From a virus, in the IMG/VR virus record IMGVR_UViG_3300024273_001131, positions 1-37,955 of that record: a stretch of 37,955 nt of DNA. One strand, 5' to 3'. The translations under genes and the position numbers were made by a program. Positions 1-37,955 of this stretch are shown here, in pieces. The notes beneath the pieces were generated by a model. That model saw only the letters and a list, made by a program, of their open reading frames with translations, had not been told where the DNA came from and made no database searches. Every line of letters starts with the position of its first letter. Positions within the stretch are counted from its first letter, which is position 1.

Positions 1-1
1 C

Positions 2-22
2 GACTGGATGATGCATTCTTAA
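2..22 (+). CDS. possible 3' end of an upstream gene (partial)
   Basis: Frame 2 reads a few codons and stops at 20-22, leaving a 15-nt A-rich leader before the gp25 gene, like other leaders in this window. Frame 1 is also open from the left edge to a stop at 61-63, which would overlap the gp25 start by 26 nt. The fragment is too short to identify or to decide between the two frames. Confidence 0.25.
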   Translation, partial: DWMMHS

Positions 23-37
23 AAGAATATATAAAAT

Positions 38-391
38 ATGGAATTATACATAAAAGATATTAATGACCCGAATTATGATCCTCAACAGATTCAATCTGAT
101 GAGGAAATTTCCATGTTGTTAACTCAGATAGAAGTAATGTTATTCACAAGAAAAGGTGAAGTGCTCGGTGATTCAGATTTTGGAGCTAATTTAGAAGATT
201 ATGTATATTCATTTATGTACAATGATCAAATGATCAAATCAGTAATAATAGAACAGCTTGAAAGATATATTCCATTGTCAAAAAAATTCAATACTCAAGT
301 TTCTGTTGAATTTGCACAAGAAACCGAAAGAAACCTAGTGTTTGTAGATATAATTGTTGACAACAAATATCAAATCAGTGTTTCAATATAA
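38..391 (+). CDS. 25: baseplate wedge protein, gp25/GPW family
   Basis: This 117-aa protein matches the size and pattern of the gp25/GPW lysozyme-like baseplate wedge family found in contractile tails. A short N-terminal strand segment is followed by a helix containing the run LLTQIEVMLFTRKGEVLGDSDFG, given here as positions about 28-50. The family signature is a small-residue, acidic and G-rich turn after an 'xxTrkGE' segment, then a hydrophobic C-terminal beta region. In T4 the protein joins gp6 and gp53 in the wedge and contacts the sheath. The next gene is a gp6-like protein 16 nt downstream, which supports the call. There is no Shine-Dalgarno; the start is preceded by an AT-rich leader (TATAAAATA at 30-38). 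Confidence 0.85.
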   Translation: MELYIKDINDPNYDPQQIQSDEEISMLLTQIEVMLFTRKGEVLGDSDFGANLEDYVYSFMYNDQMIKSVIIEQLERYIPLSKKFNTQVSVEFAQETERNLVFVDIIVDNKYQISVSI

Positions 392-394
392 ATA
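387..394 (+). promoter_or_regulatory. candidate T4-type late promoter (TATAAATA)
   Basis: An exact match to the T4 late -10 element TATAAATA overlaps the gp25 stop codon and lies 14 nt before the gp6-like start. The region is very AT-rich, so chance is a real alternative. Confidence 0.3.
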
Positions 395-407
395 AAATAT
401 AAAAGTA

Positions 408-2228
408 ATGCCAAATTTTAATTTTTTATCAACGTCTAGGATCAAGACCACTGAAATGATCGCTGACACTAGATCATATATCTCAAGAATGTATGGTAGA
501 GCTAATGAATTGTTTACATCAGCCTCTCCATTTTCGCAAATACTTGATGTTTTAACGCAAATAACTAGTCTGATCTTTTATTATATAGAGGACTCTACAG
601 TTGAGCAAAGCATTCTAACAGCGCAAAATCCTGAGTCGATATATGGACTATCTAGACTTGCTGGTCATGATTCTTTTAGAGGATCTGCGGCTTCTGGCGA
701 AATTAAAATAAGATTAAATACCACGGCATTTAACGATATTAAAGGAGATTCATTAAATATATTAGCTAATACTACGATTATTTCAAGTAAGAACGGTCTT
801 AAATATATTCTGAAAACAAACAATGATCAATTTAGAATAGAAAAAAGTAATGCAAATTACCTATATATTCCAATTGTTCAAGGAAAACTAGAATCCCAGA
901 TATTAACAGGTACTGGTGAAAAGCTACAATCATTCAATGTAGTTATTAAAGGAAATACAGATCATCACGCGGTTAGAGTTAGCGTTAATAGCGAACTATG
1001 GACTAAATACGATTCATTATATGATATGAAAGTCGGTACTAAAGGATACTTAGTAAAAACTGGTATAACTGGAGGTTTAGATATTTATTTTGGAAATGGA
1101 TCATTTGGTGCAATTCCAATAGCAGGTGCTTCGATTTCGGTAGAATATTTAGTTAATGAAGGTGCTAGAGGTAATTTATCTGGGTATAAAGATTTAAATT
1201 TCACATTTGAAACAGAAGGATTTGACTCTCTTGGAAATTCAATTAATTTAAATAATATGCTAGAGTCAACGTTTACCGCTGCACCAAAGATGGGTGCAGA
1301 TCCTGAAAGTATAGAATTAACAAAGTTAATTGCGCCGCTACAATCACACTCGTTTGTCCTAGCAACACCAAATAACTATGAACATTTTCTATCTAGATAT
1401 GGAATGTTTTCATACCTTGATGCGTACAATACAACAGATGACGGTTATCTAGATGATGATAACATCATATACTTATTTATGTTACCTGATACTGCAAGAA
1501 AACTAAATAAGAACAATGATTATTTTAATTTAAACCAAGAGGAATTCTTTTTCTCTGAGGATGAAAATAACGGAATCTTAGAAACATTAGAAAAAAGTGG
1601 TCAACAAATGGTTACTACTGAAGTTAAGATAGTTAAACCAAAGGTTCAATATTTTAGAATGGATGTTAAAATTAGATATTTTGAAGGTTATAATAAACAA
1701 AGTTTGTATACTGAAATTCGTTCAAAAATTTCAAGTTATTTAATAAATATAACTAGAAGAGACAGATTACCAAAATCGGACATTATAGCTCTATTAGAAG
1801 GTGTTGAAGGAATTGATTCTGTAAATATTAGATTTGTTTCAGAAACGGAAGAAACTGCAAGAAGGCTAGGTTACTATGTATCAGAAACGGTTACAGTAAC
1901 TCCAAGTACTCCAGTCTTAGAAGAGATTGGTAATGGAAAATCAAAATTTGTTTTCTTTAAAAGAACTGTAACAAAAAATCAAGTTAACTTCGAACCAGGA
2001 GCAGCATTGCCAGAAGGGGTAATTAATTTAGATTCATTTGGAGATATTATTCTTGAAAAGGAAGAAGTTGCTCTATTCAGAGGTGGTTGGGAAGATAGAG
2101 ATGGTATCACTGTAATTGACGATGCAAGACTAGGAGAACAGGCTGCTTTATCAATTTACTTTGATGAACCGGCAGTACCAAATACAGTGTTTTCACAAAT
2201 ACAAGCTAAAAACAGAAGGGCATTATAA
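408..2228 (+). CDS. 6: baseplate wedge protein, gp6/baseplate-J-like
   Basis: This 606-aa protein is close to T4 gp6 in length (about 660 aa) and directly follows gp25, as expected for the wedge module. The N-terminal third is helical, with an aromatic run FYYIEDSTVEQSI near residues 59-71 that resembles baseplate_J-like proteins. The middle is glycine-rich beta structure, and the C-terminal part (about 390-490) has a helix-strand segment, VKPKVQYFRMDVKIRYFEGY, typical of baseplate_J C-termini. The protein would dimerise to form the inner ring of the wedge. The stop codon overlaps the next start by one base (TAATG), suggesting translational coupling. Family membership is inferred from pattern, size and neighbours. 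Confidence 0.75.
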   Translation: MPNFNFLSTSRIKTTEMIADTRSYISRMYGRANELFTSASPFSQILDVLTQITSLIFYYIEDSTVEQSILTAQNPESIYGLSRLAGHDSFRGSAASGEIKIRLNTTAFNDIKGDSLNILANTTIISSKNGLKYILKTNNDQFRIEKSNANYLYIPIVQGKLESQILTGTGEKLQSFNVVIKGNTDHHAVRVSVNSELWTKYDSLYDMKVGTKGYLVKTGITGGLDIYFGNGSFGAIPIAGASISVEYLVNEGARGNLSGYKDLNFTFETEGFDSLGNSINLNNMLESTFTAAPKMGADPESIELTKLIAPLQSHSFVLATPNNYEHFLSRYGMFSYLDAYNTTDDGYLDDDNIIYLFMLPDTARKLNKNNDYFNLNQEEFFFSEDENNGILETLEKSGQQMVTTEVKIVKPKVQYFRMDVKIRYFEGYNKQSLYTEIRSKISSYLINITRRDRLPKSDIIALLEGVEGIDSVNIRFVSETEETARRLGYYVSETVTVTPSTPVLEEIGNGKSKFVFFKRTVTKNQVNFEPGAALPEGVINLDSFGDIILEKEEVALFRGGWEDRDGITVIDDARLGEQAALSIYFDEPAVPNTVFSQIQAKNRRAL

Positions 2229-2497
2229 TGGATCCATTTAAAGATTTATTTAAAGTAAGAAGAAAAAGCAACTATGATGTTAGGTTAAATGTCATGGATG
2301 ACCGAAAGAATTTAGGAAATAATTACAGAGAAAATGTTCTTGTGAATTCTATTTCTAAGTACATACAAAGAAATGATATGATGCATGATTTTGTGATATT
2401 GGTTCAGCATTCGATTGCTGATCTAATTGATGCTGTTTCATCTTTAAAAGTTTATAAATCATACACTATTAAGAAAAACGATAAAAAAGTTAGATAA
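2228..2497 (+). CDS. small protein in baseplate operon, unknown function
   Basis: This 89-aa basic protein is coupled to the gp6-like gene by a one-base overlap and to the next gene by a 2-nt gap. It has a charged N-terminus (KDLFKVRRKSNYDVRLNV) and a hydrophobic helix near residues 52-70 (HDFVILVQHSIADLIDAV). No family was recognised. The position between two wedge-type genes suggests a baseplate accessory or assembly component. T4 gp53 is larger, so that identity is not claimed. Confidence 0.7.
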   Translation: MDPFKDLFKVRRKSNYDVRLNVMDDRKNLGNNYRENVLVNSISKYIQRNDMMHDFVILVQHSIADLIDAVSSLKVYKSYTIKKNDKKVR

Positions 2498-2499
2498 TA

Positions 2500-5400
2500 A
2501 TGACATACAATAATTTAATATTTTTCGATAGCGAATCTAATGAATTAAATCTAACTTATGATTTAACAACTGATCTATGGGAAGGTGTATGCTATTTACC
2601 TAGAGTATCGACAGGATTGTATGAAACTCTTTCGCTCTATATTTTAGAAAAAGTACAAGGTGAATTAGGAAATGAAAAATTTGTTACTCCTATTTCTGAT
2701 GTAACTCAAGTATTCTTCGACTACGAATTTAACGTAGGATACGATATAAGTGAAGACATATTCTTATATAGTACTTATTCTAAAGACGGCAATGTATTTG
2801 TTCAAAAAGATTCTAAAAAAACAACACAACTAGCAGATAGCTCACAGAAAATTGGATTTAATCAGGCATCTGGTTTAAATATAGTTAATTCTAGTGCAAC
2901 ATCAGTTCCATTGTCTTGTAATATTGCAATGATGAGCGAGATTGAAGGATATCACACGAATGTGTTAAGTATTTTTTCATACACTGATCAGAATAACAGA
3001 ACACTAATTGCAAACATTAGAATATATGGTGAAACTGAAGCTGAAGATGAACGATTAAATGTTCTTCTTTCTAATATAGGAATGGAATTTGATAATTCAG
3101 ATTTCTTTATTTTTAAAGACACTAACATAAATGAATTATCGCCAGACAATATAATACTTAATGCGAAAAGAAAAGAACTACTTTTACAAGCATCTCAGAT
3201 AAAACCGTTCGTCGGAACTTATAAGGCTCTTTTGAATGCAATCGATTTTTACGGATACAATAAACTAACTTTAAAAGAATATTGGTTAAATATCAATGAG
3301 CAGTCTGAATACTTTGGTAAATTAAAAGCGGTTGCAGTACCTAATCAAGATGTTACTGGTTTTTTAGCAAACAAAAATCAAAACAATCAACTACCTAGTT
3401 CAAATCAAAAGAAAACTTCAAGGTTTTCTCTAGTATACCGATTAAATAACGCGACGGGAAATGTCGATGAATGGGATATTCCTACAGTCGAAGAGGCATT
3501 TGACTATTCTCCAGATGAAGTACTAATAAAATTATATGGTCTAAAGAATAAACTACAAAAGAATTTCCTACCACTACAAGCTAAAATAGTAGATATTACA
3601 GGTGAAGGTGATTACTTTTCTCAATTTAATCAAAACGTATGGAATAATCAGCATATTATTAAGAAACAGACATCTGGCGTTGATGTTGATTTTAAAAAGT
3701 ATCCAGAACAGAGACAACTTTTTATAGAAGATTTGCGTAAAGTTGATTATAGATTAACTGGAATTAATCAAGATTTTTTACAAACAAATAATAGAGTAGA
3801 AGAACATATATTAGTTTCACCAAACTACTCAATAATAGATGGGTACGCTAACAATAGACTTACTATATATGGTGCTGATCTTAGCGGGCAGATTTCAACA
3901 ACATACTCATACATGTATGATGGTAACGTATTTAATAGAGCAAAGGTTATTTCAGTAACATATGATGGAGAAAATACTATAATCGACACTGATGAGGAGA
4001 TATTATCGACTGAGGCTTCGATGTCACCTTCTACTTTTACAATTTTTAATAATGTTGCGGAGATCTTAACTGAGTCTATTGCTAATTTTTATGGAGATTA
4101 TTATGATGGCGATCTATCTACTTTTAATACTGTTGCCGGGATTCCAATAGGATGTCCGGTTGTGTTAAATATAGAATCTTATAAAGATAAGTGGGATGAC
4201 GCGGAATTCACATGGATGGATTCTGGTAAGAAGTATTCTGGTTTTGATATGTATAATTTTTACGAAGATTTTCCAGCACATCCGACAAATCCTTCTTTAA
4301 ACTACTATGACTATTTAAAATCTAATGAGGATTATGAGTTTTTGACATGGGAAAACTGGTGGCATGCTAATATATATGAAGTTGAATGGGTTATTAGTGG
4401 ACCTAATAATTATTTAAAAGAATTTAGAGGATCTATAGAGTCCTATTCTACATTTCCGATTACTTTGCCGTTCGCTGGAGATTACTCGATTGAACTGAAC
4501 TTATATGACTTATATAATTTTAAAAGTACTTATAGAAAAAAGGACTATATTAATGTTAAGAATAAAAACGTTGAAGTGTATGGGATTTATCAAGAACTAG
4601 CAGAGAAAAAATCATGGAATTTATATAAAAATAAATGGGATTCTGCAGGTTCAGATTGGAATACTAGTTCTGAAAATGAGATCGAAGTTGACGATGTCCT
4701 AGCCACTTACTATTTAACATTAGATAGGGCAAATTATATCCAAGACGATCAATTTGGTCGTGAATTTTCTACAGTTAGAAGATTCATTGATGCTAATTCA
4801 ATCACAGGATTTAGTGAAACTACAGGACCTTATGTTTTTGACGAATTAAAAGAACATTTATGGAATGATGGTTCTAAAATATCATGGGATATGACTAGAA
4901 TTGGAGCAGACATTAACTCTTCGTTTAAAATTAATTTAAATGGAGGAGAAAACGGTCACTTTATGTTTATTCAACACGACAATCCAATAACTAACGAAAG
5001 TATCGACGATATATATCAAATAGTATCGCCAATGCCGGTTGATAATACAGATGTTGATGCATGGTTCTTAATAGCAGAAGAGTTACAAAATCTAGATCCG
5101 ACAGAACATCCGTTATTTGCTAAATTTAACTATAATGTAATTGGAGTAGATTCTGACAATAACATATCTACTGGAGAAACTACAATGGGATACGATAGAT
5201 GTGATTATATGTTAATTGTGGCAATTGAACCTTCTAGATCTTATGAGTATACGTCAGTTGGATTTAATAATCCATTATGTGGTGAAGTTGTTGCTAATTC
5301 AGAAATACATTTTAAGAGTTATAATCCAAATTTTAATAATTTAAAAATGATTAGATCTCATGAAAGAGTTAATTTATTGAATCATGTTACGTTTTCATAT

Positions 5401-5601
5401 GATACTACAAAGATGCCAGGTATTGTTTCTCAAAATTGGAGATTAAAAAATAATACTTTAAATGTTGATGATATATATTATAATAATCAATGGTTGACTT
5501 ATTTGTTCAAATACCGAGGAGAATATGAAATTCAACTTGAATTAATTGATTTAAATGGAAACAAAAACATAATAAACAAAAACATAATAAAAATCATATA
5601 A
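2500..5601 (+). CDS. large baseplate protein, possible gp7-type wedge subunit
   Basis: This protein is 1033 aa, close to the length of T4 gp7 (about 1032 aa), and it follows gp25 and gp6 as gp7 follows gp6 in T4. I cannot show residue-level homology. Two stretches look like Ig/PKD-type beta sandwiches: about residues 620-690 (VEWVISGPNNYLKEF, then LPFAGDYSIELNLYDLYNF) and the C-terminus (WLTYLFKYRGEYEIQLELID). Both follow the 'G.Y.I.L...D..G/N' pattern of PKD folds. It is rich in aromatic and acidic residues and has no signal peptide. A virion structural role is likely; the gp7 assignment is positional. Confidence 0.6.
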   Translation: MTYNNLIFFDSESNELNLTYDLTTDLWEGVCYLPRVSTGLYETLSLYILEKVQGELGNEKFVTPISDVTQVFFDYEFNVGYDISEDIFLYSTYSKDGNVFVQKDSKKTTQLADSSQKIGFNQASGLNIVNSSATSVPLSCNIAMMSEIEGYHTNVLSIFSYTDQNNRTLIANIRIYGETEAEDERLNVLLSNIGMEFDNSDFFIFKDTNINELSPDNIILNAKRKELLLQASQIKPFVGTYKALLNAIDFYGYNKLTLKEYWLNINEQSEYFGKLKAVAVPNQDVTGFLANKNQNNQLPSSNQKKTSRFSLVYRLNNATGNVDEWDIPTVEEAFDYSPDEVLIKLYGLKNKLQKNFLPLQAKIVDITGEGDYFSQFNQNVWNNQHIIKKQTSGVDVDFKKYPEQRQLFIEDLRKVDYRLTGINQDFLQTNNRVEEHILVSPNYSIIDGYANNRLTIYGADLSGQISTTYSYMYDGNVFNRAKVISVTYDGENTIIDTDEEILSTEASMSPSTFTIFNNVAEILTESIANFYGDYYDGDLSTFNTVAGIPIGCPVVLNIESYKDKWDDAEFTWMDSGKKYSGFDMYNFYEDFPAHPTNPSLNYYDYLKSNEDYEFLTWENWWHANIYEVEWVISGPNNYLKEFRGSIESYSTFPITLPFAGDYSIELNLYDLYNFKSTYRKKDYINVKNKNVEVYGIYQELAEKKSWNLYKNKWDSAGSDWNTSSENEIEVDDVLATYYLTLDRANYIQDDQFGREFSTVRRFIDANSITGFSETTGPYVFDELKEHLWNDGSKISWDMTRIGADINSSFKINLNGGENGHFMFIQHDNPITNESIDDIYQIVSPMPVDNTDVDAWFLIAEELQNLDPTEHPLFAKFNYNVIGVDSDNNISTGETTMGYDRCDYMLIVAIEPSRSYEYTSVGFNNPLCGEVVANSEIHFKSYNPNFNNLKMIRSHERVNLLNHVTFSYDTTKMPGIVSQNWRLKNNTLNVDDIYYNNQWLTYLFKYRGEYEIQLELIDLNGNKNIINKNIIKII

Positions 5602-5603
5602 AA

Positions 5604-6152
5604 ATGGCAAGTATTACACCAATCTTAGGTACCGACAGTCTTTCATCTTCTAGAATTGTTCTTAATAATAATTTTGAATCAATCAGAACTGAGTTAGTAG
5701 GTATTTCATCGTTATTAAATGTAACGGGACAAACTTTACAATTAACTGGAGGAATAACATCTTCCACATTATCAGTTTTAAGCGGAGCAACTAATTTATT
5801 TTTAGCTAATTCGACAAATGTTATTTCTTACGTAACACATGTATTTAAACAAAATGCTATTTTCGAAGCTGGAGTTATTGCATCAGTAAATGGAACTTCT
5901 GTTTCACCTAATCCGACATTACCAACAGTAAACAACTGGACAAACGAAACTTACTTTGTTGGACCTGGCGTATTTGTACTATCTGGAGCTGCTGAAGGTC
6001 AAAAAGTAACTCTTATCGCTGCGGATATTGCTGGTTTTTCACTAAATAATGCCGAAATAGCAGGAGAATCAGTAGACCTTGTGATTACACAGGACAAAAC
6101 TATATCTTTACAATATTTAGGAACTAGCTGGTATGTTATTTCTAAAAACTAA
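5604..6152 (+). CDS. small tail/baseplate-associated structural protein
   Basis: This 182-aa protein starts 2 nt after the preceding gene. The N-terminus has a short 'SRIVLNNNFESI' motif resembling the 'NxNFxxL' motif at the start of the two collagen-like fibres in this window (KINLNFKQF and KVNYNFDQL). That motif may be a shared docking element. The middle is repetitive in Ser, Thr and Gly, and the C-terminus (about 115-182) is a compact beta domain ending in YLGTSWYVISKN, typical of trimeric fibre heads. A short fibre or fibre-adaptor role is inferred. Confidence 0.6.
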   Translation: MASITPILGTDSLSSSRIVLNNNFESIRTELVGISSLLNVTGQTLQLTGGITSSTLSVLSGATNLFLANSTNVISYVTHVFKQNAIFEAGVIASVNGTSVSPNPTLPTVNNWTNETYFVGPGVFVLSGAAEGQKVTLIAADIAGFSLNNAEIAGESVDLVITQDKTISLQYLGTSWYVISKN

Positions 6153-6163
6153 TATATACATTA

Positions 6164-6172
6164 TATAAAATA
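6164..6172 (+). promoter_or_regulatory. candidate late promoter-like element (TATAAAATA)
   Basis: TATAAAATA ends 12 nt before the start at 6184. The same 9-mer sits with the same 12-nt spacing before the gene at 36135. It is a variant of the T4 late element, in AT-rich sequence. Confidence 0.3.
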
Positions 6173-6183
6173 AAAAGCATAAA

Positions 6184-8118
6184 ATGGCTACACCATTAAT
6201 TAGAATTCCACAAGAACAAGGAGGTACTATGTACGCGTTTTCTAGTGCAGCTAGAGATTTGACTAGAGCATATTATAATCCTGATTTAATATTTGAATAT
6301 TCAAAGTTTGCACTTTTAGATATTCCAGTAGTTGCTTCGCCTGGTGAAGGATCTACAAATAACTATATTCAATTTGGTAATTTATTTAATGGAACGGTTG
6401 CATATGATGATAATAGTGTCGATAATGCTAATGTTCATTTTGCACAAACATTTCAAAATTATGCATTAAACTTTGAGAATTTTATTCTTACAGATGATGA
6501 TTTTGATTCTACAATATACTCTTCTGATTCTGAAAAAATATTCTTTAAGTGGTTAAACCACATTGGAGCATTTAGAGTCAAAGGAGCAACAACTCAACAA
6601 GCATCCAGTTCTTATTCTAGAGCTATTGAATTAGATGATTCATCATCAGTTGGTAGTGAATACAGTAAGGTTGTTAAATATGTTGGAACTATTGACGTTT
6701 CTAACGATAAGAATTTTGAAGGAGAAGTATATAATGAAATATTTATAAACGTACCCTCTTCTGTTGGATTTACTCCAGAAATTCTTTTTAAATCTACTAA
6801 TTTTAATACAACTGCAACATCATATTTACCACTAGATGAAATTAATGGTAGATCTGGACAAAACCACCCTGATTCTAATCTAAATTTAGATGCAATTGCT
6901 GATAATGTTGCTGGAACAATTGACTTAAGTAGCAATGATCTATATAATTACGGTATTGAATGGAATCCTGAAATTTATTCAAAAATAATAAATGATCCAA
7001 AATTAAATAGTCTTTTAGAATATTCACAAAGAGGTGGAGACTTTAGATTTAATGCTATTCTTGTTTATTATGATTTACATTCAAAATCAAACACGGCAAA
7101 TAGATCAACTAATTTATACGGTATCATATTATTAGATAATTTTAAAAACGATCCAACATCAACTGGATTTTATATTCCAGAATTAACTAAATACAAACCA
7201 AACGAAATTACAGGGTTGAATGGTAATGCATTTGCCCTAAAATTAAATGTTAAATTTAATTCTTCATTAGATAATGTAGGAGTTGAGAATAATATCAATG
7301 ATTATTCTACATTCTCAATGGACATATTTTTAGATACTACAAGTGCTCTAGATGGCGCAGTATCTTTATTAATTGAGGCTAATACTAAATATAATGATAT
7401 TGCTAAAAGATTAGAATCACTAGAAAATTTAATGCTTACTACCAGAAACGATGGTAATTTATTAGATAGAATTAGTTCTTTAGAAGATGACGTTATAAAC
7501 GCGTCTTTGAATTACAATAGTTCTTCATCAATTTTAGATATGATATCGTCTGCTAATTCCAGGATTAATCAAATAATAAGTGGTGTTATTCCAAGTGAAG
7601 TTCAATACAACACTGATGTTATTAAAGCAGGTGAAGGTGTTATTATTGACAAATCAGATCCAAAGTACATTAAGATTGTTAATAATAATGTAGGATACAC
7701 GTTAAATGAAGTTTTTGAATATGATAATTATTCTGAAACTATAGTTTCTTTAAATACTGCGGATAATAAATTTAATCCTATAAATAGTTCGCCAACTTAT
7801 GGTTTATATTCAAGAATCAAAACATACGAGAACTTAATTAGAATTAATCTACAATACGAAGAGCTACAAGATGATTTGAATATATACTTAGATGATAGTA
7901 TTAATTCTTGGAAAAAAGGCCAAACAGTTAAATTCTCATTTAAAGATAGTTTACTAAACATAGGAACTAATAAAATTAATATACATACAAAGGAAGCCAA
8001 TTTATGGGTTTTAAAAGTAAGTATTGACAACAATACAATACTAAGTCTTAAACCATATTTTGAATTAATTTGCATTGATGAAATAAACAAGACATTCGAA
8101 CTTGAAATTATAAGATAA
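6184..8118 (+). CDS. virion structural protein with coiled coil, unknown function
   Basis: This protein is 644 aa. The N-terminus (PLIRIPQEQGGTMYAFSSA) is followed by a 'SKFALLDIP' segment of a kind I associate with baseplate or fibre-connector proteins of T4-like marine phages, though the family is not named with confidence. Residues about 402-465 form a coiled coil (AKRLESLENLM, then LLDRISSLEDDV), suggesting oligomerisation. The C-terminal 130 residues are beta-rich. It sits in an unbroken run of tail genes and ends 1 nt before the next start. A baseplate or tail-fibre structural role is inferred. Confidence 0.65.
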   Translation: MATPLIRIPQEQGGTMYAFSSAARDLTRAYYNPDLIFEYSKFALLDIPVVASPGEGSTNNYIQFGNLFNGTVAYDDNSVDNANVHFAQTFQNYALNFENFILTDDDFDSTIYSSDSEKIFFKWLNHIGAFRVKGATTQQASSSYSRAIELDDSSSVGSEYSKVVKYVGTIDVSNDKNFEGEVYNEIFINVPSSVGFTPEILFKSTNFNTTATSYLPLDEINGRSGQNHPDSNLNLDAIADNVAGTIDLSSNDLYNYGIEWNPEIYSKIINDPKLNSLLEYSQRGGDFRFNAILVYYDLHSKSNTANRSTNLYGIILLDNFKNDPTSTGFYIPELTKYKPNEITGLNGNAFALKLNVKFNSSLDNVGVENNINDYSTFSMDIFLDTTSALDGAVSLLIEANTKYNDIAKRLESLENLMLTTRNDGNLLDRISSLEDDVINASLNYNSSSSILDMISSANSRINQIISGVIPSEVQYNTDVIKAGEGVIIDKSDPKYIKIVNNNVGYTLNEVFEYDNYSETIVSLNTADNKFNPINSSPTYGLYSRIKTYENLIRINLQYEELQDDLNIYLDDSINSWKKGQTVKFSFKDSLLNIGTNKINIHTKEANLWVLKVSIDNNTILSLKPYFELICIDEINKTFELEIIR

Positions 8119-8119
8119 T

Positions 8120-11100
8120 ATGAGCGCTAGCAATTCAATATCACAATTACTTGAACAGTTTTTAGAATTAAACACAAATTCTCTAGAGACTTTTAATAGA
8201 ATTAATGAGGCAATTACGACAGATAAAGAAACTGTTGTGATTGATTTATACAATAGCAAGACTAATCAAAATGAGTCTATTCAAATACCTGCGTTTGGAT
8301 ATTTGAAAAGAGAAATCGAAAGACTTAATAATAATTTAAATGCTATTAGTGGTGTTAGTGGTTCAGATGCTAATATTAGATTAAAGGACGGATCTTATAG
8401 AAGTATATACACTTCTAAATTAAAGAGTCCTTCTAACCCAATAAATTCAATGGCTGCTCCTACCGAATTTGGTACAAAGTTAAATGAATTTTTTGAAGAT
8501 TTCTTAAATCCTCTATTAACAATAAATGTTGATGTTACTGGACAGATTCCAGTAGAGACTGAAAGGGTTTATATTGAAAGATTTATATTTAATGGAGACA
8601 GCGCAAACACTGCAATATTATTCGACGAAAGATACAAAGGATCTAGTGAAATTGCATATAGCTCGTTTGCTGATGATTTAATAAAAGATGGTCTAGATTA
8701 TTATTTAGATTCTGAAGTTATTGACATGCCAATTAGAAGCATGCAATATAATGGTAAATTTGATGTTACTAAAATAGATACTGCTCAGAAGTCAGTAATC
8801 GTTAACGGCACAACTGAAACTAGATCTATTAAGTTATTTACCCTAAACAAATTAAGTTACACAGACACATCTAAGAATGCAAAGGACACTGAAACTCTGA
8901 AGGTTTCGGATTCTTTAATAGTTAATTCTGGTAATTATTCTACAAGATACTTAATTAAATCAATAGACACTGCAACTTCTCAAATAGAATTAGAAATAAT
9001 TGAAGGTTTTGAATCTATTAGACTAGGCGCAAATCAATTAGGAATATACAAAGCAGTCGATACGGCTTTAAGTATTGAGATTAAAATTGGATTTGACGAA
9101 AGACAAGTTATCTTTGTTAAACCAATAGATCCTAATTCTAAAATACCAGCTGAAGAATATTCACCAGGTATTGGTTTTTACTCTAATGAACTATCAATTA
9201 CCCTAGCAACCGGAGATACTTCTACGCTTGCTAAGTATTATAGAGATGAAGTAGCGGATTTTGGACAATTTATCAAAGCGCTTAAAGTTGATTATATTCC
9301 GCCAGCTGCTATTGGTATTATACCTACACCTCCAACACTTGATGTTACTAACTTTAAAGTTGTACAAATAAATAAACATTTAACTGATAATACAACTTCA
9401 GATAAAATCAAACAATTGAAATCTGACAAGATCTCGACTGAACAGAATATTAAGAAAATAGATGAGGCGATCAAACAAAAGAAAGCTGTATTAAACACTA
9501 AGAAATTTGAATCTTCTGCTGAAAAAGATAATAGAAAAAACGAACTTTTTTCTTTAATCTCAGAAAGAGATAATGAGTCTAAGTTGTATGCATCTATTGT
9601 AAGCGATATTAAAGCTTCTGCAGATTCTACTGATATTTCTAGTGTTTCTCCTAAATTTAAAGTAAGAGGATTCTGGGCTATTCCAGAACCGCAACGAATA
9701 GGTCAAGAAGTATCTCAACAAATCGTTAGATTTAAAACAAGATACCGATATGTATCAACTACTGGAAAAACTTCAAACGTAGATCAATTAGAGTTTAATG
9801 ATTCAGTAAATGGAACTACAAAAACAGCGGCTTTTTCAAACTGGAATGAATTAGATGGAATTGTTAGAAAAAGAGAAATAGCCTCTTCTGGTAAATATGA
9901 GTGGACATTAGAGAATGAAGAAGATGCGCAAGCAATAAACTTTAATTCACTAGACATATCAATCAATCCTGGAGAAATTGTAGAGATTATGATTAAGTCT
10001 GTTTCAGAAGCAGGTTTCCCTGCGAATCCTGTCGAATCCGACTGGTCTGAAATTATTAGAGTTGAATTTCCTGAAGGAGAGCTGTCTACGACTTCAATTA
10101 GTGATATCACAAAGACAAATGAATTAGATTATATTAAAGTAGGTATTAAGCAGGATTTAGAAGCAGCTGGAGTATACTCTCATGTTGCTGATTCATTCGA
10201 GTCTGGAAACGTGGTATATAATCACAGTGCTGAAAGCATTGCATCAGGATTCACAACAGCAACTCAAGGAACTGTTAATGTTTATGAGAAATTATTAAGT
10301 CTTCAAAATGAAATATTAAGACTACGTGATATAATTGAAGGAAATGTTGGTGAATTGCTAGTTAACTTAGTTGATGAGGATGGAAATGTTACAAATGTTT
10401 CTAATAATACTACTGTAAAATTATTTGCAGGGTACTATACGACAGAATTGCCATCTGATAACTATAAAGGATATATTGTTACTAAGAACTTTAAAATTGA
10501 ACTATCGAATACAAAAGCAACTGATTTAGAATTAATTTCTAGAATGATAGGAGACACTACTCAGCCTGTTTATGTTTCTTCATCAGATGATGTGTTTGGT
10601 TTAGGGACAGGAACTATTGATCCTGCAGTTTCTGCCAATGATTATTATACAAGTGAAGCTCGGTATGATGTTGTTCCGGTAATATATCAAAACGTGTCCA
10701 ATGCTGATTTAAACGCTTATAATTATTTAAATGATGGGCCTGAACAGTCATCTCAATTAAAAGGACAGTTCATATACTCAAGATTTAAAAATATTGCCAA
10801 TGACGATGTATTGTACATTGGGGATGATATTGATGTGCTTGATACTTCGGGATTTGACATAAATGAATATGGAATTTCTCATCCTGTTACGGGAGTAGTT
10901 ACAACAGATGGTGTTAAAAACTTTAATACTGCATCAATTCCTACTGGATCTGAATTTACAACAATAGGCTCAAGCGCTGTAAATGATTTCACATGGAATG
11001 GAGCTTATAGTGGTGTAACCCCATTGCTTACTAAAATAGGAGAACCTGGTGGAATAACTCTTGAAGACTATGACAATGGTATGTTCATGCACATAGATCA

Positions 11101-11770
11101 TCCATTAATTAATACATCAAGTCCTCTTACCGCTATAGATATTATAAGTAATGGATTAGTTGGTATGCCTAAAACAGCAGCAAGAAAGGCTAATGATTTT
11201 AATGGCAATCAACAAACTCCTTTAAAATTAGTAAAGACTATAAATGCATCAAATGTTACTGCACTTAGAAAAACTATTAAGAATTCGTTTGAACCAAATG
11301 ATCAATATTTATTAGGTGGACATTCTTGTGGATCATTCTTGTATATCTCTCCCCTAACTAAAGAATATTTATCGGTAGACGCTAGCAACAAGTCAGGTAA
11401 AAAGATAATTCCAGGAGGAAAGGCTAATTCAATTTCTTTAGATCTTATATTTCAATACAGAATGACAGATTACAACGGAGCAGGAAGTGTCGGTATCGGA
11501 AGAGTTGGAGGAATTATTAGCAATATACTAAATAATATTACATATTCTAAGAAAATAGGATTGGATATTATTGATAGAAACGGTTTTGATTTTAAATTTG
11601 ATATTGAAGTTTACGCAAAATACAAACCACTTGGTAAGAACATCAATAATATAACAAGTACTATGCTGTCTAATTATAATAGCGGCTCTGCGGCAACCGG
11701 AATCGGTAAAAGAAGATACTTATCTGATACGATTGACTTTGCTGCTCCAGAGATTTATGATTTTAGGTAG
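8120..11770 (+). CDS. very large virion structural protein with central coiled coil
   Basis: This 1216-aa protein begins 1 nt after the previous stop. A strongly charged coiled coil occupies about residues 423-500 (DKIKQLKSDKISTEQNIKKI, then NRKNELFSLISERDNE). The flanking parts are beta-rich; residues about 515-650 (RGFWAIPEPQRIGQEVSQQI, then a YRYVSTTGKTS segment) resemble a fibronectin/Ig-like module. No enzymatic motif was seen. It is followed by the first sizeable intergenic region of the block. It is probably a long tail-fibre or baseplate-arm component. Confidence 0.6.
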   Translation: MSASNSISQLLEQFLELNTNSLETFNRINEAITTDKETVVIDLYNSKTNQNESIQIPAFGYLKREIERLNNNLNAISGVSGSDANIRLKDGSYRSIYTSKLKSPSNPINSMAAPTEFGTKLNEFFEDFLNPLLTINVDVTGQIPVETERVYIERFIFNGDSANTAILFDERYKGSSEIAYSSFADDLIKDGLDYYLDSEVIDMPIRSMQYNGKFDVTKIDTAQKSVIVNGTTETRSIKLFTLNKLSYTDTSKNAKDTETLKVSDSLIVNSGNYSTRYLIKSIDTATSQIELEIIEGFESIRLGANQLGIYKAVDTALSIEIKIGFDERQVIFVKPIDPNSKIPAEEYSPGIGFYSNELSITLATGDTSTLAKYYRDEVADFGQFIKALKVDYIPPAAIGIIPTPPTLDVTNFKVVQINKHLTDNTTSDKIKQLKSDKISTEQNIKKIDEAIKQKKAVLNTKKFESSAEKDNRKNELFSLISERDNESKLYASIVSDIKASADSTDISSVSPKFKVRGFWAIPEPQRIGQEVSQQIVRFKTRYRYVSTTGKTSNVDQLEFNDSVNGTTKTAAFSNWNELDGIVRKREIASSGKYEWTLENEEDAQAINFNSLDISINPGEIVEIMIKSVSEAGFPANPVESDWSEIIRVEFPEGELSTTSISDITKTNELDYIKVGIKQDLEAAGVYSHVADSFESGNVVYNHSAESIASGFTTATQGTVNVYEKLLSLQNEILRLRDIIEGNVGELLVNLVDEDGNVTNVSNNTTVKLFAGYYTTELPSDNYKGYIVTKNFKIELSNTKATDLELISRMIGDTTQPVYVSSSDDVFGLGTGTIDPAVSANDYYTSEARYDVVPVIYQNVSNADLNAYNYLNDGPEQSSQLKGQFIYSRFKNIANDDVLYIGDDIDVLDTSGFDINEYGISHPVTGVVTTDGVKNFNTASIPTGSEFTTIGSSAVNDFTWNGAYSGVTPLLTKIGEPGGITLEDYDNGMFMHIDHPLINTSSPLTAIDIISNGLVGMPKTAARKANDFNGNQQTPLKLVKTINASNVTALRKTIKNSFEPNDQYLLGGHSCGSFLYISPLTKEYLSVDASNKSGKKIIPGGKANSISLDLIFQYRMTDYNGAGSVGIGRVGGIISNILNNITYSKKIGLDIIDRNGFDFKFDIEVYAKYKPLGKNINNITSTMLSNYNSGSAATGIGKRRYLSDTIDFAAPEIYDFR

Positions 11771-11783
11771 TATATCAAATTAA

Positions 11784-11856
11784 CCATGTAACTCTTCTTA
11801 TTTAGTCTCACAAAATCGTGATATATAATACAAATAAAAAGAGTTATATTACATGG
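11784..11856. promoter_or_regulatory. inverted repeat flanking the promoter region of the 1839-aa gene
   Basis: Left arm CCATGTAACTCTT (11784-11796) pairs with right arm AAGAGTTATATTACATGG (11839-11856), with a 5-nt bulge. The right arm includes the start codon at 11853. Inside are a small TCAC/GTGA hairpin (11808-11811 and 11818-11821) and an AT-rich TATAATA box (11824-11830). The arms could hide the start codon in mRNA or bind a regulator. The 12-mer AGTTATATTACA (11842-11853) recurs at 26548-26559 before gp32. Confidence 0.5.
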
Positions 11857-14800
11857 CTATCATCATTAATACTGGTATTGAAAGCAACTCAATAGACAAT
11901 AAATCTTTCGCACTTTTAAGAACTAATCCTAAATTAACAAGTAACGTAAAACTTGTGGTTGATTCTAGTTCTAATCTATTCTTGAGTTCATTTAAAGCAA
12001 ATAAAGAACTATCTAAAGTTGAATATCAAAAATATCCAATAGATCCGAAGGGTGAATTTTCAATAGACATTTCAAGATATTACAAAAAACTACCAATATC
12101 TTCTAGATATCAGGTTTTAAGGAAATATTCAGATGTTGCAATTTATTCTGATTATGAATTCCAGTATGAAGATCAGTATCAATGCGGCGCCTCTTTCAAT
12201 TCTACGAAATTATATGATGAACAATATAAGATATTTGCCCCAATATGGCTAGATAAAAAGATTCCAAGTAATTTTGTTATCTATCGAGTGTCTTCTGTTG
12301 ACTACGATAAAAAACATGCTGAAACTACAGAAGGTCAGAACGGAAGAATACTAGAATTATTAAAGAATGCTACAATTGTAAAAACCTTTGATTTATCTAT
12401 AAAGTCAAACATCGGTAAGTACCTTACAAATCACGTAAATGACAAGCAATTTTCTAAGTCTGCATTAACTATTAATTTTGAATTAGGAGCAAAGTCCTCG
12501 TTTAATGGAATTGATATAGTTAAGGGTGGATTTGTAAAAAAGAATGAAATTTTAGAAGAATATTATACTTCTACCGATTATCCTGAAATATTTAATAACG
12601 AAATTATTACTGCTGGTTTTGAAAGAAATGGAGTAGTTCCTTCAAATATAATTAATCTTGAATTCTTATTTGATGATGATAACGCTGAAAACTATAAAAT
12701 ATTTAGATACTTTGGATTATATACAGATGCATATGATGAAGGATCTTTTAAACCAAATTATATCAATGGTGTAGGAGAAATAACAATAGATCCTGCTAGT
12801 TATAAATCTTTTTATGATTTATCAGGTACGGATCTAAATGATCTTGACATGTTACCAAATGCTACTGATTTATCTTTGCCATCGCTTAATTATGTGAAGG
12901 ATAAAGAGGGTTATTTTTATCATGTAAATAATCTTGTTAATACTTCTCATATTGAAAGTAATAAAATTACAGTAGCTCTTGATAGAAAAATTACAAGCTT
13001 CTTTGAAGGATATTCAAAGACAGGTAGCACTATTGAAGCTGTTTCAAAATCAAATGAATTTAAAGGTTTTATAAAATTAACAATAACACAACCGCCTAGT
13101 AATAATGATAAATTGTTTTTATTTGATAAATTTGAATTAGAGATAAAAGATTACAATCTAGGAGGTTTTATTATGATTGCGGATGATTCATTACCTAAAG
13201 GAACATTTATCAACAATAGATTTTCTACGAACGGTAGTCTTGCACAAATTGCAGGTTCTTTAAATGGTGCAATCTCTCAGATAGGTGCAGGTCAATATAA
13301 GTCATATCTACAAGGTAATTCAATTGTTATTGAGGATTATGCATATGGTAATGGAAAGAGACAAACAGGGTTTGGTGTTTATTCTGGTAATATTTCTGAT
13401 TTTGTAAGAATAGATTCTGCTGAAAGTAACAATCTTGGACTTACAACACCGGTACAAATTATTCCAACAGGATTTTGTTATTCATTTCTACCTAGCAGCG
13501 GTTATTATTTATTAGATTATGTTTTTAATCCTACTAATAGTTATTTTTATGGTTCATTTACGGCATATGATGAAAACGGTGCAACTGTAGCCTATAAGGG
13601 TTTAATTAAACTAAATGAAGACCTTACAGTAGATACTTCATTTAATGTAGGAACAGGTGTTAATCAAATACTGTATTCGGGTTCTTCGATTGTACAACAA
13701 ACTGATGGTAAAATAATTGCAACAGGAACATTCACGTCGTATCAAGGAGTATCAAAGAATAGAATAGTAAGGCTAAATATTGACGGAAGTATAGATACAT
13801 CTTTTGTAATGGGGTCTGGTTTTAATAACTTTACACAAGGTGCTGCAATCGACTCGAATGGTTCTATAGTTGTGACAGGTATTTTTAGTAATTACAACGG
13901 TACACCAACGTATAGAATAGCAAGAATACTTTCTAACGGATCGATAGATTCTTCATTTATTACAGGTTCAGGATTTAATAATACTACGACGAGCGTGTTA
14001 ATTAATCCTGACAATTCTATGTACGTTGTAGGATATTTTAATACATATAACGGGACAAATGGACTTAATGGAATAATTAAGTTGCTACCTAATGGAACAA
14101 GAGATTTTACATTTAATTCAGGTTCTGGTGTAAGTCCATATTTTCCTAATAACGCCAACTACCTTGCGCGAATCGAAGGTGAAACGTCGTTTTATTTAGG
14201 AGGATATATTAGTTCTTACAACGGAACGCCTGTTGACAATATTGTAAAAATCCAATCTGATGGATCTATCGATACTAGTTTCGGTACGGGTTCAGGATTC
14301 AACGGAGTGAGATTGTATACATTGAACGTAGTTTGGGATGATAAGCTTTTAATAGAGGGAGATTTCACGGAATATAATGGGGTGACATCATATTATTCTA
14401 TAATATTAAATTCAGATGGTACTGTATATTATGCGTTTGATGAAGATAATATGGGACCGATTATAGTCGGAGACAATTTATTTGCCTCTAACTCTGGCGA
14501 ATGTATAAAATTAATATACAATCGAGATGGGATCGCAATCCAACCTATGATAAATGCAAAATTTAATGAATGGGACATATCTACTATGATTGGAGGATCG
14601 GAGGTCGATCAAGCTATTGTTGTTAAAAAACAAGACATCGGATTACTTCAAGTTGGAGAATTTGTTAGCCAATTAAATTCTAAGAATTTTACTAAAATTA
14701 TTGAAATAGAATTAGATCCTTTTAATAGCGATCAGTATCGAGTAATTCTAGACAAGCCAACGATTTTTACAAGAGACAATGTATTTGAAGTGTACAGAGA

Positions 14801-17372
14801 ATATGATGTAATTCATGGTAAATTTAGCGCGTATGATTTTAAAGATTTCGATTTCGATTTTTATTCTACCAAGAATTCCGAATTAGGAGAATTAAAATAT
14901 GAAGTTTTTGAAGGTTACAATACACCATCTGAATTCTTTACAGGATTAACACCGGTTTTAGAAGCTGATGATATTGAAGATGCTAAGATAATTGATGTAT
15001 CTTCAGAGTACGATCGTCTTCGAGAAAATGAATTAAAAGAAACTTCGTTAAAAAGTAGAGTAGTTCCAGTTATTAATAAATTTTCTCTTGTTGATGCTAC
15101 GAACGCAAGATCTCTTGATTATGTTTTAAATGCAAATGAAGCCTTTGGTTCAGATAATTTATCGCCAAATATTAAAATAGCTTCAGTAAGAAATCCTGAC
15201 TACTTGAATATGGAACATTTCTGTATTAACAGTATACCTGATGGGTACCGATCAGATGTTGAAAAGATAAAAAGTATAACAGGTTTTCTAGATTTTAACA
15301 GTAGCGGGGGAATTACCAAAGAGGGACTTAAGACTACTTCTTTTGATTATTTTAAAAGTTTTTTTAAATGGAGTGGTGCAGTAGGGACGAGTGAACTAAT
15401 ATGGATTAACGATAAACGTAAAAAATTATATACTATTTTTAATAGTGGAGGAAGCATTGAATCTGATAATAGCACTGTTTTTAGAGGTTTAAGATATTCT
15501 TATAAAAAGAGAAAAGAGACAACACTAAATTCACCGACTGATTTTATAATGACTTCTGAAGTCGTTGATTATAAATTCGGAGTTGTGTTAAACTATACAA
15601 ATAACGGTATTGAAAATACCGCTCCAATAACGGTCATCAAAAATGATGTGTTTAAATTCATATGCGTTTATATTGATCTAGTGACTTATTCTAACTCTAT
15701 CAGTAAAATAGATAGAATTTCGTCCTATCTTTTAGATGATTTAATAGAGACTGGGACTACTAATGTAAAAGATATAGATATTCCATTTTTTATAGATTTT
15801 AGTGCGTCTATTGTTGGAGAGGAAAACGACAATTGGGTGCTTAGGGCTTCTGAATTTGCGGCTGATCCTGATTTCTTAAAGTATGTAACGCCAGACTCTG
15901 ATGGAAGATATTCTTCAATCTCGTTTGATTATCTTGGATCAGTGTACTACTGCGATGTTGATAATGTTATTGATTCTGAGAGTGTTTCAATCAAAGGATA
16001 TCCGTATCTTACATACGATGGTGTAATACAACCTGGTCTGAGATTTGATCCGAATGAATTTGCGTTAATATCGCAGGATCCTGTTGTGTCGCGATTTAAA
16101 TATATCGAGGGTGGTTCTAATGTATTTAATGATTTATTAGAAAGTATTAGTGCTTACGAGTTTTCTGAAAGGTTTAATAAATTTAATGGTGTGAATTATG
16201 TTACTATTGATTCTAGTGGTAATGAAGTACTTAATGATTTTGTTTTGTCTATAGAGGACGGTGTAGAATTTTATAAACCTTCGATAATTACATCAGTATC
16301 AGATCCTGAAAAACCAAAAGCATATCAACTGTCTTCGGGTGAAGTCGGTAGAGTTATAGTAGATAGAACCGATGGTGGATATTTAACAGTTTTAAGAAGA
16401 ATGAACGGTGATTACAATCCGATAGTTAAGGATGTTATAACATTTACGGATATTTATAGTGAAAACAAATTAATAAGACTAGAGAATATTAGTGAAGTTG
16501 TTTTAAATAATGCTAGGGAATTGTTAATTTATAATAAATTCAATGATCTTGGGGTAGCTTTTAGTTCTTATAAAAATACAATGGATAATTATGGTTACAT
16601 TAGTAATTATTTCTATCATAAGGTAAATGATGAAAATGCTAAAAATATAATAAAACTTTCTCAAACATCTGATAAACTTCCACTGTATCCTGCAATCGGA
16701 GAGATAGCAATTGATAGGAAGGATATTAACTTATTCAAATCTAAGTATTCTTCGGATTATTTTTCAAAAGCTATAATCGGAGGTAAGAGCGAACCAGCGT
16801 ATGGTACACTAAGCCCTGTTGAGAAAATAAATTTTATGACTTCTACGATAATGAAAGTTAAAAATGAGTATGATTTGCTTTCTTTTGATAGTAAAGAAGA
16901 GTCTTCTGTGAACAGTCTTGATGATATACGAAACAATTCTCTAAATACAAGTTCTATTCATTGGTATGAAAATACAGAAGAGGTGTTTATTGATTTTTAT
17001 TTACCAAGATCTATTGCACAAGAGCTTATAAGAGATGGTATAAAAAATTCATTTAGTAATTATGTTACTGCTGCTAATTCATTTGGTAATAAAGAGTCAA
17101 TTGACGATGATTTAGAATTATACATTAATTCAAATATAGTAAGTAGATTTATAATTGATGAAATTCAAATATATGGTATTGAGTCTAAGAACATATCTAC
17201 TGAATTTATTCCGGTAGCAACAATCTCTGAATTAAGATCTGATTTATACAAGCAACTTTCAAATTACACAATTAAGTCGTATCAAAACGATTCACTTAGT
17301 TTTAGATTGATATATAATAAAAGATCTGGGTATTCTTATAAATTTAAGATACACATCAAAATACAAGCATAA
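11853..17372 (+). CDS. giant tail protein with delta-60 repeat (beta-propeller-like) region
   Basis: At 1839 aa this is the largest protein in the window. Residues about 550-870 carry six units of 51-56 aa, each built around a core such as SIDTSFVMGSGF. Cores start near residues 592, 646, 697, 749, 805 and 857, and are preceded by 'DGKIIATGTFTSYQG'-like strands. This is the delta-60 repeat, usually found in secreted proteins of Bacteroidetes and myxobacteria. The flanking regions are beta-rich and unassigned. The gene has its own regulatory region with inverted repeats upstream and lies 2 nt before the collagen-like fibre gene. A role in host-surface binding is inferred. Confidence 0.65.
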   Translation: MAIIINTGIESNSIDNKSFALLRTNPKLTSNVKLVVDSSSNLFLSSFKANKELSKVEYQKYPIDPKGEFSIDISRYYKKLPISSRYQVLRKYSDVAIYSDYEFQYEDQYQCGASFNSTKLYDEQYKIFAPIWLDKKIPSNFVIYRVSSVDYDKKHAETTEGQNGRILELLKNATIVKTFDLSIKSNIGKYLTNHVNDKQFSKSALTINFELGAKSSFNGIDIVKGGFVKKNEILEEYYTSTDYPEIFNNEIITAGFERNGVVPSNIINLEFLFDDDNAENYKIFRYFGLYTDAYDEGSFKPNYINGVGEITIDPASYKSFYDLSGTDLNDLDMLPNATDLSLPSLNYVKDKEGYFYHVNNLVNTSHIESNKITVALDRKITSFFEGYSKTGSTIEAVSKSNEFKGFIKLTITQPPSNNDKLFLFDKFELEIKDYNLGGFIMIADDSLPKGTFINNRFSTNGSLAQIAGSLNGAISQIGAGQYKSYLQGNSIVIEDYAYGNGKRQTGFGVYSGNISDFVRIDSAESNNLGLTTPVQIIPTGFCYSFLPSSGYYLLDYVFNPTNSYFYGSFTAYDENGATVAYKGLIKLNEDLTVDTSFNVGTGVNQILYSGSSIVQQTDGKIIATGTFTSYQGVSKNRIVRLNIDGSIDTSFVMGSGFNNFTQGAAIDSNGSIVVTGIFSNYNGTPTYRIARILSNGSIDSSFITGSGFNNTTTSVLINPDNSMYVVGYFNTYNGTNGLNGIIKLLPNGTRDFTFNSGSGVSPYFPNNANYLARIEGETSFYLGGYISSYNGTPVDNIVKIQSDGSIDTSFGTGSGFNGVRLYTLNVVWDDKLLIEGDFTEYNGVTSYYSIILNSDGTVYYAFDEDNMGPIIVGDNLFASNSGECIKLIYNRDGIAIQPMINAKFNEWDISTMIGGSEVDQAIVVKKQDIGLLQVGEFVSQLNSKNFTKIIEIELDPFNSDQYRVILDKPTIFTRDNVFEVYREYDVIHGKFSAYDFKDFDFDFYSTKNSELGELKYEVFEGYNTPSEFFTGLTPVLEADDIEDAKIIDVSSEYDRLRENELKETSLKSRVVPVINKFSLVDATNARSLDYVLNANEAFGSDNLSPNIKIASVRNPDYLNMEHFCINSIPDGYRSDVEKIKSITGFLDFNSSGGITKEGLKTTSFDYFKSFFKWSGAVGTSELIWINDKRKKLYTIFNSGGSIESDNSTVFRGLRYSYKKRKETTLNSPTDFIMTSEVVDYKFGVVLNYTNNGIENTAPITVIKNDVFKFICVYIDLVTYSNSISKIDRISSYLLDDLIETGTTNVKDIDIPFFIDFSASIVGEENDNWVLRASEFAADPDFLKYVTPDSDGRYSSISFDYLGSVYYCDVDNVIDSESVSIKGYPYLTYDGVIQPGLRFDPNEFALISQDPVVSRFKYIEGGSNVFNDLLESISAYEFSERFNKFNGVNYVTIDSSGNEVLNDFVLSIEDGVEFYKPSIITSVSDPEKPKAYQLSSGEVGRVIVDRTDGGYLTVLRRMNGDYNPIVKDVITFTDIYSENKLIRLENISEVVLNNARELLIYNKFNDLGVAFSSYKNTMDNYGYISNYFYHKVNDENAKNIIKLSQTSDKLPLYPAIGEIAIDRKDINLFKSKYSSDYFSKAIIGGKSEPAYGTLSPVEKINFMTSTIMKVKNEYDLLSFDSKEESSVNSLDDIRNNSLNTSSIHWYENTEEVFIDFYLPRSIAQELIRDGIKNSFSNYVTAANSFGNKESIDDDLELYINSNIVSRFIIDEIQIYGIESKNISTEFIPVATISELRSDLYKQLSNYTIKSYQNDSLSFRLIYNKRSGYSYKFKIHIKIQA
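13515..14450 (+). repeat. six delta-60-type protein repeats
   Basis: These are in-frame, diverged repeats of about 155 nt. The conserved core is [ST]-[IV]-D-x-[ST]-F-x-x-G-[ST]-G-[FV]. The fourth core (TRDFTF) and the sixth (TVYYAF) are degenerate. The spacing of 51-56 aa fits one propeller blade-like unit each. Confidence 0.75.
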
Positions 17373-17374
17373 AG

Positions 17375-19720
17375 ATGTCTACAAAAATGAAGGAATTATT
17401 TAAAACGGATCTAGATCCGAATTCATCTAAATGGTGGTCTACTGATAAGATAGATAAGATCAATTTGAATTTCAAACAATTTTCTGATGGTGGACAGGTT
17501 GGTCCTCGTGGATTTCAGGGTGCGTATGGAGTCGTTGGATACGCTGGAAATCAAGGTCCTCAAGGTCCTCAAGGTATTCGAGGTTTTCAAGGAGTTCAAG
17601 GAATTTCAGGAGAGAGAATTTGGAATTATTTAGAAGACACAGTTCATAGAGAATTATACGTGTTTCCAAAAGCAATTAGTACCACGCATGCCGTATCGAT
17701 GAGGATTGGTGAAAAAGATGGGGTTAGTCCGTACGGTGAACTGCTTCCTGAATCTGTCAAAGGACCTGCATTAACAATAGATAATAGAGATTCTGAATTT
17801 AGCCAACTTACAATTTCATGTAATGAATCTGATGTTAAAAAAAGAGCAGATTTTAAGTATACATATGTTGGCGGAACCAGTGTTATTAGAATAGGTAATT
17901 TAGTAAATAGTGAAGCGTTTATACTTGATTTTAAGTCTAATAGTACTGTATCAATATTAGATGCGATTCAATATTCTCCTGGAAAAATAAGTTTTGATAA
18001 GAATTCAATTTTTAATATTGGTCGTAACATTTTGTCTAAGTCAACTACAAGATATACAAAAGACGCTGGTATAAATAAAGTCTTGGTTTCTACTGATTCG
18101 CTCGGGTCTACCAGATGGGTTAGTAGATCATCTGTTTTTGGTAATTTTCCTATAGGTTCTATAATATCTATACAACATGCTGAATTTTTTAATGATTCTA
18201 ATTTTTATTTAGATGAAATCGCGTCTAACACAGGTGAGGTTCTATCTTTTAGATGGGGTAAAGGAAAACCAGGTACTCCTTATGAAGGATGGTATCTGTG
18301 TAACGGTGAAACTTGGGATTATTTATCGCTTATATCATATATTGTACCTAATTTAAATTCATTTAATTATGCAATAGATTCTAACGGAGATGCACAAGAT
18401 GCTGCGAATGGAGGAGATAATTCAATAGTAGTTGTTGGTGGATGGAATTCAAGATCAACATCAACAGATCTTGTAGGTTCTTATACATCTTCTCTATCGG
18501 AAGATGATACGTCTGACGTTTTAGTTGTTTTTGATAATGTTGGAAGTACTTGTGAAATTAAAAGAAACATACAAATAATATATCTAGAAGACACTAGGTT
18601 GTTGTGGGAAAACAATAATTCAATAATAGTTCCTACTACTCTGTATGACATAACACTAACACAAGCCAACACGACATCAACAAATGCATGTAGTAGTACA
18701 ATAAACACTCAGTTTAAAATAACGAATTCTAACCTGACATGGTCTGATTTCTTAGAAACTGGAAGTGGTTATGAATTATATAATGCTAGTGGGAATTCAT
18801 CCGCTACTCCTGGTTGGTATCAAAGAGAAGGTGTATCTAGATATTGGAATGGAACAGGTTTTACACAAAAAGTTACATGTGATATACAAAGATCTTTTGC
18901 GCATGGAGAAAACGTACTTCTATTTAATGGACCTGCAATACCATTTGAATTTTATAGCGCGGTGACAACTACGTATAATACTTTTTATATAAATGCAGTT
19001 TCATTTACAGACGCTACTATAATAAAACAATCAACTGGCGAAAATTGTGTACCTGGATGGTATCGAGAAGTTGCTGGTTTTGGTTTTGCAAATGGAAGTG
19101 TTGGTGGAACCAGAAGATATTGGAATGGTAACTCTTTTATTGGACTATCTATTGATCAGGATTACGTTAGAGCTGCTGATAATGGATCTTTTGGATTATA
19201 TTATGGAACTTCTACAACTGGTGTTTGTGATTCCGGTGTTTTACAAAAGACATATTATTCAAGTGATATATCTACATTTGCACCAAGTGGCGTGGTTGTT
19301 AATTCAACTCCATTAGTTCATGTTGGATATTCACAAGGAACTACTGGTCATTTTCCATTATCAAAAGTGAACACGCAGAACGGATTTGGAGTGTATTCTC
19401 CATATAGTAGAGCAAAGAGTGTTTCCGCGCCAATAGAATATGGTATAATTGATGCAACATCAGGTATTATATCTTCTGGGCAATTTACATGTCCTGTACC
19501 GGAACCGATAAACACATGTAAAGGATATACTCTTACTAATGGTTTTAATCAAGCCACTGCCTATGTTAAATACATAAAATGCGGTGAATCTACATATACT
19601 CAATTGGGTGTTCCTAGGGAATCAGAAAGACAGGTATGCACAGATGGAGATGCGCCAATTTACGTTAGCGGATCTACTATCACAATCACACCTAACAGTA
19701 ATTTCTGTCCTATTCCATAG
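17375..19720 (+). CDS. collagen-like tail fibre with tail-collar domain, cysteine-rich tip
   Basis: This protein is 781 aa. An N-terminal docking-like motif (KINLNFKQF, about 28-36) precedes about 13 Gly-X-Y triplets (43-79, including GPQGPQG), which form a collagen-type triple helix. A phage tail-collar-like domain starts near residue 259 (PIGSIISI), with GWYLCNGETW around 305-314 and VPNLNSFNY just after. The C-terminal third has a repeated PGWY...RYWNG module (around 480 and 565) and many cysteines, ending in a Cys-rich segment. T4 gp12 has a comparable collar. The next gene is a paralogue. The divergent C-terminus suggests the receptor-binding tip. Confidence 0.75.
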   Translation: MSTKMKELFKTDLDPNSSKWWSTDKIDKINLNFKQFSDGGQVGPRGFQGAYGVVGYAGNQGPQGPQGIRGFQGVQGISGERIWNYLEDTVHRELYVFPKAISTTHAVSMRIGEKDGVSPYGELLPESVKGPALTIDNRDSEFSQLTISCNESDVKKRADFKYTYVGGTSVIRIGNLVNSEAFILDFKSNSTVSILDAIQYSPGKISFDKNSIFNIGRNILSKSTTRYTKDAGINKVLVSTDSLGSTRWVSRSSVFGNFPIGSIISIQHAEFFNDSNFYLDEIASNTGEVLSFRWGKGKPGTPYEGWYLCNGETWDYLSLISYIVPNLNSFNYAIDSNGDAQDAANGGDNSIVVVGGWNSRSTSTDLVGSYTSSLSEDDTSDVLVVFDNVGSTCEIKRNIQIIYLEDTRLLWENNNSIIVPTTLYDITLTQANTTSTNACSSTINTQFKITNSNLTWSDFLETGSGYELYNASGNSSATPGWYQREGVSRYWNGTGFTQKVTCDIQRSFAHGENVLLFNGPAIPFEFYSAVTTTYNTFYINAVSFTDATIIKQSTGENCVPGWYREVAGFGFANGSVGGTRRYWNGNSFIGLSIDQDYVRAADNGSFGLYYGTSTTGVCDSGVLQKTYYSSDISTFAPSGVVVNSTPLVHVGYSQGTTGHFPLSKVNTQNGFGVYSPYSRAKSVSAPIEYGIIDATSGIISSGQFTCPVPEPINTCKGYTLTNGFNQATAYVKYIKCGESTYTQLGVPRESERQVCTDGDAPIYVSGSTITITPNSNFCPIP

Positions 19721-19745
19721 TCGATATTAAAAAGAATATATAGAA

Positions 19746-19753
19746 TATAAACA
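19746..19753 (+). promoter_or_regulatory. candidate late promoter-like element (TATAAACA)
   Basis: This is a near match to TATAAATA, ending 14 nt before the start at 19767, the same spacing as the candidate before the gp6-like gene. A second AT box, TATAAAAG, lies at 19758-19765. Confidence 0.25.
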
Positions 19754-19766
19754 ATATTATAAAAGA

Positions 19767-22070
19767 ATGGCAATTATCAACCTTAAAAATATAGAATTCA
19801 CCGATACTGATAATATCAAATTGGACAAAGTTAATTATAATTTTGATCAGTTGGTATCTAATGGCGGTGGTCCACAAGGACCTACTGGTAACGTTGGTCA
19901 GACCGGATTTCAGGGTGTAAATGGTTATCAAGGTCCTTTTGGAACGACTGGTTTTCAAGGTTTTCAAGGTGCTCAGGGAACTTCAGGTGGAGACGTATGG
20001 ATTGCACTCCAAGGTACAGGTACAGATTCGAGTGTTATTTTTCCAAAACATAATCTTATTAGTTTTCCTAATCCACCAATTGTTAGTGTTGGTTTTAAAG
20101 AGGATGACGCTGAATATTTTGATGTTAGTACATACTCTACTTTTGCTATTGCTCCATATCAATTTATAATAAATAGAAGTAGCAGTAGGAGTTCTAATTT
20201 AGCATTTAAAACTAGCGGAACAACAAATCTTTTTTTACATACGATTTCTTATAGTGACTCTCTAGCAAAAATGACAATGGGGTTTAGGGATCTAGTTGAC
20301 CCCAATACTAGAATAGAACTATGGGCATCTGAATTCAGATATGTCGATGTTTCAGGTACAGCACTGGTTACAGTTAACGCCACAAATATAACTTCTGATA
20401 TTCCGGCAGAATTTAATAATGATTTAACGATCCATGGAAATCTTACAATAGAAACGGAATTTGCGACAGGCCAGCCAGGATCTCCAGATACTAATAAAAT
20501 AGCAGTTTCTGCGGACGCTACCGGAAAAATAATATTTAAGAATATTGAAGAACTTGGAGGAACTGCACCGATTGGTACAATAATTTCTATGTTACCTTCT
20601 ATTTTTCAAGATAATGCTTTATTTTTAAGAACAGAGACAGTCACTTCTTCGGCATCATCCCCGATTGAAATCAGAGTTGGCTCTGGAATAGGTTTATATG
20701 AAGGATGGTATTTATGCAATGGAAAAACATGGACAAACGGGTTGACCGGAATTGACGAGGTTTCACATGAAGTTCCTGATTTAAATTCATTCTCATATTC
20801 AATAGAAGACGATACTACGACGACAGATCCAAGTAGTCAAGGTTCTGTTACTATAGCGAATAATAAGACGTCAATAATCGGAGGATCTGATATAGATATG
20901 ATTGCTGAATTTCAAACAGGAGTATACAATATATCAACTCCTTCCATAAGTACATCAGACTTAAATATAGATACTATTGTTGGTGGAAATACAACCATTG
21001 TCATTAAGAGATTACCTCAAATAATTTACTTAGGAATTGCAGATTTATATTGGTCTGACGCCGGAACTGATCAAACGCCACAAGCTACAGTTTCTTATAA
21101 TTTTGATGAAACATCAAATAATCCTGCAACTGATATACATACTGTTAGCCATACAGCAACACAAGGAAGCTCTACGTCTTTTAGTACAACTATAAATCCT
21201 CCATCTGGATATGTATATACTTCGGTGCCTACATTTACTGCGCCGGCTGGATTTTTTATAGCTTCAAGTCAGCTTTCAAATGGATCTATATTGTTAACTC
21301 TTAATATAACTACACAACCAGTAGATGGTGTTACTATTACTATAACGTATGATTTCACAAGTAATATTACTTTAAATACAGTTACTCATTCATATCTGTT
21401 ATTTGCTCTTAGTGATTCGTTGATATCTGATGATGGATCTGATGGAACGCAGAATACCACGGTTATCAAGACTCAAATTCCTGGATCTACATCAACATTT
21501 CAGGTTATAGTAACTGCTAACAGTGGCTATGAGTTTACGCAATCAGATATCGATAATATATCGTTAAATGATTCAGTTCCTGCTAGAATATCGCTGAGTA
21601 ATAAAGTTCTTGCAGTAGATTCTAAATCATTTACAGCTACAATAACTGATAGTGATTTTCCTGCAACAGAGGGCACTCAAACTCAAATATTATGGTCACC
21701 TTCTAGTGGGGCTACTCGAATATTAAAGTTCACTCTATTTAGCGAGTCAGGAACTTCTATATCGACTGGAAGATCATATGTGTATTTATTAACAGGTACT
21801 CCGGTTGTTGGTTCTGTAATCAATATGGGTATATATAGTACTACGATTTTATATACAATAAATAGTTCTAATATCGATACTGTCGGATCATCTTATGCTA
21901 CGTTCTTAAATAATGTAACAGCTGCTCAGTGGAAAGCAGCGGGTATATATTCATACACTCAAGGAAATCCTGTTGGTTTTGAGCCTACCGCTTCATATGA
22001 CAGTGTAAATGATAGATTAACATTTAATATGAACTGGCAAAATAGCATATCTCCACCATACGTGCAATAA
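19767..22070 (+). CDS. collagen-like tail fibre with tail-collar domain, Ig-like tip
   Basis: This 767-aa protein is a paralogue of the preceding fibre. A docking-like motif (KVNYNFDQL, 21-29) is followed by 13 Gly-X-Y triplets (35-74). The tail-collar-like domain starts near residue 268 (PIGTIISM), with GWYLCNGKTW near 313-322 and VPDLNSFSY just after. Both paralogues then share a strand ending in 'IIYL'. The C-terminal half has no cysteine cluster and instead carries Ser/Thr-rich beta-sandwich segments (around 435-530 and 540-630). The two fibres therefore share a shaft and collar but differ in the tip. Confidence 0.75.
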   Translation: MAIINLKNIEFTDTDNIKLDKVNYNFDQLVSNGGGPQGPTGNVGQTGFQGVNGYQGPFGTTGFQGFQGAQGTSGGDVWIALQGTGTDSSVIFPKHNLISFPNPPIVSVGFKEDDAEYFDVSTYSTFAIAPYQFIINRSSSRSSNLAFKTSGTTNLFLHTISYSDSLAKMTMGFRDLVDPNTRIELWASEFRYVDVSGTALVTVNATNITSDIPAEFNNDLTIHGNLTIETEFATGQPGSPDTNKIAVSADATGKIIFKNIEELGGTAPIGTIISMLPSIFQDNALFLRTETVTSSASSPIEIRVGSGIGLYEGWYLCNGKTWTNGLTGIDEVSHEVPDLNSFSYSIEDDTTTTDPSSQGSVTIANNKTSIIGGSDIDMIAEFQTGVYNISTPSISTSDLNIDTIVGGNTTIVIKRLPQIIYLGIADLYWSDAGTDQTPQATVSYNFDETSNNPATDIHTVSHTATQGSSTSFSTTINPPSGYVYTSVPTFTAPAGFFIASSQLSNGSILLTLNITTQPVDGVTITITYDFTSNITLNTVTHSYLLFALSDSLISDDGSDGTQNTTVIKTQIPGSTSTFQVIVTANSGYEFTQSDIDNISLNDSVPARISLSNKVLAVDSKSFTATITDSDFPATEGTQTQILWSPSSGATRILKFTLFSESGTSISTGRSYVYLLTGTPVVGSVINMGIYSTTILYTINSSNIDTVGSSYATFLNNVTAAQWKAAGIYSYTQGNPVGFEPTASYDSVNDRLTFNMNWQNSISPPYVQ

Positions 22071-22082
22071 TAATTATACAAC

Positions 22083-22880
22083 ATGAATCAAATCGAAAAA
22101 ACAAGTATCACAAAAAGCGCCTTAATATTTCTTACAGGTGCGCTTTTTGTTATGTTGATATTACAGCAATGTAATTCAAACGCTTCTCTTAAAAGAGAAA
22201 TCAAACAAGTTCAAATTGTCGCAGACCGAAATTACAACAATTTAATAGCATCACAAGACACTATTAAGTTTGAGAAAAATAGTAAAAAAGAATTAGTTGG
22301 AAAAATAAGATCATATGAGTTTGATATAAATTCACTTGATAAAAATACTAAACAATTAACTTCAAATTATGTCGATGCTCTTAATTTAAATAAAAAACTT
22401 AAAAACGTTAATTCCTTATTAGGTGCACAGATTAAAATTAAAGATTCTATTGTTAATGCTAATTCAAATGTTATTCTGAATGACTCAACGATAGTAGTTA
22501 ATCTAAGTGACTCTAAAAAATGGGATAAATATAACTGGAGAACATTCAATGGAAGTGTATCACTTAACAGAGATAACTTTAGTGTTAATAATTCTGTGTT
22601 TGAGTTTCAACAAGGGATTGGGATTAAAGCTGCTATTGTAGTTGAAAATAATATTAGCATGTTAAAGATAACTTCAAGTTATCCGGGCCTTGAGTTCACA
22701 GACATTGAAAACATAAATTTGGTTAATGATAAATTAAATCAAAAGCAAACAAAAAAAGGCGGTTGGGCTATTGGAGCTGGAGTTGGTTATGGAATTAATT
22801 TAAATAGCGGACAAGTAATAGGCACAGGACCTTCGATTGGTGTTGGTTTATACTACTCACCTAAATGGTTAAAATTTTAA
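22083..22880 (+). CDS. membrane-anchored coiled-coil protein, unknown (spanin-like candidate)
   Basis: This protein is 265 aa. A single hydrophobic segment (about 13-29, ALIFLTGALFVMLILQQ) precedes Cys30, so it could be a transmembrane anchor or a non-canonical lipoprotein signal. Residues about 35-130 are a likely coiled coil. The C-terminal part is glycine-rich beta (WAIGAGVGYGINL) and ends in WLKF, a terminal Phe as seen in outer-membrane proteins. The topology could span the periplasm, as spanins do, but no family was recognised. An intrinsic-terminator-like hairpin lies inside codons 10-23. Confidence 0.6.
   Translation: MNQIEKTSITKSALIFLTGALFVMLILQQCNSNASLKREIKQVQIVADRNYNNLIASQDTIKFEKNSKKELVGKIRSYEFDINSLDKNTKQLTSNYVDALNLNKKLKNVNSLLGAQIKIKDSIVNANSNVILNDSTIVVNLSDSKKWDKYNWRTFNGSVSLNRDNFSVNNSVFEFQQGIGIKAAIVVENNISMLKITSSYPGLEFTDIENINLVNDKLNQKQTKKGGWAIGAGVGYGINLNSGQVIGTGPSIGVGLYYSPKWLKF
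22110..22150 (+). terminator. intrinsic-terminator-like hairpin inside the start of the membrane-protein gene
   Basis: A perfect 11-bp stem pairs ACAAAAAGCGC (22110-22120) with GCGCTTTTTGT (22140-22150) around a 19-nt loop. The stem has a GCGC core followed by a T tract on one side and an A tract on the other, as in bidirectional intrinsic terminators. It begins 28 nt after the start codon, so it could attenuate this gene and/or end the fibre transcripts. Confidence 0.55.
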
Positions 22881-22896
22881 AATACAATAATAAAAA

Positions 22897-24951
22897 ATGG
22901 CACAATCATCAAGATTCGCGAGATTAGACGAAGATATTCTTTTAGAATTTATATATCACGACCAGAACGTCGAACATGTAGATGAAGTCAAGATTGAGAA
23001 TGACGAGAATGGAAGTCAACTTAAATATTTAAATACGGTTGATAGTAATGATAATGCATCTAGATTTTTAATTCATGAATTAGGGGCTGATGTTGTTAAT
23101 TTTACAGTGGCTATTATTAATGGTTATGTTTCAATTAATAATTTTGCAAGTAGACAATTATTATTAAGAAATGGAAAGACATATAAATTTGATCTTTCAG
23201 ACCCAAGCATTGATAATCCTGCAGGTTTTGTTATACCTTTTGGAAATGGTACTTTAAACGGGACAATATATACATACACTCCATTAACTAATGGTAAGTA
23301 CCAATACACTTACGAAAATACTGCAACTACTAAATTTGTTGGAGGAGAAATAGAGGTTTCAAATAGAGCTAGTTCATTATATTCAGTTCCATTACAACAG
23401 ACTGGAAATGATATTAAAACTGCACCTGGAGAGGTTGGAAGATATTACGCAGTAAGCACTGATACAAGCAATAAATTTGCTCTTTTAAATAATTCATTAG
23501 ATTATTTAGATTCTACAAATTGGGAAGGAACAACATCTGCTGGATTAGAGGTTGTACCGACAGTGGACGTACAGGCCGTTTGGTATGATACAATAAGATT
23601 ACACTTACGAACAGGGTATTCTTTTAGTGCAAGGGGTTATGATGGTTTCTTGTTTCAAACAAAGATTAAAAAACAGTCGGGAATTTATAATTATTTAAAT
23701 TCTACGGTTTATTTAAATTCATCTAGTTTTGAATATCAAAACCCTCAGCCATTTGTTTTAGGTGATAGTTCATATTCTAAATTTATAGAGATAAAAGTTC
23801 CTTCACTAGTTCATATGGATGAAGTTGCAAGAAATAAAGAATTTGCTGATACTTTCTTTGGAACTATTGACCCTATAAATTCGTCTATTAACTATGAAAT
23901 TGATTTTAATTTAATAAGTCAGGTAGTAACTATCGGATCTTATGATTATATTGAAGTTGTTGAAGGTACGAATTTAATTATTGCACAAGAAGACGAATTT
24001 GCTGATATTTCTGCAAATGTAGAAGAGGCAAATGACGGAGACTATTTTAACATATATGGTACAAAGGACGGTTCTCAAAATGATTTTGCAACTTACATTA
24101 ATGATAGAACATCAGAATCAGGAGACGACATTATTGTTTTCCATGATATTGAAGTAAGCGAGCAAGTTGGTTTAGAATATTTAAGAACTTATTTAACTTC
24201 ATTCGTGCAGACTGTTAATTATGATCAGGCTTTATTATTTAGACCGGTTATTTTAAATGCTGGTGTTTCTAGTAATTTTTTAATTAGACACAACATGAGA
24301 ATATACAATGAAACTGATAATACTCAGATTATAAAATCGGCATCATTGATTCATAACAAACCTAAAACATATGGTAAAAAGTTAACAAAATTAAACATAA
24401 ATGCAGAAGCTAATGTAATTTACAATACACTACCAAATACTAGTGTTAATCGTGAATTAAATCAGTTTGTTAACTCAATAAGACCTAGTGTTGGAGAGAC
24501 TAAATATGTTTCAGTTGCTATTGATACAATTAATATAGTTTCGGCTAATACAAATATTACAGTAACAGGTACTGAATCAAATAATCTAAACGACATTATA
24601 TATTATGGAGAGGGCGAGGGAGTTATTAGTCTTTCTAAAGTTTCAGATAACTTTGTTAAATTTAACATTGCTCAAAAATCAGGAGAAACTGTTAATTCAG
24701 TAAGTTTAGTTAATGCTGAAAATATTATTTTGATTATTAAAAGTGGAGACATTGAACAACAAATATCGCACGATCCTAGTTTTCCAGATATTAACGCAGA
24801 AAAAGGAGAAGTATTTTTTAAGATTCCAAAAAGTACAGCAATTAGATTCGATCAGCAAGATACAAACATATCATCTGACAAATTTTATATTAACATAAAG
24901 AATGGAGAAACTGAATCTCTTCTTTATCACGGAAAAGTAAACATCATATAA
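22897..24951 (+). CDS. tail/baseplate structural protein, unknown function
   Basis: This 684-aa beta-rich protein starts at ATGGC after an A-rich leader. Residues about 85-110 contain GKTYKFDLSDPSIDNPAGF, resembling a cupredoxin-like strand pattern; the usual metal ligands were not established. The middle (about 370-470) is acidic. No enzyme motif was found. It overlaps the tail-tube-fold gene by one base (TAATG), suggesting coupled expression and a role near the tube or baseplate. Confidence 0.55.
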   Translation: MAQSSRFARLDEDILLEFIYHDQNVEHVDEVKIENDENGSQLKYLNTVDSNDNASRFLIHELGADVVNFTVAIINGYVSINNFASRQLLLRNGKTYKFDLSDPSIDNPAGFVIPFGNGTLNGTIYTYTPLTNGKYQYTYENTATTKFVGGEIEVSNRASSLYSVPLQQTGNDIKTAPGEVGRYYAVSTDTSNKFALLNNSLDYLDSTNWEGTTSAGLEVVPTVDVQAVWYDTIRLHLRTGYSFSARGYDGFLFQTKIKKQSGIYNYLNSTVYLNSSSFEYQNPQPFVLGDSSYSKFIEIKVPSLVHMDEVARNKEFADTFFGTIDPINSSINYEIDFNLISQVVTIGSYDYIEVVEGTNLIIAQEDEFADISANVEEANDGDYFNIYGTKDGSQNDFATYINDRTSESGDDIIVFHDIEVSEQVGLEYLRTYLTSFVQTVNYDQALLFRPVILNAGVSSNFLIRHNMRIYNETDNTQIIKSASLIHNKPKTYGKKLTKLNINAEANVIYNTLPNTSVNRELNQFVNSIRPSVGETKYVSVAIDTINIVSANTNITVTGTESNNLNDIIYYGEGEGVISLSKVSDNFVKFNIAQKSGETVNSVSLVNAENIILIIKSGDIEQQISHDPSFPDINAEKGEVFFKIPKSTAIRFDQQDTNISSDKFYINIKNGETESLLYHGKVNII

Positions 24952-25502
24952 TGATTTTAAACAATAGAAATAATTTATTTAATTTTAAGTTTCCTAGGAA
25001 TTTTATTCCATTGGAGGTTGCTGATAAATATCGAAAGTATTTGAATAGAATGCCTGGTAATATTATCACAGAACCGATTGACTTTATTAATTATTCAATA
25101 CAAGGAGTTGCGGTACCAGGAATATCATTTGATCCTATAGAGCAATCACCAAATGATGGAACTAAGAGCTATCATCGAGGTTCGGTTCCAATACAAAATA
25201 CTATTGATAGGACATTTGAAATAGAGATGCAATTACTGGATGGTTTTATTAACTACTGGATTATGCAAGACACTCTTTTGTATTATTATTCAAAGACTGT
25301 TAGAAAACCATTTCTTGATGATTTAAAGTTACAAATACTAGATGCCGAAGGAATTCATGTTATGAGCGCTGTTTTTGAAAAACCAATTATGAATTCAATA
25401 TCAGAACTTGAATTGAATATGAGTTCAAATATAGCAGAATTTAATACTTTTAAATTAAGCTTTTATTACAATAAATTTAATTTGATACTAGAAATAGATT
25501 AA
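24951..25502 (+). CDS. tail tube-fold protein (gp19-like)
   Basis: This 183-aa protein is close in size to T4 gp19 (163 aa). By eye it follows gp19: a strand ending GVAVPGISFDPIEQ (about 54-67, where gp19 has ATALPAGI), then DRTFEIEMQLLDG (about 88-100, where gp19 has DRTFDDWTVTVMND), and a C-terminal ELELNMSSNIAEFNTFKLSF (about 155-174, where gp19 has ELQLDWDSNNEIQTFEVTL). It carries an extra N-terminal segment of about 30 residues. It could be the tube subunit or a tube-fold baseplate cap such as gp48 or gp54; length favours the former. Confidence 0.6.
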   Translation: MILNNRNNLFNFKFPRNFIPLEVADKYRKYLNRMPGNIITEPIDFINYSIQGVAVPGISFDPIEQSPNDGTKSYHRGSVPIQNTIDRTFEIEMQLLDGFINYWIMQDTLLYYYSKTVRKPFLDDLKLQILDAEGIHVMSAVFEKPIMNSISELELNMSSNIAEFNTFKLSFYYNKFNLILEID

Positions 25503-25514
25503 GATATATACATT

Positions 25515-25883
25515 ATGAAAACATTTATAGATTACATATCAGAACAAGAATCAACTGATTTAGAATTAAAGATTCTTTTAGAATCGTTAGAATCAGAATG
25601 GAGCGATGAACTAGAAGCTAAAGTTGATATGGCTTTAGAATCTTTTATGTCGACTTACAAGAATGAAGATGGTTCTTATAATATCCATGAATTTAATGAA
25701 GAACTTACTAATGAAGGTATTTTAGGATCTATTTTTGGAGGTCTTGCTGGTTTTGCGCTAGGTAAAACTGTCGGTAAGACTGTTGCAAAGATCTTAGGTA
25801 TTGAAAAAGGAATCTTTTATGATATGTTAACTTCGAGACTTGTAGGTGCTGCCTTAGGATCTGCTCTCGCTAATAAAATATAA
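25515..25883 (+). CDS. small protein with capsid-targeting-like N-terminus and glycine-zipper C-terminus
   Basis: This protein is 122 aa. It opens MKTFIDYISEQ, closely resembling the capsid-targeting sequence of T4 internal proteins (MKTYxEFIxE type). Residues 12-65 are acidic and helical and include the candidate prohead-protease site LLE23|S24; LTNE67|G68 is a weaker candidate. The C-terminus (68-122) is hydrophobic and glycine-rich, with small residues spaced as in glycine zippers (GSIFGGLAGFALG, then VGAALGSALAN), able to form paired membrane helices. It directly abuts the RuvC-like gene. I infer an internal virion protein that may act on membranes; the function is unproven. Confidence 0.6.
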   Translation: MKTFIDYISEQESTDLELKILLESLESEWSDELEAKVDMALESFMSTYKNEDGSYNIHEFNEELTNEGILGSIFGGLAGFALGKTVGKTVAKILGIEKGIFYDMLTSRLVGAALGSALANKI

Positions 25884-26540
25884 ATGAATTTTATAACTAT
25901 CGACTTTTCGCTTAATTCCCCTGGGATTTGTATCTTTTCTGATAATAAGTATCATTTTATTGGGTATTTAAAACCAGGAACTGGAACTAAAGCCGAACAA
26001 AGAATTCAAGAAGAACTTAATATTCTTGAAGATACACAGATCTCCTTTCAACCCGACTGGACTAATACCGAGAACTATTCTAAAAGCGAGATGATTAAAG
26101 TACAGCGACACATGAAAACTGCTGATGACATTATTAATTTTATTTTAGATATAACAAAAACTACAAAAGATTACGTGGTTGCTTTTGAAGGCTCCTCTTA
26201 TGGTTCTTCTTCGGGAACTAATAATATAATTGACATGGCTGCGGGTGCTGCTATCCTTAAGATGGAAATGATGTCGAGGCTTGAAGTCTTGGACATGATG
26301 ACAATTGCACCATCAACCATTAAGAAGCATGCTGGAAAAGGAAACATGAAGAAGGATGAACTTTGGATTAAATTCTTGGAGAATGTTTTAAACGATAAAG
26401 AGCTTGAAAACTCGTCATTGCTTGCATTCTGTAAAAACAATATCGGAGAGGTTAAAAAAGTCCCTAAACCTATGGATGATTTAGTAGATGCATACTTCTT
26501 AAATCACTTAGCCAGAACCTTATTTTACCCCAAGGCTTAA
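25884..26540 (+). CDS. RuvC-like Holliday junction resolvase
   Basis: This 218-aa protein has an RNase H-like fold. Visible acidic residues match RuvC-type catalysis: Asp7 in ITIDFSLNSPG, Glu102 in VVAFEGSSYG, and Asp198/Asp199 and Asp202 in KPMDDLVDAYF. The segment APSTIKKHAGKGNMKKDE (142-159) matches the RuvC region before the last acidic motif. The enzyme would resolve branched DNA before packaging, the role played by endonuclease VII in T4. It starts immediately after the preceding stop. It lies upstream of gp32 but across a regulatory region, so it probably belongs to the tail-side transcript. Confidence 0.8.
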   Translation: MNFITIDFSLNSPGICIFSDNKYHFIGYLKPGTGTKAEQRIQEELNILEDTQISFQPDWTNTENYSKSEMIKVQRHMKTADDIINFILDITKTTKDYVVAFEGSSYGSSSGTNNIIDMAAGAAILKMEMMSRLEVLDMMTIAPSTIKKHAGKGNMKKDELWIKFLENVLNDKELENSSLLAFCKNNIGEVKKVPKPMDDLVDAYFLNHLARTLFYPKA

Positions 26541-26621
26541 AGACTTTAGTTATATTACACCTGTGAGATTTTGTTTCACAAAGGTTAAAAAATATTTTAA
26601 TATAATAAAAAGAAAGTCTTT
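26539..26621. promoter_or_regulatory. nested inverted repeats upstream of gp32
   Basis: Three nested inverted repeats are present: AAAGACTTT/AAAGTCTTT (26539-26547, 26613-26621), TTATATTA/TAATATAA (26550-26557, 26598-26605), and TGTGA/TCACA (26562-26566, 26576-26580). A TATAATA box lies at 26601-26607. The element shares AGTTATATTACA, a TCACAAA string and a GATTTTG core (opposite strand) with the region at 11784-11856. It could be an operator, a promoter or a terminator for the upstream RuvC transcript. Confidence 0.5.
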
Positions 26622-26788
26622 CAGGTCTATATATAATGACCCGATAAAAAAAGATATATAATTAAATAGAAAGTGAAACAATCATTTTATTTTCTATATA
26701 ACAAATGTAAGGTTTTTAAAGGTACCAATTAACAAACTTAGCGAATTAACAATTTAAAGAAAATTAACAAAATTAAAGTATTTAAGAC
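26622..26788 (+). promoter_or_regulatory. gp32 leader region
   Basis: This is AT-rich untranslated sequence before gp32, with a TATATAATTAAA box (26655-26666) and an inverted repeat ATAGAAA/TTTCTAT (26666-26672, 26691-26697). T4 gp32 represses its own translation by binding its mRNA leader; this leader could serve the same purpose. That is inference only. Confidence 0.4.
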
Positions 26789-27703
26789 ATGGCAGAATTT
26801 GACATTTTTAACTTAAGCGTCTCAGACGTAGAAACTCACGAAGTACAAACCTCAAACGGAGGAGACATGTACAAACCATCAGCCGATCAAGGTAAAGATG
26901 GAACTTATAAAGCATTAGTACGCTTTGTACCAAACCCAACAAATCCAAGAAACTCTTTAGTTAAAAAATACGTACACTGGTTAACAAACGCAAGTGGTGA
27001 CGGTAAAATGGTAGACTCTCCATCAACAGTTGGTGAATCTTGTCCTATTGCTGACGTATTCTTTAAACTACGTAAAAGTGATTCAGCAGTTGATCGTAAA
27101 ATGAGCGATAAACTTAAAAGACGTGAGCAGTATTTTGCTCTAGTTAAAGTTATTAAAGATCCTCAAAATCCAGATTTCGAAGGTACTTATAAAATATTCA
27201 AATTTGGTTATAAGATCAAAGAGAAAATTGATGAAGAATTAAAACCAGCATTTGGAGAACCTACTCAAGTATTTGACCTATTTGCAGGTAAAAACTTTGA
27301 ATTGATTATCACTAGACAAGGAGAATTTAATAACTATGATAAGTCTAAATTCTCTGCAAGCACTTCTGCGATTGATTTAGCTGGAACTCCAGCTGCAAGA
27401 AATGCAGAAAACATGACAACTATTAAGGCTGAATTAGACAAAGCGCCAAGTTTAACACCATTTGAATACAAAACATGGGATGAAGAAACAAGAGACTTTG
27501 TAAATAATATCCTTAGAAGTTATTTAAATCCAGGTGATTCGATGGGTACTGTAACTTCAAAACCAGCAGCTAAAAAAGTAGCAGCTAAGACTGAAAAAGA
27601 AGTACCAGCAGGATCTGCAGACTTTGAATTTCCATCCGAAATGACAGCTAATGTAGATAATAGCGATGATTTAGATTCTTTTCTAAATGATCTTGATCTT
27701 TAA
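26789..27703 (+). CDS. 32: single-stranded DNA-binding protein, gp32-like
   Basis: This 304-aa protein compares with 301 aa in T4 gp32. The OB-fold core shows gp32 signatures: FALVKVIKDPQNPDFEG (116-132), KIFKFGYKIKEKI (135-147), and GEFNNYDKSKF (178-188). The C-terminus is acidic (DNSDDLDSFLNDLDL), as in gp32, where it recruits replication proteins. The zinc site is incomplete: His63 and Cys85 remain in VHWLT and ESCPIA, but the other two cysteines (T4 C77 and C90) are Ser and Ala here. It coats single-stranded DNA in replication and recombination, with the UvsY and UvsW encoded downstream. It is likely an abundant early or middle protein. Confidence 0.85.
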   Translation: MAEFDIFNLSVSDVETHEVQTSNGGDMYKPSADQGKDGTYKALVRFVPNPTNPRNSLVKKYVHWLTNASGDGKMVDSPSTVGESCPIADVFFKLRKSDSAVDRKMSDKLKRREQYFALVKVIKDPQNPDFEGTYKIFKFGYKIKEKIDEELKPAFGEPTQVFDLFAGKNFELIITRQGEFNNYDKSKFSASTSAIDLAGTPAARNAENMTTIKAELDKAPSLTPFEYKTWDEETRDFVNNILRSYLNPGDSMGTVTSKPAAKKVAAKTEKEVPAGSADFEFPSEMTANVDNSDDLDSFLNDLDL

Positions 27704-27720
27704 TAGATTACATATTTAAA

Positions 27721-27762
27721 AAGTTAAGCTAAGGACATCTGGTAATCATTTGTCCTTAACTT
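27721..27762 (+). terminator. bulged hairpin after gp32
   Basis: AAGTTA plus AGGACA (27721-27726, 27732-27737) pair with TGTCCT plus TAACTT (27751-27756, 27757-27762), with a 5-nt bulge and a 13-nt loop. Only a weak T tract follows (TGTCTTT), so it may be a partial terminator, a processing site or an mRNA-stabilising hairpin. Confidence 0.45.
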
Positions 27763-27791
27763 GTCTTTACACTAATCTAAAAATGTAATAA

Positions 27792-28919
27792 ATGGCTGAA
27801 TCCACAAAAATAAACGAAGAATTAAAATCAAAAATCAGAAGTTTAATCAAACAAGTTATTGTTCAACAACATAGCGAGTCGAATAAACAAATGATAAAAG
27901 AAATGTCTGGTAGAATTACCATGGCATGCCCATATTGTGGTGATAGTACAACTGATTTAAATAAAAAGCGTGGTAATTTATACTGGGATACTTTACAGTA
28001 TCATTGTTTTAATTGTAGTACACATTCAAATGCATATCAATTATTAAAAGATCATCACATACAATTCCAAAACACTGGAGATTCAATCGAAGTTATTGAT
28101 TTTATACAAGATCATAAAACTGCAGTTAATGATATAGAAGTTCTACAGCATGATGTATTTAAAACGACATATGATTTGTCGCCAACAAGAGAAGAATTAA
28201 AAGATTTTTTTGGATTTAAAGACGTTGAAATCGGAGATCCTGCATTTTTTTATCTAAGAAATAGAATGCTATCTAAAAAGTTAACAAACTTTATGTATTC
28301 TCCAAAAGACAAGAGAATTGTGGTTCTTAACCTAGCTCCAAAAGAAAAAGTAATAGGATTTCAGACAAGATCTCTTAACAAAAAAAGTAATTCAAGATAT
28401 TTGACCTATGATCTTGAGCGAATATATCAAGAAACCGGAAGAGAACTTATATTAACCGAAGAAGAGTTAATAAGCACCAAAAAATTATCAACATTATTTG
28501 GCGTAATGCTTGTAGATTTCCAAAGAGAAGTTACCATGTTTGAAGGTCCTATTGATGCAATGTTTATGAGTAATTCAATTGGATTAGCGACAGCAACTAG
28601 ATCAACTCTAGAATTTGATGAAATACCAACCATTAGATATATGTTTGATAATGATGCTACTGGTAAAAAGAAGATGATGGAGAAATTAAGAAGAGGCAAA
28701 AAGATATTTATATGGGATAAATTTCTTAACGAAACCAACATTGAAAAAGATTGGGCAAAATACTTAAAGGATGGTGATCAAGAAAATAGAGATAAATATT
28801 CTAAACACATAGGTGATTTGAATGATTTAGTAATCTCAGCATGGCTAACTAAAAACAAATGTTTAACTAATTTAACCGAGTATTTTACAGATTCTCAACT
28901 TGATGCGTACTACCTATGA
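27792..28919 (+). CDS. 61: DNA primase, gp61/DnaG-like
   Basis: This 375-aa protein has an N-terminal zinc ribbon (Cys46, Cys49, Cys72, Cys75: CPYC then CFNC), as in DnaG-type and T4 gp61 primases (342 aa). A TOPRIM domain follows, with EGPIDAMF at 251-258, FDNDATGKK at 285-293, and a third acidic motif, GDLNDLV, at 341-347. These bind the metals for RNA primer synthesis at the replication fork with a gp41-type helicase. No helicase domain is fused. The stop overlaps the next start (ATGA), indicating coupling. Confidence 0.85.
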   Translation: MAESTKINEELKSKIRSLIKQVIVQQHSESNKQMIKEMSGRITMACPYCGDSTTDLNKKRGNLYWDTLQYHCFNCSTHSNAYQLLKDHHIQFQNTGDSIEVIDFIQDHKTAVNDIEVLQHDVFKTTYDLSPTREELKDFFGFKDVEIGDPAFFYLRNRMLSKKLTNFMYSPKDKRIVVLNLAPKEKVIGFQTRSLNKKSNSRYLTYDLERIYQETGRELILTEEELISTKKLSTLFGVMLVDFQREVTMFEGPIDAMFMSNSIGLATATRSTLEFDEIPTIRYMFDNDATGKKKMMEKLRRGKKIFIWDKFLNETNIEKDWAKYLKDGDQENRDKYSKHIGDLNDLVISAWLTKNKCLTNLTEYFTDSQLDAYYL

Positions 28920-29143
28920 CAATAAAAAATATAGATTTAATTAACATGATTGACGAAGGGTTTGAGGATTTTGAAGCAGAAAGAAACAAACGAAAAAATA
29001 TTAAACTACTTCTAGATTTTAGTAGTTCAGATATAACGCATGACAGGAAAAGTATGAATATGGATACTAAACCTAAATATAAACAAAAGTTTTTAACCAA
29101 TGTTTATATCAAAGACAAGAAGAATAATAATTCACTTTTTTAA
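28916..29143 (+). CDS. small charged protein between primase and UvsY, unknown
   Basis: This 75-aa protein is coupled to primase by a 4-bp ATGA overlap; an alternative Met lies at 28946. It is highly charged with a basic C-terminal half (KPKYKQKF) and has no recognised domain. The lysine-rich composition and position within the replication/recombination run suggest a nucleic-acid-related role, which is inference. Confidence 0.6.
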   Translation: MTIKNIDLINMIDEGFEDFEAERNKRKNIKLLLDFSSSDITHDRKSMNMDTKPKYKQKFLTNVYIKDKKNNNSLF

Positions 29144-29154
29144 CTACAATTAAA

Positions 29155-29583
29155 ATGTCCGAAATAAAAGATAAGATCACAACACTTGATAATTATTTAA
29201 GTAAGCAACGAGATGATTGGACCTCTAAAATTAGAGCTTTGACCGAAGATTTAAAACTTGGAAATAATCTTGAAGAAGTTAGCGCATATACATTAAGTTA
29301 TCGCCAAATACTAGTAGAACATTTAACAACAATGGGTAATAGAATAAGAACCCAAAAAACAGTTGTTGATAAAAGATACAAAGATAAATGGATCGAATAT
29401 TATACGTATGATTACAAATTGACTGATAAAATGAGAGAGAAATTCGTTGAAGCAGATATTGCAGACGATTCTCATATATTAGACCTACTACAAACACAAA
29501 AACATTTTATCGAAGGATCTATTAAGACTTTAGATAATATGGGATTTGCGATTAAAAATAGACTTGATATGTCTCGTTTATAA
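29155..29583 (+). CDS. uvsY: recombination mediator, UvsY-like
   Basis: This 142-aa protein compares with 137 aa in T4 UvsY. It is mostly helical, and its C-terminus, GFAIKNRLDM (residues 130-139), aligns with the end of T4 UvsY (GFAIKHIQDM). The preceding helix, DLLQTQKHFIEGSIKTLDNM, matches the T4 region. The gene is directly upstream of uvsW; in T4 the two genes are also close. UvsY loads the UvsX recombinase onto gp32-coated DNA; UvsX itself is outside this window. Confidence 0.75.
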   Translation: MSEIKDKITTLDNYLSKQRDDWTSKIRALTEDLKLGNNLEEVSAYTLSYRQILVEHLTTMGNRIRTQKTVVDKRYKDKWIEYYTYDYKLTDKMREKFVEADIADDSHILDLLQTQKHFIEGSIKTLDNMGFAIKNRLDMSRL

Positions 29584-29613
29584 ATAGACCTAAATAATAA
29601 AATTTAAGTCTAT
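29584..29613 (+). promoter_or_regulatory. hairpin between uvsY and uvsW
   Basis: ATAGACCTAAAT (29584-29595) pairs with ATTTAAGTCTAT (29602-29613) with one mismatch and a 6-nt loop. It starts right after the uvsY stop. No T tract follows, so it is not a standard terminator. It may regulate uvsW translation or mRNA processing. Confidence 0.4.
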
Positions 29614-29633
29614 AAAAAATAATACTATGAGAT

Positions 29634-31142
29634 TTGGTATTAACACTAACAGAAGACAATCAATTTTTAAGAATTGATGAAGCTACTGAACTTGAGTTAG
29701 AGCAAGTAAAAATTGCACTAACAAAAAGAATAGATTCATGGAGATTTAATCCTCTTGTAAAACGCGGAGTCTGGGATGGGTATGTCTCTTATATTAAAGA
29801 TGACAAATGGATTCCTGCAGGACTTTGGCGTTTTGTCATGTCTGTATGTAAGGATTACGGATATGAGCTACAAATAGAAGGGCTCAAGAGACTTATTGAT
29901 CCAAATATAAATGCAGAACAGTTTGAGACATGGGCGATAGAGTTCTTTAAGGATTCACAGTTCACTCCTCGTGACTATCAAATAGAAACTGCGTATAATA
30001 TTTTAAAATTCAGAAAGTGTCTAGCAGAGCTTGCAACTTCAGCAGGTAAGACATTAATATCATTCATGGTTGTTGCCTACATGTTAGAAAAGCAAAAAGC
30101 AGAAAGAATACTTTTCATTGTGCCTAACGTTTCTCTTGTAGTGCAAGCACATGAAGATTTCCATGAATATAATTATGCAAATAGAATTCCACTAAAAATT
30201 CAACAAATATTTGCAGGCCAAAAGTTAAAATCAAATAAAAATATTATCATTGGAACCTATCAATCCTTAATTAAAAAACCAGCCGAATACTTTGCTGAAT
30301 TTGATGCGGTGATAGTTGATGAAACTCACAAAGCAACCGGACAAAGTATTAAAACAATTCTTCAGAAATGTGTCAATGCTAATTATAGATTTGGACTTTC
30401 TGGTACAATTCCAAAGGATGGTACACTAGATAAATTAACACTAATGAGCCAGACAGGTCCAGTTATTAGCGAAGTCAAGGCTGCGTTTTTACAAAAAGAA
30501 GGATATATAGCTAAATGTGCAGTTAAAATTATCCAAATGAATTATGCAACGCCTAAACAAAGACTTGCATTTCAAGAATTATCTCAAAATAAATATGACA
30601 GCAAAGATGTATTTGCACTTGAACAAAATTTCGTCATTAATAGCGAAGGCCGCCTTAACTTTATTGCAAGCGTTATATCCAGAATACCAAGGAATAGCCT
30701 GGTACTTTTTCATAGAATTGAACATGGTAAGAAACTATATGAAAAGCTACGTCAAAATAGCAACAAAAGGGTTTTTTATGTCGATGGAGGAACTGACAAG
30801 GATATCAGAGAAGAGTATAAAAAGAAAATGGAATCAGGCGACGAAGTCGTTATTGTCGCATCATATGGTACTTTCTCGACCGGTATATCTATTAAAAAAA
30901 TACACAGTATTTTCTTTACAGAATCGTTTAAATCAGAAGTAATTATTAGACAGTCGATTGGCCGTGGTTTAAGACAACATGAATCAAAAGACAAAGTATT
31001 AATTGTAGATTTTGTAGATGATATTAGAACAATTGAATGGGATAATTATCTGTACAAACATGGTAAAGTACGACAATCAATATATAAACAAGAGCAGTTT
31101 GATTTTTCTATAAAGAAAGTCGAATTTGAAGGAGATATATAA
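29634..31142 (+). CDS. uvsW: ATP-dependent helicase, UvsW-like
   Basis: This protein is 502 aa from a TTG start, the same length range as T4 UvsW (503 aa). The N-terminal domain (about 30-80) matches UvsW (SWRFNPLVKRGVWDGYV). Superfamily 2 motifs follow: RDYQ (113-116), Walker A ATSAGKT (134-140), DETH (229-232), SGT (256-258), and a C-terminal VASYGTFSTGIS with motif VI QSIGRGLR (440-447). UvsW unwinds branched intermediates and R-loops. No in-frame ATG exists before residue 69, and the in-frame stop at 29628-29630 limits upstream extension. An out-of-frame ATG at 29627 would fit after a one-base shift. Confidence 0.8.
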   Translation: MVLTLTEDNQFLRIDEATELELEQVKIALTKRIDSWRFNPLVKRGVWDGYVSYIKDDKWIPAGLWRFVMSVCKDYGYELQIEGLKRLIDPNINAEQFETWAIEFFKDSQFTPRDYQIETAYNILKFRKCLAELATSAGKTLISFMVVAYMLEKQKAERILFIVPNVSLVVQAHEDFHEYNYANRIPLKIQQIFAGQKLKSNKNIIIGTYQSLIKKPAEYFAEFDAVIVDETHKATGQSIKTILQKCVNANYRFGLSGTIPKDGTLDKLTLMSQTGPVISEVKAAFLQKEGYIAKCAVKIIQMNYATPKQRLAFQELSQNKYDSKDVFALEQNFVINSEGRLNFIASVISRIPRNSLVLFHRIEHGKKLYEKLRQNSNKRVFYVDGGTDKDIREEYKKKMESGDEVVIVASYGTFSTGISIKKIHSIFFTESFKSEVIIRQSIGRGLRQHESKDKVLIVDFVDDIRTIEWDNYLYKHGKVRQSIYKQEQFDFSIKKVEFEGDI

Positions 31143-31150
31143 TAAAATAA

Positions 31151-31158
31151 TATAAATA
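31151..31158 (+). promoter_or_regulatory. candidate T4-type late promoter (TATAAATA)
   Basis: An exact TATAAATA ends 18 nt before the polyprotein start at 31176, and a second copy, TATAAATC, lies at 31161-31168. Late expression would suit a head-core protein. The sequence here is almost pure A/T, so chance matches are likely. Confidence 0.35.
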
Positions 31159-31175
31159 AATATAAATCAAAAAAA

Positions 31176-32849
31176 ATGGCTGAAGTTAATAAAATTAATT
31201 CATTTAAATCATTTACTGAAATTAAAGCGCAAGGTAGCGCTTTAAAACTAAGAGAAGAGAATCAAACAAAAAGACAAGAATTAGCAAGTAATTTTACTTC
31301 AATTCTTGATGAAATGGGTATCACTAGTCTTGCTGAATTAGACGAAGAAACGCAAAAAACATTTATCTCTAAAGTATTAGGTAAAGAAGTTAATGAAGGA
31401 AACGCATTCGTATATGCTGCTTCTAAGGCAAAAGCTGCTGGAGAAACAGAATTTGAATTTAATGGTAAAACATATAAAGTAACTATTAAAGATACTGGTG
31501 TTAAAGAATCTGAAGTTGTTGAAGAAGGAAATGCATTCGGAGACGCTGTTAAAAAGGCAAAAGAAGCTGGAGAGAAAGAATTTGAATTTGAAGGAGAAAC
31601 CTTTAAAGTAGAAGAATCAGCAGTTACTGAAGCTAAATTCGTAAAAGAATTTAACAAAGAAGTCTTAGATGCTAAAACTGAAGCAGAGATTTTAGCAATT
31701 TATCCTAAAGCACAATTCTTTAAAGGTAAGCACTCTCACTTTTTTGGAGAACTTGACGAAAACTTATTCTTTAAAGCCTATTATACAAATGGCAGTGAAT
31801 TTAAAATTAATTCAGTATACTCTGAAAAAAATAAAGACTATGTTCACTTATATAATGAATCAGTAGTTACTGAAGAGGAGAATCCATGTTGGGATGATTA
31901 TAAAGTAGGAGATCCTAAAACAAAAATATCTTCTAGAAGCGGCAAAAGAGTTAATAACTGCGTTCCTAAAAATGAATCATTTGTTACCGAAGCCTCGATG
32001 TCTGATATTGATCAAATGGCACAAGATTCAAAAGATTTTAAAAGTTTTGTAAAAGAATTTACAAAAACACACCGTGACCTGTCTACCGCCGGAGAACCTG
32101 GACAATTTATGGACTGGTTACAATCGATATATGATGGAGCTAAAGAAAACATGGAAGAATCTGTTGTTACTGAAGGTAAGGCCGACTATATGGCTAAATA
32201 TAAAGATACTAATATTAATTTAAAGAAGGCATACAATCATCTTAATGATGAAGAATTAAACCAACTCTATCTTGAGATTGGCGAATTGGTATCAGGTAAT
32301 AAATTAAAAGTTAAGGATGTTACATTAGTATTTGAATCAGAACTCACCGAAGGTGCTAAAGAAGATGCATTATATAGAAAACAACAATTAGCTACATTAA
32401 AAAACGCTAAAAAAGATAAATCTAAAAAGATGACAATCGAATTAGATTGGATGCTAGACGAAGAGCCTTTATCAGGTAAACAATTCGTGTCTGATATGAA
32501 AAAGTTTTCAATTTCTGTAGGAGAACCTACAAAGTCAAACGACGAATACAGCGGTAGCGAGTATGTTGTTAAATTTACAGGTTCTAGAGATAGCTTAAAG
32601 AAACTTATTGATAAATATTATGGCGGAGATTCTGAAACATATCTTGATGAAGCAAAAAAGGTTTTAGTTAACGAAGCTGAAATAAAATCTGATGATGAAT
32701 TTAAAGAGTATGCATTCACTGTGTTAAAAAACGCATTTGAATCAGATTTCGATGAAGCAAAAGCAGAAGAAATAGTTTCTGGAATACTAGCTAAAGTTGA
32801 TGGAGATTACGGAGCAGCAGTGGGCATGCTAACAAGTTCATTAGCATAA
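31176..32849 (+). CDS. putative prohead core/internal-head polyprotein with repeated protease sites
   Basis: This protein is 557 aa with no single recognised fold. It contains a regular series of T4-prohead-protease-type sites, [VLI]-x-E before G/A: VNE74|G, VEE117|G, VTE152|A, VTE272|A, VTE333|G, LTE392|G, VNE500|A. There is also VTE233|E, and a weaker site at LDE492|A. Cutting would give pieces of about 74, 43, 35, 81, 39, 61, 59, 108 and 57 aa. Pieces 2 and 3 are duplicates (GNAF...AGE.EFEF). Piece 5 has a CWDDYK...NCVP motif. The N-terminus has a targeting-like SFKSFTEI. It is highly charged. It starts the head-cargo cluster and ends at a terminator. Its identity as a scaffold or internal protein precursor is inferred. 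Confidence 0.65.
   Translation: MAEVNKINSFKSFTEIKAQGSALKLREENQTKRQELASNFTSILDEMGITSLAELDEETQKTFISKVLGKEVNEGNAFVYAASKAKAAGETEFEFNGKTYKVTIKDTGVKESEVVEEGNAFGDAVKKAKEAGEKEFEFEGETFKVEESAVTEAKFVKEFNKEVLDAKTEAEILAIYPKAQFFKGKHSHFFGELDENLFFKAYYTNGSEFKINSVYSEKNKDYVHLYNESVVTEEENPCWDDYKVGDPKTKISSRSGKRVNNCVPKNESFVTEASMSDIDQMAQDSKDFKSFVKEFTKTHRDLSTAGEPGQFMDWLQSIYDGAKENMEESVVTEGKADYMAKYKDTNINLKKAYNHLNDEELNQLYLEIGELVSGNKLKVKDVTLVFESELTEGAKEDALYRKQQLATLKNAKKDKSKKMTIELDWMLDEEPLSGKQFVSDMKKFSISVGEPTKSNDEYSGSEYVVKFTGSRDSLKKLIDKYYGGDSETYLDEAKKVLVNEAEIKSDDEFKEYAFTVLKNAFESDFDEAKAEEIVSGILAKVDGDYGAAVGMLTSSLA
31398..31631 (+). repeat. tandem duplication of a protease-bounded module
   Basis: Copy 1 (31398-31526, residues 75-117) and copy 2 (31527-31631, residues 118-152) both begin GNAF, keep AKAAGE/AKEAGE and EFEF, and end at an xxE site. 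The duplication unit coincides with the predicted cleavage unit. Confidence 0.7.
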
Positions 32850-32867
32850 TAAATTAGATAAATAATT

Positions 32868-32897
32868 AACCTGGTATTTTTTTATATCAGGTTTTTT
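32868..32897 (+). terminator. Rho-independent terminator after the polyprotein gene
   Basis: AACCTGGTAT (32868-32877) pairs with ATATCAGGTT (32884-32893), with one G-T wobble and a loop of six T, followed by a run of T to 32897. It lies between the polyprotein stop and the next gene, so it probably ends or tunes that transcript. Confidence 0.8.
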
Positions 32898-32932
32898 GTT
32901 TATATTTGCCTATAATTAAAATAATAAAGAAC

Positions 32933-34222
32933 ATGAAAAAAAGAATACTAGGTTTCTCAGACTTCATATCAGAAAGAGAAAACAGATTAATGATTGAAAC
33001 ATTAATTCTTGAAGGTGGTGCAGCAGGACACATGCAGCATCCATTCGATGATGCTTCATTAACATTCGGAGACTTTAAAGAAATGATAAATGCAGGACTT
33101 CAAGGTAGTTTAGATTTTGAAGAAGAGACCACAGAAAAAACAGATGGTCAAAATGTATTTGCAACAGTAGTAGATGGCCAAGTTAAATTTGCTAGAAATA
33201 AAACTGAATTAAAATATCCAATGGATCTTTCATCATTTAAATCTAAATTCGAAGGACACCCTAGTAAACTTGTACAAGATACATTTCAATTTGCAGCAGA
33301 AGATTTAGCAAAGCAATTATCTAAATTATCAAGCAGTGATCAGTTAAAATATTTTAATAATGGAACTTCATTCATGAACATGGAGTTAATATATTCTAAA
33401 AATCCAAATGTAATTTATTACGATAGAGATATTATACAATTCCATGGAATTAAACACACAGATGGCGAAGGTAATATTATTGGAGAAGATACAAAACCTG
33501 CAAAAGAAATTGCAGCAATTTTAAAAAGCCTAAAAGCTGACATAGGAAACACATTTACTGTAATACCTCCACAGGTAATTCAAATGCATAAAGATCTTAA
33601 TTTTGATGAAAACAAATCTAAGTTTATTAAAAAAGTAGAAGATCTTAAAAAGACATTTAATTTAACAGATGCTGATGAAGTTTCAAGATATCATGAGATG
33701 TGGTGGAGAGATCAAATTGAAAAGAATTTTCCAGATTTATCCCAAACGTTTAAAGAAGGTTTGTTATTAAGATGGGCGTATGACGACAAGAAAACTCTTA
33801 ACATAAGAGCACTTGATAAAGAACTTGGAAAGGATAAAGCAGACTTGATTAAGAAATTTGATAAAGAGGATGTTAAAAAGAAATATAAAGAAAACATTAG
33901 ACCATTCGAAGACCTTTTCTTAGAGTTAGGAAGTGTTATCTTAAAGAATGCAAGTAATTTTGTTGCTGCAAATCCTGCTGCTGAAATGCAACGTTTACAT
34001 ACTCAAATTAGAACAGAAGCTGACAAAATTAAGCTAAACGGAAGTACTGAACAGATATTAAAAGTACAATCAGAGCTTGAGCGTTTAAATAGAATTGGCG
34101 GTATTGAATCAATTATTCCAACTGAAGGAATAGTGTTCACATACAAAGGAAAGATATTTAAATTAACTGGAACCTTTGCAGCAATTAATCAATTAATGGG
34201 AATCATAAAATACGGAAGATAA
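32933..34222 (+). CDS. ligase-like nucleotidyltransferase with capsid-targeting-like N-terminus
   Basis: This protein is 429 aa from ATG at 32933; an upstream TTG at 32906 in the same frame overlaps the region just past the terminator and is rejected. Motifs of the covalent nucleotidyltransferase (DNA/RNA ligase) superfamily are visible: EKTDG with candidate adenylated Lys69 (68-72), FMNMELIY with Glu151, EGIVF (398-402) as motif IV, and KIFKLTG (407-413) as motif V. The N-terminus GFSDFISE (7-14) resembles the T4 capsid-targeting sequence, and ILE27|G28 is a candidate prohead-protease site, so the mature enzyme would start at Gly28. An RNA ligase is more likely than a replicative DNA ligase, but the substrate cannot be read from sequence. 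Confidence 0.65.
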   Translation: MKKRILGFSDFISERENRLMIETLILEGGAAGHMQHPFDDASLTFGDFKEMINAGLQGSLDFEEETTEKTDGQNVFATVVDGQVKFARNKTELKYPMDLSSFKSKFEGHPSKLVQDTFQFAAEDLAKQLSKLSSSDQLKYFNNGTSFMNMELIYSKNPNVIYYDRDIIQFHGIKHTDGEGNIIGEDTKPAKEIAAILKSLKADIGNTFTVIPPQVIQMHKDLNFDENKSKFIKKVEDLKKTFNLTDADEVSRYHEMWWRDQIEKNFPDLSQTFKEGLLLRWAYDDKKTLNIRALDKELGKDKADLIKKFDKEDVKKKYKENIRPFEDLFLELGSVILKNASNFVAANPAAEMQRLHTQIRTEADKIKLNGSTEQILKVQSELERLNRIGGIESIIPTEGIVFTYKGKIFKLTGTFAAINQLMGIIKYGR

Positions 34223-34224
34223 TA

Positions 34225-36099
34225 ATGGCACTACAAAAACTTAGAGAATATTTTCAAGCAGCTAATTCAAATGAATTTAATGATTTATTAAAGAATAGAG
34301 TATTAGTCACTGAAAAAATAGCTGCACCGTCACTACATATCCAGAGAGAAAATACAGGCTTTAAATACTATAAGACAGGAAGCAACTCTCCGGTGAATAT
34401 AGTAGATAGGACTATTATTTCATTATATGAAATTGCAATAAATCACATGCAAAGTCTTTCTTTGGATAAAAAAAATCAATTGCCAATTGATTGGAGATTT
34501 GGCTTTGAGTATTTGCCAGAACTTAATGTTTCCAAAATAGAATATGCCAAAGTACCTGAAAATAATTTAATCTTAACACATATCCAACAGATTGGAGAAA
34601 ATGGTAAAGTTAAGAAAACCATTAACGATCCAATTATTTTAAACAAGTGGAAAAATGTACTAGAAGTCCAAGGACCTAGTATAATATTTGATGGGTATTT
34701 AAATGAGTTGCAGAAAACAGAGTTGTTAGAGTTGTTAGAAATGAACGACAAGTCGTTTGGAGACAGCTTCGACTATTTAGTAGAAACTGAAGATAAAACA
34801 TCATTTACTAAAAAAATTATTAAACTATTTAATCCAAATGAAAGAGCCTCAATACTTCACGAGGATCTAGAGCACGAAATTGATGGATTAATTATTAATT
34901 TTATTGATGGAAAAACTACTTCATCTTTTAAATTAGAAGACTTTAATAGATCTAAAATTAATGAAACAACTTCAGCAAGTCACATGTATCAAATTACAAT
35001 TGCTGATTTGTTAGAGTATTTAGTATCTTATGATTTAGGAGAAATAGTACTTGAAGAAGAAAACGCAGGAAACAGATACATCGAATTAATGTCGGTTTTA
35101 TTTAATGGGTACATTGAAAAGAATGCAACTAAATTTGTTGGAGTTAATTTTGAAAATGCGGAATTTTCTGAGTCTAATTCTTTTAAATTAAATCCTAAGT
35201 ATATTACCAATGAAAAGACTTTAAAACATATCCAAAATGACGTGTTATCAGAACTTTTTAAAATAACACTAAGTTCATTTAGAAAGAAGAGAAATAAAAC
35301 AACTGACATAATCAATCAAGACATGTTAGATAGGATGAATGAAATCATTGAGAATATCGACACTAAGATATTTGTTGAAAATACTGATGAAAATGCCATA
35401 TATGATTATCAAAACTTTATCATGCATAATAAAATTAAAAGCTCTGTTAATTTAAACGAGGCACTTAAAGTAAATCATACAGAACAGGGTAAAGAATTAG
35501 TAAATATGTTTGTTGGAAGATTTCAACCATTCACATTAGGACATGCAAAGGTATTAGAAACAATTTACAAAGAGAACGGATATCCAGTGATTGTATTTTT
35601 AGTAAAATCAAAAACTGTTAAAAAAGGAGAAGAGTTTAGCAAACCATATGATGAGGCAACTCAGATTAAAATGTTTAATGAAGTAAAGAAACAATATAAA
35701 TTCTTAAAAGAAATTAAAATAATTCCAACTGGAGCTATTGATACGATGTTTAATGAACTTAGACCTAAATACGAACCTGTTCTTTGGGGAACCGGAAGTG
35801 ATAGATTAAAAAGTTATGGTTTTCAAGTAAACAATGATTCTTATAGAGACCAATTAAATGCAAGAGCTGATTTTGGACTTTTTGAAATACCAAGAACCGA
35901 TGATAATATATCAGCAACTCAGGTTAGAAATGCCTTATTAGATGGTGATGAAAGGACATTTCAACAAATGACACCGAAGGCAATTCACGGAATGTACAAA
36001 GAATTAAAATCAAAATTAGAAGATGCAGTCGGAGTCACTTCAGAATCTCTAGTGATTGAAGGTTTAATGACGTTCGAACAATTCATGAAAAAACTATAA
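34225..36099 (+). CDS. ligase-like domain fused to nucleotide adenylyl/cytidylyltransferase, C-terminal tag
   Basis: This protein is 624 aa. Residues 1-250 look ligase-like: EKIAAPSLHI with Lys31 (the usual KxDG is degenerate), RFGFEYLP with Glu95, DGLIINF (220-226), and a FKLEDF motif (235-240). Residues about 425-600 are a nucleotidyltransferase: GRFQPFTLGH (431-440, a TxGH-type motif) and ISATQVR (562-568, ISxTxxR), as in NMN adenylyltransferases and cytidylyltransferases. A site LNE412|A lies between the two domains, and VIE612|G precedes a C-terminal tag MTFEQFMKKL. Cleavage would yield two separate enzymes plus the tag. It starts 2 nt after the preceding ligase-like gene. The substrate (NMN or another) is unknown. 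Confidence 0.65.
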   Translation: MALQKLREYFQAANSNEFNDLLKNRVLVTEKIAAPSLHIQRENTGFKYYKTGSNSPVNIVDRTIISLYEIAINHMQSLSLDKKNQLPIDWRFGFEYLPELNVSKIEYAKVPENNLILTHIQQIGENGKVKKTINDPIILNKWKNVLEVQGPSIIFDGYLNELQKTELLELLEMNDKSFGDSFDYLVETEDKTSFTKKIIKLFNPNERASILHEDLEHEIDGLIINFIDGKTTSSFKLEDFNRSKINETTSASHMYQITIADLLEYLVSYDLGEIVLEEENAGNRYIELMSVLFNGYIEKNATKFVGVNFENAEFSESNSFKLNPKYITNEKTLKHIQNDVLSELFKITLSSFRKKRNKTTDIINQDMLDRMNEIIENIDTKIFVENTDENAIYDYQNFIMHNKIKSSVNLNEALKVNHTEQGKELVNMFVGRFQPFTLGHAKVLETIYKENGYPVIVFLVKSKTVKKGEEFSKPYDEATQIKMFNEVKKQYKFLKEIKIIPTGAIDTMFNELRPKYEPVLWGTGSDRLKSYGFQVNNDSYRDQLNARADFGLFEIPRTDDNISATQVRNALLDGDERTFQQMTPKAIHGMYKELKSKLEDAVGVTSESLVIEGLMTFEQFMKKL

Positions 36100-36114
36100 T
36101 ATATAGTAATATAA

Positions 36115-36123
36115 TATAAAATA
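36115..36123 (+). promoter_or_regulatory. candidate late promoter-like element (TATAAAATA)
   Basis: Same 9-mer and same 12-nt spacing to the start codon as the element at 6164-6172. AT-rich context lowers confidence. Confidence 0.3.
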
Positions 36124-36134
36124 ATAAATTAAAA

Positions 36135-37955
36135 ATGGAATCTAAAAAATCATTTGATCAGTATGTTAAAGAATCATTAGCAATGCTAAATGAGGCTAAA
36201 AAAGAAGCTGGTCTTTCAAAGGAAGAAACTTTAGTAGTTGCACAAAAATTTGCAGATGCAATGTCTAAAGCAGACAACGCAAAAGTTACTGTTAATAAAA
36301 GAACATTAGAGGAAGATTCATTTGACCTTGATGTTAATGGAGAAGAATATGACGGAGGATCTTATATAATTTACCAAAACGGTGATGTGATGAATGCTGC
36401 TGTTCCAGGTAATCCAATATACGGTAAGAAAAATGATACTGTAGATACTATTGCCAAGAATATGAAAAAAATGATTGGTGAATCTTTTGTTAAAGAAGGA
36501 GTTGACATGGAAGAATTACAAGATACATTAAAAAGAGTTAAAAAAGAAAATCCTGGTAAAAAAATAGGATACGCTTTTATCAAAGATGCATCAAAAGGAT
36601 ATAAGATTTCAATTAACGGAGAATATGTTAATGAATCATCTGATACTGAATCATTATATAATGTAATTGACAAAAAATCAGGTGAAGTAATGAGCGATGA
36701 ACCTCTTAAAAAAGATTTAGCAAAGAAATTTGCTGCTAAAAAAACAGGATGGATTATTCAAGTTAATGAATCGCTAGTTACTGAAGGTAGAGTTACTCTT
36801 AAAAGAAGATACACTGAAAATCATCCAGCAGTTACCGTTGGTAAAAATGCTACTATTAGAAATAAAGTACTAGAAGCAATAAAAGACGGAAAAATATCAC
36901 AAGAACAATTTGATAATATTGTTTCTGAATTATCAAATGATTCTAAAAGATGGACTAAAAGTAATTCAAAATATTTTAGTGTTTCTGAAGAAGGAGTTTC
37001 TTTATCAAAATTCGGAAGAAAGGTATTAAATAGTGTTACTGTCAACGAAGCAACTACAAAAAATCCAGAAATATGGGTTCCTGGTGGATTTGACAAAGAA
37101 GTAAGCAAAATACCAAACCAAAAAATAGATGTTGCAACTATTACTAAAATAGCAAAAAAATATGATGTCGATATCGATGATGCAATTGCATACGTTGAAT
37201 ATGGATGGGATATTGACTTATCAGAAAACACAAACACAAATATGAAAACAAAATTTATTTATGAATCATTTGGAGAATTTGTAAACTCCTTAAATGAATC
37301 TACTTTAAACGAGGCTTTTGCTTCTGCAAAGCTTGCAAGCATTTTAACTGGAGCTAATAAAATGGACAAGGATCTTCCATCTGCGTTTTATAGCATGTCA
37401 AAATTAGCACTTGATAAAATTCAAGATATTGATATTATTGAAATGACACCAGATCAAGCAAAGAAGGAGAAAAGAGCAAGCGCAGTTTACCTTTATTTCA
37501 CTACAAATGAAAAGGAAAACCCGTATGCAGGAAAAAGTTCTTATAATAAACATACAATCCCATCGAATACATTATTAGCAATCACAGATGGTTCAAATGA
37601 GTGGATGGCAACTGAATGGCAAAGATCTTATACTGGAGACAAGAAATCAATAAGAACTTTAAAAACTACAAAAAGAGATGATTCTGACGGTATTGATAAA
37701 TCAGGTGCAAGCAATCAATACGGTTCAGGTATTTCAAGCATGAAACAAGTTGTTGATTTAGCAGACAGAGCATACTGTTTAGATTTAACAGTTCTTAAAG
37801 CAAGATATTCTACACTAGCACAAAAAGATGAAAGATCTGCTGCTAAAAAAGGAGCAACAGCATTCATGAATGACAAAGAATTTAAAGCTGAAAATAAGAA
37901 AAGATATAATGACATTCTAGCTTCTAAAGCCGCTACAATGCCAATGGAGATCGGA
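36135..37955 (+). CDS. second putative head polyprotein (partial, runs off the window)
   Basis: An open frame from ATG at 36135 reads 607 codons with no stop to the window edge, so it is 3'-truncated. It begins with a targeting-like motif (SFDQYVKES, 6-14) and LNE20|A. More [VL]-x-E sites follow: VKE121|G, VNE167|S, VNE212|S, VTE217|G, VNE305|A, LNE388|S, LNE393|A. Met370 begins a second targeting-like stretch (MKTKFIYESFGEFV) after an A-rich context, so this may be a fusion of two internal proteins or contain an internal start at 37242. It is charged, Lys- and Glu-rich, with no enzymatic motif recognised. Role inferred as prohead core or cargo. Confidence 0.65.
   Translation, partial: MESKKSFDQYVKESLAMLNEAKKEAGLSKEETLVVAQKFADAMSKADNAKVTVNKRTLEEDSFDLDVNGEEYDGGSYIIYQNGDVMNAAVPGNPIYGKKNDTVDTIAKNMKKMIGESFVKEGVDMEELQDTLKRVKKENPGKKIGYAFIKDASKGYKISINGEYVNESSDTESLYNVIDKKSGEVMSDEPLKKDLAKKFAAKKTGWIIQVNESLVTEGRVTLKRRYTENHPAVTVGKNATIRNKVLEAIKDGKISQEQFDNIVSELSNDSKRWTKSNSKYFSVSEEGVSLSKFGRKVLNSVTVNEATTKNPEIWVPGGFDKEVSKIPNQKIDVATITKIAKKYDVDIDDAIAYVEYGWDIDLSENTNTNMKTKFIYESFGEFVNSLNESTLNEAFASAKLASILTGANKMDKDLPSAFYSMSKLALDKIQDIDIIEMTPDQAKKEKRASAVYLYFTTNEKENPYAGKSSYNKHTIPSNTLLAITDGSNEWMATEWQRSYTGDKKSIRTLKTTKRDDSDGIDKSGASNQYGSGISSMKQVVDLADRAYCLDLTVLKARYSTLAQKDERSAAKKGATAFMNDKEFKAENKKRYNDILASKAATMPMEIG

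Follow-up and report, generated by a model that had tools for sequence, protein, structure and literature searches.

This locus raises the question of what a phage protein does that begins like the internal head proteins of T4 and ends in a glycine zipper. The gene lies in a viral DNA of 37,955 nucleotides, the whole of which is called the window here, and a preliminary description of the window placed the reading frame exactly, at 25515-25883; it is on the plus strand and has 122 codons for amino acids. We propose, with a rough probability of 0.45, that the product is a T4-type internal head protein whose zipper payload is ejected with the DNA and acts on the membrane, easing passage of the DNA. 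Judging from the sequence features listed below, targeting to the head and processing there are likely and we hold them with good confidence, whereas ejection and membrane action are more tentative and fall somewhat short of an even chance.

25515-25883, plus strand: whole gene of the tagged glycine-zipper protein, 122 amino acids; an open reading frame with at least 593 relatives in IMG/VR and under purifying selection.
25515-25544, plus strand: T4-type capsid targeting sequence MKTFIDYISE, residues 1-10, conserved as a tag and matching the T4 determinants 4, 7, 8 and 10 (PMC9026906); predicted cleavage after E10.
25545-25715, plus strand: acidic middle, residues 11-67; net charge -15 over residues 1-67, with a family mean of -14.
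25575-25586, plus strand: LLE/S, residues 21-24 (the slash marks the bond to be cut), putative second prohead protease site; positions 21, 23 and 24 are conserved.
25707-25718, plus strand: TNE/G, residues 65-68, possible third cleavage; E67 and G68 are invariant (70/70).
25716-25880, plus strand: cationic glycine zipper, residues 68-122; five-glycine ladder in 69 of 70 relatives, mean charge +4.2.

Targeting in T4 is determined mainly by residues 4 and 7 and processing by residues 8 and 10 (PMC9026906); in the T4 record IPII and IPIII start with MKTYQEFIAE and IPI with MKTFKEF. MKTFIDYISE carries F4, Y7, I8 and E10 and is, as the preliminary description had it, the closest match in the window to the T4 tag. 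It is also the sole exact T4 register among the motif-bearing reading frames, two more of which carry a looser form (GFSDFISE at 32906-34222 and SFDQYVKE in the frame starting at 36135). Of 71 distinct members of the family, 67 have Phe at position 4, 62 have Tyr at position 7, 66 have Ile, Leu or Met at position 8 and 60 have Glu at position 10. The second gp21-type site, [LI]xE23/[SG], fits the T4 rule and is equally well kept, with Leu or Ile at 21 in 67/71, Glu at 23 in 66/71 and Ser or Gly at 24 in 65/71; redundant propeptide cleavage sites have been discussed for giant phages (PMC5694885; PMC9026906). At residues 65-68, the 68 members that could be classified read TNE/G (64), LNE/G (2), INE/G (1) or VDE/G (1), the P3 residue being Thr in the core clade and Leu, Ile or Val in the outgroups. 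As a P3 Thr differs from the T4 motif, cleavage between E67 and G68 is uncertain in the core clade.

The machinery that would read such a tag is present in the relatives. Of 11 long related contigs, 10 encode a protease of the S77 (gp21) family and 9 a gp23-like capsid protein; the window, itself a fragment, lacks the protease gene. An L-x-E near residue 45, common to the capsid proteins of the clade, would fit gp21-type cleavage. Lak-C1 carries its zipper gene about 4 kb ahead of a prohead-protease-like gene, and an S77 match occurs in a Lak relative. In three relatives (L152:1015, L154 on the minus strand, and L156:1002) a small acidic protein with the tag-like start MKTIKTFEQFINSS adjoins the S77 protease and is possibly a prohead core protein.

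If the tag serves this purpose, it should mark other proteins as well. In a 236-kb relative, 26 of 295 reading frames carry [FY]xx[FYL][VILM]xE within their first 25 residues, against 1.8 in shuffled sequences (at most 8 over 500 shuffles); segments of 25 residues taken elsewhere give 0 to 3. The strict T4 register is found in 2 of the 295 versus 0.05 expected, one of the two being the homologue of the zipper gene. Many of the tagged frames of this contig (G001, L166-L177) read MKHIKLFEQFVNE or alike and most belong to no known family; chance may account for at least one, a hydrophobic protein of 84 amino acids. The final 100 bases of the contig are found again near position 1998, but an ungapped comparison of its 2.1-kb ends shows that they differ, and for that reason its completeness is not claimed. 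Three other relatives, all partial genomes, have 5, 2 and 4 tagged frames versus 0.4-0.5 expected, of which the counts of 2 and 4 are weak alone. These numbers suggest that the genome of the 236-kb phage encodes about two dozen head-stored proteins, each marked by a T4-style head tag. Were the tags so used, they would make it simple to predict which proteins of uncultured jumbo phages are stored in the head and injected.

The tag also recurs next to the zipper gene on proteins with other bodies. Four loci (L009, L010, L014 and L015) encode, between the tail tube and the zipper gene, a 101-amino-acid protein that starts with MKTFDDYINEG, has no match in Pfam or NCBIfam and shows by eye no likeness to the zipper protein except for the tag. 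In L147 and L148 a run of genes starting with MKSLxxYLxEA or similar directly follows the zipper gene, and in LR756500 the product of the gene after it is tag-like and rich in Gly and Lys. The preliminary description had set our gene next to tail genes and apart from the cargo cluster; this is so in the window, where cargo-like genes run from 31176 onward, but does not extend to distant relatives, in which tagged genes adjoin it (L147/L148, L010). Taken together, the tag register, the gp21-type sites, the S77 protease, the gp23-like major capsid protein, the genome-wide tagged set and the tag on an unrelated neighbour bear out, by comparison, the capsid targeting first suggested for this protein, whose probable place of storage is the head of the virus.

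Several other products of the window deserve mention. The large tagged proteins of 31176-32849 and 36135-37955 contain repeated VTE or VNE places, at which the prohead protease possibly cuts them into several pieces. The protein of 34225-36099 has a domain resembling nicotinamide-nucleotide adenylyltransferase (TIGR01527, E 2e-7, below the cut-off) and ends in SLVIEGLMTFEQFMKKL, where a V-I-E/G site is followed by what could be a C-terminal tag. Two long reading frames within 17375-22070 have collagen-like GxxGxxG stretches near their N-termini and are probably tail-fibre or appendage proteins.

A large set of presumed cargo sharing one tag also brings to mind injected anti-host proteins, and T4 IPI itself is injected and inhibits a restriction enzyme (PMC3012670). 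The mature zipper protein would then hit a host target, in the membrane or in defence, and not serve DNA entry. We consider this unlikely, as its very high conservation and fixed position are unlike those of fast-changing defence proteins. A search with the family alignment found relatives encoded in at least 593 stretches of IMG/VR, and their carriers are T4-like jumbo phages that form a widespread group. The conserved neighbours of the gene in the window are:

24951-25502, plus strand: tail tube gene, upstream neighbour (PHROG 45, E 2e-6).
25884-26540, plus strand: RuvC-like gene, downstream neighbour (PHROG 159, E 3e-14).

Of the 135 loci long enough to judge, 129 have a tail-tube gene no more than 150 bp upstream of the zipper gene, and a RuvC-like gene follows the zipper gene in 130 of 134. 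Using the tail-tube protein as bait avoids the circularity of a locus set based on the zipper, and among loci fetched in this way the zipper gene was present in 78 of the 78 with enough sequence, directly after the tail tube in 76 and behind inserted genes in 2; most of these loci are fairly close to the window (tail tube at least 78% identity) and there is much overlap with the first set, so that the test covers the window's clade. Such synteny would suit a tail component or a tail assembly helper. The head tag and protease sites, the RuvC-like nuclease encoded next and the Lak copy ahead of a prohead-protease-like gene, however, make a tail role very unlikely.

Further away, LR756500, a 462-kb huge phage, encodes a distant homologue behind its tail tube (54% over the matched part), and Lak megaphages encode, likewise behind the tail tube, a homologue of the zipper half only (38%), which lacks the glycine ladder and has a charge of only +1 in the zipper part. 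No relatives were found in T4, in the two cyanophages S-PM2 and P-SSM2, in pT24 or in three phages of 635-735 kb; the distant L147 zipper protein had no match in named phage records, and a collection of 84,980 genomes gave no confirmed relative, nor was there a confirmed match in any bacterial genome. A weak match to PHROG 767 ("cAMP phosphodiesterase") in 12 of 23 members was put down to chance, with none in the two cyanophages or pT24.

Near-universal conservation suits a structural role as well. The main rival to our proposal is that the protein belongs to the prohead core or the inner head, the tag bringing it to the core and the zipper serving self-assembly, for instance at the portal vertex, with no role at the host membrane. 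Its presence in all 78 tail-tube loci and its conservation above that of the T4 internal proteins favor this reading, as does the tagged, probably core-type protein that adjoins the S77 protease in relatives. So does the N-terminal stretch NVNGMGEVSLP...GSGDVP of the zipper protein in L147 (4665-5315) and L148 (4536-5192), which resembles the capsid-protein segment NVNGMGAISFP...GSGDKP located just past the putative cleavage point (pattern NxxGMGxVxxP...GSGDxP). On the other hand, gp21-type sites are absent from the zipper in 65 of 68 family members, whereas T4 core proteins are cut small, but Glu residues are also few in the zipper. We regard a core or structural role as a real possibility, if on balance a doubtful one.

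The C-terminal 55 residues, from residue 68 GILGSIFGGLAGFALGKTVGKTVAKILGIEKGIFYDMLTSRLVGAALGSALANKI, are a genuine glycine zipper, as had been surmised, with the ladder G71-G75-G79-G83-G87. Of 70 distinct relatives, 69 keep GxxxGxxxGxxxGxxxG, which occurs in only 1 of the 295 reading frames of the 236-kb relative; with the tag conserved in 71 relatives, the combination of tag and zipper proposed for a search in related phages is indeed a family trait. Within the zipper region the mean differences at codon positions 1, 2 and 3 are 0.229, 0.062 and 0.445 (62 distinct full-length genes), indicating purifying selection at the protein level. The description of this end as hydrophobic holds in part. 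The usual Kyte-Doolittle cut-off for a single-pass transmembrane segment is about 1.6 over 19 residues, and the best 19-residue mean of the zipper is 1.37, marginal for a transmembrane helix; the net charge is +4 from G68 onward. The same value bears on a holin or antiholin, which a small, Gly-rich protein with partly hydrophobic helices might otherwise bring to mind. With no convincing transmembrane segment, an acidic N-terminal half bearing head-tag features, no lysis family matched by the window protein in Pfam, PHROGs or NCBIfam, and neighbours that are tail and DNA genes, a lysis function is the least likely of the explanations considered. Marginal hydropathy also favors the structural role described above. 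Two AlphaFold runs gave models of low confidence (mean pLDDT 55.8 and 58.5), and a search against solved structures returned no real match (best E 0.87).

For the internal head protein that we favor, the course of events would be as follows. The N-terminal tag would bind the growing prohead core, and a gp21-like prohead protease would cut it off behind E10, E23 or both, and perhaps behind E67. The glycine-zipper protein, now mature, would be kept among the packaged DNA and leave the head with it upon infection, so that it may be shot into the cell together with the DNA, and its cationic helices would interact among themselves and with the inner membrane, making DNA passage easier. We propose the membrane role because of the glycine zipper and its positive charge, and by analogy with Tde1, a T6SS effector whose GxxxG motif is required for permeabilizing the target membrane (PMC10240207). 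The preliminary description had already thought of membrane insertion and help in DNA entry, for which the zipper sequence and charge speak, and against which stand the marginal hydropathy and poor structure prediction; the P3 Thr and the Lak homologue without the ladder likewise weigh against a head-stored, membrane-acting protein. A possible consequence of cleavage between E67 and G68 is separation of the cationic zipper from its acidic propiece. It is conceivable, though improbable, that the propiece (mean -14) masks the cationic peptide (+4) during synthesis, that the prohead protease frees the peptide at this invariant bond after the peptide has been enclosed in the head, and that the peptide, fired into the membrane of the host, is a dedicated pore for DNA entry, conserved from this clade towards the Lak megaphages.

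How the DNA of contractile-tailed phages crosses the inner membrane is still poorly understood, and a near-universal, small, head-tagged zipper protein in abundant jumbo phages offers a concrete candidate for DNA entry. The tag mechanism is already known; the new part is the conserved zipper payload beneath it, a combination of which we found no earlier description in open-licence papers.

By its sequence features the protein is a putative member of the T4-type internal head proteins. It shares with IPI, IPII and IPIII the tag register (aromatic residues at 4 and 7, Ile, Leu or Met at 8, Glu at 10), the gp21-type sites after Glu and phages that carry gp21- and gp23-family genes, yet its body is unrelated, consisting of an acidic middle and a zipper, and it has a second conserved site at E23. 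The T4 internal proteins are variable and poorly conserved (PMC9026906), unlike the near-universal, highly conserved zipper protein. The inner-head proteins of phiKZ and SPN3US similarly have propeptides with several sites after Glu and form large head-stored sets, but their proteases cut at S-x-E or A-x-E, whereas the tags described here are short, T4-style and fit L/I/V-x-E. The Pfam glycine zippers PF13488, PF05433 and PF13441 have the same GxxxG ladder and match most members weakly (best E 1.8e-4), the window protein staying below the curated cut-offs (15.2 versus 24.2 bits; 12.6 versus 25); they usually occur with a signal peptide or in a lipoprotein context, unlike the zipper protein. 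Tde1 has GxxxG in a protein delivered to another bacterium, where it is proposed to permeabilize the cytoplasmic membrane (PMC10240207), but it uses a different delivery machine and, with no homology shown, serves as an analogy only. As a purely functional comparison, gp7, gp16 and gp20 of P22 and similar proteins of short-tailed phages are stored in the head and proposed to form the path of the DNA through the envelope (PMC8402733).

Follow-up and report, generated by a model that had tools for sequence, protein, structure and literature searches.

The gene at positions 34225-36099 of the DNA analysed here (37,955 bases in its whole length, hereafter the window) encodes, with a probability of roughly 0.7, a polyprotein that a T4-like phage loads into its head as cargo, recruiting it by tags and cutting it at LNE412 with a gp21-type protease (the bar in LNE412|A and in other sites marks the predicted cut). 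From computed folds, disorder, motif conservation and natural rearrangements, we infer recruitment, cleavage, ejection and function as follows. The chain would be brought to the prohead core by short helical tags in the linker and at the C-terminus, a role played for the T4 internal proteins by the N-terminal capsid targeting sequence (CTS). During head maturation, a gp21-type S77 protease would cut the disordered linker after LNE412, leaving an RNA-ligase-fold domain with a tag at its C-terminus and an NMN adenylyltransferase (NMNAT) with its own C-terminal tag. The phage would eject both parts together with its DNA. The NMNAT would then probably support NAD+ at once, and the ligase-fold part would probably act in RNA end binding or repair. 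The central idea of an initial annotation, an interdomain protease site combined with a C-terminal tag, stands on the grounds of the sequence comparisons below; the second site that it proposed does not.

Domain architecture of the chain

The window is a T4-like phage record whose annotated genes include gp32, primase, UvsY, UvsW and tail genes, and its source appears to be a large uncultured T4-like phage. The gene lies close to the uvsW/uvsY replication genes. Its translated ORF contains LNE412|A413, VIE612|G613 and the C-terminal GLMTFEQFMKKL. An RNA-ligase-fold domain comes first and is joined to an NMNAT domain by a disordered linker, in which LNE412|A lies; the tail that follows holds VIE612|G and MTFEQFMKKL (Table 1).

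Table 1. Positions of the chain, its predicted elements and neighbouring genes in the window
Feature	Position	Strand	Basis
Tagged two-domain chain, 624 aa	34225-36099	+	ORF translation, as in the initial annotation
Domain 1 (aa 1-384), RNA ligase 2-like nucleotidyltransferase fold	34225..35376	+	Foldseek 2hvr; PF09414; motif census
Targeting-like helix in the linker, NAIYDYQNFIMH (aa 390-401), with the [FY]xx[FY] spacing of the T4 CTS	35392..35427	+	Conservation; model helix
Predicted prohead-protease site LNE412|A413	35452..35463	+	Conservation; P3/P2 pattern
Domain 2 (aa 424-602), NMNAT/HxGH nucleotidylyltransferase	35494..36030	+	PF01467; Foldseek NMNAT/PPAT; conserved motifs
VIE612|G613, fits the site pattern, not conserved	36052..36063	+	Homolog comparison
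C-terminal targeting-like tag MTFEQFMKKL (aa 615-624)	36067..36096	+	Motif kept in homologs; core matches G001 tags
Small protein, N-terminal tag MKTFIDYISE|Q of T4 type	25515..25883	+	Similar protein at G001 55734-56102
Upstream 557-aa protein	31176..32849	+	12 candidate protease sites, 2.9 expected; N-terminal SFKSFTEI
Sister ligase-fold gene	32906..34222	+	Intact KTDG; N-terminal tag GFSDFISE; LILE36|GG
Predicted protease site LILE36|G37 of the sister gene	33002..33016	+	Family conservation
Downstream gene, runs off the window (709 aa in L001)	36135..37955	+	N-terminal SFDQYVKESLAMLNE|A; 12 candidate sites, 2.3 expected

The AlphaFold model, built on a shallow alignment of 24 sequences (mean pLDDT 77.6, pTM 0.56), contains two folded parts, with a disordered linker and a disordered segment before the tail. 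Residues 385-421 and 605-615 fell below pLDDT 50 (low-confidence, disordered), and LNE412|A and VIE612|G each lie within such a segment; short helices were modelled at 390-401 and 617-623. In a Foldseek search, the first part matched T4 RNA ligase 2 (2hvr; E 1e-7, probability 1.00), with a low TM-score for a query that was the full-length multidomain chain, and PF09414 RNA_ligase matched distant homologs below threshold. The second part matched PPAT/NMNAT structures, and PF01467 CTP_transf_like covered residues 428-569 above cut-off (E 4e-8). The domain search of the 624-aa chain returned no peptidase family.

Domain 1 shares its fold and, mostly, the motif I lysine with the T4 RNA ligase 2 family, but KxDG is degraded to KxAA, KxQA or KxSA in most members. 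The window chain has KIAA, and in the motif census K32 was retained in 72/81 sequences, the aspartate in 14/81 and the glycine in 21/81. Because KxDG is lost in most members, it is doubtful whether domain 1 can ligate. The motifs of domain 2 are intact in the window chain (GRFQPFTLGH and ISATQVR) and are common among the homologs (GRFQPFTLGH in 67/81, ISATxVR in most). The earlier description of two enzymes is uncertain; judging from the motifs of domain 1, the chain may be one enzyme with a ligase-fold partner.

A conserved predicted protease site in the linker

Scans of viral contigs, representing uncultured phages, yielded 80 distinct homologs at 27-71% identity. These are related by descent, so that the counts given here carry shared ancestry and are not independent; linker and tail motifs were counted over 77 homologs, the site alignment covered 70 clade members and the motif census 81 sequences. 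A scan of genome contigs found no relative from which to assign a host. The window chain contains two [LIVM]xE[AGS] sites, compared with 2.2 from shuffling, which makes their presence alone meaningless and leaves conservation and placement to carry the case.

At the linker site, E|[AG][LN] was found in 67/70 clade members; the E|[AG] pattern served to locate the site and fixed P1 and P1', so the free evidence consists of P3/P2 and placement. P3 in these 67 members was always L (31), I (20), V (13) or M (3), and P2 was free (N 42, T 10, L 9, M 4, S 1, D 1). E412 required four parsimony steps, against a linker column mean of 15.4. Among the 17 homologs at 65-71% identity, LNEAL was invariant (17/17), while the L410 and A413 codons varied four ways and both ten-residue flanks of LNEAL also varied. 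The pattern [LIVM]xE[AGS] occurred in 74/77 linkers (10.2 expected), and a site lay in the linker of 25/28 representatives below 70% identity. Below about 35% identity, the site and the tail tag were lost or could not be aligned (L031, L036), and L027 has TFE|A. The proposed protease-type site between two separately folded domains is supported by its retention while P2 and the neighbouring residues vary; the accompanying prediction of conserved sites in both linker and tail came true for the linker, and failed for the tail and for the homologs below about 35% identity. A chance resemblance of such short motifs, with which the number of sites in the chain would agree, is hardly credible and is strongly disfavoured by their placement and conservation.

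In the T4 CTS, targeting depends on residues 4 and 7, and processing on residues 8 and 10 (PMC9026906). The L/I/V-x-E|A/G pattern with a free P2 agrees with this role of residues 8 and 10, and the linker site, situated in an accessible segment, behaves like a gp21-type (S77) protease site in these comparisons.

Targeting-like tags in the linker and at the C-terminus

The initial annotation missed a second targeting-like motif, at residues 390-401 of the linker. Its [FY]xx[FY] spacing was found in 77/77 homologs (13.7 expected from shuffling), for example as VMNFKQYLVNQKI, TIKTFSDYL and, in L244, ISSYDEFITE|A. The motif of the window clade, YDYQNFIM, scored poorly on the clade N-terminal PSSM; its reading as a tag comes from the T4 spacing, position and conservation.

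At the tail, [FY]xx[FY] was kept in 67/77 homologs (9.8 expected), in agreement with the targeting-like character previously assigned to MTFEQFMKKL. The window copy, MTFEQFM, has its aromatics at i and i+3, as in a T4-type targeting peptide, where I, L or V comes next, and is itself weakened (p about 4e-4 per position on the PSSM, compared with about 4e-6 for MTFEQFIN of the orthologs). The orthologs end in MTFEQFINKDI, with the FEQFIN core at the very C-terminus and without an E for cutting, and this core is identical to the N-terminal tag core of about 30 genes of a 236-kb relative (G001). No N-terminal tag was recognised on the window chain, where KLREYFQA scored low on the PSSM.

VIE612|G, previously proposed as a site before the tail tag, was not conserved: STEI, TNEI, TNDI and SKET stand at the same place in homologs, and it was rejected as a general tail site, being essentially private to the window phage. 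VxE607|S/G was commoner, with [LIVM]xE[AGS] in 38/67 spacers (14.9 expected); the window chain has T at P3 of its VxE607 site and has lost the hydrophobic residue. A good site was mostly absent after the tail tag and only sometimes present before it, so the tag may stay on the mature protein.

The C-terminal tag could also be a functionless relic, formed when loss of a stop codon fused the start of a neighbouring CTS gene to the chain. In L032, a candidate C-terminal tag was rejected, since a stop codon intervenes and the tag is the start of the next gene; the tail is missing there, and the next gene starts with GTG, MKNLFNYTDFLSKNLNE|A, directly after the stop. This arrangement speaks for such a fusion, as does the DUF3008 gene of L247, which ends in MKHLQTFESFIADFK. 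A relic would decay, however, and TF..F is kept to about 45% identity while the preceding spacer varies, which makes a tag without function very improbable. Neighbour-gene fusion is plausible as the origin of the C-terminal tag.

Rearrangements around the motifs

Natural REARRANGEMENTS were observed among the homologs. In L245, L246 and L247, the chain stops behind the linker and has no NMNAT; an I[DE]E|[AS] site, the tag of the linker and that at the C-terminus are all retained. In L245, the sequence reads SVMPFKTYLNHQKLKTQESPIDE|ANLLTFSQFLDKKDI, with linker tag, site and C-terminal tag, and the NMNAT is gone. In L247, the NMNAT stands alone as a gene, and its N-terminal tag reads MKHVKLFEQFINE|ADV, with INE|A at the predicted cut. 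Conversely, L239, L249 and L251 extend past the tail tag into a third domain (L239 as LLTFNDFIFESARINE|AKKEG), with INE|A or ITE|S between the tag and the third domain in L239 and L251. These losses and gains of domains around the motifs support a modular organisation at the sequence level. In other phages (L038, L041 and L006-L009), domain 1 and the following motif are kept without a recognisable NMNAT, and L006-L009 also lack the lysine of motif I.

These rearrangements bear on whether the chain is cut at all. It might be packaged via its tags and work uncut as a bifunctional protein, with LNEAL serving as a hinge or a short contact helix. The P2' leucine is conserved like the glutamate (66/67), which a protease site does not need, and the site is absent from distant two-domain homologs, both of which fit an uncut chain. 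On the other side, hydrophobic P3, free P2 and small P1' form the gp21 pattern, the LNEAL segment is disordered in the model, and the site survives loss of the NMNAT (L245) and recurs before third domains. We consider an uncut chain unlikely and prefer cleavage at LNE412.

Tagged genes and head protease in relatives

In G001 (L132-L143), 35/327 ORFs scored as carrying an N-terminal tag, about 30 of them convincingly. The leader, MKHIKLFEQF[VIL]NE|[ASGK], resembles T4 MKTYQEFIAE|A, and the T4 IPIII tag MKTYQEFIAE, which lay outside the PSSM training, scored 12.4 (p 2e-5 per position). In the G005 contig (L144-L151), 19 ORFs exceeded the tag threshold, and most of the tested tag-leader genes of G001 and G005 were without a known family. 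The S77 protease PF03420 was found above the curated cut-off in 5/6 relative contigs; it was not seen within the 38-kb window fragment. A 640-aa ORF of G001 (L132:5510-7432, minus strand), with similar ORFs in G003, G005 and G006, combines the S77 protease with a long scaffold-like helical region and is, from its sequence, an apparent protease-scaffold fusion. It lies between portal-like and major-capsid-like genes, named from gene order and sequence.

G001 also encodes an Acb1-like anti-CBASS protein (L142:4974-5540, minus strand; G001 204974-205540; PF23474 above cut-off) with the N-terminal tag MKRIKLFEEFLNE|K. This counter-defence protein may be packaged in the head, and its predicted tag is in line with counter-defence and repair proteins being delivered alongside the DNA. 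C-terminal tags were present in two further gene families, one with LNE| right before the tag. A UPF0227 hydrolase (G001 217695-218204 and G005 140442-140951) ends in YLNE|MQRIKMFEEFKN[IL]D, that is, an enzyme, an LNE site and a C-terminal tag. In the DUF3008 gene (L011 12927-13595, G001 37762-38538, G005 86745-87293, L003 14260-14643 and L247 5233-5592), the tag is C-terminal in some phages and internal elsewhere, followed by NE|S and more sequence.

Several window neighbours of the gene carry similar motifs. In the sister ligase-fold family, [LI]xE|GG is near-invariant and also occurs at the NMNAT/ligase junctions of fused homologs, standing behind short leaders or behind fused NMNAT parts about 200 to 1300 residues long. 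Microcystis phage Mel-JY01, of the NMNAT-fusion type, has IIAE|GG and is the only named isolate with the sister ligase domain among the phage records searched. This family (L044-L123) has 577+ viral-contig relatives, almost none in named isolates, with a conserved GGAxGHMxHPF after [LI]xE|; C or M replaces E in four listed members. The sister gene is listed with a TTG start, and the ATG at 32933 is probably the true start (MKKRILGFSDFISE). Residues 2-47 of its product are disordered in the model, and its closest folds, which are weak matches, are tRNA/RNA ligases. The 31176-32849 and 36135-37955 products, whose sites are often ESxVxE[AG] repeats, are possible head proteins cut to many peptides, judging from the predicted sites.

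The motifs might instead dock elsewhere than at the prohead core, for example in an early-infection complex, the protein being a cytoplasmic RNA-repair/NAD enzyme. The position of the gene near uvsW/uvsY favours this, and the evidence for packaging presented here is indirect; against it, the motif followed by E|A/S/G is N-terminal in about 30 genes, like the proven T4 CTS, and the NMNAT of cyanophage S-CREM2 (gp154), encoded in the same uvsW neighbourhood as the window gene, is a virion protein (PMC10665884). Docking outside the head is accordingly a decidedly unlikely explanation, and recruitment to the prohead core is retained.

Comparison with known systems

T4 carries its known targeting peptide as a leader at the N-terminus. 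The window chain resembles the CTS-bearing, gp21-cut T4 proteins IPI-III and Alt in its aromatic-spaced short peptide, its [LI]xE| cleavage motif and the S77 family in its relatives. In contrast to the T4 CTS, which is N-terminal and removed, the tags of the window chain are internal and C-terminal, and the predicted site lies between two folded domains. The parallel with T4 CTS and gp21 held and the N-terminal position did not, so the arrangement would be a T4-type head-targeting system in a new form. The initial annotation called a C-terminal tag unlike the N-terminal tags of T4, which is true of the targeting tag; C-terminal removal does occur in T4, where gp21 takes C-terminal parts off Alt and gp21 itself (PMC9026906). 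In the literature searched, no paper linked a capsid targeting sequence with a huge phage, which does not by itself prove absence elsewhere.

NMNAT-like proteins of several cyanomyoviruses have been detected in virions by mass spectrometry, with the authors noting that co-purification could not be excluded (PMC10665884, PMC9602691). Two virion-detected cyanophage NMNATs start with MKNFSSFLTE|A and MKSFLQFLKE|A. S-CREM2 gp154 and S-SCSM1 ORF91 (NMNAT/cytidylyltransferases) are, like domain 2, tagged HxGH nucleotidylyltransferases of T4-like phages, but their tag is N-terminal and they lack a ligase-fold fusion. On sequence, the cyanophage NMNATs look like domain 2 as a stand-alone protein with its tag at the N-terminus. 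In the phage NAD+ enzymes NadM and NadR, the NMN adenylyltransferase domain, which they share with the window chain, has Nudix or kinase domains as fusion partners (PMC9503650); the partner of the window NMNAT is a ligase fold, and the chain carries tags.

Polyvalent proteins of the P1 DarA/DdrB class resemble the proposed cargo chain: they are multidomain phage proteins, packaged in heads and processed to units, and carry counter-defence domains. Their cutting is ascribed to a metallopeptidase domain of their own (PMC5512222), whereas the window chain is without a peptidase and the head protease is the candidate cutter.

Implications for large T4-like phages

The C-terminal tag occurs in at least three gene families, and three-domain chains also exist. 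It seems slightly more probable than the opposite that large uncultured T4-like phages combine a position-independent head tag with head-protease sites to build modular cargo polyproteins, domain-tag-xxE|domain-tag(-xxE|domain), that are split in the prohead. If so, several early counter-defence or repair proteins would be delivered in a fixed ratio, and heads could be loaded with polyproteins through internal or C-terminal tags and interdomain protease sites. Cargo would then be predictable from sequence in unculturable phages, and a C-terminal tag would be available for loading proteins into heads. Whether the DNA arrives together with ready-made means for NAD+ supply and RNA-end handling thereby becomes testable.

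Follow-up and report, generated by a model that had tools for sequence, protein, structure and literature searches.

Phage T4 packages its internal head proteins through a capsid-targeting sequence (CTS), for which ten residues of IPIII suffice, with residues 4 and 7 important for targeting and residues 8 and 10 for processing, and the protease gp21 cuts after L/I-X-E (as given in the accessible text of PMC9026906). Each of these genes yields one small mature protein. The T4 core proteins gp22, gp67 and gp68 combine many protease sites in one head-targeted chain; gp21 cuts them into several fragments (PMC5694885 and PMC9026906, in the parts available), and they are degraded and mostly exit the head. 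The polyvalent proteins of phages and conjugative elements are believed to travel with the DNA and to be set free by proteolysis (Iyer et al. 2017, PMC5512222, available portion). In the literature surveyed, which comprised titles and the openings of abstracts and covered few subscription papers, we found no description of a modular cargo polyprotein processed by a head protease.

The window analyzed here is the whole of virus record IMGVR_UViG_3300024273_001131, a fragment of 37,955 bases that carries T4-type gene families for baseplate wedge, tail tube, single-strand binding protein, primase, UvsY-like protein and helicase. Its final ORF, polyprotein 2, had been described beforehand as an unterminated frame, and it indeed contains no stop because the window ends there; extension to the stop was possible through a near-copy with 99% identity over the matched part (Table 1). 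We propose that polyprotein 2 is probably a cargo polyprotein targeted to the head, which the prohead protease would cleave into several proteins that are packaged and perhaps injected.

Table 1. Features of polyprotein 2 and neighboring genes in the window (a slash marks a predicted cut)
Feature	Position	Strand	Extent and basis
Polyprotein 2	36135..37955	+	607 aa, cut off by window end; L001 8001-10130 complete at 709 aa
N-terminal CTS-like segment (FDQYVKESLAMLNE/A), residues 1-20	36135..36194	+	F..[FY][LIVM] pattern plus LNE/A; putative targeting
Module A, residues 21-121, end ESFVKE/G	36195..36497	+	Family of 20 segments in 20 proteins; pLDDT about 88-98 at 28-115, <50 at 117-123
Variable region B, residues 122-217, end ESLVTE/G	36498..36785	+	Poorly modeled; VNE/S also at 167 and 212
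Module C (KRRYTENHPA...), residues 218-305, end VNE/A	36786..37049	+	Pattern match in 52/57 relatives; pLDDT 82-91, <50 at 303-307
Module D (PEIWVPGGFDK...) plus N/T-rich linker, residues 306-369	37050..37241	+	Segment family, AlphaFold model
Second CTS-like segment, Met370 to LNE/A393 (MKTKFIYESFGEFVNSLNESTLNE)	37242..37313	+	Sequence pattern
Conserved C-terminal domain, truncated in window, 316 aa when complete	37314..37955	+	57/57 relatives; AlphaFold pLDDT 81, pTM 0.51
Polyprotein 1	31176..32849	+	Modules in common with polyprotein 2 of relatives; 4 strict sites
Neighbor with N-terminal CTS-like FSDFISE	32906..34222	+	Sequence pattern
Neighbor with C-terminal cytidylyltransferase-like domain, end SESLVIEGLMTFEQFMKKL	34225..36099	+	Domain of this kind encoded alone, CTS-tagged, in L077, L005, L051 and L053

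Scanning with the protein as query returned 15 loci, and scanning with an alignment of the C-terminal domain covered 80 of 140 confirmed loci. From the latter we kept 71, dropping nine near-copies by eye, and added L001, L011 and L014; removal of 17 contained or identical sequences from these 74 left 57 distinct relatives, among which some near-copies remain (e.g., L040/L041 and L095/L101). A search of genome contigs confirmed no relatives, and the window protein, the C-terminal domain of L080 and the polyprotein of L051 were all without a match at E<=0.01 in the phage collection, where polyprotein 1 gave a single weak hit, to Synechococcus phage S-8S56 (8e-3).

The C-terminal domain is present in every relative, and the composition upstream of it varies strongly, with modules of about 30-100 aa gained, lost, tandemly repeated and relocated. 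The 11 complete relatives that were aligned are chains of 526-1008 aa with several modules; L011 and L014 have extra modules inserted behind the second tag and ahead of the C-terminal domain that are found in none of the other ten aligned relatives. Modules are common to polyprotein 2, polyprotein 1 and stand-alone CTS-tagged genes: residues 272-329 of polyprotein 1 are 84% identical over 58 aa to polyprotein 2 of L035 (on the same contig as L003), and tagged stand-alone copies in L005 (9490-9993) and L050 (6997-7326) correspond to a module inside polyprotein 2 of L051. Synonymous divergence is uneven between modules of one pair (dS 0.14 versus 1.11 in L095/L096 and 0.14 versus 0.45 in L037/L039), as mosaics would be.

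Polyprotein 2 is rich in candidate cut sites. It contains 12 [LIV]xE[AGS] sites against a shuffle mean of 1.89, a number reached in none of 2000 shuffles; three sites of the stricter form E[SN]...xE (mean 0.17, matched in 0/2000); and 15 of a laxer form (mean 7.8, equaled in 0.65% of shuffles), the lax and strict patterns having been composed after inspection of the sequences. The xxE sites of the preliminary description are confirmed; their number varies with the pattern, and none of the patterns used gave exactly eight. Among 22 tested ORFs of the window, only polyprotein 1 (11 sites) and polyprotein 2 are outliers for [LIV]xE[AGS], and the other 20 carry 0-5. Ahead of the C-terminal domain, P1 is E in 57/57 relatives and P3 is L (35), I (11) or V (11), whereas the A or S that follows was demanded by the search pattern. 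V at P3, which extends the L/I motif of T4, is also frequent at inner junctions, a point against the cargo reading proposed here.

The two targeting-like segments noticed initially are confirmed: FDQYVKE (residues 7-13) at the N terminus and FGEFVNS (379-385) after Met370. At the sequence level, F..[FY] followed by [LIVM]xE occurs N-terminally in 52 of the 57 relatives, two of the 57 rows being 5'-truncated. The pattern F..[FY][LIVM] falls within the first 25 residues of 169/507 ORFs of at least 100 aa in polyprotein-2 loci (spurious ORFs included), compared to 3.3% in shuffles, 24/507 in mid-protein stretches and 6/43 elsewhere, that is, in the window before 31.1 kb plus head-gene regions; a frequent N terminus among the tagged ORFs is MKHxKLFExFxNE. 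With this enrichment, the region resembles an island of genes targeted to the head, of which some stand singly and others are fused. A CTS profile derived from 106 stand-alone genes ranked the second tag first among internal windows in only 13 of 55 cases and often scored ES..xE linkers (e.g., FESVVNEA) highest, which hints that these linkers may be worn-down CTSs or may merely have the protease site in common with CTSs. A small ORF with a CTS-like start (MKTFIDYISEQES) also lies at 25515-25883, between tail-tube-like and RuvC-like genes.

The ends of segments that proteins share cluster at these xxE sites. We took BLAST segments common to proteins, with no prior cutting at sites, and compared their end positions with random positions. 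For segments of at least 75% identity and 25-150 aa, a lax site is no more than 3 aa away from 76% of 236 ends, which are not independent, versus 17% of random positions, and 50% of 206 ends lie within 8 aa of a strict site versus 10%; at lower identity the signal is weak (24-26% versus 8-9% within 8 aa of strict sites). In non-redundant sets, the proportion of ends within 6 aa of [LIV]xE[AGS] is 80% of 44 at >=75% identity (11 pairs; 16% at random), 59% of 56 at >=60% (14 pairs; 17%) and 63% of 60 at >=50% (15 pairs; 17%). The plain T4 pattern [LI]xE predicts ends less well (42-57% versus 18-19% within 6 aa) and is the weakest predictor at >=50% identity within 3 aa (17% versus 11%). A separate count over 13 shared families (31/48 ends no more than 3 aa from a lax site; random expectation 15%) was set aside as biased because the families had been built from segments cut at sites.

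Protease and capsid genes were sought by profile in 14 records, namely 13 of the 15 loci from the protein scan plus the window. The T4-type prohead protease PF03420 (gp21 type) scored over its cut-off in six and gp23 (PF07068) was found in four; the window record, being a fragment, has no protease gene. LYE-D near the N terminus is kept in all four gp23 proteins, which among named phages match best those of Bacteroidota (Prevotella Lak and Tenacibaculum PTm1). Moraphages, which are aquatic, Bacteroidota-linked, Lak-related jumbo phages with a prohead core protein protease (PMC12619734, accessible portion), may be the lineage of the window. The gene after gp23 (L028 2-1042, L029 7226-8650) has ESLVLEG/ESIIDEA-type sites too. 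Within the window, the ORFs at 17375-19720 and 19767-22070 have collagen-like GPQGPQG stretches near the N terminus and are perhaps tail fibers.

Some tagged genes nearby carry a cytidylyltransferase-like domain (PF01467 over cut-off). Stand-alone CTS-tagged copies lie at L005 4650-5246, L077 633-1229, L051 1433-2029 and L053 1476-2081, and in the ORF next to polyprotein 2 in the window the domain is fused behind an NEA joint. Its matches to NMN-adenylyltransferases are weak and far under their cut-offs. Judging from the tag, this enzyme is possibly carried in the head.

The modules of polyprotein 2 look like folding units parted by low-confidence linkers at several sites. In the AlphaFold model of residues 1-369 (pLDDT 72, pTM 0.37), the confident blocks are modules A, C and D, and pLDDT drops below 50 at 117-123, 147-157, 182-236, 303-307 and 365-369. 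Three of these five segments are at or beside the predicted joints 121, 305 and 364, the stretch 182-236 covers a badly aligned region around 217, and 147-157 is without a site. Plain linkers would give the same low confidence, and most relatives are single uninterrupted ORFs, so the chain might be an uncut multidomain head or structural protein in which the ES..xE stretches are mere flexible connections between domains. We consider this unlikely, since the linkers fit the cut motif of the protease family encoded in sister contigs, modules exist also as stand-alone CTS-tagged genes, and the C-terminal domain is a gene of its own in L071 and L089.

Searches for function gave no name to any module. 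Seven polyprotein-2 proteins scanned against Pfam had no family over the curated cut-offs and no embedded peptidase, and PHROG matches were to families of unknown function (8020 and 5922). The model of the C-terminal domain had no Foldseek match in PDB or BFVD at E<=0.001, its sequence had none in PDB at E<=1, and structural comparison (VIA) reached a best Z of 8.6 over the helical part only; the N-half model had no PDB fold match at E<=0.001. Purifying selection acts on the C-terminal domain (dN/dS 0.06-0.25) and on module C (0.03-0.17) over ten pairs.

These results bear on a second alternative, that polyprotein 2 is a scaffold-like core filler whose fragments exit the head, like gp22, gp67 and gp68 of T4. 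Four complete protease ORFs (L027 1688-3601, L028 2704-4716, L029 3680-5482 and L030 4515-6473; 600-670 aa in total) all continue for more than 400 aa after the protease in a coiled-coil-looking tail with 16-20 [LI]xE sites, perhaps a protease-scaffold fusion, a point in favor of a core filler. However, the polyprotein-2 modules look folded in the models (pLDDT 82-98), are conserved under selection, match in part small phage families and turn over strongly between relatives, which makes a core filler quite improbable.

The modules of polyprotein 2 appear to have been joined from separate genes. The chain had initially been read as a fusion of two internal proteins or a nested gene, to be checked by looking for split homologues, and these were found. 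L071 and its near-copy L072 have two genes, of 299 and 336 aa, in place of one: the 299-aa product closes with a counterpart of the second tag (TFVHESFGSFLNANI, stop), and the 336-aa product opens with its own tag, MKHIKLFEEYI, followed by the conserved C-terminal domain. L089 also encodes the C-terminal domain apart (MKHKFLFESFEEF...), with another stand-alone paralogue after it, and in L077 the N-half is likewise in another ORF. Stand-alone tagged paralogues of the domain lie beside polyprotein 2 genes at L089 7023-8072 and L102 8275-9351. Since stand-alone CTS-tagged module copies exist beside it, polyprotein 2 was probably formed when CTS-tagged genes fused in frame, although from more modules than the two first envisaged; the N/T-rich residues before Met370 may be read as a translated A-rich leader of the kind a fusion would leave. 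The split in L089 looks secondary because L089 nests among fused relatives, as sister of the fused L080; across the family, change may have gone either way.

The A-rich, start-like context reported for Met370 is genuine but mild. Of 3444 internal ATGs in these phages, 97% score lower over the preceding 30 bases than this one (37242), which nevertheless reaches only the 25th percentile among 483 putative gene starts, so that about three quarters of those have a stronger context; the 36135 start stands at the 91st percentile. A nested gene, whose second start at Met370 would yield the tagged C-terminal domain alone, is very unlikely despite the rank among internal ATGs, the A-rich upstream bases and the separate genes of L071 and L089. 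Not only is the context low among putative starts, but 13 of the 55 fused relatives, scattered over the tree as placed by eye, lack the ATG (one of them has GTG) and yet retain the tag-like segment.

On the best reading, then, polyprotein 2 would be of the T4 internal protein kind, newly with polyproteins and module shuffling. It resembles IPI, IPII, IPIII and Alt, CTS-bearing proteins cut by gp21, in an N-terminal aromatic tag followed by (L/I/V)xE, in the T4-type protease (here in sister contigs) and in a variable cargo set behind a conserved tag (for T4, the available text of PMC9026906 and PMC3012670). It differs in having several modules per chain, separated by cut sites and accompanied by an internal second tag, in modules that move between genes, and in that packaging is putative here; with chains of such length it is therefore a variant of the T4 internal proteins and no plain member. 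Polyvalent proteins are alike in having several domains per chain that are reshuffled (PMC5512222, same portion), but they differ from polyprotein 2, which lacks Pfam domains and an embedded peptidase in the proteins scanned, has small modules and would be released in trans by the head protease. The T4 core proteins share its many sites in one head-targeted chain but are degraded, whereas the modules of polyprotein 2 look folded and conserved.

Judged from its sequence, the cutting, packaging and injection of polyprotein 2 could proceed as follows. The N-terminal CTS, and perhaps also the second one before the C-terminal domain, would dock the chain into the prohead core, and the T4-type prohead protease of the phage would cut after [LIV]-x-E at the junctions. 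Several small folded proteins and the 316-aa C-terminal domain would thereby be freed inside the head, and some of them might leave with the DNA during infection. T4 IPI and Alt, the models for injection and counter-defense (PMC3012670, in the part available), suggest by analogy that the polyprotein-2 modules may be injected and may serve in counter-defense.

Polyproteins as a strategy are best known from eukaryotic RNA viruses. We further envisage, as a proposal with even chances of being right, a combinatorial delivery in which a deck of small head-targeted modules recombines at protease sites and moves between two polyproteins and stand-alone CTS genes, every phage thereby filling its head with, and injecting, an individual mix of ready-made host-directed proteins that the prohead protease has set free. 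Tailed phages would then, if this is true, be following a polyprotein strategy: few targeting events would suffice to load many cargo proteins, and recombination would use the cut sites as its joints. It would also supply a sequence rule, the CTS pattern plus [LIV]xE joints, for listing candidate injected proteins in metagenomic phages. Most such candidates have no functional name, and the rule, if true, would offer a way to test which small proteins are injected.
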